A stretch of DNA of 64,000 bases from the NCBI RefSeq assembly GCF_024508335.1, contig NZ_CP101988.1, positions 2,542,001 to 2,606,000 of the forward strand. The letters are read 5' to 3'. A model generated the notes under the pieces. That model worked only from the letters and a program-made list of their open reading frames with translations, ran no database searches and had not been told where the DNA came from. A program made the position numbers and the translations under genes. This DNA is from Cellulomonas chengniuliangii. GTDB taxonomy: Bacteria > Actinomycetota > Actinomycetes > Actinomycetales > Cellulomonadaceae. Position 1 is the stretch's first letter, and each line of letters begins with the position of its first letter. Shown here piece after piece: positions 1 through 64,000 of this stretch.

Positions 1-57
1 GTCACCACCGAGAGCGTCCTGGACACGGTGCTCGCGTCCGTGCCCGTCCCGCGCTGA
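1..57 (+). CDS. MoxR-family AAA ATPase, C-terminal end only
   Basis: Only the last 18 codons and the TGA are inside the window, so the gene starts off the left edge. The tail ends in a short hydrophobic, proline-containing stretch of the kind seen at the end of MoxR-type AAA+ ATPases. The main argument is context: a DUF58 gene starts 6 bases downstream, and MoxR-DUF58 pairs are a standard actinobacterial operon in which the ATPase acts as a chaperone for metal-binding (VWA-like) partners. The identity is inferred from neighbours plus a very short tail. Confidence 0.55.
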   Translation, partial: VTTESVLDTVLASVPVPR

Positions 58-63
58 CCCACG

Positions 64-1356
64 ATGGCGATCACCTGGCGGGCCGTCGCGCTCGCCGCCC
101 TGGGGACGGTCGCGGTGCTGATCGTGCCCGTGCCGGGGACCGTGCTGGTCTGGGCCCTGCTGGTGGCGGCGGCGTGCACCGTGGACACGCTGCTCGCCGC
201 CTCCCCGCGCCAGGTCGCGATCACTCGCTCGACGCCTGCCTCGGTGCGGCTCACGCAGTCCGCGCGCTCGACGATCACCCTGTCGAACGTCAGCCCTCGG
301 CGCCTGCGCGCGATCGTGCGGGACGCGTGGCTGCCCTCGGCCGGGGCCGGGCCGAACCGTCACCCGGTGGACCTGCCGCCGGGTGAGTCCACGCGGGTGT
401 CCACCCTGCTCACGCCCACCCGACGCGGCGACCGCCGGGCCGACCGGGTGACCATCCGCACCGTGGGGCCGCTGGGCCTCGCGGGCCGGCAGGCGTCCCT
501 CGAGGTGCCCGCGGTGCTGCGGGTGCTGCCCGAGTTCGCGTCCAGACGCCACCTCCCCTCCCGCCTCGCGCGGCTGCGGGAGCTCGACGGGCGCGCCGCG
601 GTCCAGGTGCGCGGCGGCGGCACGGAGTTCGACTCGCTCCGCGAGTACGTGATCGGCGACGACGTGCGCTCGATCGACTGGCGCGCGACGGCGCGACGCG
701 CGGATGTCGTGGTCCGCACCTGGCGGCCCGAGCGCGACCGCCGCGTGCTGATCGTCCTCGACACCTCGCGCACGGCCGCCGTGCGGGTGCTCGACGCGCC
801 ACGGATCGACGCGTCGATCGAGGCCGCGCTGCTCCTCTCGGCGCTGGCGTCCCGTGCCGGGGACAGGGTCGAGCTGATGGCCTACGACAGGACCCTGCGC
901 GGCCGTGTCGCGGGCATGAGCGGGCCTCGGCTCATGCCCGCCGTGGCTGACGCCCTGGCGGGGATCGACCCGACCCTGGTCGAGATGGACTGGCCGGGCG
1001 TGGTGAGCATGGTCCGCGAGCGCCTCTCCCAACGCGCTCTCGTGGTCCTGCTCTCGTCGCTCGAGCCGGCGGCGGTCGAGCAAGGGCTGCTGGGGGTGGT
1101 GGGCCAGCTCGCCGAGCGCCACCAGGTGGTGCTCGCGGCGGTCCGCGATCCCGAGGTGGAGGAGCTGCGCAGGGGACGGGCCGACGTCACCGAGGTCTTC
1201 GACGCCGCGGCCGCGGAGCGCGCCGAGCTGGAGCGCGCCGCCGTCGCCGCGCGCCTGCGACAGCGTGGCGTCGAGGTGGTCGACGCGCTCCCTGACGACC
1301 TGGCGCCCCGCCTGGCGGACACGTACCTGGCGTTGAAGGCCGCCGGACGCCTCTAA
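64..1356 (+). CDS. DUF58 domain membrane protein
   Basis: 430 residues. Two hydrophobic segments (about 7-22 and 26-41) anchor the N-terminus. The DUF58 core lies at about 186-222, with the family pattern of a GTEF-type lead, an RxYxxGDDxRxIDW stretch and an arginine-rich follow-up. A VWA-like strand with an LDTS motif follows at about 229-236. It starts 6 bases after the preceding ATPase stop, so the two are surely cotranscribed. Proteins of this family partner MoxR ATPases; their biochemical role is not settled. Start ATG is the first in frame and gives the usual length. Confidence 0.9.
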   Translation: MAITWRAVALAALGTVAVLIVPVPGTVLVWALLVAAACTVDTLLAASPRQVAITRSTPASVRLTQSARSTITLSNVSPRRLRAIVRDAWLPSAGAGPNRHPVDLPPGESTRVSTLLTPTRRGDRRADRVTIRTVGPLGLAGRQASLEVPAVLRVLPEFASRRHLPSRLARLRELDGRAAVQVRGGGTEFDSLREYVIGDDVRSIDWRATARRADVVVRTWRPERDRRVLIVLDTSRTAAVRVLDAPRIDASIEAALLLSALASRAGDRVELMAYDRTLRGRVAGMSGPRLMPAVADALAGIDPTLVEMDWPGVVSMVRERLSQRALVVLLSSLEPAAVEQGLLGVVGQLAERHQVVLAAVRDPEVEELRRGRADVTEVFDAAAAERAELERAAVAARLRQRGVEVVDALPDDLAPRLADTYLALKAAGRL

Positions 1357-1403
1357 GCCCTTCTGCGCCCGTCCCCGCGTGATGCGGCGTCAGCGCCACA
1401 CCC

Positions 1404-1409
1404 TAGGGT
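1404..1409 (+). promoter_or_regulatory. -10 box TAGGGT placed for a leaderless start
   Basis: TAGGGT is followed by 7 bases and then the ATG of the winged-helix gene at 1417. No Shine-Dalgarno sequence lies between. This spacing puts the transcription start at or next to the ATG, the leaderless arrangement common in actinobacteria. No convincing -35 box is visible. Confidence 0.5.
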
Positions 1410-1416
1410 CGCCACT

Positions 1417-2580
1417 ATGGAGCCCTCCGGCCCGGTCCTGGGACGTCGCGCGCTGAACCGCGCGCTGCTGGCCCGCCAGCACCTGCTCGAGAGGCGCCAC
1501 GGCTCGGTCCTGGACGAGGTGGCCCACCTGGTCGGGCTGCAGGCGCAGGCGCCCTGGTCGCCGTACACGGCGCTGTGGTCGCGGCTCGCCGAGTTCCGGC
1601 CCGACGAGCTGGGCGGCCTGCTGCTGGGCAGGGAGGCCGTGCGCGTGGCCGCGATGCGCGCCACGGTGCACCTGGTGACGGCCGACGACGCCCTCCTGCT
1701 GCCGTCGCTGACCGCCTCGATCGGCGAGCGGGGCGTCCGGGGCGCCGGGCCGTTCTCCGCCACGCTGCACGCCCTGGACCCCGTGGAGTTGGCCCGCGCC
1801 GCCCGGGAGCTGCTCGAGGCCGAGCCGATGACGCCAGCGCGGCTCGGCAGGCGGTTGCTCGAACGCTGGCCCGACGCCGCCCCAGACGCTCTGGCCCATG
1901 GCGCCCGCTACCTGCTCCCGCTCGTCCAGACACCCCCGCGCGCGGTGTGGGGGCGTTCAGGAGCGACCGTGTGGACGACCACGCGGGCATGGCTGGGGCG
2001 CGAGCCGGCGGGCCACGACGACCCGGAGGCACGGCACGCTGCGCTCCAGGAGGTCGTGCGGCGCTATCTCGGGGCGTTCGGGCCCGCGAGCGTCGCCGAC
2101 GTGCAGCGGTGGATCGGGCTGACGCGCCTGGCGCCAGTGGTGCGGAGCCTCCGCCAGGAGCTCGTGGCGCACCGCGCCGCGCCCGGCCCTTCAGGGCGCC
2201 CGGGCAGGGAGCTCTTCGACCTCCCCGACGCGCCGCGGCCCGATCCCGAGACCCCGGCGCCGGTGCGGTTCCTGCCGGACTTCGACAACGCGCTGCTGAG
2301 CCATGCCGACCGCACCCGCATCGTCGGCGACCCGGAGCGGCGCGCACTGGCCCGGGCCAACGGGCAGGCGCCGGGGACGGTGCTGGTCGACGGCTTCGTG
2401 GCGGCCGCCTGGTCGCTGCGCCGCGAGCGCTCGGCGGCCACCCTCGAGGTACGGCCGCTACGGCCCCTGACGTCCGCCGAGCGCGCGGACGTGGCCGCCG
2501 AGGCGGAGGAGCTCGTCGCGTTCCTGGCCCGGGACTCGGCCTCCCGTGCGGTCGTCTGGGCGAGCGGGCTACGCGCCTAG
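1417..2580 (+). CDS. Winged-helix DNA-binding protein, AlkZ/AlkX-like (HTH_42)
   Basis: 387 residues, the usual size for the HTH_42 family, whose founders are the AlkZ and YcaQ DNA glycosylases. A Gln-x-Gln motif at residues 42-44 sits in an LVGLQAQ context, matching the QxQ catalytic signature described for AlkZ/AlkX-type glycosylases that remove alkylated or crosslinked bases. The C-terminal part has the VRFLPxFDNALLSH block typical of the family. It is probably leaderless (see 1404) and its stop overlaps the stop of the convergent spoIIM gene by 4 bases. Glycosylase activity is inferred; many relatives are annotated only as winged-helix proteins. Confidence 0.8.
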   Translation: MEPSGPVLGRRALNRALLARQHLLERRHGSVLDEVAHLVGLQAQAPWSPYTALWSRLAEFRPDELGGLLLGREAVRVAAMRATVHLVTADDALLLPSLTASIGERGVRGAGPFSATLHALDPVELARAARELLEAEPMTPARLGRRLLERWPDAAPDALAHGARYLLPLVQTPPRAVWGRSGATVWTTTRAWLGREPAGHDDPEARHAALQEVVRRYLGAFGPASVADVQRWIGLTRLAPVVRSLRQELVAHRAAPGPSGRPGRELFDLPDAPRPDPETPAPVRFLPDFDNALLSHADRTRIVGDPERRALARANGQAPGTVLVDGFVAAAWSLRRERSAATLEVRPLRPLTSAERADVAAEAEELVAFLARDSASRAVVWASGLRA

Positions 2581-3566
2581 CCGGCGACGGCCACCGAGTA
2601 CCCGGCGCGGTCGTCCTCGAGGTCGCCCGTCTCACCGTCGGCGACAGCCCGTCGGCCGAGCACCAGCGTGTACGCCCAGAACGCGGCGAGCACGGCGGCG
2701 CCGATGATGATCTTCACGCTCCACGGCAGGTCCGAGCCGGTGACGAACCCCTCGACGAGGCCCGAGACGAGCAGCACGCCCACCAGGCCGAGCGCGACGG
2801 TGAACAACGAGCGCCCCTCCTCCGCGAGCGCGCGGGCTCGCGGCCGCGGGCCGGGATCCACCCACGTCCAGAACAGCCGGAGGCCAGCGGCGCCGGCGAC
2901 GAAGATCGCGGTGAGCTCCATCAGCCCGTGCGGGGAGATGAGCTGCAGGAACAGGGCGAGCTCGCCGTGCGCGGCCATCATGCCGCCCGTCGCCCCCACG
3001 CTGACGGCGTTGTTGAGAAGCACGTAGGCGGGGCCGATCCCGGTGATGCCGAGGCCGACGCAGAGGGCGGCGATCCACGCGTTGTTGGTCCACACCATTG
3101 TCGCGAAGTCGATGCCCGGGTCGTAGTAGGACGCGAAGGCGTTCTCCACGTAGTCCAGCCGTTGGGACTCGGTGCCCATCATCGCGAGCGCGGCGGGCTG
3201 CGTCGCCACCCACACTCCGGCCACCACCGCGATGGCCAGGCACGCCGCCGTCACGCCGATGGTCCACCACCGGATGCGGTAGAGGGCCGCGGGCAGGGAG
3301 ACCACCACGAAGCGGATGACATCGCGCCACGCGGGCTCGTGGGCGCCCGCGATCCGGGCGCGGGCGCGCGCGAGCAGCTGCGACAGGCGGGTCACGAGCT
3401 CCGGGTCGGGAGCGCTCGATCGCACCCGCGACAGGTCCGTGGCCACGGCTTGGTAGAGCCGGACCAGCTCGTCGACCTCCGCGCCGCTCAGACGACGCCG
3501 TCGGGCGAGCTCGTCGAGGCGCTCCCAGCCCGGGGAGTGCACAGCGGTGAAGGCGTCCAGGTCCAC
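2577..3566 (-). CDS. SpoIIM-like integral membrane protein
   Basis: 329 residues. A soluble N-terminal helical region of about 100 residues, rich in charged residues, is followed by several membrane segments. The conserved central motif, in which NNAxxA-type and ISPHGxxEL stretches lie between membrane helices, identifies the stage II sporulation protein M family. In sporulators SpoIIM works with SpoIID and SpoIIP in septal peptidoglycan remodelling; in actinobacteria the homologue sits beside MoxR/DUF58/RDD genes, as here, and its role is unknown. Start is GTG at 3566; it is divergent from the RDD gene with only 50 bases between. Confidence 0.87.
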   Translation of the reverse strand: MDLDAFTAVHSPGWERLDELARRRRLSGAEVDELVRLYQAVATDLSRVRSSAPDPELVTRLSQLLARARARIAGAHEPAWRDVIRFVVVSLPAALYRIRWWTIGVTAACLAIAVVAGVWVATQPAALAMMGTESQRLDYVENAFASYYDPGIDFATMVWTNNAWIAALCVGLGITGIGPAYVLLNNAVSVGATGGMMAAHGELALFLQLISPHGLMELTAIFVAGAAGLRLFWTWVDPGPRPRARALAEEGRSLFTVALGLVGVLLVSGLVEGFVTGSDLPWSVKIIIGAAVLAAFWAYTLVLGRRAVADGETGDLEDDRAGYSVAVAG

Positions 3567-3572
3567 GCCGGA

Positions 3573-3579
3573 TACCCTG
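3573..3579. promoter_or_regulatory. Overlapping divergent -10 elements between spoIIM-like and RDD genes
   Basis: On the plus strand TACCCT (3573-3578) lies about 39 bases before the RDD start, with a GGAGGAG ribosome site in between. On the minus strand CAGGGT (3574-3579) lies 7 bases before the GTG of the SpoIIM-like gene, a leaderless spacing. The two hexamers overlap, so transcription of one gene may exclude the other. The minus-strand box is a weak match. Confidence 0.35.
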
Positions 3580-3616
3580 CCACAGCACGTGGGGACCCGA
3601 CTGCAGGAGGAGCACG

Positions 3617-4435
3617 ATGGACGAGGGCATCGTCACCGGAGAAGGCGTGCTGCTCGACACACGGCCCACGTCGTTCGTGTCCCGGGCACTGGCGGCCTTG
3701 ATCGACCTGGCCGTGCTGGGGATCGTGCTGCTCGCGGCCGCGCTGGCCTTGGGCGGCACGAGCTTCACGCCGAGCGAGGCGTTCTCGCGGATCCTGTCCA
3801 TCGCCCTGCTGGCGACCATCCTGGTGATCGCGCCGACCACGGTGGACACGCTCACCCGTGGCCGCTCGCTCGGCAAGCTCATCGTGGGCATCCGGGTGGT
3901 CCGGGACGACGGCGGCCCGGTGCGGCTGCGCCAGGCGTTCGTGCGAGCGCTGACCGGTGTCTTCGAGCTGTGGCTGACGTTGGGGAGCGTCGCCCTGATC
4001 TGCGCGATCGTGCAACCGCAGGGCAAGCGCGTCGGCGACCTCCTCGCGGGGACGTATGCGGTGCGGGTGCGCGGCAAGACCGCGGCGCGAGCCCCCGTGA
4101 TGATGCCCCCGCACCTCGCGGAGTGGGCCGCCGGCGCGGATGTGCGACGTCTGCCCGACGGGTTGGCGCTGTCGGTGCGGCAGTTCCTCGCACGGACCGG
4201 GACGCTGCACCCGCAGTCGCGCGCCAGCCTGGGCACCGAGCTCGCGGTCGAGGTCCAGCGGTATGTGGCGCCCGCGCCGCCCCCAGGCACCCACCCGGAG
4301 GTGTTCCTGGCCGCGGTGCTGGCCGAGCGCCGCCGCCGAGAGCACCTCAGCGCGGAGGCCAGCCGTCAGCGCGCCGCCCAGGAGAGCGCCCTGATGCAGC
4401 GGCTCCCGCACGGGGTGCCCGACCCCGTCGACTGA
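3617..4435 (+). CDS. RDD family membrane protein
   Basis: 272 residues. The RDD domain covers about residues 10-150: an early Arg and Asp bracketing the first membrane helix (about 22-48), two more hydrophobic helices, and the conserved RGRSLGK-type loop leading into an IVGIRVVR strand. The C-terminal 110 residues are soluble and helical. A GGAGGAGCACG ribosome site precedes the ATG. Some RDD proteins have been linked to ion transport, but function here is unknown. The position opposite the SpoIIM-like gene and near MoxR/DUF58 is a common actinobacterial arrangement. Confidence 0.85.
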   Translation: MDEGIVTGEGVLLDTRPTSFVSRALAALIDLAVLGIVLLAAALALGGTSFTPSEAFSRILSIALLATILVIAPTTVDTLTRGRSLGKLIVGIRVVRDDGGPVRLRQAFVRALTGVFELWLTLGSVALICAIVQPQGKRVGDLLAGTYAVRVRGKTAARAPVMMPPHLAEWAAGADVRRLPDGLALSVRQFLARTGTLHPQSRASLGTELAVEVQRYVAPAPPPGTHPEVFLAAVLAERRRREHLSAEASRQRAAQESALMQRLPHGVPDPVD

Positions 4436-4445
4436 CCTGTGCCGC

Positions 4446-4988
4446 TCAGCCCGCCCAGCGGACCTCGCCGTCGACCACCGTCGGGGTGGGCTGGAGCCCG
4501 ACCGCCCGCGCGACGCCCGCCGACGCGTGATGGCCGGGGTGCACGTCCGCGAGAAGAGAGCTGACCCCCTGCCCGCGGAGCCAGTCGGCGACGGTGATGG
4601 CGGCCTCCCGCGCATAGCCGTGGCCCTGCTCGTGGGTGGCCACGACCCAGGCCAGCTCGGCACGGACCTCAGCGTGCTCAGTGTGCTCAGCGTGCGACAG
4701 GGTCGCCTGCACGGTTCCCACGAGGCGGTGCGTGTCGTGACGGCGCAGCATCCAGTTCAGCCAGCCCTGCGAGCCATCGGGCGAGCGCCCGACGGACTGG
4801 CGCGTGAAACGGTCGTCGAGCTCCTCGGCCGTCGCGGGCCGCCCGCCGGTGTAGGCATGCAGGCGGGCGTCGTCGAAGATGACGAAGGCCTCGGTGGCAT
4901 GCTCGGGCCGCAGCGGCTCGAGCACCAGGCGGGACGAGCGCAGCGTCGCCGCGGGAGGCCAGGTGGCGGGGGTGGGGAGGGTGGTCAC
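4446..4988 (-). CDS. GNAT-family N-acetyltransferase (RimJ/RimL-like)
   Basis: About 180 residues from the GTG at 4988. It opens with a TxRLxLxxL-type strand found in RimJ/RimL-like acetyltransferases and carries the acetyl-CoA loop HEQGHGYA in the position of the Q/RxxGxG/A motif. The substrate is unknown. An ATG at 5066 is also in frame, but using it would overlap the preceding ahcY gene by 41 bases and add 26 residues unlike the fold, so I prefer 4988. No good ribosome site is visible for either start. The middle contains a short tandem heptanucleotide repeat (about 4670-4695) encoding a His/Glu-rich loop. Confidence 0.8.
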   Translation of the reverse strand: MTTLPTPATWPPAATLRSSRLVLEPLRPEHATEAFVIFDDARLHAYTGGRPATAEELDDRFTRQSVGRSPDGSQGWLNWMLRRHDTHRLVGTVQATLSHAEHTEHAEVRAELAWVVATHEQGHGYAREAAITVADWLRGQGVSSLLADVHPGHHASAGVARAVGLQPTPTVVDGEVRWAG

Positions 4989-5025
4989 GGCGGGGAGGGT
5001 ACGGCCCGACGGCCGACCGCGGCCA

Positions 5026-6489
5026 TCAATATCGGTAGTGGTCGGGCTTGTACGGTCCCGCCACATCGAGGCCCAGGTACTCGGCCTGGACCTTGGTCAG
5101 CTCGGTGAGCCGCACGCCGAGCGCGTCGAGGTGCAGCCGCGCGACCCGCTCGTCGAGCGCCTTCGGCAGGCGGTGCACCCCCACGTCGTACGCGTCCGCC
5201 CGCGTGAACAGGTCGACCTGGGCGATCACCTGGTTCGTGAACGACGTGCTCATCACGAAGCTCGGATGGCCGGTGGCGTTGCCGAGGTTGAGCAGCCGGC
5301 CCTCGGAGAGGACCAGCACGGAGTGCCCGTCGGGGAACGTCCACTCGTGCACCTGCGGCTTGACCTCGACCCGGGTGACGCCGGGCCACGCCGCCAGCCC
5401 GGCCATGTCGATCTCGTCGTCGAAGTGGCCGATGTTGCCGACCACGGCCTTGTCCTTCATCGCCGCCATGTGGTCCGCGGTGATGACGTCCCGGTCCCCC
5501 GTCGTCGTGATGAAGAAGTCCGCCTCGCCCACCACGTCCTCGACCCGCGCCACCTGGTGCCCGTCCATCACGGCCTGCAACGCGCAGATGGGGTCGATCT
5601 CGGAGACGACCACCCGGGCGCCCTGGCCGCGCAACGCCTCGGCGGCGCCCTTGCCGACGTCGCCGTAGCCGGCGACCAGGGCCACCTTGCCGCCGATGAG
5701 CACGTCGGTGGCCCGGTTGAGGCCGTCGAGCAGCGAGTGGCGGATGCCGTACCGGTTGTCGAACTTGGACTTGGTGACGGAGCTGTTCACGTCGATCGCG
5801 GGGAACAGGAGGGAGCCTGCCTCGGCGAGCTGGTCGAGGCGCCGCACCCCGGTGGTGGTCTCCTCGGTGACGCCGCGGATGCCTCGCGCGATCCCGGTCC
5901 ACCGCTGCGGATCGGCGGCCAGGGAACGACGCAGCGTCTCGCGCAGGACCTCGCCCTCGGCGGAGTGGCCTGGCTCCCCCGGCGACGTGCCGGGTCCCAC
6001 CGTGCCGGCCCGCTCGGCCTCGACGCCCTGGTGCACCAGGAGGGTCGCGTCTCCGCCGTCGTCGAGGATCATGTTCGGGCCCGCGCCGGGCCAGGTGAAG
6101 ACCTGGTCCGCGCACTCCCAGTACTCCTCGAGCGTCTCGCCCTTCCACGCGAAGACCGGAGCCCCCCTGGGCTGCTCGGGCGTGCCCTCGGGGCCGACGA
6201 CGACGGCCGCCGCCGCCTCGTCCTGTGTGGAGAAGATGTTGCACGACGCCCAGCGGACCTCTGCGCCCAGCGCCGTGAGTGTCTCGATGAGCACCGCGGT
6301 CTGGACCGTCATGTGGATCGAGCCGGCGATGCGGGCGCCGGCCAGCGGCTGGCTGGGGGCGAGCTCGCGCCGCAGCGCCATCAGCCCCGGCATCTCGTGC
6401 TCGGCGAGCCGGATCTGCCTCCGGCCGCTCTCCGCGAGGCTCAGGTCGCGCACCCGGAACTCGCCGGGTGACTCGTCGAAGCCGGACAT
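5026..6489 (-). CDS. ahcY: Adenosylhomocysteinase
   Basis: 487 residues. The enzyme splits S-adenosylhomocysteine into homocysteine and adenosine in the cytoplasmic methyl cycle, using bound NAD. Visible signatures are the substrate-binding [13 protein letters not shown] stretch, the ASCNxxSTQDE loop, the [11 protein letters not shown] catalytic region with its lysine, the dinucleotide loop GYGDVGKG and the family's DHYRY C-terminus. The ATG at 6489 is chosen over an upstream in-frame ATG because an AGAGGGG ribosome site sits right before it. It is divergent from an ABC-F gene across 116 bases. I see no riboswitch-like structure there. Confidence 0.96.
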
Positions 6490-6605
6490 CGGCGCCCCTC
6501 TGGTCGGTCGACCACGCCCTTCGCCGTGCACGGCCATGCTACTGATCGGCCGGGCGCCTGCCAGTGGTGGTCGAACCGGCCGGCGGCGCCTGGGAAGATC
6601 GTCAG

Positions 6606-8276
6606 GTGAGCGCCACCCTCGTCGCCCGCGGCCTCGGCGCCGCGCACGGTGACCGTCCCCTGTTCTCCGGCCTGGACCTCGTCATCGCCCCTGGGGACGT
6701 GGTCGGGCTCGTCGGCGCCAACGGGGCGGGCAAGTCGACGCTCCTGCGCGTCCTCGCGGGCGAGGCCGAGCCGGCCGCGGGAACTGTGGCCTGCTCGCCG
6801 GCCGACGCCCTCGTGGGCCACCTCGCGCAGGAGGTCGAGCGCCTCCCCGGAGAGACCGTCGCCCAGAACCTGGCGCGGCGGACCGGCGTGGCCGCGGCGC
6901 AGGCCGAGCTGGACGCCTCCGCCCAAGGCCTCGCCGACGGGACCCCGGGGGCCGATGACGCCTACTCGGCCGCCTTCGACCGCTGGATGGCGCTGGGCGC
7001 CGCCGACCTCGACGAGCGCACCGGGCAGGTCATGGCCGACCTGGGCCTCACGGTGGACCTGTCGCACCCGATGACCGGCCTGTCGGGCGGGCAGGCGGCG
7101 CGGGTGGGCCTTGCCGCCCTCCTGCTCTCCCGCTTCGACGTCCTGCTGCTCGACGAGCCGACCAACGACCTGGACCTGGACGGGTTGGCCCGGCTGGAGT
7201 CGTTCGTCCGCTCGCAGCGGTGCGGCCTGGTCGTCGTGTCGCACGACCGCGAGTTCCTGGCCCGGTGCGTGACGTCCGTGGTCGAGCTCGACCTCGCCCA
7301 GCAGCAGGTCAACGTGTACGGCGGCGGCTACGACGCCTATCTGGAGGAGCGGGCCACCGCCCGGCGGCACGCGCGCGAGGCGTACGACGAGTACGCGGAC
7401 CAGCTCGGCGGGCTGGAGGCGCGTGCCCGCATGCAACGCGGCTGGATGGACAAGGGCGTGCGCAACGCGCTCAAGAAGTCCAGCGACCCGGACAAGCACA
7501 TCCGGCAGCGCCACCGGGAAGGCTCCGAGAAGCAGGCGGCGAAGGCGCGCCAGACCGAGCGCATGATCGAGCGGCTCGACGAGGTCGTCGAGCCGCGCAA
7601 GGAGTGGGACCTGCGCTACGAGATCGCCGCGGCGCCGCGCGGCAGCGCCGTCGTGGCCACGCTCCGTGGCGGGGTGGTGCGGCTGGGCGGGCAGGACACC
7701 GGGCGTCCGCCCTTCACGCTCGGGCCGATCGACCTGCAGGTGGACGCCGGGGACCGGATCGCGGTGACGGGCGCGAACGGGTCCGGCAAGACGACGCTGC
7801 TGGGCGCGCTGCTCGGCCGGACGCCCCTCGACGAGGGGCACGCCACGCTGGGCTCCAGCGTCGCGGTGGGCGAGGTGGACCAGGCGCGTGCGGCGCTCAG
7901 CCCGGGCGCCGGCGCGGAGGGACCCCTCCTCGACGCGTTCGCCGCGCACACGCCCGACCTCGCTCCGGCGGACGTGCGGACCCTCCTGGCGAAGTTCGGC
8001 CTCCGCGCCGGCCATGTGCTGCGCCCGCTGGGCTCCTTGTCCCCTGGCGAGAGGACCCGCGCGGCGCTCGCCCTGCTGCAGGCGCGCGGCGTCAACCTGC
8101 TGGTGCTGGACGAGCCGACGAACCACCTGGACCTGCCCGCCATCGAGCAGCTCGAGCAGGCCCTCGAGTCCTACTCGGGGACGCTCCTGCTGGTGACGCA
8201 CGACCGCCGCATGCTCGATGCGGTCAGCGTGAACCGTCGCTGGCGCGTGGAGGACGGGCGCGTCCGCGAAGAGTGA
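6606..8276 (+). CDS. ABC-F type ATPase (two ATP-binding cassettes)
   Basis: About 556 residues from the GTG at 6606. Cassette 1 has Walker [10 protein letters not shown] (about 37-45), signature LSGGQ and Walker [12 protein letters not shown]. Cassette 2 has [14 protein letters not shown] in place of LSGGQ, and [12 protein letters not shown] charged helical linker rich in Arg/Lys joins them, as in ABC-F proteins, and there is no membrane domain. ABC-F members bind the ribosome, and some protect it from antibiotics (ribosome protection) or regulate elongation; which applies here cannot be read from sequence. The GTG is chosen because conserved sequence starts there. Confidence 0.92.
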
Positions 8277-8703
8277 GGCTCCTCACGTCTCGGCCCTGGC
8301 GTGCCGATCGGGGCACATTCGGCGCCCCAGGTCAACATCACGGAACGGTAACGATCCAAGAACAGGTAAAGCCGCAGGTCAGCGAGCCGTAAGGCCGACG
8401 GGCCGCCGGGGCATTTCGGACTTCCGGCCTGTTGCCGGTTCGCCTTCCGCCCCATCTTCAGGGCATGGTGCAGCAGACAGATCGACGACGGCTCCCGCTC
8501 GGACCCGCCGCCTCGTCCCGCCGCAGCCTCCGCCCTCGGAGGCCGGGACGCGAGGCGGCAGACCCTCCTCGAGCGCCTCCCCGCACCACGGGCGCCCGCC
8601 GTCGACGACCACCAGTTCGCCTGGCAGACCGCCTGTGCCCGTGCCCCGCACGCGGCGCTCCCCACAGGGCGCGGTCGAGGTGGCGTGAGCAGATGAGGTG
8701 ACC
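8277..8703. other. 427-base gap upstream of proV
   Basis: No gene here that I can support. Behind the ABC-F stop is an imperfect nested hairpin (about 8296-8332, outer arms CCTGGCG/CGCCCCAGG) without a T-tract. It is followed by an A-rich patch (8334-8370) holding two GGTAA words, the likeliest place for the proV promoter. From 8370 to 8696 one plus-strand frame stays open with GC-rich third positions but has no ATG, GTG or TTG start. A long 5' leader for an osmolyte-uptake operon is plausible, but I recognise no riboswitch. Confidence 0.4.
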
Positions 8704-9966
8704 ATGACGGCAGTGCGCGCCGAGAACGTGTACAAGGTCTTCGGCCGACGGCCCGCTGAGGCCGTGCGGAGGCTCCGCGAGGGCGCCGGTCGCGACGAGG
8801 TCAGGGGGCACGGGACCGCCGCCGTGATCGACGCGAGCTTCGAGGTGGCGAGCGGCGAGACGTTCGTGGTCATGGGCCTGTCGGGCTCAGGCAAGTCCAC
8901 GTTGATCCGCATGCTCAACGGCCTCGCCCACCCCACCGCCGGCCGCGTCCTGCTCGGCGACGCCGACCTGTCGGCAGTGCGCCCCAAGGAGCTCCGGGAG
9001 CTCCGCCAGCGCCGCGTCAGCATGGTCTTCCAGCACTTCGCGCTCCTGCCGCACCGCTCGGTCATCGACAACGCGGCCTACCCCCTCGAGATCCAGGGCG
9101 TCGACCGCGCCGAGCGCCGTCGCCGTGCGGGCGAGGCGCTCGAGCTCGTCGGCCTCGCGCAGTGGGCTGACCGGCTCCCCTCCCAGCTGTCGGGGGGCAT
9201 GCGGCAGCGGGTCGGGCTCGCCCGGGCCCTCGCCGCCGACACCGACGTGCTGCTCATGGACGAGGCCTTCTCCGCGCTCGACCCCCTGATCCGCCGGGAG
9301 ATGCAGGACCAGCTCCTCGAGCTGCAGCAGGCCCTCGGGAAGACGATCGTCTTCATCACCCACGACCTCAACGAGGCCATGCACCTGGGCGACCGGATCG
9401 CCGTGATGCGCGACGGGCGCATCGTGCAGGTCGGCACGAGCGAGGAGATCCTCTCCGACCCCGCGAACGACTACGTGGCGCAGTTCGTCGCCGACGTCGA
9501 CCGCACCCGCGTGCTCACGGCCTCCTCCGTGATGCAGCCCGCCCGTGCCGTGGTGCCGCTCACCGGCGGCCCCCGTCTGGCGCTCCGCACCATGCGCGAC
9601 CAGCAGGTGTCCGCCGCGTACGTCGTCGACAAGTCGCGTGCGCTGCGCGGGGTGGTGCACGACGCCGACCTCGTCGCCGCGCTCCGCTCCGGCGCGGACA
9701 CGCTCGCCGGGCTGATCCGCACCGACGTCGCACCCGTCTCCCCCGACGCCGCGCTGAGCGAGCTCTTCGCCCCCGCCGCCGAGTCGTGGCTGCCGCTCCC
9801 CGTGACCGATGACGGAGGGCGCCTGCTCGGGGTCATCCCCCGGGCCACCCTGCTGGAGGCCATGGCGCCGCCCGAGCAGACCCCGCCCCGCGGCACGCCC
9901 GCCGTCTCGGAGGCTCCCACCGGCGCCCCCACCCCGAACGACGACGCCACGGCGGTGACGGCATGA
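8704..9966 (+). CDS. proV: Glycine betaine/proline ABC transporter, ATPase with CBS region
   Basis: 420 residues. Walker A GLSGSGKST (about 58-66), signature LSGGMRQRVGLARAL and Walker B VLLMDEAFSALDP identify an ABC importer ATPase of the ProV/OpuAA type. A C-terminal region (about 275-385) resembles the tandem CBS domains through which these ATPases sense ionic strength. The ATG at 8704 follows a GAGGTGACC ribosome site. The stop overlaps the proW start by 4 bases (ATGA). A basic insertion at about 15-40, between the first strand and the Walker A region, is as expected for this subfamily. The last 30 residues are Pro/Thr/Ala rich. Confidence 0.93.
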   Translation: MTAVRAENVYKVFGRRPAEAVRRLREGAGRDEVRGHGTAAVIDASFEVASGETFVVMGLSGSGKSTLIRMLNGLAHPTAGRVLLGDADLSAVRPKELRELRQRRVSMVFQHFALLPHRSVIDNAAYPLEIQGVDRAERRRRAGEALELVGLAQWADRLPSQLSGGMRQRVGLARALAADTDVLLMDEAFSALDPLIRREMQDQLLELQQALGKTIVFITHDLNEAMHLGDRIAVMRDGRIVQVGTSEEILSDPANDYVAQFVADVDRTRVLTASSVMQPARAVVPLTGGPRLALRTMRDQQVSAAYVVDKSRALRGVVHDADLVAALRSGADTLAGLIRTDVAPVSPDAALSELFAPAAESWLPLPVTDDGGRLLGVIPRATLLEAMAPPEQTPPRGTPAVSEAPTGAPTPNDDATAVTA

Positions 9967-10865
9967 TCCCCCTGGCCATGGCGACCACCGCCTCCGCGTC
10001 CACCGGCGGGCTCCCGCGGCTGCCGCTGGGCGCCTGGGCGTCCGACGTCGTCGACTGGGTGACCAGCACGTTCCGCGGGCTCTTCTCCCAGATCCGCGCC
10101 GTTCTCGAGTGGTGCTACGGGTCGCTCGACACGCTGCTCGGCGGTCCCCCCTTCTGGGTGGTCGCGGTCGTCCTCGCGCTGATGGCACTGCTCGTCAAGG
10201 GCTGGCGGCTCGCGCTGGGCTCGCTCGCCGGCTTCGTGCTGATCGCCGCTGTCGACCAGTGGGCCAATGCCATGGACACCCTGTCGCTGGTGATCCTCGC
10301 GAGCGTCGTCGCCCTGGTCCTGGCGATCCCGCTGGGCATCTGGTGCGCCCGCGACGACCGCGTCTCCCATGTGGTGCGCCCGGTGCTCGACCTCATGCAG
10401 ACGATGCCGGCCTTCGTCTACCTGATCCCCACCGTGGTGATCTTCCGGGTCGGCGTGGTGCCGGGCATCGTGGCGACCGTCATCTTCGCGATGGCGCCCG
10501 GCGTGCGCTTCACCGAGCTGGGCATCCGCCAGGTCGACCGGGAGGTCGTCGAGGCAGGCCACGCGTTCGGCTCCGGCGAGGGACGCATCCTGCGCCAGAT
10601 CCAGCTGCCGCTCGCCATGCCCACGATCATGGCCGGCGTCAACCAGGTGATCATGCTGTCGCTCTCGATGGTCGTGATCTCCGGCATGGTCGGCGCGTCC
10701 GGGCTGGGCCGCGACGTCGTCACCGCCCTGCAGCGCGTCAACATCTCCCTCGGCTTCGAGGCGGGCGTCTCCGTGGTGATCCTCGCCGTCTTCCTCGACC
10801 GGGTCACCGCCGCCCTCGCCGATCGGGCGCCCGTCGCGCGCGCCCTCCGGGCGACCGACGCCTGA
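9963..10865 (+). CDS. proW: Glycine betaine/proline ABC transporter, permease
   Basis: 300 residues. A hydrophobic protein with about six or seven membrane helices. It contains the binding-protein-dependent permease core, including the QTMPAFVYLIP segment and the ATPase-coupling loop around EAGHAFGSGE. This is the single permease of an osmoprotectant importer. The ATG overlaps the proV stop by 4 bases, so the two are translationally coupled; proX follows after an 83-base gap that contains its own ribosome site. All three parts of the transporter are present. Confidence 0.93.
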   Translation: MIPLAMATTASASTGGLPRLPLGAWASDVVDWVTSTFRGLFSQIRAVLEWCYGSLDTLLGGPPFWVVAVVLALMALLVKGWRLALGSLAGFVLIAAVDQWANAMDTLSLVILASVVALVLAIPLGIWCARDDRVSHVVRPVLDLMQTMPAFVYLIPTVVIFRVGVVPGIVATVIFAMAPGVRFTELGIRQVDREVVEAGHAFGSGEGRILRQIQLPLAMPTIMAGVNQVIMLSLSMVVISGMVGASGLGRDVVTALQRVNISLGFEAGVSVVILAVFLDRVTAALADRAPVARALRATDA

Positions 10866-10948
10866 ACCACCACGGCGGCCCCGCCGCCCTCCGCGCTCTG
10901 CCCACCCCCGTCCCACGGCGCCATGCCGTGGGCCTCTGGAAGGACACC

Positions 10949-11869
10949 ATGATCCACCGCACGTCACGCCGCCTCACGACCCTCGCCGCGGGCGCCGTCC
11001 TCGCGCTCGGCCTCACCGCCTGCGCCGGCTCGACCGACGCCGCCACCGAGGACCGCCTCGACAACGGGGACCTGTCCACCGTCTCGATCGGGATCCACTC
11101 CGGCTGGGACGAGGGCATCGCCGTCTCCCACCTGTTCGCCGCGATCCTCGAGGACGAGGGCTACACCGTCACGAGCCAGGAGGCGGACCCGGGGATCATC
11201 TACACCGGCATGTCCGGCGGCGACTTCGACGTCAACTTCGACATGTGGCTCCCCGAGACGCACGCCGACTACCTCGACGAGTACGGCGACGACATGGAGG
11301 ACCTCGGCGCCTGGTACGACGACGCGAAGCTCACCATCGCGGTCGACGAGGCGTCGTCGATCACGTCGCTCAGCGAGCTGGCGTCCGCCTCGGACGAGTT
11401 CGGGGGCCGCATCGTCGGCATCGAGGCCGGCGCAGGCCTGACCCGGATCGTGCAGGACGCGGTCGTGCCCGCCTACGGGCTCGAGGGCACGGACCTGCTC
11501 ATCTCCTCGACCCCCGCGATGCTCGCCGAGCTCAAAGGCGCGACCGACGCGGGCGAGCACATCGCCGTGACCCTGTGGCGCCCGCACTGGGCCTACGACG
11601 CGTTCCCCATCCGCGACCTCGAGGACCCCGAGGGCGTGCTGGGCGCCGCCGAGGAGATCCACTCCGTGGGCCGCGCCGACTTCACCGCCGACTACCCGAC
11701 GCTCGCGTCGTGGATCCAGGCCTTCCGCCTGACCGACGAGCAGCTGTTCTCCCTGGAGAACCTCATGTTCCACGAGGGCGACGGCTCCGACCCCGAGGGC
11801 GCCGTGCGCGCCTGGCTCGACGCGAACCCGGCCTTCGTCGACGACCTGAAGGCCGCCGCCCAGGCGTGA
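10949..11869 (+). CDS. proX: Glycine betaine/proline ABC transporter, substrate-binding lipoprotein
   Basis: 306 residues. It has an N-terminal signal peptide with lipobox LTAC and lipid-attachable Cys25, so the protein is tethered outside the membrane. The rest matches the OpuAC/ProX binding protein family, with conserved aromatic residues such as the WLPETHADY and WRPHWAYD stretches that build the quaternary-ammonium pocket. The ATG at 10949 follows a GGAAGGACACC ribosome site; the frame is open further upstream over proW but lacks a signal peptide there. The gene is last in the proVWX operon and is followed by a hairpin terminator. Confidence 0.93.
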   Translation: MIHRTSRRLTTLAAGAVLALGLTACAGSTDAATEDRLDNGDLSTVSIGIHSGWDEGIAVSHLFAAILEDEGYTVTSQEADPGIIYTGMSGGDFDVNFDMWLPETHADYLDEYGDDMEDLGAWYDDAKLTIAVDEASSITSLSELASASDEFGGRIVGIEAGAGLTRIVQDAVVPAYGLEGTDLLISSTPAMLAELKGATDAGEHIAVTLWRPHWAYDAFPIRDLEDPEGVLGAAEEIHSVGRADFTADYPTLASWIQAFRLTDEQLFSLENLMFHEGDGSDPEGAVRAWLDANPAFVDDLKAAAQA

Positions 11870-11876
11870 GCCGTCA

Positions 11877-11910
11877 CGAGGGCCCGGGACCGCACGGTCC
11901 CCGGCCCTCG
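11877..11910 (+). terminator. Hairpin terminator after proVWX
   Basis: A 15-base stem (with a single G:T/C shift in the G run) around a GCAC loop starts 7 bases behind the proX stop. The arms read CGAGGGCCCGGGACC and GGTCCCCGGCCCTCG. There is no U-tract, as is common for actinobacterial terminators. The convergent CDF gene ends 20 bases further on, so the hairpin may serve both. Confidence 0.7.
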
Positions 11911-11929
11911 CCGTCGCGAGGTCGGCGCG

Positions 11930-12865
11930 TCAGCCCGCGGACCTGGGCTCGACCGCCTTGTGGCGCAGGTCGGGCTCCAGGTAGATCGCCGTGGCGATCG
12001 GCACCGCGGCGCGCACGCGCTGCTCGGCGGCGTCGATCGCGGCGGCGATCTCCGCGGCGGTCGCCGTCGGCGCCATCTCGATCTTGGCGGCGACCAGCAG
12101 CTCCTCCGGGCCCAGGTGCAGCGTGCGCAGGTGGATCAACGAGCGCACGCCCTCCCCCACCAGGGCCGCCTCGATCGCGTCGACGTCCTGCTCGGTGGCC
12201 GACTCCCCCAGCAGCAGCGACTTGGTCTCCAGGGCGAGCACGATGGCGATGATCACGAGCAGCACGCCGATGCACGCGGTGCCCGCCGCGTCCCAGCGGC
12301 CGTCGTCGGTGACGAGCGTCATCGACACGCCGCCGAGGGCCAGCACCAGGCCCACCAGGGCGCCGAAGTCCTCCAGCAGCACCACGGGCAGCTCGGGGGC
12401 CTTCGCCCGGCGGATGAACTGCGTCCACGACTGCGAGCCGCGCAACGGGTTCGCCTCATGGATGGCCGTCCGGAACGAGAAGCCCTCCATCACGATGGCC
12501 GCGACGAGCACCACGACCGGCACCCACTGCCACGCGTCGATCGGGTGCGGGTCCTCCCACTTGTGCCACGCCTCGTACAGGGCGAACACCCCGCCGAGCG
12601 TGAACAGCACGATCGAGACGATGAACGCGTACACGTACCGCTCGCGGCCGTAGCCGAACGGGTGGCGGGCGTCCGCGGCCCGTCGCGCGCGCCGGCCGCC
12701 CAGCAGCAGCAGCGCCTGGTTGCCCGAGTCGGCGAGAGAGTGGACGGACTCGGCCAGCATCGAGCTCGAGTGCGTGAGCAGGTAGGCGATGAACTTCGTC
12801 ACCGCGATGCCGAGATTCGCGGCAAGCGCCGCGACGATCGCCTTCGTGCCGCCGCCGTGGGCCAT
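11930..12865 (-). CDS. Cation diffusion facilitator (CDF) transporter
   Basis: 311 residues. About six membrane helices with metal-site motifs HSLAD (second helix) and EDFGA (fifth helix), followed by a cytoplasmic C-terminal domain of about 90 residues. The spacing and the HSxxDSGNQ context resemble the ZnT9-like branch of the CDF family. Such proteins export divalent cations, usually zinc, cobalt or iron, in exchange for protons; the metal here is not predictable. A GGAGGAACC ribosome site precedes the ATG. The 5' leader contains a perfect hairpin (see 12916) behind a TAGTAT -10 box. Confidence 0.9.
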   Translation of the reverse strand: MAHGGGTKAIVAALAANLGIAVTKFIAYLLTHSSSMLAESVHSLADSGNQALLLLGGRRARRAADARHPFGYGRERYVYAFIVSIVLFTLGGVFALYEAWHKWEDPHPIDAWQWVPVVVLVAAIVMEGFSFRTAIHEANPLRGSQSWTQFIRRAKAPELPVVLLEDFGALVGLVLALGGVSMTLVTDDGRWDAAGTACIGVLLVIIAIVLALETKSLLLGESATEQDVDAIEAALVGEGVRSLIHLRTLHLGPEELLVAAKIEMAPTATAAEIAAAIDAAEQRVRAAVPIATAIYLEPDLRHKAVEPRSAG

Positions 12866-12915
12866 GGTTCCTCCGGGTCGCGCGAGGCGCGGCGCCCGGT
12901 GATCGGCACGCTCAC

Positions 12916-12940
12916 GCTGGCCGCCGTGACGGCGGCCAGC
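12916..12940 (-). promoter_or_regulatory. Perfect inverted repeat in the leader of the CDF gene
   Basis: Two 10-base arms, GCTGGCCGCC and GGCGGCCAGC, surround a 5-base loop. The repeat lies on the transcript between the TAGTAT box at 12944-12949 and the CDF start. It could end transcription arriving from manB-Trm112, attenuate the CDF gene, or be an operator for a metal-responsive repressor. No T-tract is present. Confidence 0.5.
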
Positions 12941-12943
12941 GGA

Positions 12944-12949
12944 ATACTA
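12944..12949 (-). promoter_or_regulatory. -10 box TAGTAT for the CDF gene
   Basis: On the minus strand TAGTAT lies about 78 bases before the CDF start codon, giving a leader that includes the hairpin at 12916-12940. I find no good -35 hexamer at 16-18 bases. Confidence 0.4.
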
Positions 12950-12998
12950 GGTCACACCGGTCGCCCGCACGCGCGCGGCGACCGGAGTGACAGCGCGA

Positions 12999-13205
12999 TC
13001 AGCGCAGCGAGCGCGCCTCGTCCGCGAGCAGCACCGGGATGCCGTCCCGCACCGGGTACGCCAGCGGGTTCTCTGGGTCCGTCGAGTGCAGCTCAGGCTG
13101 CCCGTCAGGGCCCACGCCGTCAACGAGTTCCGCGCCGGTCGCCGGGCAGCGCAGGATCTCGCGCAGCCACGGCTCGAGGCCGATGGTGGGGTTCTTGTCC
13201 GACAT
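12999..13205 (-). CDS. Trm112-family small protein
   Basis: 68 residues. It matches the short bacterial Trm112/YcaR-like family: an LRCPATG stretch followed by a C-terminal LAYPVRDGIPVLLxDEAR block. Only one cysteine of the eukaryotic zinc site remains, as is usual for the bacterial short form. In eukaryotes Trm112 activates methyltransferases; the bacterial role is unclear. It starts 2 bases behind the manB stop with a GAGGAGG ribosome site inside the manB end, so it is surely cotranscribed with manB, a linkage common in actinobacteria. Confidence 0.88.
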   Translation of the reverse strand: MSDKNPTIGLEPWLREILRCPATGAELVDGVGPDGQPELHSTDPENPLAYPVRDGIPVLLADEARSLR

Positions 13206-13207
13206 GG

Positions 13208-14707
13208 TCAGTCCTCCTCGGTCAGGCGCACGAGCGCCAGCACGTCGTCGCGCACCTTGATCATGATGTCCTCGTCCGCGGCCTCGACGTTGAGCCTCAG
13301 CAGCGGCTCGGTGTTGGAGGCGCGCAGGTTGAACCACCACTGCGGGGTGGTGTCCCAGTGGGAGACCGTCAGGCCGTCGAGCTCGTCGACGGTGACCGGC
13401 CCGGCGCCCTGCTCCGTGACGTACGCCTGCACGACGCGGGCGCGCGCGGCGGGCACGTCGTCGACGCGGGAGTTGATCTCGCCGCTCGCCGAGTAGGGCT
13501 GGTAGATCTCCGCGAGCGCGGACAGCGGGTGCTGCTGGCCGCCAAGCGCCGCGAGGACGTGCATCGCCGCGAGCATGCCCGTGTCGGCGAAGAAGAAGTC
13601 GCGGAAGTAGTAGTGCGCGCTGTGCTCGCCGCCGAACACGGCGTCGTGCTGCGCCATCTCCGCCTTGATGAACGAGTGGCCCACCCGGGTCCGGACGACC
13701 TTCGCGCCGGTCGCGCCGACGAGGTCGGGCACCACCTGGGACGTGATGAGGTTGTGGATCACGGTCGGCGCGGGGCGCCCTGCGGCCTGCTCCCGCGCGA
13801 CTTCGCGCAGCCCGACGAGCGCGGTGATGGCTGACGGGCTGACCGGGTCGCCGTTCTCGTCGATGACGAAGCAGCGGTCCGCGTCGCCGTCGAAGGCCAG
13901 CCCGATGTCGGCGCCGTGCTCGACCACGGCGGCCTGCAGGTCGCGCAGGTTCTCAGGCTCGAGCGGGTTGGCCTCGTGGTTGGGGAACGTGCCGTCGAGC
14001 TCGAAGTACAGCGGGACGATCTCGAGCGGCAGCTCGGGCAGGCCGGCGCCCGTGCCGAGCACGGCCGGGGCCGTGAAGCCGCCCATGCCGTTGCCCGCGT
14101 CGACGACCACCTTGAGCGGTCGGATATCGGACAGGTCGACCAGCGAGCGCAGGAACGCCGCGTACTCGGGCAGCAGGTCCTGCTCGTCGATCGTGCCGGG
14201 GGCCACGCTCTCCACGGCCTCGACGCCGAGCGCGAGGTACCGGGAGGCCAGCTCGCGGACCTGGGCGAGCCCGGAGTCCTGCCCGACGGGGCGGGCTCCG
14301 GCCCGGCACAGCTTGATCCCGTTGTACTGCGCGGGGTTGTGGCTCGCCGTGAACATCGCGCCGGGGATGCCGAGCGACCCGGACGCGAAGTACAGGCCGT
14401 CCGTCGACGCCAGGCCGATCAGCGTCACGTCGACGCCACGGGCGGCGAGGCCGTCGGCGAAGGCGGCCACCAGCTCAGGGCCAGAGGGGCGCATGTCGTT
14501 GCCGATCACCGCGCGCGGGCGCTGGCCCGCCGGCGCCTCAGGTACGACCACCACGTCGGCGAAGGCCGCGCCGATGGCACGGGCGACGTCGGCGTTGAGC
14601 TCCTGCGGCACGACACCCCGGACGTCATAGGCCTTGATCAGGCCGGAAAGGTCCGGAAAGGTGTGCGAGGCGGACGATTCGGGCGTCTGGCCAGTAGTCG
14701 ATGACAC
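13208..14707 (-). CDS. manB: Phosphomannomutase/phosphoglucomutase
   Basis: 499 residues. It interconverts hexose-6- and hexose-1-phosphates, supplying mannose-1-phosphate for GDP-mannose. The active-site phosphoserine motif TASHNP is present (Ser122), as are the metal-binding DGDADR loop and the C-terminal phosphate-binding RxSNTEPLLR stretch. The start is a GTG at 14707, 6 bases behind a TAGGGT box, with no ribosome site, so probably leaderless. It fits the conserved actinobacterial neighbourhood manB-DUF3499-zincin-whiB2 and works with manA (30451) and the GDP-mannose dehydratases at 50-52 kb. Confidence 0.94.
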   Translation of the reverse strand: MSSTTGQTPESSASHTFPDLSGLIKAYDVRGVVPQELNADVARAIGAAFADVVVVPEAPAGQRPRAVIGNDMRPSGPELVAAFADGLAARGVDVTLIGLASTDGLYFASGSLGIPGAMFTASHNPAQYNGIKLCRAGARPVGQDSGLAQVRELASRYLALGVEAVESVAPGTIDEQDLLPEYAAFLRSLVDLSDIRPLKVVVDAGNGMGGFTAPAVLGTGAGLPELPLEIVPLYFELDGTFPNHEANPLEPENLRDLQAAVVEHGADIGLAFDGDADRCFVIDENGDPVSPSAITALVGLREVAREQAAGRPAPTVIHNLITSQVVPDLVGATGAKVVRTRVGHSFIKAEMAQHDAVFGGEHSAHYYFRDFFFADTGMLAAMHVLAALGGQQHPLSALAEIYQPYSASGEINSRVDDVPAARARVVQAYVTEQGAGPVTVDELDGLTVSHWDTTPQWWFNLRASNTEPLLRLNVEAADEDIMIKVRDDVLALVRLTEED

Positions 14708-14713
14708 GACGTC

Positions 14714-14719
14714 ACCCTA
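14714..14719 (-). promoter_or_regulatory. -10 box TAGGGT, leaderless spacing, for manB
   Basis: On the minus strand TAGGGT is followed by GACGTC and then the GTG start of manB at 14707. The 6-base spacing and missing ribosome site suggest transcription begins at the start codon. Confidence 0.5.
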
Positions 14720-14785
14720 CCGGCAGGCGCGCCCAGCCCCGGCAACAGGGGATCGTCAGCACGCCGAAGACAGCAGGGGGAACTG

Positions 14786-15766
14786 ATGACGGTCGTGGTG
14801 ACCGGGGGCGCCGGGTACATCGGCGCGCATGTGGTGCGGCTGCTCGCCGCACGGGGCGAGCGTGTGGTCGTCGTGGACGACCTGAGCTCGGGTCGCGCGG
14901 AACGGGTGGGCGACGCGCGGCTCGAGGTCATGGACCTGGCGGCCGACGTCGCCGTGGACCGCCTCGCGGCGCTGCTCGTCGAGGTGGGCGCCCATGCTGT
15001 CGTGCACCTCGCGGCGCGCAAGCGCGTCGACGAGTCCCTCACCCGGCCCACCTGGTACTACCGCCAGAACGTTGGCGGGACCGCCAATGTGCTCGAGGCC
15101 ATGCACCAGGCGGAGGTGCCGGCACTGGTGTTCTCCTCGTCGGCCGCGGTGTACGGCGCGGCGGGCGCCGGGCTCGTCACCGAGGACTCGCCCACGTCGC
15201 CGATGAACCCCTACGGGGAGACGAAACTCGCGGGCGAGTGGCTCGTCCGGGACGCGGCGCGCGCCTGGGGCATGCGGTGCCTGTCATTGCGCTACTTCAA
15301 CGTGGCGGGCGCCGGATGGGACGACCTGCACGACCCCGCCGCGCTGAACCTCGTGCCGCTCGTCCTCGGACGGATCCGGGCCGGCCTCCCGCCGCTCGTC
15401 TTCGGCGCGGACCACCCCACCACGGACGGCACCTGCATCCGGGACTACGTGCACGTCCTCGACCTGGCCGAGGCGCACGTCGCGGCGCTCGACCATGTGG
15501 CGCCCCCGGACGGGGGCAGCGGCGACCACGCCGAGGTGCTCAACGTCGGCACGGGCGTCGGGTCGTCCGTGCTCGAGGTGATCGGCGCGTTCGCCTCGGC
15601 CATCGGCTCACCCGTGGTCCCCGAGGTCCTCGGGCGCCGGGCGGGCGACCCCCCGCAGGTCGTCGCGTCAGTCGACCGCGCCGCGGACGTGCTGGGCTGG
15701 CGCGCCGCGCGGGACCTGGCCGACATCGTCCAGTCGACCGTGGCAGCCGAGCTCGCGGCGCGCTGA
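14786..15766 (+). CDS. galE: UDP-glucose 4-epimerase
   Basis: 326 residues. An extended short-chain dehydrogenase: NAD loop GGAGYIGAH at residues 7-15, the SSSAAVYG strand with the catalytic serine, and the YxxxK pair in NPYGETKLAGE. The LRYFNVAGA and RDYVHVxDLAEAH motifs are diagnostic of GalE rather than of dehydratases. It supplies UDP-galactose for surface glycans or for galactose catabolism. The ATG follows an AGGGGGAACTG ribosome site. It is divergent from manB across 78 bases. Confidence 0.92.
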   Translation: MTVVVTGGAGYIGAHVVRLLAARGERVVVVDDLSSGRAERVGDARLEVMDLAADVAVDRLAALLVEVGAHAVVHLAARKRVDESLTRPTWYYRQNVGGTANVLEAMHQAEVPALVFSSSAAVYGAAGAGLVTEDSPTSPMNPYGETKLAGEWLVRDAARAWGMRCLSLRYFNVAGAGWDDLHDPAALNLVPLVLGRIRAGLPPLVFGADHPTTDGTCIRDYVHVLDLAEAHVAALDHVAPPDGGSGDHAEVLNVGTGVGSSVLEVIGAFASAIGSPVVPEVLGRRAGDPPQVVASVDRAADVLGWRAARDLADIVQSTVAAELAAR

Positions 15767-15815
15767 CTAGGCGGCGGCCGTCGCGCGACGCCCTTCGTGG
15801 GCCGTGCGCTGGCGG

Positions 15816-16109
15816 TCAGGCCTTGCGGTCCCGGCGGCCGCTGCGCGCGATCACGTCCTCACGGGTCAGCGCCGAGCCGTCGCCCTCGGCGCGGAACCAC
15901 GCCTTGCCCTCGCAGGTGTGGCACGACACGAACACCACGGGGAGCCCGTCGCCGAGGGTCATCCGCAGCCGGGTGAGCGACTGCCCCCCGCACTCGGCGC
16001 AGCGCTCGGCCTGCTGGCCGGCGGTGCTCAACGAGCCGAGCGGAGCCGGCGCCTCAACGGCACGGCCTCGTGGCGCGCGCGTCCTCTTCTCAGCACCCGG
16101 GCTCGCCAT
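15816..16109 (-). CDS. Small zinc-ribbon protein, unknown function
   Basis: 97 residues. A basic, proline-rich N-terminal third is followed by a compact region with two CxxC pairs (CAEC and CHTC, 27 residues apart), which should bind one zinc as a ribbon. The C-terminus is charged and ends in Arg/Lys. It starts 6 bases behind the DUF3499 stop, so the two are cotranscribed. I do not recognise a named family. The coupling to DUF3499, also a cysteine-containing small protein, suggests a shared task but not which. Confidence 0.72.
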   Translation of the reverse strand: MASPGAEKRTRAPRGRAVEAPAPLGSLSTAGQQAERCAECGGQSLTRLRMTLGDGLPVVFVSCHTCEGKAWFRAEGDGSALTREDVIARSGRRDRKA

Positions 16110-16115
16110 GACGGC

Positions 16116-16511
16116 TCAGCCCTCGTCCGAGCGCAGGATGCGCAGGTGGCCGCGTCGGGGAGCGTTCGACTCCGCGAGCACGGCGGCCGGGGCCAAGCCG
16201 GCGGCTGGCTCGGCGACGGCCGGAACCGTTCCGGTGCGCGGGCGCCCCGCCTCTCGCACGGCGTTCGCGAGCGCCAGCAGGTCGTCCTGGCTCGGGCCTG
16301 ACTCGACGAACTCGGGCGTGAGCCGGACGACCTCCCACCCGCGCGGGGCGGTGAGCCGGCCCGCGTGCTCGACACACAGGTCGTAGGAGTGCGGCTCGGC
16401 GTTGTTGGCCAACGGCCCGAGCACCGCCGTGGAGTCCGCGTACACGTAGGTCAAGGTGGCGACGGCGGCACGGCCGCACGCCGTGCGCGAACACTGCCGG
16501 ACGGATCTCAC
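16116..16511 (-). CDS. DUF3499 family protein
   Basis: 131 residues. The N-terminal 60 residues carry the family's highly conserved block: RQCSRTAC, an ATLTYVYADSTAVLGPL strand, and a DLCxEHA element, together giving a Cys/Cys/Cys/His set able to bind zinc. The tail is variable and Ala/Pro rich. DUF3499 is found in actinobacteria between manB and whiB-type genes (Rv3258c is the mycobacterial member) and its function is unknown. The GTG start at 16511 lies 7 bases behind a TACGGT box with no ribosome site. Its promoter region is shared with the divergent zincin gene. Confidence 0.9.
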   Translation of the reverse strand: MRSVRQCSRTACGRAAVATLTYVYADSTAVLGPLANNAEPHSYDLCVEHAGRLTAPRGWEVVRLTPEFVESGPSQDDLLALANAVREAGRPRTGTVPAVAEPAAGLAPAAVLAESNAPRRGHLRILRSDEG

Positions 16512-16518
16512 AGCGCAG

Positions 16519-16524
16519 ACCGTA
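16519..16524 (-). promoter_or_regulatory. -10 box TACGGT, leaderless spacing, for DUF3499
   Basis: On the minus strand TACGGT is followed by 7 bases and then the GTG at 16511. No ribosome site is present, so the mRNA probably begins at or next to the start codon. Confidence 0.5.
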
Positions 16525-16576
16525 CCCCTACGGACGGGGTCGCAGGCGCTCCCACGCCGCTCGGCCCCGCGCGGGC

Positions 16577-16582
16577 TACAGT
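16577..16582 (+). promoter_or_regulatory. -10 box TACAGT, leaderless spacing, for the zincin gene
   Basis: TACAGT is followed by GCCCAG and then the GTG at 16589, a 6-base spacing with no Shine-Dalgarno sequence. Confidence 0.5.
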
Positions 16583-16588
16583 GCCCAG

Positions 16589-17044
16589 GTGAGCTCCCCC
16601 GTCCACCGCCGGCCCTCCGGCGAGCCTCGCCCTGTGCGGCGGCGCGACCGGCGCGGCCGTGGCCTGCGCGGGCCGATGCTCCCGACCGGTGTGCCCGCGG
16701 CCCGCACCCGCGCGGAGCGCTTCGACGACCTGGTGCTGGCCGCCGTGGAGCGGCTCGAGCGCCGGTGGTCGCGCCAGCTCGAGGGCACCGAGTTCGCCGT
16801 CGAGGACGTGCCGCCCTCCAACCCCGCCCCGTGGGAGCGCGGAGGGGTGCCGCTCGGGCGGTGCTTCCCCGCCGACGCCGGGCTGCCGGCGCGCGTGGTC
16901 GTGTACCGCCGGCCGGTCGAGACCCGCGCGATGGACGACGCGGACCTGGACGACCTCGTGCGCGAGGTCGTCGTCGAGCAGGTCGCGCACCTGCTCGGCC
17001 GCCCTCCCGAGGATGTGGACCCCGAGTACGGGGACGGGCACTAA
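16589..17044 (+). CDS. Zincin-like metallopeptidase-fold protein with degenerate active site
   Basis: 151 residues. It belongs to the short metallopeptidase family (DUF1025/zincin_1) found next to DUF3499 in actinobacteria; Rv3259 is the equivalent in Mycobacterium. The region 127-137 aligns with the catalytic HExxH helix, but the first histidine is Val129 and the second aligns with Ala133; only Glu130 is kept, with a displaced His134. Zinc proteolysis is therefore unlikely and a binding or scaffolding role more plausible. The first 40 residues are Arg/Pro rich and probably disordered. The GTG start is leaderless (see 16577). Confidence 0.82.
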   Translation: MSSPVHRRPSGEPRPVRRRDRRGRGLRGPMLPTGVPAARTRAERFDDLVLAAVERLERRWSRQLEGTEFAVEDVPPSNPAPWERGGVPLGRCFPADAGLPARVVVYRRPVETRAMDDADLDDLVREVVVEQVAHLLGRPPEDVDPEYGDGH

Positions 17045-17047
17045 CCT
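17042..17047 (+). promoter_or_regulatory. Possible -10 box TAACCT for the GT2 gene at 17057
   Basis: TAACCT spans the stop of the zincin gene and lies 9 bases before the ATG at 17057, which has no ribosome site. Spacing allows a nearly leaderless start. Read-through from the upstream gene is an alternative. Confidence 0.3.
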
Positions 17048-17056
17048 GATCCGACC

Positions 17057-17914
17057 ATGAGCACCGTCGGCCCCGCCCCCGTCCGCGTCATCTGCGTCGT
17101 CTTCCACCCGGGAGCCGAGCTCGAGGATTTCGCCACCTCCCTCAAAGGGGCCAGCACCTCCCCCATCGAGCTGGTGCTGGTCGACAACGGGACCGACGAC
17201 ACGGTCACCCGCGCCGTCGCCGAGGCCCACGGCGCCCGCGTGCTGCGCCCCGGGATCAACCTCGGCTACGGGGGCGGGGCCAACGCCGGCGCCGACGACG
17301 CCGACACCCCGTGGATCGTCGTGGCGAACTCCGACCTGGTGTGGGGGCCGGGGGCCCTCGACGAGATGATCGAGGCGGCGGACCGGCATCCCCGCGCCGG
17401 CGCGCTCGGGCCCGCCCTGCTCAACCCGGACGGGACGGTCTACCCCTCCGCGCGCGAGCTCCCGTCGCTCACCCAAGGGGCAGGCCACGCCCTCTTCACG
17501 CGCGTCTGGCCCGGCAACCCGTGGACCCGCGCCTACCAGCAGCGCCAGCAGCTCGCCGGCGGCGAGCGCACGGCCGGGTGGCTCTCCGGCGCCTGCCTGC
17601 TGCTGCGCCGCGAGGCGTTCGAGCAGGTGGGCGGGTTCGACAGCTCGTACTTCATGTTCTTCGAGGACCTGGACCTCGGCGAGCGCCTCGGCAAGGCGGG
17701 CTGGGAGAACGTCTACGTGCCATCGGCGCGCGTCACCCATGTCGGCGGCACGTCGTGGCGCGAGCGGCCCGCCCGGATGATCTCGGCCCACCACGCGAGC
17801 GCCGCGCAGTACCTGTGCCGCCGCTACCACCGCTGGTACCAGTGGCCGGTCCGGGCAGTCGGAAGGCTCGGCCTCAAGGCCCGCGAGCGCGTCGAGCTGC
17901 GCGCGGCGCGTTGA
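17057..17914 (+). CDS. GT2 glycosyltransferase, rhamnosyltransferase-like
   Basis: 285 residues. A GT-A fold: the LVLVDNGTDDTV nucleotide-binding strand, the GINLGYGGGANAG loop typical of rhamnosyl/galactofuranosyl transferases, VANSDLVW as the metal-binding acidic motif, and the SGACLLLRREAF-EQVGGFD-FEDLDLGERL block near 195-225. There is no membrane helix, so the enzyme is cytoplasmic and uses a nucleotide sugar. It follows the zincin gene by 12 bases and converges with the DUF5719 gene. Its conserved position beside DUF3499/whiB2 suggests a core cell-wall role rather than a variable antigen. Confidence 0.88.
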   Translation: MSTVGPAPVRVICVVFHPGAELEDFATSLKGASTSPIELVLVDNGTDDTVTRAVAEAHGARVLRPGINLGYGGGANAGADDADTPWIVVANSDLVWGPGALDEMIEAADRHPRAGALGPALLNPDGTVYPSARELPSLTQGAGHALFTRVWPGNPWTRAYQQRQQLAGGERTAGWLSGACLLLRREAFEQVGGFDSSYFMFFEDLDLGERLGKAGWENVYVPSARVTHVGGTSWRERPARMISAHHASAAQYLCRRYHRWYQWPVRAVGRLGLKARERVELRAAR

Positions 17915-17985
17915 GCCGGCGAGCCGACCGCCCGCGCTGAGCGGTGCGCCGTCCTTCCCACCCGGCCTGATCCGGAGCGGTCGCC

Positions 17986-19542
17986 TCAGCGCAGGCCGAG
18001 CGTGGCGCCCTGGCGCACGCGCACCTGCGCGGGCCCCGGCGCGGCCGGCGCCGGCGCGAGCACCGCGGCGAGCACGCCGTCGGGCCGCTGGACCTCGGCC
18101 AGCAGGGCCGTGGCCCACACCGGGTCCTCCGAGTCGCCGAGGACCTCGACGCCAGCGACGCCGTCGCCGAGGTCGGCCACGGGCACGCGCACGGTGCGCC
18201 GCTCTGCCACCTCGACCGACTGCTCGCCGAGCGTCTCCCCCTGGGCTCCGTAGGCGCGCAGCACGACCCGGCCTGCGCCCGCGGTCTCGCCCTCGAGTGG
18301 CGTGCGGGCCAGCACGACCGTCGAGTCGGCGCCGACCGGCACGGCGAGGACGCCGGCGGCCACCGGCGCCGAGGCCGGAGCCCAGGCCCGCTCGAGCGTC
18401 GGTGTGGGATCGAGGTCGCCCGGGGCGCCGGCGCGGACCAGCATCGCGGCTGCGACGAGCGGCTCCTCGGCGTCGACCACCACGGTGTACGCGCCGGCGG
18501 GAAGGCCGCCCAGCGGGACGTCGATGACCGTCCCCGCGCTCAGCGGGACCTCGTCGGCGCCCGGCAGCGTCACAGGCCCCTCCTCGCCGAGCAGGGTCAG
18601 GCGCGCGGTGGTGTCGCCCCCGGGCGCGAGGAGGCGGAGCACCGGCTGGTCCAGGTCGTCGACGGTCGACGGCTCGACCACGACCCCGGGCACCACCTGC
18701 CGGGCGGCCGGGGCGCTGCCGGGTGACACGAGGTCGGTGCCCGCGGCGGTGAACCCGCGCAGCCGGGAGTCCTGCAGGTACGCCGTGACTGCTCCCCCGG
18801 CGCTCGTGAGGTGGGCCACCAGGCGGCGCTGCTCAGCGGCCACCCCGGAGAGCACCACGACTCGCTGGGCCCCGGGGGCCACCAGGTAGCGGGCGGCGCC
18901 CGCCAGCTCGACAGGGCCAGAGGGGCCCCAGAGCTCGACGGCGACGTCCGCGGGGGTGGTGCCGGGGTTGTCGATGACCAGGAACGCGGAGCTGCCGATC
19001 TCGGTGCTCCCGCCCACGAGCCACATGTCGGACCCGGGAGCCTGGCAACCGGCGGCGGCCAAGCCGCGCAGGTCCCCCGCCGCGACCTGCACGGAGGTGG
19101 CCCCCGCGAGCCGGGCGACGCCGCCTTCCGGCGCCTCGCCCTCCAGCAGGACGGCGGCGGGGCCGTCGGAGACGACTCCCGTGAGGGCGTCCGGTCCCCT
19201 GAGCTCGCGGGTGGGCTCCCCGTCGCCGAGCAGGGTCATCGCGCCAGGCGCCGCGTCCCCGGCGTCGACGTCGGACGGCACGCTCAAGCCGCGCACCCGG
19301 AGCACGGGCTCGACGGGAGCCGAGTCGAAACCGCCGGCGGCCGAGGCCTCCGGCTGCTGCAGGGGGCCGGGGCACACCAGCATGGCGCGCGCTGGCGCGA
19401 CCTCGACGGGCATCGGCGCCACCTGGGGCGGGGCCGGCGCGGGGAGCGCGTCGGAGACGGCCACGACGGCGCCGACCGCCCCAAGCACGACCACGCCGGA
19501 GACCGCGCGGGCCAGCCGTCCTGCCCAACGGGAGGCGGTCAT
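17986..19542 (-). CDS. DUF5719 family secreted or membrane-anchored protein
   Basis: 518 residues from the ATG at 19542. One N-terminal hydrophobic helix (about 12-32) acts as anchor or signal, followed by a long Ala/Gly/Val/Pro-rich beta-type extracellular region with repeated VxVPxGADSTVVL-like strands. DUF5719 is recognised mainly by this composition and by its fixed position next to the giant GT2 protein in actinobacteria. Its start overlaps the stop of that gene by 4 bases (ATGA), so they are coupled and probably act together at the cell surface. No catalytic motif is visible. Confidence 0.8.
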   Translation of the reverse strand: MTASRWAGRLARAVSGVVVLGAVGAVVAVSDALPAPAPPQVAPMPVEVAPARAMLVCPGPLQQPEASAAGGFDSAPVEPVLRVRGLSVPSDVDAGDAAPGAMTLLGDGEPTRELRGPDALTGVVSDGPAAVLLEGEAPEGGVARLAGATSVQVAAGDLRGLAAAGCQAPGSDMWLVGGSTEIGSSAFLVIDNPGTTPADVAVELWGPSGPVELAGAARYLVAPGAQRVVVLSGVAAEQRRLVAHLTSAGGAVTAYLQDSRLRGFTAAGTDLVSPGSAPAARQVVPGVVVEPSTVDDLDQPVLRLLAPGGDTTARLTLLGEEGPVTLPGADEVPLSAGTVIDVPLGGLPAGAYTVVVDAEEPLVAAAMLVRAGAPGDLDPTPTLERAWAPASAPVAAGVLAVPVGADSTVVLARTPLEGETAGAGRVVLRAYGAQGETLGEQSVEVAERRTVRVPVADLGDGVAGVEVLGDSEDPVWATALLAEVQRPDGVLAAVLAPAPAAPGPAQVRVRQGATLGLR

Positions 19543-22500
19543 CGGCGTCCTGCCTTTCGACGTCGGAGGGGCAGGGCGAGCAGGAGCGTGAGCAGCGCCA
19601 CCGACCCCTGGACGGCAAGCCACGGCTCCCGGTTCGGGCGCTCGTAGCCGACGACTAGCCGGCCGCCATCCGCTCCGACCGTGAACGCCTGGCGCCAGTC
19701 GTCCTGCGCAACCGGCAGGACCCGCCCGTCCAAGGTTGCGGTCCATCCCGGGTCATGCCGCTCGGCGAGGACGACGCGGCGTGACGAGGATCCCGCGGGG
19801 ATCTGCGTGTCGACGGCACGGCGGTGCGCGTCGAGCGGAACGTCCGACGACGGGTTGCCGGCCTCGGACAGCCGGGCCCACGTGGTGACGGTGCCCTGCG
19901 CGGACTCGCCCGGGGCCGCTGCCGCCTGCACCCGCCAGATCGTGCCGGCGGCGTTCTCGGTGATCCGCTCCAGGCCGGCGGTGGCGTCCAGCCGGGCGAC
20001 GAGGTCCGCCCGCGCGGCGACGGACTGCGCGGCAGCGCCGACGGGCAACGGCGGCGCCAAGACGTCACCGATCCCGTACTGCGCCAGCTCGAGGGCCACG
20101 TCGCCGCTCGTCGCTGCGGCGATCCGCGCCACGAGCTCATGGAGCCCGGCCTGCGGCTCCGAGGAGGGCGCCTCGTGGGCGCCCTGCAACGGCCCCTCGA
20201 CCGTGCGCGTCCAGACGGCGCTCGACTGGTCCACCAGGAGAGGGCCGTCGCCACGGGCGAGCTGCCAGGCGACGACCCCGTCAGGGCCCGCCTCGACCAT
20301 CAGCACGCGGGACTCCCGCGGGGCCGCCTGGGCCTGCTGGCCGACCGCCGGCACCACCAGCCGCTCGAGCGCGACGACGTCGCCGAGACCCTCGCTGCGC
20401 GCCTGCCACGCCCAGCCGCCGAGGCTCGCCACGACCACGGCGCCGGCGACCAGCCAGCCGAGCACCGCGGCAGGCTGCCGCCACCCGAACGAGGCGGTGG
20501 CGATCCGCTCCCGCAGACCCCGACCGCCCAGCACGGCGGCGGCCACGAGTCCCGCGCCGGCGAACGAGACGCCGGCGCCCGGCCAGCCGCGGACCAGGGC
20601 TCCGTCGGCGATCGCGACGTCGACCATGCCGCTCACAGCCGCGGTGGCCAGGCCGGCGGCGGCAGCCGCCCAGGCGAGGCGGACCGCACGCGCCACCGGG
20701 GCGCCGCGGAGCAGCGCGAGCAGCGCCATCGCCAGGACCACGGCCCCCCACGCCCACGGCCAGTACTCGGCGACGAGCACGGGCGCCCAGGCCGGAACGA
20801 GCGGGGACGCGTCAGACGGCACACCGAGCAGCAGCTCGACCGCGCTGGCAGGCTCCGAGGGGTGGGGGACGCCCGGGTCCGCCACCAGGAGGCGCAGCCC
20901 TTCGACGCCACGCCCTGCGGCCTCCACCAGCAGGGGCGCGAGCAGCACCAGCCCGGGCACCGGAGCCAGGAGCACCCGGAACCGGCCTCGTCGGGCGCAC
21001 AGCGCCACCCCCAGGACGACGACGAGGCCCGGCACGAGGAGCACGGGCGCGCCGGCCACCATCACGGCGAACGCGAGCGCGGCGGCGGCGGCCGCGGCCG
21101 TCGACGCGCCGCGCGGCCGCGCCAGGACCGGCACTGTGGCGGTGGGCCCGGCGTCGTCGTGGGACGACGCCTCGACAGTCGCCACCTCGCCCGTCACCGG
21201 TTCGACGTCCGCGGCGCTGGGAGCCGCGCCGTCGACCGGCTCGTCCTCCGCGTCGCGGCGTCGGGCCGTCGCCACCCCGGGAACCACGATGTCGACCTCG
21301 TGCGAGCCCGTGGCTCGTGCGAGGCCCAGGGCGAGCCACGGCAGGGCCATGTGGGCCACCGCGGCGCCGAGCCGTCCATCGCCCAGGCCCAGGAGCAGCG
21401 CCGGGGCAGCCGCCCACACGAGCGCCGCCCACATCCGGACCCCGACCGATCGCGTCGCGGCGCCTGCCGCGAACCACGCGCCCAGTCCGCTGAGCAGCAC
21501 CGAGCCCAGCATGAGGGCGCCGACGGCCACGGAGAGCGAGCCCCCGCCCAGCGCTGCGGCCGGGAGCAGCACGGTCAGCAGGGCATCGGCGGGGCCGGGG
21601 TCGCCGAGCCCGCCCGCGACCCAGCCCGACGTGGCTGCCTGCCACAGCTCGCCCACGGTCGCCGTCGCCGGAGCGAGGGCGCCACCGACGAGCGGCCAGC
21701 CGCCGAGTGCCACGCCTGTCACCGGGCCCAGCGCCATCACCGACACCCCGACGAGCACCGCGGCGAGCGCGCCGAGCGTCGCACGGCGGCGCGTGGCCAG
21801 CGCGGCGAGCTCACGCAGCTCGAGCTCGCTGGGCGCGTGCACGATGCGGCGCTCCTCGGCGTGCGCGAGCCGCCGGTCGCGCCACTCGCGGACCACCTCC
21901 CGCCAGCTGGCTTGGAGGGGGCGCAGCGTCCGCCGGGAGACCCGGCGGGTGCGGGAGGCGTGGCGCCGCGCGCGCAGCACCGCGCCGGGCCTGGCCAGCA
22001 CGGCGAGCGGGGCGGTCACCTCGGTGACGGCGAGCAGCGGCTCCTTGGTCGCGATCCGGACCAGCGACCGGACCGCGCCCGCGGCCACGGCCATGAACGC
22101 GACGAGGGGCATGAGCAGCAGTGGCGCGGTGACCAGGCGTTGGTGCAGCAGCGCGCGGCGGCGGGCGGCGAAGGAGCGACGCGGGTCGGCCGTGTCCGGC
22201 AGCCCATCGCCGTCCGCGTCCACCTCCGCCCCAGGCAGCCCTCGCAGCCCGTGGTACGTCGCCTGGGCGTGCCGGACGACGGCGGACGGGACGACGACCA
22301 CGCGGTGCCCCGCCAGCCTCGCCCGCCGGGAGAGGTCGAAGCCGTCGCCGAACGGGCCCAGCGCCGGGTCCGGGCCGTCGAGCTCGTCCCACACGTCGCG
22401 CCGCACCAGCGCGCCGGCGATGCCGACCCCGAGCACGTCGTCGCGCCCGTCGTGCTGGCCCTGGTCCACCTCCGCGTCCTCGACGCCCGTCATGCGACGC

Positions 22501-23039
22501 CCTGAACGCGACGTCCGCACACCGACCTCGAGGAGCCGGGCGGGATCGGTCCAGGTGCGCTGTTTGACCCCGGCGACGCCCACCGAGGGCGCGTGCTCCA
22601 CAGCGCGCAGCAGCTCGGCCAGCGCGTCGGGCTCCGGGGCGCTGTCGTCGTGGAGCAGCCAGAGCCAGGAGCCGGACGGCGTCTGGACCGAGGTCAGGAT
22701 GGACGGCGGCGCCAGCGTCGCGAGGGCGCCGCGCACAGCCGCTCCGAAGGTGCGGGCCCCTGGGATCGGGACCGCGACGATCTCCGGCGCGCTCTCGGCC
22801 ATGACGCCGGCGAAGGCGCCTCGTGCGAGCCGCAGGACGTCCTCATCGGCGGTGGCCGCGACATCGACCACGACCACGCGGCCGGGCGCCCGCGTCTGCG
22901 CGCCGAGCGCCTTCAACGTGGGGGCCAGGTACCGGGTGGGGCCTCGGGTGACCACCACGGCGGTCACGGACAGGGCGGGCCGGGCCGAGGCCGGGGGCTC
23001 GGCCAGACGGATCCCCGAGGGCAGCGTTGAGTCAGTCAT
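19539..23039 (-). CDS. Giant membrane glycosyltransferase (GT2 plus polytopic region)
   Basis: 1166 residues. An N-terminal GT2 domain (about 22-270) has the TAVVVTRGPTRYL opening, LLHDDSAPEPDAL acidic motif, and GDGFDLSRRARLAGHRV block. A basic cytosolic segment follows, then a long region with about 12 membrane helices (about 420-900), and a C-terminal extracellular part that ends in one more membrane helix and a basic RRRKAGRR tail. The architecture fits a membrane machine adding or polymerising a wall glycan. It is translationally coupled to DUF5719 and divergent in function from the variable locus: it lies in the conserved block led by whiB2. Confidence 0.88.
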   Translation of the reverse strand: MTDSTLPSGIRLAEPPASARPALSVTAVVVTRGPTRYLAPTLKALGAQTRAPGRVVVVDVAATADEDVLRLARGAFAGVMAESAPEIVAVPIPGARTFGAAVRGALATLAPPSILTSVQTPSGSWLWLLHDDSAPEPDALAELLRAVEHAPSVGVAGVKQRTWTDPARLLEVGVRTSRSGRRMTGVEDAEVDQGQHDGRDDVLGVGIAGALVRRDVWDELDGPDPALGPFGDGFDLSRRARLAGHRVVVVPSAVVRHAQATYHGLRGLPGAEVDADGDGLPDTADPRRSFAARRRALLHQRLVTAPLLLMPLVAFMAVAAGAVRSLVRIATKEPLLAVTEVTAPLAVLARPGAVLRARRHASRTRRVSRRTLRPLQASWREVVREWRDRRLAHAEERRIVHAPSELELRELAALATRRRATLGALAAVLVGVSVMALGPVTGVALGGWPLVGGALAPATATVGELWQAATSGWVAGGLGDPGPADALLTVLLPAAALGGGSLSVAVGALMLGSVLLSGLGAWFAAGAATRSVGVRMWAALVWAAAPALLLGLGDGRLGAAVAHMALPWLALGLARATGSHEVDIVVPGVATARRRDAEDEPVDGAAPSAADVEPVTGEVATVEASSHDDAGPTATVPVLARPRGASTAAAAAAALAFAVMVAGAPVLLVPGLVVVLGVALCARRGRFRVLLAPVPGLVLLAPLLVEAAGRGVEGLRLLVADPGVPHPSEPASAVELLLGVPSDASPLVPAWAPVLVAEYWPWAWGAVVLAMALLALLRGAPVARAVRLAWAAAAAGLATAAVSGMVDVAIADGALVRGWPGAGVSFAGAGLVAAAVLGGRGLRERIATASFGWRQPAAVLGWLVAGAVVVASLGGWAWQARSEGLGDVVALERLVVPAVGQQAQAAPRESRVLMVEAGPDGVVAWQLARGDGPLLVDQSSAVWTRTVEGPLQGAHEAPSSEPQAGLHELVARIAAATSGDVALELAQYGIGDVLAPPLPVGAAAQSVAARADLVARLDATAGLERITENAAGTIWRVQAAAAPGESAQGTVTTWARLSEAGNPSSDVPLDAHRRAVDTQIPAGSSSRRVVLAERHDPGWTATLDGRVLPVAQDDWRQAFTVGADGGRLVVGYERPNREPWLAVQGSVALLTLLLALPLRRRKAGRR

Positions 23040-23082
23040 CGCGCGACATCATGGCCCTCTTCAGGCCGGTGGGGAAAAATGC

Positions 23083-23418
23083 TCAGACGACGCGGCGCTT
23101 GAGCTTGCGCCGCTCCCGCTCGGACAGCCCGCCCCAGATGCCGAACCGCTCGTCGTTCTCGAGGGCGTAGTCCAGGCACTCGGAGCGGACGTCGCACCCG
23201 GTGCAGACCTTCTTCGCCTCGCGCGTCGAGCCGCCCTTCTCAGGGAAGAACGCCTCCGGATCGGTCTGCGCGCACAACGCGCGCTCCTGCCAGCCCATCA
23301 GCCCGTCGTCCGCGGGCGTGCCGAAGAGGTTGAGGACGTTCGAGGGCTCCTGGGTGGCCACAGCCGAACGACCCGCGTCGGAAGGGAAAGATCCGTCGGC
23401 GTCGAGCAGATTCCACAT
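23083..23418 (-). CDS. whiB2: WhiB-family iron-sulfur transcription regulator (WhiB2/WhmD-like)
   Basis: 111 residues. Four cluster-binding cysteines (Cys49, Cys72, Cys75, Cys81) in the C-Xn-CxxC-x5-C pattern, the GIWGG turn (93-97) and a basic tail (RERRKLKRR) identify a WhiB protein. Location beside manB/DUF3499/zincin matches WhiB2 (Mycobacterium) and WhiB (Streptomyces), which control septation and cell division. The ATG at 23418 follows a GGAGGAACCCC ribosome site; the frame is open further upstream but unlike the family. A good promoter lies 150 bases upstream (23571-23599). The gene is followed by the giant GT2 gene on the same strand. Confidence 0.93.
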   Translation of the reverse strand: MWNLLDADGSFPSDAGRSAVATQEPSNVLNLFGTPADDGLMGWQERALCAQTDPEAFFPEKGGSTREAKKVCTGCDVRSECLDYALENDERFGIWGGLSERERRKLKRRVV

Positions 23419-23570
23419 GGGGTTCCTCCGTGCTCGATGGTGCTCGTTCGTGGACAGTGCGACCGCCCGGGCGGCAGTGCCCGGCGGCGTTCGGCTCAAC
23501 ACCGCATCCCCGCTCCCCCGGGCGTCCAACCTGAGTCTGGCCTGGACGTTCTGTGAAACGGCTCTAAGAA

Positions 23571-23599
23571 ATTACACGCGTGTCGTTCGAGTTCGTCAA
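23571..23599 (-). promoter_or_regulatory. Vegetative promoter of whiB2
   Basis: On the minus strand TTGACG (23594-23599) and TGTAAT (23571-23576) are separated by exactly 17 bases, one of the best sigma-70-type promoters in the window. Transcription would start near 23564, giving a leader of about 145 bases. The patch around the -10 is clearly more A/T rich than its surroundings. Confidence 0.7.
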
Positions 23600-23610
23600 G
23601 CGGAACTGTG

Positions 23611-24528
23611 CTAGTCCGGGCGGTTTGTCGGGTGAAAAGCAGATCCCCCCGCGTGTCGCGCGTCCGTGTCGGGCGGATTGTCGTGCAGGGACGCGGCCGT
23701 GACCTGGTCCGGAGTCCCGAACCGCGCCACCGCGAGCGCGCCCGCCAGCACCAGCACGAAGGCGGCCACGGCCGCCCCGGCCGACCCCGGCTCGGGCCGG
23801 TCGCCCGCCAGGACCATGCCGAGACCGGCTCCCAGACACGTCTCCACCCCCACCATCACCGCCGTCACCACGACCACCGCCGCCCGCTGCAGGGCGAGCG
23901 CCCCCAGCACCAGGCCAGCGGCTCCCGCCACCACCATGGCCCAGGCCCCCGGGTCCGCGACGAGGTCTGCTGGGGAGAAACTGTCAAGGGTTCGTGCCCC
24001 CACTGCGAGCAGCGCGAAAGCGGCGCCGGCGAGGACCGCCAGCACCACTCCGGCCCGCGCCTGAGGACGCACCCGCACCGCGAGCGCGGCGCCGGCGAGC
24101 ACCACGGCGACGCCCCCCAGCATGGCGGCGCGGGCGCCGTCCGCGTCGACCTGCGCCTCCTGCGGCGCGACGGACGAGGCGAGCACCACCAGCCCGGCGC
24201 CGAGCGTGGCCACAGCCGCCACCTCCACCTTGCTCAGCCGCGCGCCCAGCACCACCACGGCCAGCACCGCCGCGACCGCCAGGCTCGAGGCGCGCCCCGC
24301 CTGCACGAGGAACAACGGCAGCGTGCGCAGCGCCCAGAACGACAGGGCGAACCCGAGGGCCACCAGGACGAGGGCCAGCAGGTACACGCGGCTGCTCGCC
24401 AGCCGGACCAGGAGCCCTGCCTCGAGCCTCTCCTGCACCGGCAGCCGCCGGACCGCCACCGCCTGGAGGACCGTGGCGGCCCCCGAGCACAACGCCGCGG
24501 CCGCGACACAGACAAGAGCTGGCAGCAC
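23611..24528 (-). CDS. DMT-superfamily membrane protein (EamA/NIPA-like)
   Basis: 305 residues. About ten hydrophobic helices in two repeated halves of five, each ending in a short charged loop, as in drug/metabolite transporters. The N-terminal CSGAATVLQAVAVRRLP segment resembles the EamA/NIPA-like actinobacterial group. Substrate unknown. The C-terminal 40 residues are hydrophilic. It lies just upstream of the whiB2 promoter and ends 12 bases before its -35 box, so read-through into whiB2 is possible. Confidence 0.8.
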   Translation of the reverse strand: MLPALVCVAAAALCSGAATVLQAVAVRRLPVQERLEAGLLVRLASSRVYLLALVLVALGFALSFWALRTLPLFLVQAGRASSLAVAAVLAVVVLGARLSKVEVAAVATLGAGLVVLASSVAPQEAQVDADGARAAMLGGVAVVLAGAALAVRVRPQARAGVVLAVLAGAAFALLAVGARTLDSFSPADLVADPGAWAMVVAGAAGLVLGALALQRAAVVVVTAVMVGVETCLGAGLGMVLAGDRPEPGSAGAAVAAFVLVLAGALAVARFGTPDQVTAASLHDNPPDTDARHAGGSAFHPTNRPD

Positions 24529-24635
24529 ATCTCCCCCAACGAAATCGACTCGTGGCCAAGGTCACACCCCCGCCGGGCACGTTGTCCCTATGCTCCTGTC
24601 CGACCGCGCACCGGGCGCGGCACACAGGGGGCGCA

Positions 24636-25898
24636 GTGCAGAGCACGGACCAGAGCACCGTAGTGGCGCCCGGGGCGACGGCGAGATCGGACCAGGCCTA
24701 CCCCTGGGCGGCGGTCCTCGGCGTGTTCGCGGTGATGTCCGCGACGCTCACCGGCGTGGTCGCCTGGTCCGAGCGCCACCGCCCGCTCGGCGACGAGTCG
24801 ATCCTGCAGGGCCCTTCGTGGCTCGACGGCTGGTTCCAGTACGACGCGGGCTGGTACCACCACATCGCGACCGCCGGCTACCAGTACGTGCCAGGCCAGC
24901 AGTCGTCGATCGCGTTCTTCCCGGTGTTCCCCCTGGGCGTGCGTGCGCTGGCCAACCTCACCGGCGACGTGCAGGTGGCGGGCTCGCTGCTCGCCGTCCT
25001 CGCGGGCGCCGCCGCCGTCCTCCTGTTCGGCCGGTGGGCGTGGGAGCGGCTGCCCCGGCCCGCGGCCCTCACCGCGCTCGCCGTGCTGATGCTCTACCCG
25101 TACGCGCTCTTCCTCTACGGCGCGATGTACGCCGACTCGCTCTTCCTGCTCTGCGCCGTCGGGTCCTTCATGCTGCTCGAGAAGCGCTGGTACTGGGCGG
25201 CCGGGCTCGTCGGCGCGCTGGCCACCGCAGGACGGCCGGTGGGCGTCGCCGTGGCCGTCGGACTCGTCGTCCGGACCCTCGAGCTGCTCGCCCAGGACCG
25301 GGCGGCGCGCGCGGCCGGCGATGCCGCGGGCGAAGCCGCTGGCAGCGCTCCCAGGCCAGGCTGGCGCGACCTCGTGCGCGCGGTGCGGGACGTCCGCTGG
25401 CGGCACGCCGGGGTCCTGCTGTCGGGCGCCGGCCTGGGGGCATGGTGCCTGTTCCTCTGGCTCGAGTTCGGCAACCCGCTGGCCTTCGTCGAGGTGGAGT
25501 CGGCGCCCGGCTGGAACCAGGGCGTCGGTCCCAAGACCTGGTTCAAGGTCGTCTACGCGGGAACCCTCGTCAAGGGCCCGTACGACGTCGCCGCACTGCT
25601 CACGCTGCAGGCCGTGGCCTGCCTGCTCGCCGTGCTCCTGCTGCGGCGGGTGTGGCGGCGGTTCGGCTGGGGCTACCTGGCCTACACGTTCGTGGTGCTG
25701 GTCATCCCCATCCTCGGCACCAAGGACTTCATGGGCACCGGGCGGTACGTGCTCGTCGCGTTCCCCGCCATCGCCGCCGCCGGCGACTACCTGGCCGGCT
25801 CGCCACGACGCTGGCTGAGGCCGGTTGCGCTGGCCCTGAGCGGCGTGCTGCTGGTGCTCCTCACCTCCCTGTTCGGACGATCGGTGGCTGTGTCATGA
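24636..25898 (+). CDS. PIG-V-like mannosyltransferase (GT-C membrane protein)
   Basis: 420 residues from the GTG at 24636, which follows a GGGGGCGC ribosome site. About eight to ten membrane helices. A first extracytoplasmic loop contains an RWxxxxYDAGWYHHIATAGYQ-like stretch with acidic and aromatic residues, then FFPVFPLG, features of the PIG-V/GT-C mannosyltransferases that use polyprenyl-phosphate mannose on the outer membrane face. Its stop overlaps the next gene, a polyprenol-phosphate mannose synthase type GT2, by 4 bases, a donor-maker/donor-user pairing that supports the call. First gene of a four-gene overlapping operon. Confidence 0.82.
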   Translation: MQSTDQSTVVAPGATARSDQAYPWAAVLGVFAVMSATLTGVVAWSERHRPLGDESILQGPSWLDGWFQYDAGWYHHIATAGYQYVPGQQSSIAFFPVFPLGVRALANLTGDVQVAGSLLAVLAGAAAVLLFGRWAWERLPRPAALTALAVLMLYPYALFLYGAMYADSLFLLCAVGSFMLLEKRWYWAAGLVGALATAGRPVGVAVAVGLVVRTLELLAQDRAARAAGDAAGEAAGSAPRPGWRDLVRAVRDVRWRHAGVLLSGAGLGAWCLFLWLEFGNPLAFVEVESAPGWNQGVGPKTWFKVVYAGTLVKGPYDVAALLTLQAVACLLAVLLLRRVWRRFGWGYLAYTFVVLVIPILGTKDFMGTGRYVLVAFPAIAAAGDYLAGSPRRWLRPVALALSGVLLVLLTSLFGRSVAVS

Positions 25899-26695
25899 CC
25901 CCTGTGCTCCCTGTCCCGGAGACCTTCAAGAAGCTGTCCATCTTCTTCCCGATGTGGAACGAGGAGCTGTACATCCACCGCGCAGTGGGGGCCGCGGCGG
26001 AGATCTGCGAGCAGCTCGTCACCGCAGGGCAGATCGCCGACTACGAGATCATCGTCGTGGACGACGCCTCGACCGACGCGACCCCGCAGCTCGCCGACGC
26101 GATGGCCGAGGCGGACCCGCACGTGCGGGTCGTGCACCACCCGCACAACCGCAAGCTGGGCGGCTCGATCAAGAGCGGGTTCGCGGCCGCGACCGGCGAC
26201 GTGGTGCTCTACACCGACGCGGACCTGCCGTTCGAGATGCTCGAGCTGGTGCGCGCGCTGCGCGTGCTGCGCACCTACGAGGCGGACATCGTCAGCGCGT
26301 ACCGACTCGACCGGACCGGGGAGGGACCGCGCCGAGCGGTGTACTCGTTCTTCTACAACGGCCTGGTGCAGGCCATGTTCGGCACGCGCCTGCGTGACAT
26401 CAACTTCGCGTTCAAGCTCTGCCGGCGCACCGTCCTCGACCACGTCGAGCTGGTCAGCGAGGGGTCCTTCATCGACGCCGAGCTCGTCATCCGCGCGCAG
26501 CGCTCCGGGTTCCAGATCCTGCAGATCGGCGTGGACTACTTCCCGCGCACCCGCGGCGTGTCCACGCTGTCGTCGTTGTCGGTGATCCGCACCATGCTCG
26601 GGGAGATGTTCCGGCTGCGCTCCGACCTCAAGCGGGTCGTGCCCCACCGGGCGCCGTCCGAGTCGTCGACCCCGACCACAGCCGGGACGCCGTGA
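25895..26695 (+). CDS. GT2 glycosyltransferase, polyprenol-phosphate-mannose synthase type
   Basis: 266 residues. DPM1-like GT-A domain: FPMWNEE lead, IIVVDDASTDAT, the HPHNRKLGGSIKSGF loop and the YTDADLPF metal site, followed by a RDINFAFKLCRR block. There is no C-terminal membrane domain, as in the soluble DPM1/Ppm1 catalytic unit. It likely transfers a hexose from a nucleotide sugar to polyprenyl phosphate on the inner face, which the coupled GT-C enzyme then uses outside. Overlaps upstream and downstream genes by 4 bases each. Confidence 0.88.
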   Translation: MTPVLPVPETFKKLSIFFPMWNEELYIHRAVGAAAEICEQLVTAGQIADYEIIVVDDASTDATPQLADAMAEADPHVRVVHHPHNRKLGGSIKSGFAAATGDVVLYTDADLPFEMLELVRALRVLRTYEADIVSAYRLDRTGEGPRRAVYSFFYNGLVQAMFGTRLRDINFAFKLCRRTVLDHVELVSEGSFIDAELVIRAQRSGFQILQIGVDYFPRTRGVSTLSSLSVIRTMLGEMFRLRSDLKRVVPHRAPSESSTPTTAGTP

Positions 26696-27555
26696 GCCGT
26701 CTGCTGATCGTCACCGCGGACGACCTCGGCCTCACCACCGGGGTCAACCGCGCGGTCCGCCGCGCCCACCTCGACGGCGTCGTCACCGCGACGTCCCTGC
26801 TCGCGGTGGGGCGGGCCTTCGACGACGCCGCCGCGATGCTCCGGGCCACCCCCACCCTCGAGCTCGGCGCCCACCTCGCCCTCGTCGGCGAGGACCCGCC
26901 GCTGCTGTCCGCCCGCGAGATCCCCACCCTCGTGGACCGGCACGGGGCGTTCCCGCTGAGCTACCGCACCGTCGTCGCGCGCGGCGCCGCTGGGCGCCTC
27001 GACCCCGCCGACGTGCGCCGCGAGCTCGGCGCCCAGCTCGAGCGCGTGTTGGGCATCGGCGTCCCCGTCACGCACGTGGACACCCACCAGCACACGCACC
27101 TGTGGCCAGGCGTCGGGGAGGTCGTGGCCGGCCTCGCCCGCGAGCACGGCATCCCGGCCGCCCGACTGCCCCGCAGCCGGAACCGGGGACCCGTCGGGCT
27201 GGGCGTCGAGGTGCTGCGCCGGCGGCTCGCCCGCCGCCTGCTGCGCGCGGGCCTGCTCACCACCGGTGACTACGCCGGCCTCGACGAGGCAGGCGCCCTC
27301 GACGTCGGCCGATTCGCCGCCGCGCTGCGCGCGCTGCGCGCCGGCGGCCAGCCGACCGCCGAGATCAACACCCACCCCTCCGAGCCGGACGACCCCGACC
27401 TGGGGCGGTTCGCCTGGGGATACGCCTGGGGAGACGAGCTGGCCGGCCTGCTCGACCCTGCCACCCGCGACGCCGTCCAGGCGGCCGGGTACCGGCTCGG
27501 CGGGTGGGCCGACATCGCCCCCGCCGCATCCCATGACCGCCAGGAGCGACGATGA
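26692..27555 (+). CDS. ChbG/YdjC-like carbohydrate deacetylase
   Basis: 287 residues. The opening LLIVTADDLGLTTGVN contains the metal-binding Asp pair of the YdjC/ChbG family; a second signature HVDTHQHTHLWP (about 125-136) carries the histidines of the site, and EINTHPSEPDD forms the third. Family members remove acetyl groups from N-acetylated sugars, for example chitooligosaccharides. The GTG start overlaps the GT2 stop by 4 bases. In a glycan operon the likely substrate is an N-acetylhexosamine on a lipid-linked or wall glycan, an inference from context. Confidence 0.88.
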   Translation: MSRLLIVTADDLGLTTGVNRAVRRAHLDGVVTATSLLAVGRAFDDAAAMLRATPTLELGAHLALVGEDPPLLSAREIPTLVDRHGAFPLSYRTVVARGAAGRLDPADVRRELGAQLERVLGIGVPVTHVDTHQHTHLWPGVGEVVAGLAREHGIPAARLPRSRNRGPVGLGVEVLRRRLARRLLRAGLLTTGDYAGLDEAGALDVGRFAAALRALRAGGQPTAEINTHPSEPDDPDLGRFAWGYAWGDELAGLLDPATRDAVQAAGYRLGGWADIAPAASHDRQERR

Positions 27556-28280
27556 CCCTGCTGACCCGCCGACCCGACGACGCCGGGCGTGCAGCCCTCG
27601 CCCTCTACCGGAGCTCCCCCGCGGCCGTCCGTGCCCACGTGACCATCCGGTGGTGGAGCGCGCCGTTCGCCTCGATCGCCGCCGCGCTCCCCCGCACCGG
27701 CCGCATCCTCGAGATCGGCTGCGGCCACGGGCTGTTCAGCGCCTACGCCGCACTCGACGCGCCAGGCCGGGAGGTCGTCGGCGTGGACATCGACACCGCC
27801 AAGATCGCCCAGGGCCACGCCGCGGCCCGCGACGTCGACCACCTCGAGCTGCGCGTCGCCGAGTCCGGCGCCGTGCCCCCCGGCCCGTGGGACGCCGTGG
27901 TGTTCGTCGACGTGCTCTACCTGCTCCCCGCCTCCGAGCAGCAGCGGTTGCTCACCGAGGCCGTGGCGCAGCTCGCGCCCGAGGGCATGGTGCTCGTCAA
28001 GGAGATGGGCGTCGCCCCCCGCTGGAAGGTGCGCTGGAACACCTGGCAGGAGACGATCTCCGTGAAGGTGCTGCGCATCACCGAGGGCTCGTCCTTCGAC
28101 TTCGTGGCGCCCGAGACGATGGCGGGGTGGCTCAGCGAACTCGGGCTCAAGGTCTCGCAGCGGCGACTGGACCACGGACGGGTGCATCCGCACCATCTGG
28201 TGGTGGCGCGGCGGGAGGCAAGGCTCGTCCCAGGTGCGACGCCGGACCCGCCCTCCTACCCTGGCGCCAGCGGCGAGTAA
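27552..28280 (+). CDS. Class I SAM-dependent methyltransferase
   Basis: 242 residues. Rossmann methyltransferase: motif I ILEIGCGHGLFSAY (about 50-63), the acidic end of strand 2 at GVDID, and motif IV DAVVFVDVLYLLP. The target cannot be read from sequence. It overlaps the deacetylase gene by 4 bases and is the last of the 24636-28280 operon, so methylation of the sugar handled by the three preceding enzymes is the simplest idea. No membrane helix. Confidence 0.85.
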   Translation: MTLLTRRPDDAGRAALALYRSSPAAVRAHVTIRWWSAPFASIAAALPRTGRILEIGCGHGLFSAYAALDAPGREVVGVDIDTAKIAQGHAAARDVDHLELRVAESGAVPPGPWDAVVFVDVLYLLPASEQQRLLTEAVAQLAPEGMVLVKEMGVAPRWKVRWNTWQETISVKVLRITEGSSFDFVAPETMAGWLSELGLKVSQRRLDHGRVHPHHLVVARREARLVPGATPDPPSYPGASGE

Positions 28281-28311
28281 CAGGCGCGCCGCGGTGTCCT
28301 GAGGAGACCGG

Positions 28312-29658
28312 GTGGACGATTCGGTCGGCAAGGTGATCGCAGTCGCGCCCGCCGCCCGGGCCTGGATCAGAGGACAGGCGTCCCGCGCCAGCGCGGGACG
28401 CGAGTGGATCGTGGCGACGGTGACCGTCGCCGCCGTGGCGGCCCTTGCGTGGTTCAGAGTCCCGCCCGTGGCGCGCGCCAACGTCTGGGCCGAGGACGGC
28501 GCGGTCTTCCTCACGGGGACGTTCGACGCCAGCCCGTGGCAAGCGGTCCTCCAGCCCTACGACGGCTACTACCACCTCCTCCCTCGCGCCTGGGCGGAGG
28601 CCATCACGGCCTTTGCTCCCACCGACGCGTACGCCCTCGCCGTGACCGCGGCGTCGTGTGCCGTCGCCGGAGCGGCAGCGGGACTCGTGTACGTGTGCTC
28701 GCAGACGGTCACCCACAGCACCGCCCTCCGGCTGGCGTTCGCAGCGGTGACCGCCCTCGCGCCGACGCTCCCGATCGAGGTGCTCGGCAACCTAGCCAAC
28801 CTGCACTGGTTCCTGCTGTGGCTCATTCCGTGGATCCTGCTGTACATCCCGCGCACGTGGACGACCTCCGTCGCGCTCGGCGCTGTCGCGCTCGTGTCAG
28901 CCCTGACTGAGGTCCAGGCCCTCTACTTCGTCCCCCTTGCCGTGTGGCGATGGCGCGAGCGCCGCGGCTGGCCGGTCAGGATCGGCTTGCTCGCCGGGTT
29001 AGTCGCCCAGCTCCTGGTCGACTCAGACCGTGCCAAGGCGACCGGGCCGGTCCCTGCCGCCGCGGAGATCGTTGGCGGCTACCTGGTCAACACCGTCGGC
29101 ACCATCTGGTGGGGCTCGGCGCACACCGTTACCTGGGCCGTCGCGGAGTTCGGCTGGTGGACCATCGCCGCTGCCCTCATCCCCTCCGTCGGCGCTCTGC
29201 TCCTGGTGCTGTGGCGAGGCACGTCAGCCCAACGAGTGGCGGCAATCGTCTTCCCGGCCGCGTCGCTCGTCATCTGGTGCACTGCCGTCGTCGTCAACCG
29301 ATCGCCGTACACGTTCGATCGGCCAGACCAGTGGCCAGCGCCTGAGTTCGCGATCCTCCGGTACTCGCCGGTGCCCTCGATGTTCTTGCTCGCGGGACTT
29401 CTGCTCGCCGTGACGGTGCTCCGCGGACGCAGGGAGGCCATCGTCGCCCTCGTCCTGGCGGTGCCTCTCTCGCTCGCCCTGGTGACGAGCCTCGTCCCCC
29501 GAGACGTCTTCCGCGAGCAGGGAACGGGATGGGAGCAGGAGGTCGAACAAGGACGTATGGAGTGCACCGGCAACCCGGCGCTCACCGACAGCGTCCTCGA
29601 AGTGACCCCGCCCGGCTGGCAGACGCGTGTCCCGTGCGCGGTGCTGGAGGACGAGTAG
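28312..29658 (+). CDS. Polytopic membrane protein of unknown family, GT-C-like
   Basis: 448 residues with about ten membrane helices. The first extracytoplasmic loop (about 52-80) holds a WAEDG motif followed by an aromatic, Gly/Tyr-rich stretch (PYDGYYHLLPR), the layout of GT-C glycosyltransferases in which acidic residues sit in the first large outer loop. A cysteine-containing tail (residues 420-448) is predicted outside. The GTG start follows a GAGGAGACC ribosome site 31 bases behind the methyltransferase. It contains a rare TTA leucine codon at 28999-29001 and visibly more mixed codon use than upstream genes. I cannot name a family. Confidence 0.7.
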   Translation: MDDSVGKVIAVAPAARAWIRGQASRASAGREWIVATVTVAAVAALAWFRVPPVARANVWAEDGAVFLTGTFDASPWQAVLQPYDGYYHLLPRAWAEAITAFAPTDAYALAVTAASCAVAGAAAGLVYVCSQTVTHSTALRLAFAAVTALAPTLPIEVLGNLANLHWFLLWLIPWILLYIPRTWTTSVALGAVALVSALTEVQALYFVPLAVWRWRERRGWPVRIGLLAGLVAQLLVDSDRAKATGPVPAAAEIVGGYLVNTVGTIWWGSAHTVTWAVAEFGWWTIAAALIPSVGALLLVLWRGTSAQRVAAIVFPAASLVIWCTAVVVNRSPYTFDRPDQWPAPEFAILRYSPVPSMFLLAGLLLAVTVLRGRREAIVALVLAVPLSLALVTSLVPRDVFREQGTGWEQEVEQGRMECTGNPALTDSVLEVTPPGWQTRVPCAVLEDE

Positions 29659-29676
29659 ACCCACCTCGGGCACCCC

Positions 29677-29682
29677 TAGGGT
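29677..29682 (+). promoter_or_regulatory. -10 box TAGGGT, leaderless spacing, for the TIGR03089 gene
   Basis: TAGGGT is followed by GGGCAC and then the GTG at 29689. The same hexamer and 6-base spacing are used at manB. Confidence 0.5.
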
Positions 29683-29688
29683 GGGCAC

Positions 29689-30417
29689 GTGAGCCCCACT
29701 AGCATCGCCGACGTCCTGCGTGCCCTGACCAGGGAGCCTGGACGGCCCCGCCTTACCTGGTACGGCCCCGGTGGGGAGCGCGTCGAGCTCTCCGGCGCGG
29801 TGCTGGAGAACTGGGTCAACAAGACGGCGAACCTCCTGGTCGAGGAGTTCGACATCGGGCCCGGCGCCCGCGTCCAGCTGGACCTCCCACCGCACTGGCG
29901 AACGGTGGTCTGGGCGTTCGCGGTCTGGCGTGTCGGCGGATGTGTGGAGCTCGCCGGCGGGCAGGATCCTGTCGAGGTCATCGTCACCGACAACGCCTCC
30001 TCGCATCGCCACGCTCCGGTGGTGGCTGTCGCCCTGCCCGCGCTCGCCCGCGCATACGGCCCCAACCTGCCTCCCGGCGCCATCGACGCCGCTGCCGCGG
30101 TGATGACCTACGGCGACGCTCTGGGGTATGTGCCGCCGCTCGACCTCCAGGCGCCCGCGGTGGACACCACGGCCCACGTCACACACGCCGAACTGGTCGG
30201 CTGGAGCCAAGACGGGAAGTCCGCCTCATCCGACTCCCGGGTGGTCGTTCGGTCGCGGGACAATGCGCTCGAGCAGGCCCTCCGCGAGACTCTCGCCGTT
30301 CTGGCGAGCGGCGGTTCGGTGGTCCTCCTCGCGCCACCCGTCGCGGACGAGCTCCGCGCCGACGCGGTCCGACAAGACCGGCTCGTCACAACGGAGCGGG
30401 TCACGGCGATCTGGTGA
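29689..30417 (+). CDS. TIGR03089 family protein
   Basis: 242 residues. It matches the actinobacterial TIGR03089 family, which looks like a shortened relative of AMP-forming acyl-CoA synthetases: an N-terminal part similar to the first third of those enzymes (residues 20-100, with the ELSGAVLENWVNKTANLL stretch) but without the ATP-binding P-loop and C-terminal lid. Catalysis as a ligase is therefore unlikely. Function unknown. Probably leaderless. It converges with manA (33 bases between). It appears to be a housekeeping insertion between glycan genes. Confidence 0.85.
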   Translation: MSPTSIADVLRALTREPGRPRLTWYGPGGERVELSGAVLENWVNKTANLLVEEFDIGPGARVQLDLPPHWRTVVWAFAVWRVGGCVELAGGQDPVEVIVTDNASSHRHAPVVAVALPALARAYGPNLPPGAIDAAAAVMTYGDALGYVPPLDLQAPAVDTTAHVTHAELVGWSQDGKSASSDSRVVVRSRDNALEQALRETLAVLASGGSVVLLAPPVADELRADAVRQDRLVTTERVTAIW

Positions 30418-30450
30418 GTCCTCCGAACTGAGGCGCGTTGTCGCAACCCG

Positions 30451-31656
30451 TCAGGGGACGTCGGCCTGCACCAGGGTGCCGGAACCGCACACGGTGAGCC
30501 GCCCGTCTGAGGCGGGCACGAACGCGGACTGACCGACCGAGAGTGTGAGCAGCGTGCCGTCTGACGTGCCCAGCGTCATCTCTCCCTCGAGGCACAGGAC
30601 GATCCGCGGTCCCCGCCCCGGCAGCGGGTGCGTCTCATCAGCGCCCGCAGCGTCCGGCAGTGTGGTGACCGACAGCTCGAAGTCGTCAACAGGCGCGTAA
30701 AACACCTTCGTCGCGCCGTGGAAGGTCTCCGGAGCGATGCGGATCGGCGGTGCGGCGACGTAGTCGACATTGCGCAGCAGCTCGACGACATCGACGTGCT
30801 TGGGAGTCAGGCCTGCGCGCAGCACGTTGTCCGAGCTCGCCATCACCTCGACGCCCAGTCCGCTCAGGTAGGCGTGCACACCGCCAGCGGGGACGAACAT
30901 GGCATCGCCGGGTTGGAGGGTCACTGGGTTGAGCAGCAGTGACGTCACCACTCCCGGATCTCCCGGATAGGCCTGGTTGAGCATCACCACTGTGCGGTCC
31001 GCGCGCGGTGAGGGGGAGCCGACAGCCAGCCGGGCGGCGCAGGCGGCTGCCACCTCATGGATCGCGGCGGCGTTGGGCCGACTCTCGGGCTCGAGCAACT
31101 GCGTGAACGCCGCGCGAATCCCCTCGGCTGTCGGCTGAGCGCGCAGCACACCGGAGAGCTCCTTCGCGAGCGGCGCGTCAAGGCCCGCGAAGAGCTCTGC
31201 TGCCCGGCGTGGAGCACGGAACCCACAGAGGGCCTCAAACTGGGTCAGCGCGTAGACGAGCTCCGGCTTGTGGTTGCGGTCCTTGAAGTTGCGATGCGCC
31301 GCATCAAGCGGAACGCCGGAGGCGTCCTCCTCCGCGTAGCCGGACCGGGCCCTGTCGATGTGAGGGTGCACCTGGAGCGAGAGCGGGGACTCGGCGGCGA
31401 TCAGCTTGAGCAGGTACGGCAGCGCAGAGCCGAATCGGGCCTGGACGTCCTCACCCAGAGCCGCGCGCGAATCGGCCGCGATGAGATCGTCGAGCCGCAC
31501 ATTCTCGGCGGCCTGCGCGAGTGATGGAGCGCTCACGTGCGCCCCGAGCCACAGCTCGGCGACCGGATCGACGCTTGGCTCCAGACCGAACAAGCCGGGA
31601 ATCGCTGTCCGGGAACCCCAGGCATAGCTCTGCGTGCTGTTGACGAGTCGTATCAC
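30451..31656 (-). CDS. manA: Mannose-6-phosphate isomerase, class I
   Basis: 401 residues. It converts fructose-6-phosphate to mannose-6-phosphate, the entry to GDP-mannose. Type I phosphomannose isomerase features: the SPLSLQVHPH zinc region with Gln and His, NHKPELVYAL with the zinc glutamate, and the GDAMFVPAGGVHAY cupin strand. The GTG at 31656 is preceded by a GAGGTCACC ribosome site and gives a typical N-terminus (NSTQSYAWGS). A TACGAT -10 box lies about 30 bases upstream. With manB (13208) it feeds the GDP-mannose-using enzymes at 50-52 kb. Confidence 0.93.
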   Translation of the reverse strand: MIRLVNSTQSYAWGSRTAIPGLFGLEPSVDPVAELWLGAHVSAPSLAQAAENVRLDDLIAADSRAALGEDVQARFGSALPYLLKLIAAESPLSLQVHPHIDRARSGYAEEDASGVPLDAAHRNFKDRNHKPELVYALTQFEALCGFRAPRRAAELFAGLDAPLAKELSGVLRAQPTAEGIRAAFTQLLEPESRPNAAAIHEVAAACAARLAVGSPSPRADRTVVMLNQAYPGDPGVVTSLLLNPVTLQPGDAMFVPAGGVHAYLSGLGVEVMASSDNVLRAGLTPKHVDVVELLRNVDYVAAPPIRIAPETFHGATKVFYAPVDDFELSVTTLPDAAGADETHPLPGRGPRIVLCLEGEMTLGTSDGTLLTLSVGQSAFVPASDGRLTVCGSGTLVQADVP

Positions 31657-31705
31657 GGTGACCTCGACATGCGGTACGGGTACAAAGGACCCCCGATCGT
31701 AGCCG

Positions 31706-32569
31706 TCAGCTCGCGGCCTTCGCGGGAGAGAGGACGTCGGTCGCCGCCGCACGCCAGCGATCGGCCCAGTCGCTGATCGGTGCGACGCCCGCCGCGAGCA
31801 CGGAGCCGTGCCCCAGCACCGAGTACGCCGGTCGGGGCGCCGGGCGAGCGAACGCCTCGCTAGTCGTCGCCCTGACGATGCTCGGGTCCATCCCCGCGGA
31901 CTCCACGACGGCCCTCGCGAAACCGTTCCAGGACACCTCTCCTGACGAGGTCCCGTGGTAGGAGCCACTCGGCGCGCCTGCCTCGACGAGTCGGAAGATC
32001 AAGTCAGCGAGGTCGACTGTCCAGGTGGGCTGCCCAACCTGGTCGTCGATCACGTCGAGGCCGCCGCGTTCAGAGGCCACCCGCGCGATCGTCTTGGGAA
32101 AGCACGCTCCGTGCGCGCCGTACAGCCACGCTGTCCTCACGATGAGGTGGTCGGGGGCCTCAGCGCGGACCGCCCACTCCCCCGCCAACTTCGTCCGCCC
32201 GTACGCCGAGCGCGGAGCCGGCGCCGCATCGGCGTCGTACGGGGTGGAAGCGCCTCCCTCGAAGATGTAGTCGGTGGAGACCTGCACCATCCGTGCGCGG
32301 TGCAACCGAGCAGCGCGCGCAAGCAGTGCCGGCCCCACCGCGTTGACTGCGAAAGCCGAGGCCTCCTGCGATTCCGCGTCGTCCACGGCCGTCCAAGCCG
32401 CGCAGTTCAGGACCACGTCGAAGCCCTTCACAGCGCGGCTCACGGCCCGCTCGTCCGTGATGTCGAGCGTGTCGCGATCGGTGCCCTCGACTCGCATGCC
32501 CTTCGAGTGCAGCAATGCCAGCACATCGTGGCCCAGCATCCCTCGGGCACCCGTTACTAGCCAGCGCAC
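31706..32569 (-). CDS. rfbD: dTDP-4-dehydrorhamnose reductase
   Basis: 287 residues. Last step of dTDP-L-rhamnose synthesis, NAD(P)H-dependent reduction of the 4-keto sugar. Signatures: GARGMLGHDV dinucleotide loop at the N-terminus, NCAAWTAVDDAE, VSTDYIFEG and the YGRTKLAGEWAV catalytic Tyr/Lys pair, then RTAWLYG. The GTG at 32569 is preceded by AGAGGAGATGAC. It is divergent from rfbC across 112 bases that must hold both promoters. Confidence 0.95.
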   Translation of the reverse strand: MRWLVTGARGMLGHDVLALLHSKGMRVEGTDRDTLDITDERAVSRAVKGFDVVLNCAAWTAVDDAESQEASAFAVNAVGPALLARAARLHRARMVQVSTDYIFEGGASTPYDADAAPAPRSAYGRTKLAGEWAVRAEAPDHLIVRTAWLYGAHGACFPKTIARVASERGGLDVIDDQVGQPTWTVDLADLIFRLVEAGAPSGSYHGTSSGEVSWNGFARAVVESAGMDPSIVRATTSEAFARPAPRPAYSVLGHGSVLAAGVAPISDWADRWRAAATDVLSPAKAAS

Positions 32570-32618
32570 GTCATCTCCTCTTCTCGGCCACTCGACTCGG
32601 ACATCGTACGGGCGCGGA

Positions 32619-32624
32619 TAGGCT
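32619..32624 (+). promoter_or_regulatory. Possible -10 box TAGGCT for rfbC
   Basis: TAGGCT lies 57 bases before the rfbC ATG in the divergent rfbD/rfbC spacer, within the GC-rich sequence expected for an actinobacterial promoter. No clear -35 box. A GAGAGGACCCC ribosome site precedes the ATG. Confidence 0.3.
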
Positions 32625-32681
32625 CTGGCCCTGCACAGCAACAGACGCACACGCAGCACCCCACCGCGATGAGAGGACCCC

Positions 32682-33299
32682 ATGACCTACCGCGAGCTCG
32701 CCATCGCCGGCGCTTGGGAGATCACACCGAAGCAGCACGGCGACCCCCGAGGCGTCTTCCTCGAGTACTTCCAAGGCGAGCCGTTCATGAAGGCCGTAGG
32801 GCACCAGTTCGACCTGCGACAGGCCAACTGCTCGGTCTCGGCCGCGGGTGTCCTGCGTGGCGTTCACTTTGCCGACGTCCCACCTGGCCAGGCGAAGTAC
32901 GTGACGTGCGCGAAGGGCGCGGTCCTCGACGTGGCTGTGGACCTCCGCGTCGGATCACCCACGTTCGGACAGTGGGACACCGTGCTGCTCGACGACGTCG
33001 ATCGCCGGGCGATCTACCTCTCCGAGGGCCTCGGACACGCGTTCCTCTCGCTCGAAGACGACTCGACGGTGTTGTACCTCTGCAGCACCGGATACTCCCC
33101 CGGACGCGAGCACGGCGTGCACCCGCTCGATCCGGAGATCGGGATCGAGTGGCCGACGACGGGTCGAGACGGACAGCCGCTCGAACTGCAGCTCTCCGCC
33201 AAGGACCTGGCCGCGCCGTCGCTCTCCGAGGCAGTCGCGGCGGGGCTCCTCCCCACCCAGTCCGAGGTTCAGGCCTACGTGTCGACGCTGAGCTCCTGA
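32682..33299 (+). CDS. rfbC: dTDP-4-dehydrorhamnose 3,5-epimerase
   Basis: 205 residues, the standard RmlC length. Cupin-type epimerase: FDLRQANCSVSAAGVLRG-type block with the catalytic histidine in RGVHF, the VTCAKGAVLDVAVDLR strand, and the YLSEGLGHAFLSLEDDS loop with the conserved C-terminal aromatic. It makes dTDP-4-dehydro-L-rhamnose for RfbD. It starts with a good ribosome site and converges with the GT4 gene 4 bases behind its stop. Confidence 0.95.
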   Translation: MTYRELAIAGAWEITPKQHGDPRGVFLEYFQGEPFMKAVGHQFDLRQANCSVSAAGVLRGVHFADVPPGQAKYVTCAKGAVLDVAVDLRVGSPTFGQWDTVLLDDVDRRAIYLSEGLGHAFLSLEDDSTVLYLCSTGYSPGREHGVHPLDPEIGIEWPTTGRDGQPLELQLSAKDLAAPSLSEAVAAGLLPTQSEVQAYVSTLSS

Positions 33300-33303
33300 C
33301 GGC

Positions 33304-34437
33304 TCACCGCGCGGTGGCGGCCGCCTCGTATGCACGCTGGTGCGCGATCGCCGACGCGTGCCATGTGAACTCGTCCGCCCTGGTCACTGCCGCCCGCGCG
33401 AGCTCGACACGTCGGGCTGGGTCTGCGAGCAGCCCTGCGAGGGCCTCGACAATCTCGTCCTCACCGGTGCCGCAATAGGCGACCGCGGAGCCCCCCACCT
33501 CCGGCAGCGACAGTTCGCGCGTGGTCAGCACTGCCGCGCCACAGGCCATGGCCTCGAGCACGGGCAGGCCGAAGCCCTCGCCCAGGCTCGGATAGGCCAG
33601 CACCTCGGCGCCGCTGAGGAACCCTGGAAGGTCGCCGAGCGGCAGGTAGCCCGTGCGGATGATCCGCAGTCCCGATGGAACCGCGTCGATCGCGGGTTGG
33701 ACCTCGTCGTCCCACCCCGGCCCGCCCGCGAGGACGAGCGCGGGCGGTTTCGGCGTCCCCTGCACCGCGCGGACCCAGCCCCGGATCAGCGCGGGGACGT
33801 TCTTGCGCGGCTCCAAAGTGCCAAGGAACCCGACGTAGGGACTCGCGCCCAAGCCGAGCGACTCTCGCACCCGCGCGCGCTCGCCGTCATCCACGGGGTG
33901 GAACAGCGACTGGTCCACCCCGTGGTGCGCGACATGGAACGACGCGGGATCCCCTCCGACGAAACGGCGCACCTCGTCACCGGTTGCCCGCGAGGGCACG
34001 ATCAGCGCCGCCGCGCGTCGGACCGCGACGCGCGTCGCGGAGCGGAAGAACCCCGCCTTCACGCGTGAGTGGAGCTGTGGGTGGCTGAAGAACGTCGCGT
34101 CATGGAGCGTGACCACGACGGGCGCCGGGCTCGCCCACGGCATCGTGTAGTGCGGGCTGTGCACGACGTCCGCCCCGGTCTTCCGCACGAGTCGCGCGAG
34201 GCCGGTCTGCTCCCAGGCGAGCCGGGCGCCTCGGCCCCGACCGGCCTGCGGCGCCGCGACGACGTCCGCGCTCGGGGCGAGGGCGGTGAAGAGCTCGACG
34301 TCGTGCGCTTGCGCCGCCACGACAAGGCGCAGGTCGAGCTGGGCGAGCTCCGGGAGCAACGCGTCGACATACCTGCCCACCCCGCCTCGATCGGCGGGAA
34401 TGGCCGTGGCGTCGATCAAGACTCGCATGGTGGACAT
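33304..34437 (-). CDS. GT4 glycosyltransferase
   Basis: 377 residues from the ATG at 34437; the ATG at 34428, three codons later, has the better ribosome site (GCAGGATG) and gives the usual [11 protein letters not shown] opening, so it may be the true start. GT-B fold: N-terminal GGVGRYV acceptor loop, [10 protein letters not shown] at the domain hinge and the [16 protein letters not shown] nucleotide-sugar block with the EGFGLPxxE motif. Soluble. Acts on an unknown acceptor, most likely a rhamnose- or mannose-containing chain given the flanking rfb genes. Confidence 0.88.
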
Positions 34438-34499
34438 CCTGCCCGATCATGCGACGCGTCAGTTTCCACGAACACGCGTCGGTGCATCACACTGTGTCA

Positions 34500-35369
34500 A
34501 TGCGCGGAATAATCCTGGCCGGCGGCTCCGGAACGCGACTGCACCCGATCACGCTCGGGGTCAGCAAGCAGCTCGTCCCGGTCTACGACAAGCCGATGAT
34601 CTACTACCCGCTCTCGACCCTGATGCTGGCCGGGATCCGCGATGTGCTGATCATCACCACACCGCACGACGCGGAGCAGTTCGAGCGCCTCCTCGGCGAC
34701 GGCTCCCAGTTTGGGATCTCGATCAGCTACACCGTCCAGGAGCAGCCCAACGGCCTCGCGCAGGCGTTCGTGCTCGGCGCGGACTTCGTCGGCTCCGACA
34801 CCGCCGCACTCGTGCTCGGCGACAACATCTTCTACGGGCCCGGACTCGGCTCCCGGCTCCAGCGCTTCGAGCAGATCGACGGGGGCGCGGTCTTCGCCTA
34901 TCGGGTCGCCGACCCCACGAGCTACGGCGTTGTGGAGTTCGACCAGAACGGCAGGGCGCTCTCGCTGGAGGAGAAGCCCGCGCACCCCAAGTCCAGCTTC
35001 GCCGTGCCCGGCCTCTACTTCTACGACAACGACGTCCTGGCCATCGCCCGTGATCTGAAGCCCTCAGCCCGCGGCGAGTACGAGATCACCGACGTCAACC
35101 GGGTCTACCTCGAGGCGGGGCGCCTCCAGGTCGACGTCCTGCCCCGAGGCACGGCCTGGCTCGACACAGGGACGTTCGACTCGCTCGTCGAGGCCTCCGA
35201 CTTCGTCCGGACGATCGAGCACCGGCAGGGCCTGAAGGTCGGCGCCCCCGAAGAGGTCGCGTGGCGGAGGGGGTTCCTCTCGGACGACGAGCTCCGTGTG
35301 CGGGCCGAGAAGCTGGTCAAGTCCGGGTACGGCGCCTACCTCCTGGGCCTCCTCGAGCAGGAGTCGTGA
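34500..35369 (+). CDS. rfbA: Glucose-1-phosphate thymidylyltransferase
   Basis: 289 residues. First step of the dTDP-rhamnose pathway. The N-terminal [14 protein letters not shown] nucleotidyl-transfer loop, [16 protein letters not shown], and the GDNIFYG and [10 protein letters not shown] stretches are diagnostic. The ATG at 34500 gives the family N-terminus; an ATG at 34449 would add 17 unrelated residues. No ribosome site precedes 34500; a CACACT hexamer sits 6 bases ahead, suggesting a leaderless message. The stop overlaps the acyltransferase start by 4 bases. Confidence 0.95.
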
Positions 35370-36559
35370 GCGCGAGCTCGGCAGCCGTCGACGCGGCGCC
35401 GGGCGCGCGTGAGACGCCCACCGCGCGCCTGTGGAGATGGGAGGGACGGCAGCTCGACCCCAAGAACAACAGCCTGAACCTCATCCGCCTCGTGCTGGCG
35501 GCGCTCGTCCTGGTCGCCCACGCGTACTACATCGCCGGGAGAGGAGTCGGTCCACACCTCGACGGCGAGAACATCGGCGGATGGGCCGTCTTCGGCTTCT
35601 TCGCCATCAGCGGCTACCTCATCACCGCGAGCCGCTGGTCGAACTCCCTCGGCGCCTACCTCGTGCACCGAATCGCGCGCATCTACCCGGCCTTCCTGGT
35701 GTGCCTGGTCGTGACGGTCTGCGTCTTCGCGCCGATCGGGTTCTTGGCCCAGCACGGCTCCCTGAGCGGATACCTGACGACCGGCACCACGCCAGGCGCC
35801 TATCTCTCCCTCAACGCGACCCTCAAGATGAACGCGTACGACGTGGCCGCGACCCCTGCCGCGGTGCCCTACCCCGGAGCGTGGAACGGCTCGCTGTGGA
35901 GCCTGTACTACGAGTTCCTCTGCTACCTCGTGATCGCGGCACTCGCCGTCTCCTCGTGGGTGCGCCGGTCACCGTGGGGAGTGGCCTTGGCCTTCGCCGT
36001 CAGCGTGGCGGGGCATGCGGCGATGCCGCGCATGCTCGTGCTGGTGGGCGGCCATGCCGACGTCCAGCTGCTGTTCAAGCTCCTGCCGCTTTTCCTCGGC
36101 GGCGCGCTCGTCCAACGTCTGCGCGCCCACCTCCCCCTCAAGGCGAGTTGGGCGGCGATCGCACTGGTGGTGGTCGCAGGGGCGGTGTGGCTGCTCGATG
36201 GATGGGGCGCCCAACTCACGGCGCCGCTGATCGCCTACGCCATCCTGTGGGTCGCGACCGTCGTGCCGTCGCCAGCCCTCATCCGCACCCACGACATCTC
36301 CTACGGCGTCTACATCTACGCCTTCCCGGTCCAGCAGCTTCTCGCGATGGCCGGCGTGCACGAGTGGGGCCTGGCGGCCTACGACGTGATCGCATTGGCG
36401 TGCACGGTTCCGCTGGCCGCGGCGAGCTGGCTGCTGGTGGAGCGTCCAGTCATGCGCCGGGTGCGTGCGGCGCGCCGCGGCGCGCCGTCTTCGCCGACAG
36501 GCGCCCCGCACGACTCGGCGCAGCCGGCGCCAGCCCTGACCGCTTCCGCGGCGGGCTGA
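35366..36559 (+). CDS. Acyltransferase 3 family membrane protein (OafA-like)
   Basis: 397 residues from the GTG at 35366 that overlaps the rfbA stop. After a 30-residue cytosolic lead come about ten membrane helices with the family marks: [17 protein letters not shown] with the catalytic histidine in helix 1, [12 protein letters not shown] in helix 2, and a conserved [12 protein letters not shown] stretch. Such enzymes O-acetylate (or O-acylate) sugars of surface polysaccharides using cytoplasmic acyl-CoA. The coupling to rfbA suggests acylation of a rhamnose-containing glycan. It converges with the epimerase gene. Confidence 0.88.
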
Positions 36560-36572
36560 CGCCGCTGGCCGA

Positions 36573-37673
36573 TCAGAGCGGGACGATCGGCTGCGTGTCG
36601 ATCCAGTCGGCGAGGCGCTCGATCCCCGTCTCGAGCGTGTAGCGAGGAGTCCAGTCGAGGGACTTCTGGGCCAGTGACACATCCGACCAGGCGTGGCGGA
36701 CGTCGCCCTGGCGGTACTGCCCCGTCACATGAGGCGCCGGGGCGCCATACCGGGCGGCGATGAGCTCGGCGGCCCTGGCGATCGTCTGGTGCTCTCCCGA
36801 CCCGATGTCGATGGGCTCGAGGCCAGGAGCGGGCGCGTCGACCGCTGCGAGCACAGCCTGTGCGACGTCGTCGATGAGGATGAAATCTCGTCGCACCTCG
36901 CCGTCCTCGTACAGCGGGATGGACCTGCCAGCCTTCGCCATGCGGCAGAAGAGCGACATGATCCCCGTGTACGGGTTGATCAAAGACTGACCGGGGCCGT
37001 AGACGTTCTGGAGCCGCAGGATGACCGGTTCGACGCCAACAGCCTGCGCCCACGCGGTCAACAGGTTCTCCTGAGCCAGCTTGGTCGCGCCGTACACGCT
37101 CACAGGAGCCGGGCGCACTTCCGAGGAGCGCATGGCCACGGGCTCGGCCTCAGCGAAGTCCCACTCGCCACGCGCCAGCACCTCGCTCGTCCGCTGCCCC
37201 GGGTAGAAGAGCTCACCATTCCCACGGCGCCAGGCGCCCTCCCCGTAGACCGCACGACTGCTGGTGAGCACGATCCGCCGGGGCAGTTTGTCCGCACGCA
37301 ACAACGCGTCGAACATCTGGGTCGTCCCCACGACGTTCGCGGTCGCGTGCCGGGTCGACTCAGCAAGCGACTGCGCGGTGCCGGTCTCGGCTGCCAGGTG
37401 CACGACGACATCAGGCGCGGCATCGGCCAGCACGGCCTCCCAGGTCTCCGCGACTGTGACGTCGCCGACCACGAGCTCGACGCGCTCGTCGAGGTCGCGG
37501 GGACGTGTGGAATCGGGGTGGATCTGGGGGTGGAGACTGTCGACCGCGATCACCCGTTCGAACCGCTCGAACAGGCCGGGGGCGATGGACGTGCCGATGA
37601 AACCGGCCCCTCCTGTCACCACGACCACGCCGCCACGAGCTCCAGCAGGACCCGTGCTCATCGGAACCGTCAC
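36573..37673 (-). CDS. NAD-dependent sugar epimerase/dehydratase, dTDP-L-rhamnose 4-epimerase-like
   Basis: 366 residues from the GTG at 37673, preceded by AGAGGAAGAGGC; an ATG four codons later is an alternative. Extended short-chain dehydrogenase with GGAGFIGTS, HLAAETGTAQS, LTSSRAVYGEG and a VYGATKLAQEN Tyr/Lys pair. An insertion around 135-170 and the LRLQNVYGPGQS motif resemble dTDP-L-rhamnose 4-epimerases, which make dTDP-6-deoxy-L-talose. The TDEVYG signature of RmlB is absent, so it is not the missing dTDP-glucose dehydratase. Substrate assignment is inference. Confidence 0.72.
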   Translation of the reverse strand: MTVPMSTGPAGARGGVVVVTGGAGFIGTSIAPGLFERFERVIAVDSLHPQIHPDSTRPRDLDERVELVVGDVTVAETWEAVLADAAPDVVVHLAAETGTAQSLAESTRHATANVVGTTQMFDALLRADKLPRRIVLTSSRAVYGEGAWRRGNGELFYPGQRTSEVLARGEWDFAEAEPVAMRSSEVRPAPVSVYGATKLAQENLLTAWAQAVGVEPVILRLQNVYGPGQSLINPYTGIMSLFCRMAKAGRSIPLYEDGEVRRDFILIDDVAQAVLAAVDAPAPGLEPIDIGSGEHQTIARAAELIAARYGAPAPHVTGQYRQGDVRHAWSDVSLAQKSLDWTPRYTLETGIERLADWIDTQPIVPL

Positions 37674-37773
37674 GCCTCTTCCTCTCACCACGACAGGCGG
37701 TCGCCTGGCGGCCCCGATTCTCGCATGACGTCCCGTCACCCGATTCCCTACCCGCACGCGAAGAACCGCGCGC

Positions 37774-38673
37774 TCACGCAGCCGTCCCGGAGCGGAAGGC
37801 GTGGTTCAGCAGCACCGTCGTCGCGCCCTTGCGGCCCGACACGACGGCCCGAGGCAGCAACGTCAGCGCATGCAGACGCGACGTGATGTGCCACCGCGCG
37901 GCGCGGCGGGCCCGCCGCCATCCCAGGGCGCCGACCTGCTCGGCCGCGAGGTCGAAGTAGGCGCGCTCGCCCCGAAACCGCGAGCCGTCCATCGCCTTGG
38001 CCGACGACGCGCTGGCGGAGTGCCTGCGGTACGAGAAGCACAGCGTCGGCTCGAGCAGCAGGCTCCCCCCGGCACACACCACATCCATCACGAGGGCGAG
38101 ATCCTGGATGATCGGCATTCCGTCGCGGAACGGTGTGGCGAGCAGCACATCACGCCGGAACGCGAGCGACGGCCAGTAGAGCCAGTCGGCGCGCAGCAGG
38201 CTGACCGCGAGCTCCTCGCCGGAGAGCAACGTGGGACTGCTCGTGCTCGGCATGACGACACGCTGCTTGATGGTGTCGGCGAGCGTGACGACGACGGCGC
38301 CCTCCTCGTCGATGATCTGCACGCCGGGCTGGATCACTGACGCCCCGGGGAACGCGCGATGCGCGGCGAGGACCACGTCGACATAGTTCGGCAGCAGGAC
38401 GTCGTCGCAACCGAGTATCACCACGAGGTCTTGCGTCGCGAGTTGGACGCACGTCCGGTAGTTCTCTGTGATCCCCCGGTTGACCGCGTTGCGCACGTAA
38501 GTGACTCGAGGGTCGTCGAGAGTCGCGAAGAACTCGCTCACGGACTCGTCGGGATAGGCGTCGTCGACGACGGTGAGCAGCCAGTCGGCGTTGTCCTGGG
38601 CAAGGACGCTGTGCACCGTCTCGCGGAGCATGCGCGGATCCCCCCAGAACGGCACGAAGATGTCGAGGGGCAT
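37774..38673 (-). CDS. GT2 glycosyltransferase
   Basis: 299 residues from the ATG at 38673. GT-A fold: LDIFVPFWGD opening, TVVDDAYPDES, RNAVNRGITENYR, and the LGCDDVLLPN metal-binding motif at about 100. The C-terminal 100 residues are basic and probably lie on the membrane. Cytoplasmic transferase of unknown sugar. It is divergent from the GT4 gene at 38733 across 59 bases, in which TAGTCT (minus) and GACTAT (plus) -10-like elements face each other. Confidence 0.85.
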   Translation of the reverse strand: MPLDIFVPFWGDPRMLRETVHSVLAQDNADWLLTVVDDAYPDESVSEFFATLDDPRVTYVRNAVNRGITENYRTCVQLATQDLVVILGCDDVLLPNYVDVVLAAHRAFPGASVIQPGVQIIDEEGAVVVTLADTIKQRVVMPSTSSPTLLSGEELAVSLLRADWLYWPSLAFRRDVLLATPFRDGMPIIQDLALVMDVVCAGGSLLLEPTLCFSYRRHSASASSAKAMDGSRFRGERAYFDLAAEQVGALGWRRARRAARWHITSRLHALTLLPRAVVSGRKGATTVLLNHAFRSGTAA

Positions 38674-38732
38674 GGCAGGCGCGGCCTTCCTGATGGCGGG
38701 GACGACAGGGACATGGGCCAGACTATGTGGCC

Positions 38733-39872
38733 ATGCAGCCCTCCTCGACATCGCTCGCGTCCTCGCATGCAGTCGGCGAGACCCCCGCGCGGTTGGAAGT
38801 CGCCCTGGCGATGCTCACCCTGGTGCCGGGCGCCATGGGTGGGACCGAGACGTACGCGCGCGAGCTCGTGAGGCATCTCGGGCGTTCGACGAAGGTCAAG
38901 GCGACGGGTTTCGTGTCACAGGCCGGGGCGGGGTTCTGCGACAGCATCGACGAGCATGTCATCCACGCGGTCACGGGAGGTCCTGGCGCCGTCGACCGGA
39001 TCCGCACGCTCGCCCAGGCGGCGGCGCACCGGCGATCGATTCTTGACCAGATGGAGGAGCACCACGTCATCCACGCGCCGTTCACGGTGCCGGCGCCGCG
39101 GCCACGGGCCCGGACGCCGTTCGTGCAAACGCTGCACGACGTCCAGCACCTCGAACTGCCCCACCTCTTCAGCCGTGCCGAGCGCCTGTACCGGACGCGC
39201 ACCTACGAGGGGGCGGCACGGACCGCCGACGCTGTCGTGACGATCAGCGATTTCGCCCGGCGACAGATCATCGAGCACATCGGCCTCGAACCCGTTCGCG
39301 TCTTCGTTGCGCCCCTCGGGGTGGATGCCGACGCGTACACCCCGCACGTCGGTCCCCGCGAGCCGTTCGTCTTCTACCCCGCGCGCGGGTGGCCGCACAA
39401 GAACCACGCTCGCCTCATCGAGGCCGTTGCCCTCATGCGAGAACGGGACCCGCGGCTTCGACTCGTCCTCACCGGCGGGGCGCTCGACTCCCTCGGCGCG
39501 ACCCCAGACTGGGTCGATGTTCGCGGCCTCGTCCCGCTGGTGGAGCTGCGCGAGCTCTACCGTTCCGCGAGCGCGCTGGTGTTCCCGAGTCTGTACGAGG
39601 GTTTCGGGCTCCCGCCCCTCGAGGCGATGGCGTCCGGCTGCCCCGTCGCGGTGTCGACAGCAGGGTCGCTCCCCGAGATCTGCGGCGATGCAGCCGTGCT
39701 CTTCGACCCCGAGGACCCCGCCGCGATCGCGGCGGCTGGCTGGGAGGCCATCGACCGGTGTGCCGAGTTGCAGCCGTTGGGCTTGGCGCGCGTCCGGCAG
39801 TACACGTGGGAGGCCTGCGCGCAGGCGCATGAGGCCGCGTACCAGTTCGCCGCCTGCGAGTCACGCCCGTGA
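38733..39872 (+). CDS. GT4 glycosyltransferase
   Basis: About 379 residues. GT-B fold with TETYARELVR near the N-terminus, PFVQTLHDVQHLELP, VTISDFARRQI, FYPARGWPHKNH at the hinge and the LYEGFGLPPLEAMASG donor-binding block containing EGFGLPxxE. The ATG at 38733 lies 6 bases behind a GACTAT element without ribosome site; a GTG at 38727 is a close alternative. It overlaps the flippase gene by 4 bases and heads a six-gene tightly packed operon (38733-44999) of glycan genes. Confidence 0.88.
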   Translation: MQPSSTSLASSHAVGETPARLEVALAMLTLVPGAMGGTETYARELVRHLGRSTKVKATGFVSQAGAGFCDSIDEHVIHAVTGGPGAVDRIRTLAQAAAHRRSILDQMEEHHVIHAPFTVPAPRPRARTPFVQTLHDVQHLELPHLFSRAERLYRTRTYEGAARTADAVVTISDFARRQIIEHIGLEPVRVFVAPLGVDADAYTPHVGPREPFVFYPARGWPHKNHARLIEAVALMRERDPRLRLVLTGGALDSLGATPDWVDVRGLVPLVELRELYRSASALVFPSLYEGFGLPPLEAMASGCPVAVSTAGSLPEICGDAAVLFDPEDPAAIAAAGWEAIDRCAELQPLGLARVRQYTWEACAQAHEAAYQFAACESRP

Positions 39873-41128
39873 CCGCGCCAGCTCAGGGCTCCGCGGACCT
39901 CACCGCGCGAGGCGTCACGGGCGTCGGGGTCGCGTCGCTGGTCGCGGCGGTCTCCACGAACGTCGTCCTCCTCATCGCGGCCCGGAGCCTCTCCCCAGCC
40001 GCCAACGCCGACTTCCTTGTGTTCTGGTCGGTCCTGTTTGCGTGCTTCGGCGTGCTGGGGGGCGTCCAGAACGAGACCACCCGCGCGGTCCGGGTGGCGC
40101 GCACGACAGCCCCGGCTCCCGGCGCCGACCCCCGGGCGAGGGTGCTCCCGATCGCGCTGCTCACCGGAGCCGCGCTCGCGGGGGCGCTCCTGGTGACCTC
40201 GCCGGCGTGGGGGCGTGCCCTGCTCGGCCCTGGGGCGCCGACGCTCACCGTGGCCCTCGCCCTCGCCCTGATCGCCTTCAGCGGCCATTCGGCGGTCGCC
40301 GGCGCCCTCGGCGGGGCGGGTTCCTGGCCAATGTACGCGCGGCTGGTGGGCTCAGAGGCGATCGTCCGGCTCGTGCTGGTGGGCGCGGTCGCCCTCGTGG
40401 GCGCCCCCCTCGTCGGCGTCGAGGTGGCCAGCGCCGCCGCGGCGGCGACCTGGATCGGATTCTTCGCGCTCAGCAGTCGAACGCGCTCCGCCCAGCGCGC
40501 GGTCGCCGATGTGGACGCGTCAGCGTTCGTCCGACGGACGGCGCACGCGATGCTCGCGGCGGCTTCGAGCGCTGCGCTCGTCGTGGGCTTCCCCGTGCTC
40601 CTCCGCCTGACGACTCCCACCAGCGAGTTCGAGCTCGCGGCGCCCCTCATCCTCGCGATCTCGATGACACGGGCACCGCTGCTCATGCCGCTCAACGCCT
40701 ACCAGGGCGTCGCGATCACTCACTTCCTCAGCCACCGCCAGGAGGGGATCCGGCCGCTGGCGCGCATCGTCGGCGCGATCATGGGCGTCGGCGCCGCCGG
40801 CGCGCTCCTTGCCGTCGCCGTCGGCCCCTGGCTCATGCGCGCCCTCTTCGGCACCGCGTACCACGTCGACGGCCTGCTGCTGGGCGCCCTCACGGGAGCC
40901 GCCGCGATGTTGGCCGTCCTGACCCTCACGGGCGCCGCGGTCCTCGCGCTCGACAAGCACAAGGCGTACGCGTCAAGTTGGGGGCTCGCGACACTGGTGA
41001 CGGTCGCAGTCCTCCTGCTCCCCCTGGATCTGGAAGCCCGGGCCGTCCTCGCGCTCGCCCTCGGCCCGCTCGCCGGGGTCGCCCTGCACGGCATCGTGCT
41101 GATCCGCCCAGACCGGACCGGCCGGTAG
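39869..41128 (+). CDS. Wzx-like polysaccharide flippase / MOP-family membrane protein
   Basis: 419 residues, about twelve membrane helices in two halves separated by a basic loop (about 200-225). Composition, length and the position among glycosyltransferases fit the polysaccharide biosynthesis (Wzx/MurJ-type) exporters that flip lipid-linked oligosaccharides. A proline-anchored PLLMPLNAYQG stretch at about 275 lies in the second half. No exact family signature is available by eye, so the call rests on topology and context. Overlaps the preceding GT4 gene by 4 bases. Confidence 0.7.
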   Translation: MTAPAQGSADLTARGVTGVGVASLVAAVSTNVVLLIAARSLSPAANADFLVFWSVLFACFGVLGGVQNETTRAVRVARTTAPAPGADPRARVLPIALLTGAALAGALLVTSPAWGRALLGPGAPTLTVALALALIAFSGHSAVAGALGGAGSWPMYARLVGSEAIVRLVLVGAVALVGAPLVGVEVASAAAAATWIGFFALSSRTRSAQRAVADVDASAFVRRTAHAMLAAASSAALVVGFPVLLRLTTPTSEFELAAPLILAISMTRAPLLMPLNAYQGVAITHFLSHRQEGIRPLARIVGAIMGVGAAGALLAVAVGPWLMRALFGTAYHVDGLLLGALTGAAAMLAVLTLTGAAVLALDKHKAYASSWGLATLVTVAVLLLPLDLEARAVLALALGPLAGVALHGIVLIRPDRTGR

Positions 41129-41130
41129 GA
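41125..41130 (+). promoter_or_regulatory. Internal -10 box TAGGAT before the GT2 gene
   Basis: TAGGAT spans the stop of the flippase gene. It lies 8 bases before the ATG at 41139, a leaderless spacing that would favour 41139 over the ATG at 41130 overlapping the box itself. Alternatively the same bases serve as a weak ribosome site. Confidence 0.3.
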
Positions 41131-41879
41131 TGCCCGCCATGCCAGCTGTCCCCCTCCCGACACGGCTGCTCGCCATCATCCCCGCATGGAACGAGCAGGA
41201 GACCGTCGCCGACGTCGTCGCCGAGATTCGCTCGGCCATGACGAACGTGGACGTGCTTGTAGTCGATGACGGGTCGACGGACCGCACCGCGACGGTGGCG
41301 CGCGAGGCCGGCGCCACAGTGCTCACGCTTCCCATCAACCTGGGCGTCGGCGGCGCCATGCGCGCCGGGTACAAATACGCCCTGCGCTCCGGCTACTCCC
41401 GCACCGTCCAGATCGACGCCGACGGCCAGCACGACCCGCAGGAGATTCACCGCCTGCTCACACTTCTGGACAACGGTGCCGACATCGCGATCGGGGCGCG
41501 CTTCGCCGGGGTGGGCGACTACGTCGCGCGGGGGCCACGTCGCTGGTCGATGCGGGTGCTGTCATCCGTGCTGTCCCGCGTCGCACGCACCCACCTCACC
41601 GACACCACGTCAGGCTTCAAGGCCTGCAACGCGCGCGCCGTCCGGCTCTTCGCGGCCAACTACCCCGCCGAGTACCTGGGCGACACCATTGAGTCACTCG
41701 TCATCGCCTCGCGAGCGGGCCTGGTCGTGCGCCAGGACGGGGTGAAGATGCGCCCACGCGCAGGCGGCCAGCCGTCGCACAGCCCCGTGAAGGCCGCGAT
41801 CTTCTTGGGCCGCGCCGTCCTCGCCCTCGTCATCGCACTTTCCCGCCCGACTGAACCACTCGGCCCGGAGGCCCCCTGA
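41130..41879 (+). CDS. GT2 glycosyltransferase, polyprenol-phosphate-sugar synthase type
   Basis: 249 residues from 41130 (or 246 from the ATG at 41139). DPM1/PpgS-like GT-A domain: IIPAWNEQETV, VDDGSTDRTA, LGVGGAMRAGYKYA, QIDADGQHDP metal site and the TTSGFKACNARA block. No membrane domain. It shares one base with the following DUF2304 gene. GT2-DUF2304 pairs are known in mycobacteria (Rv3631/Rv3632), where the GT2 charges polyprenyl phosphate with a sugar. A DUF2142 membrane protein two genes on could be the user of that lipid-linked donor. Confidence 0.88.
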   Translation: MPAMPAVPLPTRLLAIIPAWNEQETVADVVAEIRSAMTNVDVLVVDDGSTDRTATVAREAGATVLTLPINLGVGGAMRAGYKYALRSGYSRTVQIDADGQHDPQEIHRLLTLLDNGADIAIGARFAGVGDYVARGPRRWSMRVLSSVLSRVARTHLTDTTSGFKACNARAVRLFAANYPAEYLGDTIESLVIASRAGLVVRQDGVKMRPRAGGQPSHSPVKAAIFLGRAVLALVIALSRPTEPLGPEAP

Positions 41880-42262
41880 TGAGTCCGTACGCCACCGTCC
41901 TCGTCGTGTGCGGGCTCGTCGTCCTCTCGCTCCTCTACTTGTTGCGAACGCGCAAGATCAAGGAGAAGTACGCGGCGATCTGGATCGCGCTCGCTGCCGC
42001 GATCCTCATCCTCGGGGCGGTCCCCTCGGTCGCGTTCTGGCTGTCCGGGCTGGTCGGCGTCCAGACTCCCGCCAACCTGATCTTCGCAGTGGCAGTCGTC
42101 GTTCTGTTCGCCGTGTGCATCCAACTGAGCACCGAGGTCACCCACCTCGAGGAGGAGACGCGCACACTCGCCGAAGAGGTGGCTCTCCTGCGGCTAGAGG
42201 TCACCCAAGGACGTGAGTCGGACGCGCGGACGGCCGAGCGCGCCGAGAGCAGCCCCCGATGA
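41879..42262 (+). CDS. DUF2304 small membrane protein
   Basis: 127 residues: three membrane helices (about 4-22, 32-52, 63-82), a basic inner loop RTRKIKEKY after helix 1, and a C-terminal heptad-patterned coiled coil (about 88-113, with TEVTHLEEETRTL). This is the DUF2304 layout. Such proteins accompany polyprenol-phosphate glycosyl synthases and are thought to anchor or stimulate them. It starts on the last base of the GT2 stop (TGATG) and overlaps the DUF2142 gene by 4 bases. Confidence 0.88.
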   Translation: MSPYATVLVVCGLVVLSLLYLLRTRKIKEKYAAIWIALAAAILILGAVPSVAFWLSGLVGVQTPANLIFAVAVVVLFAVCIQLSTEVTHLEEETRTLAEEVALLRLEVTQGRESDARTAERAESSPR

Positions 42263-43863
42263 GCGCCCCCGCCCTTGACGCCCCGCACGAGCCCGAGCAG
42301 GCGACTGCGACTACGCGGGGACGGGCGGCGGCCTCCCGCAGCCGCAAGGTGCTCTGGCTGTCCTGGGCAGCGCTCTTCGCGCTCGCCGCGAGCTGGGTCG
42401 TCGCCAACCCGTTGATGGCCTCGCCCGATGAGCCGGCGCACGTGGTCAAGGCGGCATCCGTCGTCCGGGGGCAGTGGATCGGCCCAGACGCCGAGGGCGG
42501 GAGCGAGGTGGAGGTCCCCCGGTTCTACCGGATGGTGACCGCATATCCGACCTGCTACATGTTCCAGCAGGACGCCACTGGCGTGTGCGAGATCGACGTC
42601 TCAGCCGGGCCCGACATCGTCGAGCCCGCAGTGACTCCCGCCGGCCGCTACAACCCCATCTACTACCTGCTGGTCGGGACGCCGTCGCTCGTCTCGAACA
42701 GTGACGGCGCCCTTTATGCGATGCGGCTGCTGTCCGCCGCGCTGTGCACATTCCTCCTGGCACTCGGCTTCCGGGCCGCCGCCGAGACTCCTCGGCCCTC
42801 GTGGGCTGTGCTCGGCGCAGCGGCCGCACTGACGCCGATGGTCGTGTTCCTGAGCGCGACGGTGAACCCGGCGGCCCTGGAGATCGCAGCCGCCTTCGCC
42901 TTGTGGTCGCAGCTGCTCACGTTGCTGCGCCATCCCGACCCGGCGCTCATCGGCAGCCGCATGGCGTGGATCGCAGTAGCCGCGGTGCTGCTGGTGAACT
43001 CCCGCGGGCTCTCTCTCCCTTACTGCGCCGTGCTGGTCGTCGCCGTCGTCCTCATGTCACGCTGGAGCGCACTCGTCGAGATCCTGCGGAGCCGCTCGGC
43101 CTGGCCTTCCTTCGCCGTCATCGTCGCTGGCTGCGTCAGCGCGCTGGCGTGGGTGGTCGGCACCAACTCGCTCGGCTCAGGCGGCGCGACCACCCGACCG
43201 GACCTCACGTTCGGGGTGGCCGCACGTCTGACCATCGCCGACTCCAACGCCTACCTGACGAACATGATCGGCCAGTTCGGGTGGATGGACACCAACCTCC
43301 CGCCATGGCTGCACATGGCCTTCGCCGCATGCGCGGGAAGTGTCGTCCTGCTGGCCCTCGCCACGGGCACATGGCGGGAGCGGGCGGTGCTCGTGGGCGT
43401 CGTCGGCACGACCTTCCTGCTGCCGGTCGCGATCCACTCCTCCCAGGCGGTGTATTTGGGCATCATCTGGCAGGGCCGGTACATCCTGCCGGTTGCCGTG
43501 GGCATCCTGGTGCTCGCCGGCCACATCCTCGTCGACCGGATGGCCGACGCGCCGTGCCGCGTCGGCGCACAGCTCGCGACAGTGGTGGGCCTCGCCCTGG
43601 CCGGGATCCAGCTCGTGGCGTTCATCGAGAACCTGCACCGCTACGTCAACGGCGAGCACGGCGGGTGGTTCTCCGTGACATCGGAGTCGTGGCTGCCCCC
43701 GCTCCCGCTAGCCCTCGTCATCGGCGGGGCGGTGCTCTCCTCGGCGGCCTACGCCGTCCTGATCGCCTGGATCGCGCGTCGCCAGCAGCCGGCCAGCGGC
43801 CCAGTCCTCCCGACGGGGCGGTCCCGCGCTGACGGCCAGCCGTTCGAGCTCGCGGCCAGATGA
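42259..43863 (+). CDS. DUF2142 membrane protein, putative GT-C glycosyltransferase
   Basis: 534 residues, about eleven or twelve membrane helices. The ASPDEPAHVVKAASVVRGQW stretch in the first outer loop (about 54-73), with acidic residues near the membrane, is the DUF2142 signature and the position of the catalytic acid in GT-C enzymes. A large loop (75-130) with two cysteines follows. It probably moves a sugar from polyprenyl phosphate to an exported glycan outside the membrane. The gene sits in the GT2-DUF2304-DUF2142 cassette with 4-base overlaps on both sides. Confidence 0.85.
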   Translation: MSAPALDAPHEPEQATATTRGRAAASRSRKVLWLSWAALFALAASWVVANPLMASPDEPAHVVKAASVVRGQWIGPDAEGGSEVEVPRFYRMVTAYPTCYMFQQDATGVCEIDVSAGPDIVEPAVTPAGRYNPIYYLLVGTPSLVSNSDGALYAMRLLSAALCTFLLALGFRAAAETPRPSWAVLGAAAALTPMVVFLSATVNPAALEIAAAFALWSQLLTLLRHPDPALIGSRMAWIAVAAVLLVNSRGLSLPYCAVLVVAVVLMSRWSALVEILRSRSAWPSFAVIVAGCVSALAWVVGTNSLGSGGATTRPDLTFGVAARLTIADSNAYLTNMIGQFGWMDTNLPPWLHMAFAACAGSVVLLALATGTWRERAVLVGVVGTTFLLPVAIHSSQAVYLGIIWQGRYILPVAVGILVLAGHILVDRMADAPCRVGAQLATVVGLALAGIQLVAFIENLHRYVNGEHGGWFSVTSESWLPPLPLALVIGGAVLSSAAYAVLIAWIARRQQPASGPVLPTGRSRADGQPFELAAR

Positions 43864-44999
43864 AGACTCGGGCGACCAGCCCCCTCGCCGCCCCGACGCC
43901 CCTCGTGGTCGGTGTGACGGTGGAGCAGTGCTGGCAGCGCGTGCCGGGCGGGTCGGCGTCCTACATCGTGCAGCTGTCCGACGCCTTGGCATCGCGTCCC
44001 GACATCCAGCCCGTGGGACTTGCCGCGCGGCACGGGGGCGAGCCCCCGCCTGCCGATTTCACCCCGACGATCCCCGTGCGCTCCCTCGGGCTGCCCCGGG
44101 CCGTGCTCTACCGCGCGTGGAACCGCGTGGCAGCCCCCCGGCCGGAGTGGACCGCGCGGGACCTTGATGTCGTGCATGCCACCACCTGGGCGATCCCGCC
44201 CACCCGGCGCCCGCTCGTCGTCACCGTCCACGACGTCGCCTTCCTGCGCGACCCGTCGCACTTCACCCCGCGTGGGGTCCGGTACTTCCGGCGCTCACTG
44301 GCGAGAGCGCGTGACGAGGCCGACGCGATCATCGTGCCATCGCAGGCGACAGCCGACGACTGCCTCGACGTCGGCATCGAGCGCGACCGGTTGCACGTCG
44401 TGCCCCACGGTGTGCACCCGCCCACCACCACGTCCCACGACGCCGAGGCGTTCAGGCGGCGACATGGCCTCCCCGCGCGCTATGTGCTGTGGTGCGGCAC
44501 TCACGAGCCCCGGAAGAACCTGAACGGGCTGCTCGACGCCTTCGAGCGGCTGAGCCTCACGGACGACATCCACTTGGTGCTGGTCGGGCCGTCTGGGTGG
44601 GGTGACACGGAAGCCGGGGCCGCCCTGTCCCACCCCGAGCGCGTCCACCGGCTTGGCCACCTCAGCACGCTCGACCTCCAGGCCGCCTATGCCGGAGCGA
44701 CGGCCTTCTGCTTCCCGTCGATCTGGGAGGGGTTCGGCCTCCCCGTCCTCGAGGCCATGTCCCACGGAGTCCCGGTGGTCACGTCGGCCGGGACCTCGAT
44801 GGCAGAGATCGTCGGCGACGCCGGCATCCTCGTCGACCCGCGTGACCTCGAGGCGATCGCCGCGGCCCTCCAGCGGGCGGTCGGCGGGGACGCCGCCGCC
44901 CTCGGGGTCGCGGCGCTGCAACGGTCCCGGGACTTCACCTGGGCGCACGCCGCCGAGCAGACGGTCAGCGCGTACCGAGCGGCGCTCTCGCGCAGGTGA
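43860..44999 (+). CDS. GT4 glycosyltransferase
   Basis: 379 residues. GT-B fold: PGGSASYIVQL acceptor loop, TVHDVAFLRDP, VPSQATADDC, WCGTHEPRKNLNGLL hinge and the [16 protein letters not shown] donor-binding block. Soluble cytoplasmic enzyme. It overlaps the DUF2142 gene by 4 bases and is the last tightly coupled member of the 38733-44999 operon; the next gene has its own promoter-like box and ribosome site. Confidence 0.9.
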   Translation: MKTRATSPLAAPTPLVVGVTVEQCWQRVPGGSASYIVQLSDALASRPDIQPVGLAARHGGEPPPADFTPTIPVRSLGLPRAVLYRAWNRVAAPRPEWTARDLDVVHATTWAIPPTRRPLVVTVHDVAFLRDPSHFTPRGVRYFRRSLARARDEADAIIVPSQATADDCLDVGIERDRLHVVPHGVHPPTTTSHDAEAFRRRHGLPARYVLWCGTHEPRKNLNGLLDAFERLSLTDDIHLVLVGPSGWGDTEAGAALSHPERVHRLGHLSTLDLQAAYAGATAFCFPSIWEGFGLPVLEAMSHGVPVVTSAGTSMAEIVGDAGILVDPRDLEAIAAALQRAVGGDAAALGVAALQRSRDFTWAHAAEQTVSAYRAALSRR

Positions 45000-45029
45000 G
45001 GCGCTCGGCGTCTCGTCTTCAGCTCGGGG

Positions 45030-45060
45030 TAGCCTCGCCTTCTCCACCACCAACAAGGAG
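45030..45060 (+). promoter_or_regulatory. -10 box TAGCCT and AAGGAG ribosome site deciding the start at 45071
   Basis: TAGCCT (45030-45035) is followed by a leader of about 30 bases ending in AAGGAG (45055-45060), 10 bases before a GTG at 45071. The frame is open to a GTG at 44996 overlapping the upstream stop, but the strong ribosome site and conserved N-terminus favour 45071. Confidence 0.5.
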
Positions 45061-45070
45061 CACCGTCCTC

Positions 45071-47446
45071 GTGCATGCAGCCACTGTCGTGAGCCGCGAG
45101 ACCGCCGGCGCCGGGCTGGTCATGATCGAGAGCCTGCTGCGCCACCACCCCACTGCCACGGTTCATGTCCTCGACGTCGACGACGCGATGCCCGAGCACC
45201 TGGACTCGCGCGTGGTCGTGCGGTCGCTCGACGACCAGGACCTGGGCAGCGACGCCATTCGGCGTGCGGCACTCGCGCTGGGCCGGGAGCGGCTGGTGGA
45301 GGCCCTGCGCGCGACGCTGATCGGCGCGTTGCTGGATGAGGGAACTGACCGTGTCCTGTTCCTGGAGCCCACCTCGTTCATCCTCGGCGACTTGTCCGAT
45401 CTCGACACCGCCGCCCGGAGCCACGCTGTCGTCGCGGCGCCTCGCGTTCATGGCGCGTTGCCGATGGACGACCGCCATCCCGACGACGACGACCTGCGAG
45501 CCGCAGGGCTGACGACCGGGAGCGTGTTCGCCGTCTCGCAGGCCGCGCGCGACTTCCTTCGCTGGTGGGCCTCACGCGCGATCGACGGCTTCGCAGAGCT
45601 GCCGTGGCTGGACCACGTGTTGACGCGCCTCCCGCATGTCATCCTCCGCGACCCCGGTGTTGGTGTCTCCGCCTGGAGCATCACGACGCCGACGGACTCC
45701 CGCGACGGCGCCCTCCACCTCGATGGCGCCCCGGTGCGGCACATCAGCCTCGCCGGTTTCGACGCTCGACGCCCTTGGCTGCTCGACCCTCGACTCGCCC
45801 GTCCTCGGGTCCTGCTCAGCGAGCATCCTGCTCTCGCTGAGTTGTGCCGCTCCTACGCCGCGGCGGTCGAGACGTCGGAGCGTCAGATCGACCCCGATGG
45901 ACCGCTCAGGTTCGCGTCGCTCGGCTCCGGATTGCCGGTGCATGCGCAGGCGGGCAGCACCTACCGGCACGCGCTGGAGCTCAGCCGTCGATCGATGGCG
46001 CCTGAGCCACCTGTTCCTTTCGATCCCGCGGCGCCGGACGCGTTGCGAGAGTGGCTGCTCGAACCCGATCTCGATGGCGGGGAGCTTCGGCTGAGCCGAT
46101 ACCTGATGTCGATCTACCGCGACCGGCCCGATCTGGCCGCAGCGCTCCCCGGGGTGCCGCTCACCAACTCCACCCAGCTCGTCAGGTGGGCCGCCGACCA
46201 CGGCCAGGGTGAGGCCGCATACGACCCTGACCTGCTCGACGCCTCGGTCCGTGCCGCACGCGAGCTGCTCCCGTTGCGTGAGCTGCCGAGTCCGCGCAGC
46301 CAACGATCCGCTGGGGTCAATGTCGTGGGCTACCTCTCGGGCGAACTCGGGGTCGGCGAGTCCGCGCGGCTCATGCTGGACGCCCTCGACGCCGCCAACG
46401 TGCCTCGCAGCACGACGGCGATCTCGCGCAAGCTGCAGAGCAGGCAGCGGGCGACCTATCGCGCCTCGAGCGGCCTCCGTTTCGACACGACGCTGCTGTG
46501 CGTCAACGCGGATATGACCGCGGACGTGGTGAGCACCGTCCCTGAGCTCCTCCGGAACACCTATCGCATCGGGATGTGGTACTGGGAGGTTGAGGAGTTC
46601 CCCGCCTCGTTCGCGGGCGCCTTCGACCACGTCGACGAGGTCTGGGCTGCGACGGACTTCATCCGGGACGCCATCCAGGCTCGCACCAAGAAGCCAGTCC
46701 GGACCATCACCCCGCCCTTGCCCGCGCCCAACGTCGACCCGGCGATCACTCGCGCGGACCTCGGCTTGCCGGAGGGATTCACCTTCCTGTTCAGCTTCGA
46801 TTACCTGAGCAGCGCGGCTCGCAAGAACCCGCTCGGCTTGGTGGAGGCTTTCCGCGCGGCATTCGCCAGGAACTCGGGCCAGACACTCGTGATCAAGTCG
46901 ATCAACGCCGACGTGCGCCCAGACGAGGCGGAGCGACTCCGGATCGCGGTGGCCGACGAGCCCGACATCGTGCTCATGGAGCGCTATCTGAGCGCGAGTG
47001 AACGCGACGCGCTGATGGCCCATGCCGACTGCTACATCTCACTGCATCGTGCCGAGGGCCTCGGCCTGACGATGGCCGAGGCGATGGCGCTCGGAAAGCC
47101 GGTTATCGCGACCGGCTACAGCGGCAACATGCAGTTCATGAACGACGAGAACAGTCTCCTCGTGCCATTCGCCATGGCCACGATCGCGCCCGACGCCGCG
47201 CCCTATCCGGCCGGCGCCCGATGGGCCGAACCCGACCTCGACGCCGCCGCACAGCTCATGCAGCTCGTTCGAGACGACCCCGAGGCGGCCCGTGCCAGAG
47301 GCGAGCGCGCTGCTCTCGACATGCGTGAGCGGCACTCGGCCGCAGTGGCAGGACAACAGGTCGAGCGGCGCCTACGCGCCATCCGAGCAGGGCGCACACA
47401 GCAGAGAGCGCGGGCGCTGGGCCGGCGCGTGCTCCGGATCCGCTGA
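45071..47446 (+). CDS. Large two-part glycosyltransferase (GT8-like N-terminus, GT4 C-terminus)
   Basis: 791 residues. The first about 270 residues (VSRETAGAGLVMIESLLRHHP, then LFLEPTSFIL and a TGSVFAVSQAA stretch) look like a GT8-type nucleotide-diphospho-sugar domain in which the usual DxD may be replaced. A linker of about 150 residues leads to a GT4 domain (about 425-760) opening with VVGYLSGELGVGESAR and ending in the HRAEGLGLTMAEAMALGKP donor-binding block. The C-terminus is basic. Two active centres in one chain suggest addition of two consecutive sugars. It converges with another two-domain transferase. Confidence 0.8.
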   Translation: MHAATVVSRETAGAGLVMIESLLRHHPTATVHVLDVDDAMPEHLDSRVVVRSLDDQDLGSDAIRRAALALGRERLVEALRATLIGALLDEGTDRVLFLEPTSFILGDLSDLDTAARSHAVVAAPRVHGALPMDDRHPDDDDLRAAGLTTGSVFAVSQAARDFLRWWASRAIDGFAELPWLDHVLTRLPHVILRDPGVGVSAWSITTPTDSRDGALHLDGAPVRHISLAGFDARRPWLLDPRLARPRVLLSEHPALAELCRSYAAAVETSERQIDPDGPLRFASLGSGLPVHAQAGSTYRHALELSRRSMAPEPPVPFDPAAPDALREWLLEPDLDGGELRLSRYLMSIYRDRPDLAAALPGVPLTNSTQLVRWAADHGQGEAAYDPDLLDASVRAARELLPLRELPSPRSQRSAGVNVVGYLSGELGVGESARLMLDALDAANVPRSTTAISRKLQSRQRATYRASSGLRFDTTLLCVNADMTADVVSTVPELLRNTYRIGMWYWEVEEFPASFAGAFDHVDEVWAATDFIRDAIQARTKKPVRTITPPLPAPNVDPAITRADLGLPEGFTFLFSFDYLSSAARKNPLGLVEAFRAAFARNSGQTLVIKSINADVRPDEAERLRIAVADEPDIVLMERYLSASERDALMAHADCYISLHRAEGLGLTMAEAMALGKPVIATGYSGNMQFMNDENSLLVPFAMATIAPDAAPYPAGARWAEPDLDAAAQLMQLVRDDPEAARARGERAALDMRERHSAAVAGQQVERRLRAIRAGRTQQRARALGRRVLRIR

Positions 47447-47476
47447 AGCTGGAACCTGAGTCCGCTCGCCCCGCGC

Positions 47477-49993
47477 CTAGTCCTCCTCGGGGCCGGTCTT
47501 GCCGGTGGTGACCCGTCGGACCCTGCCCGCCGCACGGCGTGCGACTTCCTTGACCCCGCCCGCAGCGAGGTACTCGCGCATCAGCGCGACGTCAGACCGC
47601 ACACCACCGCGAGGCTTGGCGAACGGGCGAGCCGTCGACGCGCCCGCACCAAGGACGTGTTCCAGGTCGGCCGCGCGGCGCGGCAGACGACAGAACGCGA
47701 CGAGCGGCTCGAGGACGTTCTGCCACGTGTACTGCTGCGCCACCGCTGCGACGTTCGCCTTCGCCCGCGCGATTGCCGCCTCGTCGAACAAGTAGGTCTC
47801 CAACGCGGCCTCGAGCGCGTCAACGTCCTTGGGCGGCACTGTGGCCCCCAGCCCATGCTGGTCGATGACCGTCGCGAAGGTGTCCCCTTCTGTGGCGACG
47901 ATCGGCAGGTTGGCCCACAGGTAGTCGAGGATCCGTGTCCGGAAGCTGAAGGCCGTCTCGATGTGGTGGAAGTGCGTCGAGACGCCCAGGTCCCCATCCA
48001 GCAGGTAGTCGGCGCGCTCCGCATAGGGCACCCAGCCCTCATTGAAGAACACATGCGTCCCGGTGAGGCCGAGCTCGTCGGAGAGCTGCTGCAACTCCCA
48101 GGCGATCTTCATGTCGGGCACGCCGGGGTTCGGGTGCTTCAGGCCCATGAAGTAGAGACGAACATCAGGGTGCCGAACCCGGAGCCGATCCACGGCGCGC
48201 ACGAGCGTGAGCGGGTCGAACCAGTTGTAGACGCCGCCGCCCCAGATGATGACCTTGTCGTCGAGGCCGATACCCGGCACGACGCCCTTGATCGCGTGCC
48301 GCGACTGGACGGGCGGCTCGCCAGGGATCCCGAAGGGCACGACGCCGACGAGCCCGCCCAGGCTCTCGTCCTCGTCGTAGACCGCCGCGTTGATCCGGCC
48401 CTGGCCCGCGAGCTGGCCGAGCCAGAAGTCACGCTGCTTCTCCGAGGCGCACACCACGTAGTCGGCTCGGCGCAACTGGTCGTTGAGCACGCGCGTCGTC
48501 TCACGGATCGACACGGCCCGGCCCCCGGCCCCGAGGTCCTTGGCCTGCTCGAGCTGCTCGAGGTGCATCGGGTCGTAGACGTCGGCGACCAGGATCTTCG
48601 AGCTTCCCATCAGCCATGGCGCGGCTTCGAGGAGGAAGCCCTGGAAAACGATGACGTCGGCCCAGTCGGTATGCTCGCGGAGCCTGACCCCGCCATTGGC
48701 GACCACGACGTCGAACGTCTCGCTGGTGACCTTCGCGCCTGCCGTCGACAGCAGCCGGACGTCGTGCTCTGCTCCCAGCGCCGTGGCGATCTCCCAGGCG
48801 CGGATCGCGGGGCCCGCCATCCTGTCGAGCAGCGGCTCACCGGTGACGACCAGAATCCGCTGCCGCGACACGAAGTGCTGCGCGATCCCGAACGCCTCGA
48901 CCAGGTGGTCGTGGCCCGCGAGATAACTGGGGATTCCGTAGGCGGGCTCGATCGCGTGACGGAACAGCGGGAAGAGCTCACGGTCGCTCCGTCGCCGCGA
49001 TGCTTGCAGCGTCGCGCGCGACTTCATGAGGCTCGGCAACTGCTCGACGAAGTAGTCGATCGCATACGGCCCGGTGAGGGCCATCTTGTCGACCTCGACG
49101 GTCCCGACCTTGTCGCCACCGGGCGACCGTTGCAGGTCGAGCAGGGTCGCGTCGGTGTCGGTGCGGGCGATCGAGCGCCGCACGGCGAGAGCCATCGCGG
49201 CCGGCAGCGCCTTCGCGAGCGACTCGTCGTCGAGGTTCTTGTACATGGACATCAGCGCGTTGCGCTCGAGCAGGTAGCTCTCGCGGAAGTCGCCGAACTT
49301 CTTCATCGTCACGTGGTGGCGGTGGTACGCCACCGACTCCGGGACGTAGCGGACCCGGTAGCCCAGCAGGTTCAGCCGCCAGCCCAGGTCGACGTCCTCG
49401 TAGAACATGAAGAACCGCTCGTCGAAGCCGCCGACCTCTCGGAACAGCCCCGTGGGCATGAACATCGCCGCGCCGGTGCCGAACAGCACGTCCTTCGGCG
49501 TGTCGTACTCGCTCGAGTCGGGCCATTCCGTCTCGCGCTTGTAGCCCATCCCGAACCAGGTCAGCGAACCGTCGACGTAGTCGACCTTCGTCCCTTCCCA
49601 GTCCAGCACCTTGCTGGCCACCGCGCCGATGGTCGCGTCGGCGCTCATCGCTTCCACAGCGGCGGAGATCCACTGAGAGCCGGGGCGGGCGTCATTGTTG
49701 ATGAAGCCCACCCACTCCCCCGAGCTGTGGGCGACTCCGAGGTTGCAGCCGCCGGCGAAGCCCAGGTTGCCACCGGACTCGACGACGATCGCCTGGGGGA
49801 ACGCCTCCCGGATGCGCCCGGCGGAGCCGTCCTGCGAGTCGTTGTCGACGACCACCAGTTCCAGCTGCTCAACCGGCCACTCGACCTCGTCGAAGTACCG
49901 CAGGCACGCGATCGTGTCGTCGGCGCCCTTGTAGTTGACCAGGACGACCGAGACGACGCCCTTGCGCGTCTCCCGGGTCGGAGCGGAGCTCAT
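47477..49993 (-). CDS. Bifunctional GT2-GT4 glycosyltransferase
   Basis: 838 residues. Residues 12-300 are a GT2 domain of rhamnosyltransferase type: VSVVLVNYKGAD, LVVVDNDSQDGS, GGNLGFAGGCNLG, FINNDARPG and FYEDVDLGWRL. Residues 380-790 are a GT4 domain with VVTGEPLLDRMAGPAIR, WGGGVYNWFDPLT and a TAFSFRTRILDYLWANLP block. A basic tail ends the chain. The GT2 and GT4 sites probably act in turn on the same chain, as in other fused capsule enzymes. The ATG follows GGGAGAGGC and overlaps the stop of the Gmd-like gene by 4 bases. Confidence 0.9.
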   Translation of the reverse strand: MSSAPTRETRKGVVSVVLVNYKGADDTIACLRYFDEVEWPVEQLELVVVDNDSQDGSAGRIREAFPQAIVVESGGNLGFAGGCNLGVAHSSGEWVGFINNDARPGSQWISAAVEAMSADATIGAVASKVLDWEGTKVDYVDGSLTWFGMGYKRETEWPDSSEYDTPKDVLFGTGAAMFMPTGLFREVGGFDERFFMFYEDVDLGWRLNLLGYRVRYVPESVAYHRHHVTMKKFGDFRESYLLERNALMSMYKNLDDESLAKALPAAMALAVRRSIARTDTDATLLDLQRSPGGDKVGTVEVDKMALTGPYAIDYFVEQLPSLMKSRATLQASRRRSDRELFPLFRHAIEPAYGIPSYLAGHDHLVEAFGIAQHFVSRQRILVVTGEPLLDRMAGPAIRAWEIATALGAEHDVRLLSTAGAKVTSETFDVVVANGGVRLREHTDWADVIVFQGFLLEAAPWLMGSSKILVADVYDPMHLEQLEQAKDLGAGGRAVSIRETTRVLNDQLRRADYVVCASEKQRDFWLGQLAGQGRINAAVYDEDESLGGLVGVVPFGIPGEPPVQSRHAIKGVVPGIGLDDKVIIWGGGVYNWFDPLTLVRAVDRLRVRHPDVRLYFMGLKHPNPGVPDMKIAWELQQLSDELGLTGTHVFFNEGWVPYAERADYLLDGDLGVSTHFHHIETAFSFRTRILDYLWANLPIVATEGDTFATVIDQHGLGATVPPKDVDALEAALETYLFDEAAIARAKANVAAVAQQYTWQNVLEPLVAFCRLPRRAADLEHVLGAGASTARPFAKPRGGVRSDVALMREYLAAGGVKEVARRAAGRVRRVTTGKTGPEED

Positions 49994-50964
49994 GCCTCTC
50001 CCTCAAGCAGTTGACGATCATGGTCGACCATGCGGGCAACCATGGTGCGGAAGTCGACTGTGGGCGACCACCCGAGCTCACGATGCGCCTTCGCCGCGTC
50101 TCCCACCTGTTCAGTGGCGTCCACCGGCCGCACGAAGGCTGGATCTGTGCTGACGTGAGCGGACCAGTCGTCAATGCCAGCGCGGGAGAAGGCCGCTGCG
50201 ACGAAGTCCTCGACCGAGTGGGTGCGCCCCGTCGCAACCACGAAGTCGTCGGCCACGACGTGGCGTGCCGCCCGCACGATGGCATCGACGTAGTCCGGGG
50301 CCCAGCCCCAGTCGCGCCGGGCATCGAGGTTCCCAAGGACCAGCTCACCGCGGCCATCCCGTGCGATCCGTGCGGCCGCCTGCGTGATCTTGCGCGTGAC
50401 GAAACTCGGCGGCCTGAGCGGGGACTCGTGATTGAACAGGATGCACGCGGCGACGTGCAGGCCCCGCCCTCGGTACACGTGCGCCATGTGGTGCGCATAG
50501 GCCTTCGCTGCACCGTACGGCGACACAGGACGGATCTCGGTCTGCTCGTCCTGCGGCGACACACGGGGCTGGCCGAAGATCTCCGCGCTCGAGGCTTGCA
50601 CCACCCGCACCGCACGCCCGCGTTGCTCCTGGAGCTGCCATGCGGCGGCGAAGATCTCCGCCGCGGCCAGTCCAGAGAGCAGGCCGGTCAGCACAGGCTC
50701 CTGCCAGGAGAACCCCACCGAGCTGACGCCGGCGAGGTGGTAGACCTCATCGGGATCCACCTCGCAGATCAGGCCCCGCAGCGCTGGCCCATCGGACAAG
50801 TCGACTTCGTGCAGCACCACCTCGGGGTGCGCCGAAGACAGGTCCCTGGCCAACCCGTCACCGGGCCGCACCATCCCGTGCACCTCGACGCCCTCGCGGA
50901 GGAGGCGCTGACGAAGAAAAGTGCCGTCCTGCCCGGTGATCCCGGTGACGAGCGCAACCGTCAC
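49990..50964 (-). CDS. GDP-mannose 4,6-dehydratase-type enzyme, possibly the 4-keto reductase (RMD)
   Basis: 324 residues. Extended short-chain dehydrogenase with GITGQDG, VYHLAGVSSVGFSW, SSAEIFG, SPYGAAKAYAHH (Tyr/Lys) and a NHESPLRPPSFVTRKITQA block, so clearly a Gmd relative and paralogue of the gene 4 bases upstream. Compared with that copy it is more diverged in the N-terminal nucleotide region. In bacteria making GDP-D-rhamnose, gmd and the related reductase rmd are adjacent, so this may be the reductase; a second dehydratase is the alternative. GTG start at 50964. Confidence 0.78.
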   Translation of the reverse strand: MTVALVTGITGQDGTFLRQRLLREGVEVHGMVRPGDGLARDLSSAHPEVVLHEVDLSDGPALRGLICEVDPDEVYHLAGVSSVGFSWQEPVLTGLLSGLAAAEIFAAAWQLQEQRGRAVRVVQASSAEIFGQPRVSPQDEQTEIRPVSPYGAAKAYAHHMAHVYRGRGLHVAACILFNHESPLRPPSFVTRKITQAAARIARDGRGELVLGNLDARRDWGWAPDYVDAIVRAARHVVADDFVVATGRTHSVEDFVAAAFSRAGIDDWSAHVSTDPAFVRPVDATEQVGDAAKAHRELGWSPTVDFRTMVARMVDHDRQLLEGEA

Positions 50965-50968
50965 TTGG

Positions 50969-51955
<987 letters not shown>

Positions 51956-51990
51956 GATTCCTCGTGGTCAGAGAGACGGTGGCCTCGCCG

Positions 51991-51996
51991 ATCGTA
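51991..51996 (-). promoter_or_regulatory. -10 box TACGAT for the gmd operon
   Basis: On the minus strand TACGAT lies 36 bases upstream of the gmd ATG, leaving a short leader with an ACGAGGAATC ribosome site. No good -35 match at 17 bases. Confidence 0.4.
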
Positions 51997-52041
51997 CAGT
52001 CATCGAGCAGCCGAAGACTCTGCGCTGACGGGCTCGGCGCC

Positions 52042-52047
52042 TATGAT
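52042..52047 (+). promoter_or_regulatory. -10 box TATGAT, leaderless spacing, for the FkbM gene
   Basis: TATGAT, one mismatch from the TATAAT consensus, is followed by GTCCGC and then the GTG at 52054. No ribosome site is present. This is the clearest leaderless start in the window. The same GTCCGC-GTG junction recurs at the GT4 gene at 62306. Confidence 0.6.
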
Positions 52048-52053
52048 GTCCGC

Positions 52054-53001
52054 GTGTCGACCCCCCCATTCGTATCCTTCGCCCAGAACGGCGAGGACGT
52101 CGTCCTCTGGCGTGTTCTACACAGCCTCCCCCAGGGCAGGTATGTCGAGGTGGGGGCGAACCATCCCCGTGTCGACTCCATCTCACGCGCCTTCTATGAC
52201 CGTGGCTGGTCGGGCATCACCATCGAGCCCGTCCCCCACTTCGCAGACCTCCATCGTGAGGAGCGCCCTCGTGACCGCTTCGTCGAAGCAGCGGTGAGCA
52301 GCACCCCAGAGGCGCACATCCAGCTGCACATGGTGAAGGGCACGGGCCTGTCGACTGTCGTCGACGCCGTGAGCTCGGAGCATGCGCGAGCCGGCATCGC
52401 GCATGAGGACATCACCGTGCCCGTCGTGCGGCTCGACGACCTGCTCGACGACGCGGGCTGGCAGGGCGAGGACATCCACTTCGTCGTGATCGATGTGGAA
52501 GGCGCCGAGCGCTCCGCGCTCGAGACCATCGACCTCCGCAAGTGGCGGCCGTGGATCCTCGTGATCGAGTCGACGGCGCCCAACTCCACGACGCCGACCC
52601 ACGATGAGTGGGAGGAGCTCGTCGTGGACGCCGGCTACGAGTTCTGCCTCTTCGACGGCGTGTCTCGGTTCTACCTGGCGCAGGAGCACGCGGCGCAGCT
52701 CCGCGCCGCACTGTCCTACCCCGTATGCGCCCACGACGAGTTCGTCCGCGCACACGACCTTGCGCTCAAGGCCGAGCGGGAGGCGCTGCTCGACCAGGTC
52801 GTGCACTGGCGCACCACCGCCCTCGCCGGTTGGGCGGAGATCGCTGCCAAGACCGAGCCGGACGTCGATCCGGCCCTGGAGCAGGAGGTGGAGCGGCTTC
52901 GGGCGGAGCTCGCCGCCATGCACGAGACGCTGTCGTGGAAGGTCACAGGAGGGCTTCGGCTCGCGCGGCGAGCCATGGGAGCGGCGAGGCGCTCACGATG
53001 A
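52054..53001 (+). CDS. FkbM-family methyltransferase
   Basis: 315 residues from the leaderless GTG at 52054. SAM-binding core: QNGEDVVLWRVL, YVEVGANHP motif I, an IEPVPHFADL strand, and VVIDVEGAERSALETIDL, all typical of FkbM-type O-methyltransferases that modify sugars. The C-terminal 60 residues form a coiled-coil-like helix (DPALEQEVERLRAELAAMHE) followed by a WKVTGGLRL motif often found at the end of glycan-locus proteins. It overlaps the next GT4 gene by 4 bases, so the methylated substrate is probably the product of that gene pair. Confidence 0.87.
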   Translation: MSTPPFVSFAQNGEDVVLWRVLHSLPQGRYVEVGANHPRVDSISRAFYDRGWSGITIEPVPHFADLHREERPRDRFVEAAVSSTPEAHIQLHMVKGTGLSTVVDAVSSEHARAGIAHEDITVPVVRLDDLLDDAGWQGEDIHFVVIDVEGAERSALETIDLRKWRPWILVIESTAPNSTTPTHDEWEELVVDAGYEFCLFDGVSRFYLAQEHAAQLRAALSYPVCAHDEFVRAHDLALKAEREALLDQVVHWRTTALAGWAEIAAKTEPDVDPALEQEVERLRAELAAMHETLSWKVTGGLRLARRAMGAARRSR

Positions 53002-54542
53002 CCTCGACGATCGAGGCGTCCGCTGTGTTGACGGCCCTCGACCAGCGGTTGTTGACGGCGGCCACTGTGCTGGCGCCGCAAGCCGTTCCCGCGCCTCTGC
53101 CCACGGCAGTCGGCGAGGTGTCTGCCGCACTCCTGCCCACCCTCATCGCCGCCTGTCGAGGCGCCGACAAGCATGACGCCCGATGGCTCGTCTGGACAGC
53201 GGTGACCGGGACCTTCCCCACGCCGAACTCGCATCGGCGGTTCTCCCGGCGCCTTGAGCTCGTGCCCGATCACGTGGCGGAGACGTGGCTACTGGAGTGT
53301 GCGCTCGCACCCGCGCATCGACGATCGGCCCGCCTCCCGATGAGCCTCGTCGCGCACGGCGTCGTGGCCGACGTCGACTTCTGCGCACGCCATGACACTC
53401 ATACGGGTATCCAGCGCGTTGTGCGCGGTGTGATGCCGAGGTGGGCGAGCGCGCATGACATCACCGCTACCGCGTGGGTGGACGACTACACCGCGATGCG
53501 CAGCCTCGCCCCCCACGAGCACACCCGCGTCTTCCAGCACCAGGAGTCGCTGGCGAACGCTGTCGACGACCTGACACCACGCGCCGAGGGCCAGCTCGTC
53601 GTGCCCTGGAAGAGCGTCGTCGTCCTGCCTGACGTCCCCAACCCGGGGAGCAGCGACGCGCTGTCGGCGCTCGCCCAATTCTCGGGGAACACGCTGTCGC
53701 TGATCGGGTACGACATGATCCCCGTCACCAGCGGCGAGACGCGCCCCCCAGCCGACTCGGTCACCTTCGCGCAGTATCTGACCGTCGTGAAGCACGCGCA
53801 CCGAGTCGCCGGCATCAGCAGGTCGGCGACGACCGAGTTCGCCGGGTACGCGAGCGCGCTGAGCGCCCAGGGCATGGTCGGCCCGCACGTCACCGAAGTG
53901 CCGCTCACCGAGGAGGCCCCGAGCCCCGAGGCGGGCGATCGGACGCCTCACCAGCGGGAACGCCCGCTCGTCGTCTGCATCGGGACGCATGAGCCGCACA
54001 AGAACCACCGGACGATCCTGCACGCGGCCGAGCGGCTGTGGCGTCAAGGCCTGGACTTCGAGCTGCGCCTCATCGGGAAGGGCGGCTGGACCGACGCCGC
54101 CATCGCACCCGGCATCGCGCGCCTCACAGCCGCTGACCGGCCACTCGACATCGTCCGCGATGCCTCCGACGACGAGCTGTGGGCCTCGCTTCGAGCCGCG
54201 GCCTTCACTGTCTTCATCTCGTTGCACGAGGGGTACGGTCTTCCTGTCGCCGAATCACTGTCATGCGGCACACCCGTCATCACGTCGAACTTCGGCAGCC
54301 AGCAGGAGATCGCTCAGAATGGCGGGTGCTTGACCGTGGACCCTCGGGACGACGACGCCGTGACCGATGCCATGCGCCTCCTCCTGACGGATGCCACGTT
54401 GAGGGACCGGCTGAGGGCTGAGGCCCTTGCACGCCCCCAGCGCACCTGGGACCAATACGCGGAGGAACTCTGGGAGGCGCTTGTGGCGCCCCCTGACAGC
54501 GCCTCGACCGACGCACGCACCGTGAGGGACAGCATTTCGTGA
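52998..54542 (+). CDS. GT4 glycosyltransferase with N-terminal extension
   Basis: 514 residues. A helical N-terminal part of about 110 residues precedes a GT4 domain: DTHTGIQRVVRGV acceptor loop, VVPWKSVVVLPD, LAQFSGNTLSLIGYDMIP, CIGTHEPHKNH hinge and LHEGYGLPVAESLSCG donor block. It is a paralogue of the following gene, which has the same VVPWK, LAQFSGN and EGxGLPVAESL landmarks in the same order, so the pair arose by tandem duplication. Overlaps both neighbours by 4 bases. Confidence 0.9.
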   Translation: MTSTIEASAVLTALDQRLLTAATVLAPQAVPAPLPTAVGEVSAALLPTLIAACRGADKHDARWLVWTAVTGTFPTPNSHRRFSRRLELVPDHVAETWLLECALAPAHRRSARLPMSLVAHGVVADVDFCARHDTHTGIQRVVRGVMPRWASAHDITATAWVDDYTAMRSLAPHEHTRVFQHQESLANAVDDLTPRAEGQLVVPWKSVVVLPDVPNPGSSDALSALAQFSGNTLSLIGYDMIPVTSGETRPPADSVTFAQYLTVVKHAHRVAGISRSATTEFAGYASALSAQGMVGPHVTEVPLTEEAPSPEAGDRTPHQRERPLVVCIGTHEPHKNHRTILHAAERLWRQGLDFELRLIGKGGWTDAAIAPGIARLTAADRPLDIVRDASDDELWASLRAAAFTVFISLHEGYGLPVAESLSCGTPVITSNFGSQQEIAQNGGCLTVDPRDDDAVTDAMRLLLTDATLRDRLRAEALARPQRTWDQYAEELWEALVAPPDSASTDARTVRDSIS

Positions 54543-56008
54543 AGCAAGCACCCAGGGGGCACCGTGCGGCGTGGAACGCTCGACTCCCCCTCCTTCATGC
54601 GACCCTGCATCCGCAGAGCCCTCGTGAGGGCTCTGCGGCGGATTCCAGCCAGCGGCTCGACGACATCATCGACATCCGGGACAGGTCGCACATCTGGCTG
54701 GCCCTGGCCATCCTGACCGGCCGCCTGCCCACGGACCAGACAGTCGTCGAGGTTGCCCGCGTCGCCGAGTTCGACGGTTGCGCGGCGGTGTGGAAGGCGG
54801 TCGCCGACGGGACGACGGACGAGTCCGCCGCGTGGCAGGTCCGCGTCGCCCACGGGGATGTCCTGGCGGATGTCGCGCACACCGCGTCCACGGTGCTCGT
54901 CACCGGGATTCAGCGGGTGGCCCGCGAGACGGTCCGGCGATGGCTGGCCGCTGACGGCTGCCTGCCGGTGTCCTGGACCAGGGACTTCCAGTCGATGCGA
55001 GACCTGTCGGACGTCGAACTGCGGCGCATCATGGCGGCGACCGCGGAGGAAGACACCGCCGAACGCGCCTCAGCGACGGTGGTGGTGCCCTGGAAGTGCA
55101 CCTACTTGCTGCCGGAGCTCGCGGCTGAGCTGAAACGCACCGGCCGCCTGCGGGCGCTCGCCCAGTTCTCCGGGAACCGCACCGGTGTCATCGGCTTCGA
55201 CTGCGTCCCCATCACCTCGGCTGAGACGACCCAACTCGGCTTCAGCGCGCTGTTCACGTCCAACCTCGCCGCCGTCCGCTCATTCGACCGAATCGCTGCG
55301 ATCTCTGGTGCGGCATGCGCCGAGTACCTCGGCTGGAAGTCCATGCTCGGCGCGATCGGCGTCGCTGGACCGGAGGTTCGCGCGGTCCAGCTCCCCGTGG
55401 AGATCGGGGAGACGACCGACGCCGACATCGCCGCCGCCCGCGACAGGTTCCTGGTCGGCGGTCTGCCGCTGGTGCTTGTCGTGGGAAGCCATGAGCCGCG
55501 GAAGAACCACCTGGCGGTCCTCCACGCCGCCGAGCTCCTGTGGCGCGAGGGTGTGGAGTTCACCCTCACCTTCGTCGGGGGAAACTCATGGGGTGGCGAG
55601 GAGTTCGCCAACCGATTGGCGGCGATGCAGCGGGAGGGCCGAGCGGTCGACGCAGTGCACCGCCTGTCAGACGCGCATCTCTGGGGGGCCTACCGCCTGG
55701 CCCGCTGCACGATCTTCCCCTCCGTGAACGAGGGCTTCGGCCTGCCTGTGGCCGAGTCACTCGCAGCCGGCACCCCTGCCATCACGTCGGCCTTCGGCAG
55801 CATGCTCGAGATCGCGTCCGAGGGGGGCGCGCTCACGGTCGATCCGCATGACGACCACCAGTTGGCCGACGCGCTGCGCGCCTTGCTCCTCCAGGACGAA
55901 CTGCACGACTCGCTGGTGCGCGCGGCGAAGGCCCGCCCCGAGCGCACGTGGGACACCTACGCCCGCGAGCTGTGGGACTTCCTCGTCGGGGACGACGCCC
56001 AGAACTAG
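54539..56008 (+). CDS. GT4 glycosyltransferase, tandem paralogue
   Basis: 489 residues. Same layout as the preceding gene: helical N-terminal part, STVLVTGIQRVARET, VVPWKCTYLLPE, LAQFSGNRTGVIGFDCVP, VVGSHEPRKNH, and VNEGFGLPVAESLAAG. Differences are concentrated in the acceptor-facing N-terminal half, as expected if the two copies act on successive acceptors with a similar donor. The GTG start overlaps the upstream stop by 4 bases. It ends 7 bases from the convergent SpoIID gene, so no terminator fits between. Confidence 0.9.
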   Translation: MKQAPRGHRAAWNARLPLLHATLHPQSPREGSAADSSQRLDDIIDIRDRSHIWLALAILTGRLPTDQTVVEVARVAEFDGCAAVWKAVADGTTDESAAWQVRVAHGDVLADVAHTASTVLVTGIQRVARETVRRWLAADGCLPVSWTRDFQSMRDLSDVELRRIMAATAEEDTAERASATVVVPWKCTYLLPELAAELKRTGRLRALAQFSGNRTGVIGFDCVPITSAETTQLGFSALFTSNLAAVRSFDRIAAISGAACAEYLGWKSMLGAIGVAGPEVRAVQLPVEIGETTDADIAAARDRFLVGGLPLVLVVGSHEPRKNHLAVLHAAELLWREGVEFTLTFVGGNSWGGEEFANRLAAMQREGRAVDAVHRLSDAHLWGAYRLARCTIFPSVNEGFGLPVAESLAAGTPAITSAFGSMLEIASEGGALTVDPHDDHQLADALRALLLQDELHDSLVRAAKARPERTWDTYARELWDFLVGDDAQN

Positions 56009-56014
56009 TGAGAC

Positions 56015-56639
56015 CTCAGGGGTAGCGGGCGACGGCCCGGTCGCGGTACTCCAGGCTCCCCGCGATACCGATGCGGACCGCGCCCTCACCCTGCGCCAGG
56101 AGCACGTTCGCCCACCCCGCCAGACCCGTCGGGTCAGGCCCCCGACCCAGGAACGTCTGGTAATACGCGCCCGCCCGCAACCGAGCCGCCTCCATCGAGA
56201 ACCAGATCCCGTCGACAGCCGCCCCGTTGCCCCGCTGCCGCATCACACCAGCCCACGTGGCCACCTCGCCATCGGTGGCCGGACGACCCAGCACCGTCTG
56301 GTACAGACGCCGAACATACCCCTCCGGAGTGCCACCAGAGATCTCGTAATACTCCACCGAGTCATAGAACCGCCGCTGCACATCGTCCACCGTGCGATTG
56401 CCCGCCCGGATCTCGCTCAACCACGCCGCCGCGCCCGCCGGCTCCGGCTCACGCCCCAGCACCTCCCGGTACGCCTTCGTCACCCGCGACGAGATGTACT
56501 CATCACTGCGCGTCAACGTGTTCACCAACGCCGACTGGCTCGTGCCCGACATCAACGACGCCGTCCACCCTGCCAACCCCGTCGGATCCGGCCCCCGACC
56601 CAACAAATCCTGATACAACGCCGTCACCACAGACCGCGA
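56015..56639. repeat. 625-bp perfect direct repeat, copy 1 (DUF4214 module)
   Basis: Identical, base for base by reading, to 60222-60846, in the same orientation 4207 bases away. It spans the last 207 codons and stop of the SpoIID gene plus one further base. The repeat begins at a serine codon that opens the DUF4214 module and ends with the stop, so its borders match the protein module. Confidence 0.95.
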
Positions 56640-57863
56640 CACGGCCGACGACGTCGTGGTCACCGTGAACCAGTCGCTCTTGAGCCCGAGTCGGCTGCGC
56701 ACCTGGTCGCCGGTGAACGTGGTGCGCGTCCCGTCTGCGGACGTGACGACGACTTTGGACACCCGCCCGCCGTCTGATCCGAGTCCGTTGCGTCCTGTGA
56801 CGGCGAACGCGCCGATCGTCCCGACGCCGAGCCTGGAGGCAACGTCCGCAAGGCTCATGGACACCGTCCATGAGCGGTTCGGGTTGAGCGTGACCGCGTC
56901 ACCTAGGTCGGGGACGGCGGGGAAGGCCCCACCCGCGGTGTGGCCACCTGTCGACGAGCTGAACTCGGTCCGAACCGGTGCGCTGCTGCCAGGCTTGACG
57001 CGGACCTGCGCCGCCGTCGCGGCGATGGCGGCGTCCGCGTAGCGGCCCTCCAGGCTCGTCCGCGCCCCGTTGGCCTGCTTGAAGGCGGCGCCCTGGTACA
57101 CCTGGCACGTCGTGGTGTCGCAGGTGCGGGCCCCGGAGCTGCGCGTGCCGGACAGCGCGTAGCTGCGCGCGGCGACGGCCTGCGCCTTCAGGGCCTCCAA
57201 TCCGTTGGGCAGGGCTCCCCAACTGTCGGGCGACTCTCGAGGCAGGACGCCACGTAGGTAGTCCTCAGTGGGGAGCACGTTGAAGGTGGACTGCTGACCT
57301 GTGCTGGCATGCCGCTGGACCGTGAGCACTCCCCGGTACGACCTCTCGCCCGACCCCTCGCAGACTCGAACGAGGTCGGCGTCTTGCTGTGACACGGTGC
57401 TGATCGTGACTGTTGCATAGGTGCCGAGCGTCGCCCAGCCACCAGAGCAGCTCGTTCCGGTCTGCACCACGAACTGGCCACCGCCAGCGCTGGCGACGCG
57501 CACTGCGCCATTGACTGGTTGGACTCCGTTGACTATCAGCCCGGCGCCAACCGCACGCAGCTCCGTGCCCGCCAGCGCCGTCAACTCGACGGAGATCGTC
57601 GCCTCTGCGGAGGAGCCCATCACTGTTCCGCCGTAGTAGTGGTCCAGGATCTGCACGTAGTTCCACCCGTGGTCCCGCGCGTATCCCAAGGCCCCGTACT
57701 GGCCCATGCCCCGCCCGTGCCCCCACCCCCGCCCGGTGAACGTGGCGTCGCCGTCGGCGCTCGCTGCCACAGCAGGCGAGGCGAGCGGTGCGGCGACCAA
57801 GGCGCCCACCAGCGCAGACGTGAGGAGCGTCGCGATGACGCGGGACTGCACGGAGAGTCGCAT
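56016..57863 (-). CDS. Secreted SpoIID/LytB protein with C-terminal DUF4214 repeats
   Basis: 615 residues. Signal peptide (about 1-33, ending AVAA). Residues 40-400 are a SpoIID/LytB domain: the GRGWGHGRGMGQYGALG motif at 44-60, then LPREsP with the probable catalytic Glu210 and an EALKAQAVAARSYAL helix (223-237). SpoIID enzymes cleave peptidoglycan glycan strands. Residues 409-615 are four DUF4214-type units, each with an LY/YY-x-LGRxPxxxGxxxW core. This tail is identical to that of the amidase at 60223. The ATG follows AGGGAAACCC. Divergent from wzm across 167 bases. Confidence 0.9.
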   Translation of the reverse strand: MRLSVQSRVIATLLTSALVGALVAAPLASPAVAASADGDATFTGRGWGHGRGMGQYGALGYARDHGWNYVQILDHYYGGTVMGSSAEATISVELTALAGTELRAVGAGLIVNGVQPVNGAVRVASAGGGQFVVQTGTSCSGGWATLGTYATVTISTVSQQDADLVRVCEGSGERSYRGVLTVQRHASTGQQSTFNVLPTEDYLRGVLPRESPDSWGALPNGLEALKAQAVAARSYALSGTRSSGARTCDTTTCQVYQGAAFKQANGARTSLEGRYADAAIAATAAQVRVKPGSSAPVRTEFSSSTGGHTAGGAFPAVPDLGDAVTLNPNRSWTVSMSLADVASRLGVGTIGAFAVTGRNGLGSDGGRVSKVVVTSADGTRTTFTGDQVRSRLGLKSDWFTVTTTSSAVSRSVVTALYQDLLGRGPDPTGLAGWTASLMSGTSQSALVNTLTRSDEYISSRVTKAYREVLGREPEPAGAAAWLSEIRAGNRTVDDVQRRFYDSVEYYEISGGTPEGYVRRLYQTVLGRPATDGEVATWAGVMRQRGNGAAVDGIWFSMEAARLRAGAYYQTFLGRGPDPTGLAGWANVLLAQGEGAVRIGIAGSLEYRDRAVARYP

Positions 57864-57968
57864 GGGTTTCCCTGGAGGCGGTTGGGTCGAGAGCCACAGT
57901 CATTTGACCATGACGGCCCCCGATCCAGACGGACCCCCACGCGCGCCGCGGCTCCCTGATCCGGAAGG

Positions 57969-57974
57969 TAGTCT
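57969..57974 (+). promoter_or_regulatory. -10 box TAGTCT upstream of wzm
   Basis: TAGTCT lies 56 bases before the wzm ATG in the divergent spacer (57864-58030), leaving a leader of about 50 bases with an AGGAAG ribosome site. A TTGACC at 57904-57909 is too far for a -35 of this box. Confidence 0.35.
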
Positions 57975-58030
57975 GACCCGGCCGATCCAGTACCCGGCGA
58001 CGGGCTGGCCTTGCCGGGAGCAGGAAGCAC

Positions 58031-58936
58031 ATGAACAACCAGAGCGAGATCCGCGACCTTCATCTGGCTCGCGAGCCACTTCGGGACGCTGGACCGCGTC
58101 CAGGGTTCATCGGGGGGACCCTGCAGTCGGTGCGCGACATCTTCACGCACCGCGAGCTGCTCAAGATGCTCGTCGGACGAGAGCTGAAGGCCAGGTACAA
58201 GGACAGCAGCCTGGGGTTCATCTGGAGCCTCGCGCGCCCCCTCGCGATGCTGCTGATCTACTACGTCGCGATCGGGAAGTTCCTCGGCGCGGCTAGGAAC
58301 ATCCCCGACTTCGCCATCTATATCTACACCGGCCTCACAGCGTGGCAGCTGTTCTCCGAGATCATCTCCAGCGGCACAGGCTCGATCGTGGCCAATTCCG
58401 GCCTGATCAAGAAGGTGTACCTCCCTCGTGAGGTCTTCCCGCTCAGCGTCATCGGGTCGGCGTTGTTCAACTTCTCCATCCAGCTCGTCGTGCTCATCGG
58501 GGCGACAATCGCGGTCGGCAACTTCCCCACGGGCGCCCGCTGGCTGTACCTCCCCCTGTCGCTCTTCGTGCTCCTCGTGTTCGCGACCGCGTTCGCCCTG
58601 CTCCTCTCGGCTGTCAACGTGTACTTGCGAGACGTGCAGTACCTGGTCGAGATCGTCATGATGATCGGATTCTGGCTGTCCCCCATCGTGTACTCGTGGA
58701 CCCAGGTCACCGACACGGTGAGTGCCAAGTGGATCCAAGAGCTGTACCTGGCCAACCCGATGACCCTGGTCACGATGGGCTTCCAGAAGGCGTTCTGGGT
58801 CTCCGGCGACAGCCAGGTCCTCCCCGACCTACTGCCGGAACGGCTTGCGATCGCAGGCGTGGTCGGCCTACTTCTGCTCTGGGTGTTCCAGCGCGTGTTC
58901 GCCCGCCTGCAGAGCAACTTTGCACAGGAGCTGTGA
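58031..58936 (+). CDS. wzm: ABC-2 type polysaccharide exporter, permease
   Basis: 301 residues. A 45-residue cytosolic N-terminus with a REL-LKMLVGRELKARYKDS amphipathic stretch, typical of Wzm/TagG permeases, is followed by six membrane helices (from about 60). LIYYVAIGKFLGAARN and the final LLLWVFQRVFARLQ stretch match O-antigen/teichoic-acid exporters. With Wzt it exports a completed polymer across the membrane. The ATG follows AGGAAG and its stop shares one base with the wzt start (TGATG). Confidence 0.93.
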   Translation: MNNQSEIRDLHLAREPLRDAGPRPGFIGGTLQSVRDIFTHRELLKMLVGRELKARYKDSSLGFIWSLARPLAMLLIYYVAIGKFLGAARNIPDFAIYIYTGLTAWQLFSEIISSGTGSIVANSGLIKKVYLPREVFPLSVIGSALFNFSIQLVVLIGATIAVGNFPTGARWLYLPLSLFVLLVFATAFALLLSAVNVYLRDVQYLVEIVMMIGFWLSPIVYSWTQVTDTVSAKWIQELYLANPMTLVTMGFQKAFWVSGDSQVLPDLLPERLAIAGVVGLLLLWVFQRVFARLQSNFAQEL

Positions 58937-60165
58937 TGAGCACCACCGAGGTCATCCGGATCGACAACCTCTCGAAGCGGTTCGTCATCCGCAAGGAGAA
59001 GTCCCTCAAGGAGCGGGTCGTCAATTTCGGCCGTTCGAATCTGCACAAGGACGACTTCTGGGCGCTGAGCGACGTCAACGTCTCGATCAGGTCCGGTGAG
59101 ACCGTCGGCCTTGTCGGGCCCAACGGGTCTGGCAAGAGCACGTTGCTGAAGATGATCGGCGGGATCCTGCAGCCCACGTCGGGCACGGTGCAGTTGCGAG
59201 GACGCCTCGCCGCGCTTCTGGAGCTGGGCGCCGGGTTCCACCCCGACCTCACTGGTCGGGAGAACGTGTACCTCAACGCCTCGATCCTGGGCATCAGCAG
59301 ACAGCAAACTGACCGCTACTTCGACGCGATCGTCGACTTCTCGGGTATCGAGCAATTCATCGACACGCAGGTCAAGTTCTACTCGTCCGGCATGTACGTG
59401 CGCCTTGCCTTCGCTGTCGCCGTCCATGTCGACCCCGACATCCTGCTGGTCGACGAGGTGCTGGCAGTCGGTGACGAGCCGTTCCAACGCAAGTGCCTGG
59501 AGCGGGTGCGGCAGTTCCAGCACGAGGGTCGGACCATCGTGCTCGTCACGCACAGCCTCGACCAGGTCGCTGACTTCTGCGATCGGGCGATCGTGCTGGA
59601 GAAGGGCAGGGTCGTCGCTGACGATGTGCCTCGCGTCGCTCTGCCCATCCTGCGCCGGGACTTCGAGGCGACCCGCCAAGAGGATGTCGACCGCGCCCAG
59701 GAGCGCGCCGTGGGTCCTGACGCCGTCGCCGCGCGCGCGCGCATCGACAGCGTGACGCTCACGTCAGGCCAGCAGGCCGTCGCCAGCGAGTCGGCGACCA
59801 TCACGCCTGGCGACGCGGTCACCGCCCATGTCCAGGTCACCGCGGAGGAGCCGCTGGAAGACTGGGTCTTGGGGATCGGCGTCGACACCCCGCTCGGCAC
59901 GTCCGTCTTCGGAACGAACACCAAGTTCCTCGACGTCCGCATGCCGAGGCTGGTGGGCACTGGCTCGTACGCGTTCAAGCTCGACGACGTGGCGTTGGGC
60001 GAGGGCGCGTACAACGTCCATGCGGCCCTCGCTCTCACGAGCGGCACGGAACTGCATCGCCTCACCCCTGGCGCCGGGCTGACTGTCGTCGGCGACGGGA
60101 CTTCGCAGGGGCACGTGCACATCAACACCGCCTTCGAGATTGACGAGGGCGTGCCGCTGTCCTAG
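58936..60165 (+). CDS. wzt: ABC polysaccharide exporter, ATPase with glycan-binding C-terminal domain
   Basis: 409 residues. ATPase part (1-240): Walker A GPNGSGKST (61-69), signature YSSGMYVRLAFAVA, Walker B DILLVDEVLAVGD, and the HSLDQVADFCDRAI switch. Residues 255-405 form an extra beta-sandwich-like domain with TPGDAVTAHVQV and GVDTPLGTSVFGTNT strands, the Wzt_C layout that recognises the terminal sugar of the polymer to be exported. Its presence means the polymer is probably capped or specifically modified, for example by the FkbM methyltransferase nearby. A strong hairpin terminator follows. Confidence 0.94.
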   Translation: MSTTEVIRIDNLSKRFVIRKEKSLKERVVNFGRSNLHKDDFWALSDVNVSIRSGETVGLVGPNGSGKSTLLKMIGGILQPTSGTVQLRGRLAALLELGAGFHPDLTGRENVYLNASILGISRQQTDRYFDAIVDFSGIEQFIDTQVKFYSSGMYVRLAFAVAVHVDPDILLVDEVLAVGDEPFQRKCLERVRQFQHEGRTIVLVTHSLDQVADFCDRAIVLEKGRVVADDVPRVALPILRRDFEATRQEDVDRAQERAVGPDAVAARARIDSVTLTSGQQAVASESATITPGDAVTAHVQVTAEEPLEDWVLGIGVDTPLGTSVFGTNTKFLDVRMPRLVGTGSYAFKLDDVALGEGAYNVHAALALTSGTELHRLTPGAGLTVVGDGTSQGHVHINTAFEIDEGVPLS

Positions 60166-60173
60166 CCAACGCC

Positions 60174-60212
60174 GCTGGGGCCTGCCGGGAGCGATCCCCG
60201 GCAGGCCCCAGC
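60174..60212. terminator. Bidirectional hairpin terminator between wzt and the amidase gene
   Basis: A perfect 16-base-pair GC-rich stem (arms GCTGGGGCCTGCCGGG and CCCGGCAGGCCCCAGC) with a 7-base loop lies in the 57-base convergent spacer. It starts 8 bases after the wzt stop and lies 10 bases from the amidase stop on the other strand, so it can end transcription from both sides. Confidence 0.85.
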
Positions 60213-60221
60213 GGGCGGAAG

Positions 60222-60846
60222 CTCAGGGGTAGCGGGCGACGGCCCGGTCGCGGTACTCCAGGCTCCCCGCGATACCGATGCGGACCGCGCCCTCACCCTG
60301 CGCCAGGAGCACGTTCGCCCACCCCGCCAGACCCGTCGGGTCAGGCCCCCGACCCAGGAACGTCTGGTAATACGCGCCCGCCCGCAACCGAGCCGCCTCC
60401 ATCGAGAACCAGATCCCGTCGACAGCCGCCCCGTTGCCCCGCTGCCGCATCACACCAGCCCACGTGGCCACCTCGCCATCGGTGGCCGGACGACCCAGCA
60501 CCGTCTGGTACAGACGCCGAACATACCCCTCCGGAGTGCCACCAGAGATCTCGTAATACTCCACCGAGTCATAGAACCGCCGCTGCACATCGTCCACCGT
60601 GCGATTGCCCGCCCGGATCTCGCTCAACCACGCCGCCGCGCCCGCCGGCTCCGGCTCACGCCCCAGCACCTCCCGGTACGCCTTCGTCACCCGCGACGAG
60701 ATGTACTCATCACTGCGCGTCAACGTGTTCACCAACGCCGACTGGCTCGTGCCCGACATCAACGACGCCGTCCACCCTGCCAACCCCGTCGGATCCGGCC
60801 CCCGACCCAACAAATCCTGATACAACGCCGTCACCACAGACCGCGA
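60222..60846. repeat. 625-bp perfect direct repeat, copy 2 (DUF4214 module)
   Basis: Second copy of the sequence at 56015-56639, in the same orientation. It covers the last 207 codons and stop of the amidase gene plus one base. Outside the repeat the two genes share no obvious nucleotide similarity. Confidence 0.95.
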
Positions 60847-62154
60847 AGCCCCGTATTGCTGGCTGTCGAAGTACGTGCGCGCCGTCGCCCGAATACCGGG
60901 CAAGGCCGCCATGCCCCCGTTCCCGGGGCATGCCGTGTACGAGACGTCACGGTGGCCGAACACCCGTGGGAGGGTGACGGTGGTGTTCTTGTACCTCGCG
61001 TTCTCACCCGCACCCGTCGTGTAGGACATCGATCCTTGAGGGTTGACGTTGTACGCGGCTAGACGCACTCCGATGATGCTGGCGACGGCGCGTTCCATTG
61101 CCAAGGGTGGCGCCGCGTCGTACGTGCCGAGCATCGAGACTCCGACGGTGCCGGTGTTGAAGCCTCCGGCATGGACGCCGATCACGGCCTCGGTCAGGCT
61201 GTTCGCGCGGCCCTCGTAGAGGTTCCCCCACTTGTCCACAACGAAGTTGTAACCGAGGTCGCACCAGCCACGGCCGTCGATGTGGTAGCTCTGGTCGTTG
61301 CGTATCTGCTGCATCGCCTGCGCGACTGTGCTGTAGGCGTTGGAGCCAGCGGTGTGGTGCACCACGGCGCCGACCAGCGATCTCGCGACATCGGGTGCGC
61401 ACACTTGCGCGCGCGCCCCCCACTCCGCGCGGGTGATCACCCGCGGTGCCGAGGCGGCAGCGGGGACGACGCCGTGATCGACAACACTCACGAGACGCGT
61501 CGTCTGGGCGGCTGCCGCCGATCCAGTGGCTCCAGCAGCCGGCATGGAGGCCGGGGCGGCCGTCGGCACGCTGGCCAATTCCGTGCCGACCAGGGTGAGG
61601 GCGAGCCCGGTGGCGCCCTGTTCGCTGGCCTCGAAAGCGAGTTGGACGGCATCGGACTCTCCGAACCACACCGGTTCTGTGCCGCCGCGCCGTGACGAGG
61701 CAGCGTCGACGGTGCCAGGGTCAGGGGCGACGTCATCCACCTCGAGGTCGACCCAGTCCGACCAGGCGCCGTCCACCCGCGCCCGCACCTGGGCACCGAG
61801 GTCGGTGGCTTGTTGGCCCTCCGGCCAGGTCACCCCGACAGTCTGGAAACTGCCGGCCTCGAAGACCTCGGTCTCCACCCGGTCACCCGCGACCTGGTCG
61901 GCGACGATCACCTCGGGGCTCGACCGACCCCGCTCGAGGCTCTCGGACTCACGCACCTCGCCCTCGACGTCGATCCCAGGGACGACGATGTCGACCTGGG
62001 TGAGCGACGGCTCCCCCCCGGGGATCGTCGATGACACCGCGCGGGTCACGTCGACGGGATGCGATCGGGTGGCGGGCACCGCGGGTTCCACGGTGTGCGG
62101 GGGCGCGACCGCGAGCAGTGCTGCGACAACGATGAGGCGAACAAGCACTGTCAT
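60223..62154 (-). CDS. Secreted PGRP-type N-acetylmuramoyl-L-alanine amidase with C-terminal DUF4214 repeats
   Basis: 643 residues from the ATG at 62154 (AAGG ribosome site), which gives a signal peptide (about 1-28); an upstream in-frame ATG at 62199 does not. Residues 50-225 resemble the beta-rich lead of actinobacterial PGRP amidases. The PGRP/amidase_2 domain covers about 240-410: ITRAEWGARA, the zinc histidine in VVHHTAGSN, YNFVVDKWGNLYEGR, and the GHRDVSYTACPG zinc end. It cuts the stem peptide from muramic acid. Residues 437-643 are the four-unit DUF4214 module identical to that of the SpoIID protein across the exporter. Confidence 0.93.
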   Translation of the reverse strand: MTVLVRLIVVAALLAVAPPHTVEPAVPATRSHPVDVTRAVSSTIPGGEPSLTQVDIVVPGIDVEGEVRESESLERGRSSPEVIVADQVAGDRVETEVFEAGSFQTVGVTWPEGQQATDLGAQVRARVDGAWSDWVDLEVDDVAPDPGTVDAASSRRGGTEPVWFGESDAVQLAFEASEQGATGLALTLVGTELASVPTAAPASMPAAGATGSAAAAQTTRLVSVVDHGVVPAAASAPRVITRAEWGARAQVCAPDVARSLVGAVVHHTAGSNAYSTVAQAMQQIRNDQSYHIDGRGWCDLGYNFVVDKWGNLYEGRANSLTEAVIGVHAGGFNTGTVGVSMLGTYDAAPPLAMERAVASIIGVRLAAYNVNPQGSMSYTTGAGENARYKNTTVTLPRVFGHRDVSYTACPGNGGMAALPGIRATARTYFDSQQYGASRSVVTALYQDLLGRGPDPTGLAGWTASLMSGTSQSALVNTLTRSDEYISSRVTKAYREVLGREPEPAGAAAWLSEIRAGNRTVDDVQRRFYDSVEYYEISGGTPEGYVRRLYQTVLGRPATDGEVATWAGVMRQRGNGAAVDGIWFSMEAARLRAGAYYQTFLGRGPDPTGLAGWANVLLAQGEGAVRIGIAGSLEYRDRAVARYP

Positions 62155-62305
62155 GTCCAGACCTTGGCGGTGAGAGCAACGCGAGTCTCTGTCGGCCATG
62201 ACTTGCGGTCAAGGACCGCCACGCAGCTCGACCAACATCGTTGAGAATTGGCTGGCTCCACGCGCGGGCTCCGACCGGCGTGATCCCCTGTGAGATCATG
62301 TCCGC

Positions 62306-63400
62306 GTGCGGATCACCCTGGATGCGACTCCGCTGCTCGGAGCTCGGACCGGTGTCGGGCAGTATGTCCAGCACCTGGTCGCGGAGTTACCCGCCGCTAT
62401 CGCGCGACGCGACCTCGACGCCGAGGTGCGCGCCACGACCTGGACGGCACGGGGCTCGAGGCTGACCGATCTTCCTCAGGAGGTCGCCCAAGTCGGGCCG
62501 CGCGTCCCCGCGCGCCTGCTCCGCGAGCTCTGGCGCCGTGGCGACCACCCCCGCATCGAGACGCTGGTGGGCAGGACAGAGGTGTTCCACGGGACGAACT
62601 TCACCTCTCCACCGACCCACCGTGCCCGAGAGGTCGTCACGATCCACGACCTCACCTACGTCCTGCACCGGAGCACCGTGAGCTCGGCGAGCGTCCTCTA
62701 CCAGGAGCTGGTCCCCCGCGCCCTGGCACGCGGGGCGCATGTGGTGACGCCAAGCCACGCGGTCGCAGCGGAGGTCGCGGCCTTCTACGACCTGGACACC
62801 TCCCGGGTCACGGCGACGCCCCTTGGCGTCGAGCTCGACTGGTTCGACGCCACGCCGGCCTCTCCCGCCTGGCTGTCCACTCACGGCCTCCCCACGGACT
62901 ATCTCGTGTTCGTGGGCTCGCTCGACCCTCGCAAGAATCTGCCGACCCTTCTGGCCGCACACAGCCAACTCCGTGCCGAGCACCCCGACACTCCAGCCCT
63001 CGTCCTCGCGGGGCCTGCCGGGCGCGAGGCGTCGCTCGCCAACCGAGCCGGGCTCCACCTCACCGGGTGGCTGAGCACGCCGGATCTTCAAGCGTTGGTC
63101 GCCGGCGCACGGGCGCTCGTGCTCCCATCGATCGACGAGGGCTTCGGGCTGCCGGTCATCGAGGCCCTCGCGACCGGCCGGCCAGTCGTGACGTCGGACA
63201 TCCCCGCGCTCCGTGAGGTGGGCGGCCCCCACGCCGTGGTCGCTGACGCACTCGATCCCGCGTCTCTGGCCACAGCCCTGAGCGACGCGCTGCAACTCGC
63301 CGACGGCCCCGTGGACAGGGCGCGCCGCCGGGAATGGGCCCGCCGGTTCTCCTGGAGCGCGTTCGCGGACCGCACCCTCGACGCCTACCTCGCCTCATGA
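62306..63400 (+). CDS. GT4 glycosyltransferase
   Basis: 364 residues. GT-B fold: MRITLDATPLL opening with the TGVGQYVQHL acceptor loop, VTIHDLTYVLHR, VTPSHAVAAEVA, FVGSLDPRKNL hinge and IDEGFGLPVIEALATG donor block. The GTG start has no ribosome site and lies 6 bases behind a GATCAT element, using the same GTCCGC-GTG junction as the FkbM gene. It contains a rare TTA leucine codon (62387-62389). Overlaps the next GT2 gene by 4 bases. Divergent from the amidase gene across 151 bases. Confidence 0.9.
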   Translation: MRITLDATPLLGARTGVGQYVQHLVAELPAAIARRDLDAEVRATTWTARGSRLTDLPQEVAQVGPRVPARLLRELWRRGDHPRIETLVGRTEVFHGTNFTSPPTHRAREVVTIHDLTYVLHRSTVSSASVLYQELVPRALARGAHVVTPSHAVAAEVAAFYDLDTSRVTATPLGVELDWFDATPASPAWLSTHGLPTDYLVFVGSLDPRKNLPTLLAAHSQLRAEHPDTPALVLAGPAGREASLANRAGLHLTGWLSTPDLQALVAGARALVLPSIDEGFGLPVIEALATGRPVVTSDIPALREVGGPHAVVADALDPASLATALSDALQLADGPVDRARRREWARRFSWSAFADRTLDAYLAS

Positions 63401-64000
63401 CCGACGACCAGGGCGCACCAGCCGACGTCGTGGTCGTCACCGTGACGTACAACGGCGCCGACCTCGTCGCGCGCTGCCTGAACGGTCTCCTGAAGCAGGA
63501 CCTACGAGGCCTGCGCATGCAGGTCGTCGTTGTCGACAACGCGTCCACGGACGGCACCGCCGCGCTGGTGGCCCAGCACTATCCCCACGTCCGGCTCATC
63601 CGCTCACCCGTTAACCTGGGCTTCGCCGGAGGGAACAACGTCGTCCTCGACACCGTCGAGAGCCCATACGTGATCCTGATCAACAACGACGCCGTGCCGG
63701 AGCCCGGTTTTGTCGCGGCACTCGTCGAAAGCCTCGCGGCATCGCCAGCCACGGTGGGCGCCCTGACTGCGACGGTGCTCCTCGCCGACCGCTTCCGACC
63801 AGCCACCTCCAGCGACCACGGCGATGTCGTCCACGGCGCCGACGGCAACTACGTGCCTGATCCGATGGGCCAGGTGACCTTGGTGAACTCGACGGGGAAC
63901 GAGGTGCGCACCGACGGGTTCGGCGTCGACCGCGGCTGGCTGTGCGATGCGCGGTCCCACCACCCTGAGCGAGACGTCTTCGGCTTCTGCGGAGCGGCAG
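63397..64000 (+). CDS. GT2 glycosyltransferase, truncated by the window edge
   Basis: The first 201 codons are inside the window and the frame stays open to the right edge. GT-A domain of rhamnosyltransferase type: VVVVTVTYNGADLV, VVVDNASTDGT, SPVNLGFAGGNN loop, and the LINNDAVPEPG metal motif. The visible part ends in a DVFGFCGAA stretch that matches the start of the GAGMLFRR-type segment of this family, so roughly 80-100 residues are missing. ATG overlaps the GT4 stop by 4 bases. Confidence 0.88.
   Translation, partial: MTDDQGAPADVVVVTVTYNGADLVARCLNGLLKQDLRGLRMQVVVVDNASTDGTAALVAQHYPHVRLIRSPVNLGFAGGNNVVLDTVESPYVILINNDAVPEPGFVAALVESLAASPATVGALTATVLLADRFRPATSSDHGDVVHGADGNYVPDPMGQVTLVNSTGNEVRTDGFGVDRGWLCDARSHHPERDVFGFCGAA

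Follow-up and report, generated by a model that had tools for sequence, protein, structure and literature searches.

An identical DUF4214 tail on two unrelated wall enzymes of Cellulomonas chengniuliangii, a putative exchangeable wall-address module

Why would two cell-wall enzymes with unrelated catalytic domains end in exactly the same 207 residues? The question is raised by a 64,000-nucleotide stretch of the Cellulomonas chengniuliangii genome (contig NZ_CP101988.1, positions 2,542,001 to 2,606,000; here called the window), in which a SpoIID/LytB-domain wall protein (SP) and a PGRP-type amidase (PG) share a C-terminal module, hereafter the tail, that belongs to DUF4214, a domain of unknown function. 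A sequence-only reading had described a perfect 625-bp repeat that starts at a serine codon, ends one base past the stop, lies on two otherwise unrelated genes and holds no silent change over 207 codons, and each of these points was borne out. The copies agree at 625 of 625 bases in a window free of N, the match extends 0 bases beyond either side, and both copies have the described start and end when read on the minus strand; their flanks lack similarity, the genes encode SpoIID and Amidase_2 domains, respectively, and all bases of the 207 codons are equal. This genome is coded G000 below, and other G codes denote the genomes of relatives.

The repeat and its polysaccharide locus

SP and PG flank a Wzm/Wzt ABC exporter within a polysaccharide locus containing GMD genes, FkbM and glycosyltransferases; outside the window, the same locus includes two LytR-CpsA-Psr (LCP) genes and a purE-like gene. 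The features, in window coordinates, are as follows.

49990..50964, minus strand: second GMD-like dehydratase/reductase (TIGR01472, 263.1, under the cut-off of 415)
50969..51955, minus strand: GDP-mannose 4,6-dehydratase (TIGR01472, 418.2, cut-off 415)
52054..53001, plus strand: FkbM-family methyltransferase (TIGR01444)
52998..54542, plus strand: glycosyltransferase GT4c (GT4-type NCBIfam matches all under cut-off; synteny)
54539..56008, plus strand: GT4-type glycosyltransferase GT4b, converging on repeat copy 1 (PF00534; synteny)
56015..56639, minus strand: repeat copy 1, the DUF4214 tail of the SpoIID/LytB gene (207 codons, stop and 1 base)
56016..57863, minus strand: SP, SpoIID/LytB-domain wall enzyme of 615 aa with DUF4214 tail (PF08486, TIGR02669)
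57003..57299, minus strand: SpoIID domain match, residues 189-287 of SP (PF08486)
58031..58936, plus strand: ABC-2 polysaccharide exporter permease (Wzm-like), between SP and PG (PF01061)
58933..60165, plus strand: exporter ATPase with Wzt_C (Wzt-like; PF00005 and PF14524 on an ORF starting upstream; coordinates by gene call)
60222..60846, minus strand: repeat copy 2, the same DUF4214 tail on the PGRP amidase gene (207 codons, stop and 1 base)
60223..62199, minus strand: PG, PGRP-type N-acetylmuramoyl-L-alanine amidase, ORF of 658 aa with DUF4214 tail (PF01510)
60919..61371, minus strand: Amidase_2 domain match, residues 277-427 of PG (PF01510)
62306..63400, plus strand: GT4-type glycosyltransferase GT4a, diverging from the PG gene (PF13692, PF00534)

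The gene call places the PG start at 62154 (ORF end 62199). Both proteins passed the gathering threshold of DUF4214 (PF13946; 97.9 and 94.7 bits, threshold 23.2). PG also passed the cut-off of Amidase_2 (PF01510; 58.0 bits, cut-off 26), and the SpoIIP family is absent among its Pfam matches. SP passed the cut-offs of SpoIID (PF08486; 71.2 bits, cut-off 23) and of the SpoIID/LytB domain (TIGR02669; 116.5 bits, cut-off 83.3) and failed that of the stage II sporulation protein D equivalog (TIGR02870; 86.3 bits, cut-off 234.75); judged by these profiles, SP is a relative of stage II sporulation protein D and not the sporulation protein itself. CWB2 repeats (PF04122) were absent from the Pfam matches of the window proteins.

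Apart from the tail pair, no direct repeat family of at least 60 nt was found in the window (seed 20), and the repeat has two copies genome-wide (single contig, 3,571,554 bases); a third protein of this genome, an FkbM methyltransferase, matches DUF4214 once, in its N-terminal part. Constraint does not account for the lack of silent change: compared with G028, which has the tail nearest to its own, G000 shows a different third base in 43-44% of codons. That assembly collapsed or misplaced a duplicate, and so created one of the copies, is very improbable: the exact identity of the copies would suit such an artefact, and relative G079 shows that repeats of this kind can break assemblies, but the G000 genome is one contig with unique flanks and intact frames on both sides. 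Misassembly is also unlikely because independent identical or near-identical pairs occur in the one- to two-contig assemblies G183, G103 and G110.

Related tails and conversion tracts

In collections holding one genome per species, a tail match at E 1e-20 or better was found in 42 of 221 Cellulomonadaceae genomes, and loci were fetched for the better matches, a subset of these 42. In the wider order, five of 396 genomes, own genome included, had a match at E 1e-30, and three of the five belong to the family. Tails of one clade, M (24 rows, support 98/92), occur on PG and on a neighbouring second wall protein in ten genomes, own included. The second carrier is SP in eight (G000, G028, G035, G045, G067, G079, G103 and G183); in G110 and G222, where SP found no counterpart at E 0.001, it is a protein whose own part matched no named Pfam family and no NCBIfam family, and for G110 this partner had no PDB sequence match either. 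Within-genome nucleotide identity of the M pairs is 100% in G000 and G183, 99.7% in G110, 99.2% in G103, 94.0% in G028, 92.2% in G222, 83.1% in G045, 73.7% in G067 and 63.9% in G035. The assembly of G079 (about ten contigs) breaks inside the tails, leaving 69 residues of the SP tail visible and comparable pieces that are 98.6-100% alike; only its PG tail entered the tree. The catalytic parts of the M-pair genomes have 49-64% protein identity to those of G000, and in the tail tree the two tails of a genome group as sisters for eight of nine M pairs, with G035 unresolved. A further 11 genomes have SP and PG tails with only 48-60% nucleotide identity: their SP tails fall in clade S, and their PG tails in clade P (nine genomes) or M (G034 and G036).

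Two of the M pairs, those of G028 and G222, are clear mosaics. Of the mismatches in the G028 pair, 19 lie within the first 100 nt, 9 within the 500 nt that follow and 9 within the final 24. Edge and core mismatch rates are 0.233 and 0.018 in G028 and 0.359 and 0.012 in G222, with edge limits chosen after the mismatch positions had been viewed, and the edge:core ratio over 36 between-genome pairs has a mean of 1.04 and a maximum of 1.27. By permutation, the longest identical run is significant in both G028 and G222 (P = 2e-4), in G103 (P = 0.017) and in G035 (P = 0.005, with a run of merely 23 nt), and not significant in G110 (P = 0.22), G045 (P = 0.06) and G067 (P = 0.15). Sharp-ended tracts are not visible in G110, G045 or G067, and in G000 everything is identical.

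Similar patterns are found on other modules. The clearest case of conversion is in locus L025 (Actinotalea sp. Marseille-Q4924; genome G015, without a DUF4214 match at E 0.001), where PG and a partner protein end in a common, unnamed tail of about 500 residues: identity is 54-73% per 100 columns over 1,000 columns and then rises to 92-99%, with about 97% over the last 500. The partners in G110, G222 and L025 are putatively lysozyme-like, judged by a single motif; no part of the L025 partner matched a named Pfam family. By eye, the L025 partner resembles those of G110 and G222. In G223, six ChW repeats lie on both SP and PG, with 812 of 948 columns identical and a perfect block of 140 nt (P = 5e-4), and in G167, SP, PG and an FG-GAP protein have a P-like tail in common at 93-97%. 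Repeated homogenisation of such tails by gene conversion is well supported among the relatives, because the G028 and G222 tails are mosaics of a near-identical core and diverged ends, and the ChW and the unnamed L025 modules behave alike.

The sequence-only reading had offered either recent conversion or recent copying of the module as the source of identity in G000. Conversion finds support in the relatives, through sister pairs and mosaic tracts, and G000 alone fits either, because its identity spans the entire homologous part and the two processes then look the same. That the complete module was copied just once, recently, between the genes of G000, and that no conversion continues, is nevertheless an improbable explanation. 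It would account for identity that covers the entire module and nothing beyond, and for the presence of S,M and absence of M,P states (SP tail, then PG tail) among 19 genomes, a pattern compatible with PG as donor and SP as recipient. However, relatives G028, G222 and L025 have internal tracts with unconverted ends, and M tails on SP in eight genomes with four genus codes would need many separate recent copyings.

Matching modules, tail exchange and glycan genes

Matching of the two tails extends beyond DUF4214. SP-like domains were found at 1e-50 in 31 of 221 family genomes, and both tails were readable in 29 of these (in G166 SP runs off the contig, and G229 has a fusion). In 28 of the 29, SP and the nearest amidase carry one and the same module family, and G064 is the one in which they differ. 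The matching families are DUF4214 in 21 (counting G105, which spans two contigs, and the incomplete G079; many of these tails were recognised by BLAST against the window tail and by tree placement rather than by individual Pfam scans), FG-GAP-like in five (G129 called from sequence and the remaining four by Pfam) and ChW in two. The choice of amidase matters, because taking the best-scoring one would make G125, G128 and G129 mismatch through CWB2-type repeats (by Pfam in G128, by eye in G125 and G129); no amidase reaches 1e-50 in G179 or G185. A common module family need not mean conversion, since the FG-GAP pairs are only about 36-40% alike.

In some genomes the two enzymes are one protein. 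In G229, a single frame extending up to a contig end encodes an amidase followed by three CWB2 repeats and SpoIID. In a class-wide sample, SP was found at 1e-30 in 65 of 394 genomes, and 20 loci were picked, mainly for top matches and long frames: six are amidase-SpoIID single frames (all with one family code), four have an amidase neighbour and ten lack an amidase in the fetched stretch. Scans of four of these six frames placed LGFP between the enzymes in two and fn3 in the other two. Among the amidase neighbours, G633 and G810 have FG-GAP-like tails on both proteins, G249 has LGFP on the amidase and no named tail on SP, and G724 lay outside the Pfam scan.

Tails are also exchanged. SP tails have been swapped, because SP catalytic domains with M tails (named from the tail tree) do not form one clade (AU test, P = 4.24e-8; log-likelihood loss of 207; at least six changes); the same clade test was not significant for PG (P = 0.104; at least six changes). 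As an example, SP of G103 is 57-85% identical per 40 residues to that of its sister G106 over most of the catalytic part, and 22-38% in the tail. Across 19 genomes, SP,PG tail states are M,M in eight, S,P in nine, S,M in two and M,P in none, an association with P = 7e-4 (Fisher) when relatedness is left in.

Tail type is also related to the surrounding locus. Across the 25 mapped genomes, own included, the fetched stretches contain the first LCP family in 22, Wzm in 21 and Wzt in 22. On the tail side of PG, one of three accessory biosynthesis cassettes directly adjoins each of the 11 P-type tails and none of the 13 M-type tails; this side holds other genes in M-type G028, G035, G137, G110 and G222 and the contig end in G079. 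After removal of near-duplicates G063 and G108, tail distance correlated with accessory gene content at constant catalytic distance over all 22 genomes (r = 0.31, P = 8e-4), over the 13 M genomes (r = 0.50, P = 4e-4) and over the nine P genomes (r = 0.48, P = 0.009), values that are sensitive to gene choice, as excluding just SP, PG and family f61 gave r of 0.17-0.25 for all and about 0 for M alone. With tail held constant, catalytic distance showed no relation to gene content, and within one gene, tail distance and catalytic distance were uncorrelated (0.08). Tail divergence tracks accessory wall-polysaccharide genes, subject to that sensitivity, and the amidase domain does not. Simple physical linkage was considered as the cause of this covariation and rejected: the accessory cassette of G000 lies on the catalytic side of PG, yet the tail follows gene content and the catalytic domain does not. 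Linkage keeps some probability, because the M-genome result requires conserved families to be left out.

These observations bear on the earlier suggestion that keeping the tails the same is functionally relevant. Indirect support comes from the shared family in 28 of 29 genomes, the fusions and the polysaccharide covariation. Its strong form, which would require identical tails, is contradicted: matching tails are absent in many genomes, and identity is 64% in G035, 74% in G067 and 48-60% at the nucleotide level in 11 others. Neutral conversion driven by proximity, in which direct-orientation tails 2-8 kb apart are homogenised when similar enough and with no benefit, would accommodate the drifting pairs of G035, G067 and G045, the occurrence of conversion on several module types and the 11 pairs of distinct subfamilies (48-60%) that are not homogenised, several of which lie further apart. 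It leaves unexplained, however, why non-homologous enzymes bear the same module family (28 of 29, nearest amidase), why the SP and PG tails of G103 are both unlike the G106/G063 tail type, and why the enzymes are fused; within M pairs, moreover, distance has no predictive value for identity (Spearman -0.37, P = 0.33, n = 9). We regard neutral conversion as rather unlikely, and still as a serious rival because unmatched pairs are common.

A putative wall address and its known counterparts

The reading we favour, and hold to be probable by a modest degree, is that the tail is a swappable wall address on an amidase and its lytic partner, that changes in the locus shift the tail type and that conversion keeps the copies alike. 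The 207-residue DUF4214 tail would be an exchangeable module borne once by the PGRP amidase and once by the SpoIID-type enzyme, which would probably act one after the other, amidase first, on the same glycan strands. Both genes would sit within the locus for the wall glycopolymer of the strain, with its nucleotide-sugar genes, glycosyltransferases, Wzm/Wzt and LCP; a change of locus would bring a change of tail type independently of the catalytic domains, and conversion between nearby copies would re-equalise the tails, the identity in G000 arising from conversion or from a recent copy of the whole module. The common tail probably sends both enzymes to the same place in the wall. It may do so by binding the glycopolymer, and selection may favour a common address. 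A more specific version, which we offer tentatively and think somewhat less likely than not to hold, is that the tag of actinobacterial wall enzymes is matched to the glycopolymer of the strain, that the amidase tag changes with the locus and is written by conversion onto the lytic partner, so that two enzymes of separate ancestry would evolve one tail together, and that fusing the enzymes, which some lineages may have done around just one module for wall binding, is an alternative solution. The wall-address reading would give DUF4214 a testable role, recognition of the strain's wall glycopolymer, and points to the locus expected to make the ligand. It would also make these genomes a natural experiment in the co-evolution of wall-hydrolase targeting modules with surface glycans, and, away from sporulation, it connects PGRP amidases with enzymes of the SpoIID type by their adjacency, their matched modules and their fusion.

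The nearest solved fold and sequence profile of the tail is the phycobilisome linker (PF00427). Against the PF00427 cut-off of 28.7, SP scored 30.2 and PG, with the identical tail, 26.1, and no stretch passes alone; a PDB sequence search with the tail returned phycobilisome linkers and a few weak others, and the top matches in a viral fold library were uninformative, being for the most part DUF4214 proteins or unnamed ones from phages and giant viruses. Phycobilisome linkers serve light-harvesting assembly, a context unrelated to the wall enzymes here. As with these linkers, the tail might be a protein-protein assembly module that joins the two enzymes to each other or to a third wall protein instead of binding glycan. 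This we consider unlikely, more so than neutral conversion, as related enzymes have CWB2, LGFP, ChW or FG-GAP at the place of the tail or between the fused enzymes, and tail type tracks accessory polysaccharide gene content (with the sensitivity to gene choice given above).

Known systems offer partial parallels to the wall-address reading. In Clostridioides difficile, wall proteins share the CWB2 anchoring module, which recognises the glycopolymer PSII (PMC4973711). CWB2 also occurs among the relatives here, as the tail of a G128 amidase and, in the fused protein of G229, between the two enzyme domains; CWB2 and DUF4214 are, however, separate families, and the DUF4214 ligand is putative. The portion of the CWB2/PSII account available to us mentions no near-identity by conversion (PMC4973711). 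For the engulfment enzymes SpoIID and SpoIIP, it is known in C. difficile that the amidase strips stem peptides and SpoIID then cleaves the denuded glycan, and SpoIIM is described as uniting the two (PMC6221140). By analogy with spore formers (PMC6221140), the amidase and SpoIID may act in turn here as well, although the partner of SP is of the Amidase_2 (PGRP) type rather than SpoIIP and the locus is for polysaccharide rather than sporulation. Binding of a surface glycan by a terminal domain is described for RsaA, whose N-terminal domain binds the O-antigen of Caulobacter LPS (PMC6978808).

A literature search, which took in few subscription journals, recognised no description of wall enzymes whose tails undergo conversion with one another. 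That paralogues evolve in concert by gene conversion is a general process. The tails resemble it in that copies within a genome are closer to each other than to their counterparts elsewhere and form mosaic tracts with sharp edges. They differ from the usual cases in that homology is confined to a C-terminal module on unrelated catalytic domains, and in that the module itself is replaced by other module families.

Repeat layout and the partner wall protein

In the window (56015-60846), the Wzm/Wzt polysaccharide exporter genes and the catalytic portion of SpoIID lie between direct repeats, so recombination of one repeat with the other would remove both and leave the amidase intact. At three other loci, a second tail-bearing wall protein lies near the amidase.

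L039: 6473-8356, partner wall protein
L038: 6680-8269, partner wall protein
L025: 486-3518, partner wall protein, tail shared with amidase
L025: 6311-9469, amidase with this tail

The N-terminal part of all three partners lacks a Pfam family, and its motif appears lysozyme-like. The common L025 tail is unnamed (KYPVKD-type); identity between its two copies rises from about 65% (first 1,000 nt) to about 97% (last 500 nt), a jump that marks a sharp conversion tract.

Amidase and SpoIID in single frames

L097: 3798-7250, amidase and SpoIID in one frame (genome G229)
L158, L160, L162, L163, L165, L171: both domains within one frame

These frames are natural fusions of both enzymes. The module between the domains is CWB2 (1), LGFP (2) or fn3 (2) in the five of seven scanned.

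Other tail carriers

Three genes of genome G167 (L094) have a near-identical DUF4214 tail resembling clade P.

L094: 4120-4740, FG-GAP protein tail
L094: 6486-7106, SpoIID tail
L094: 16666-17286, amidase tail
L053: 6403-8058, beta-helix protein with M-clade tail (G095)
L063: 5361-6995 (G000:C1:2631360-2632994), FkbM methyltransferase, one N-terminal DUF4214 match

Frames are interrupted within the three L094 tails, perhaps through sequencing errors. The methyltransferase is the only further DUF4214 protein detected in the window's own genome (E 0.001). SpoIID had no match in G095, where the beta-helix protein carries its tail, of the window's clade, N-terminally and adjoins a tailless paralogue.
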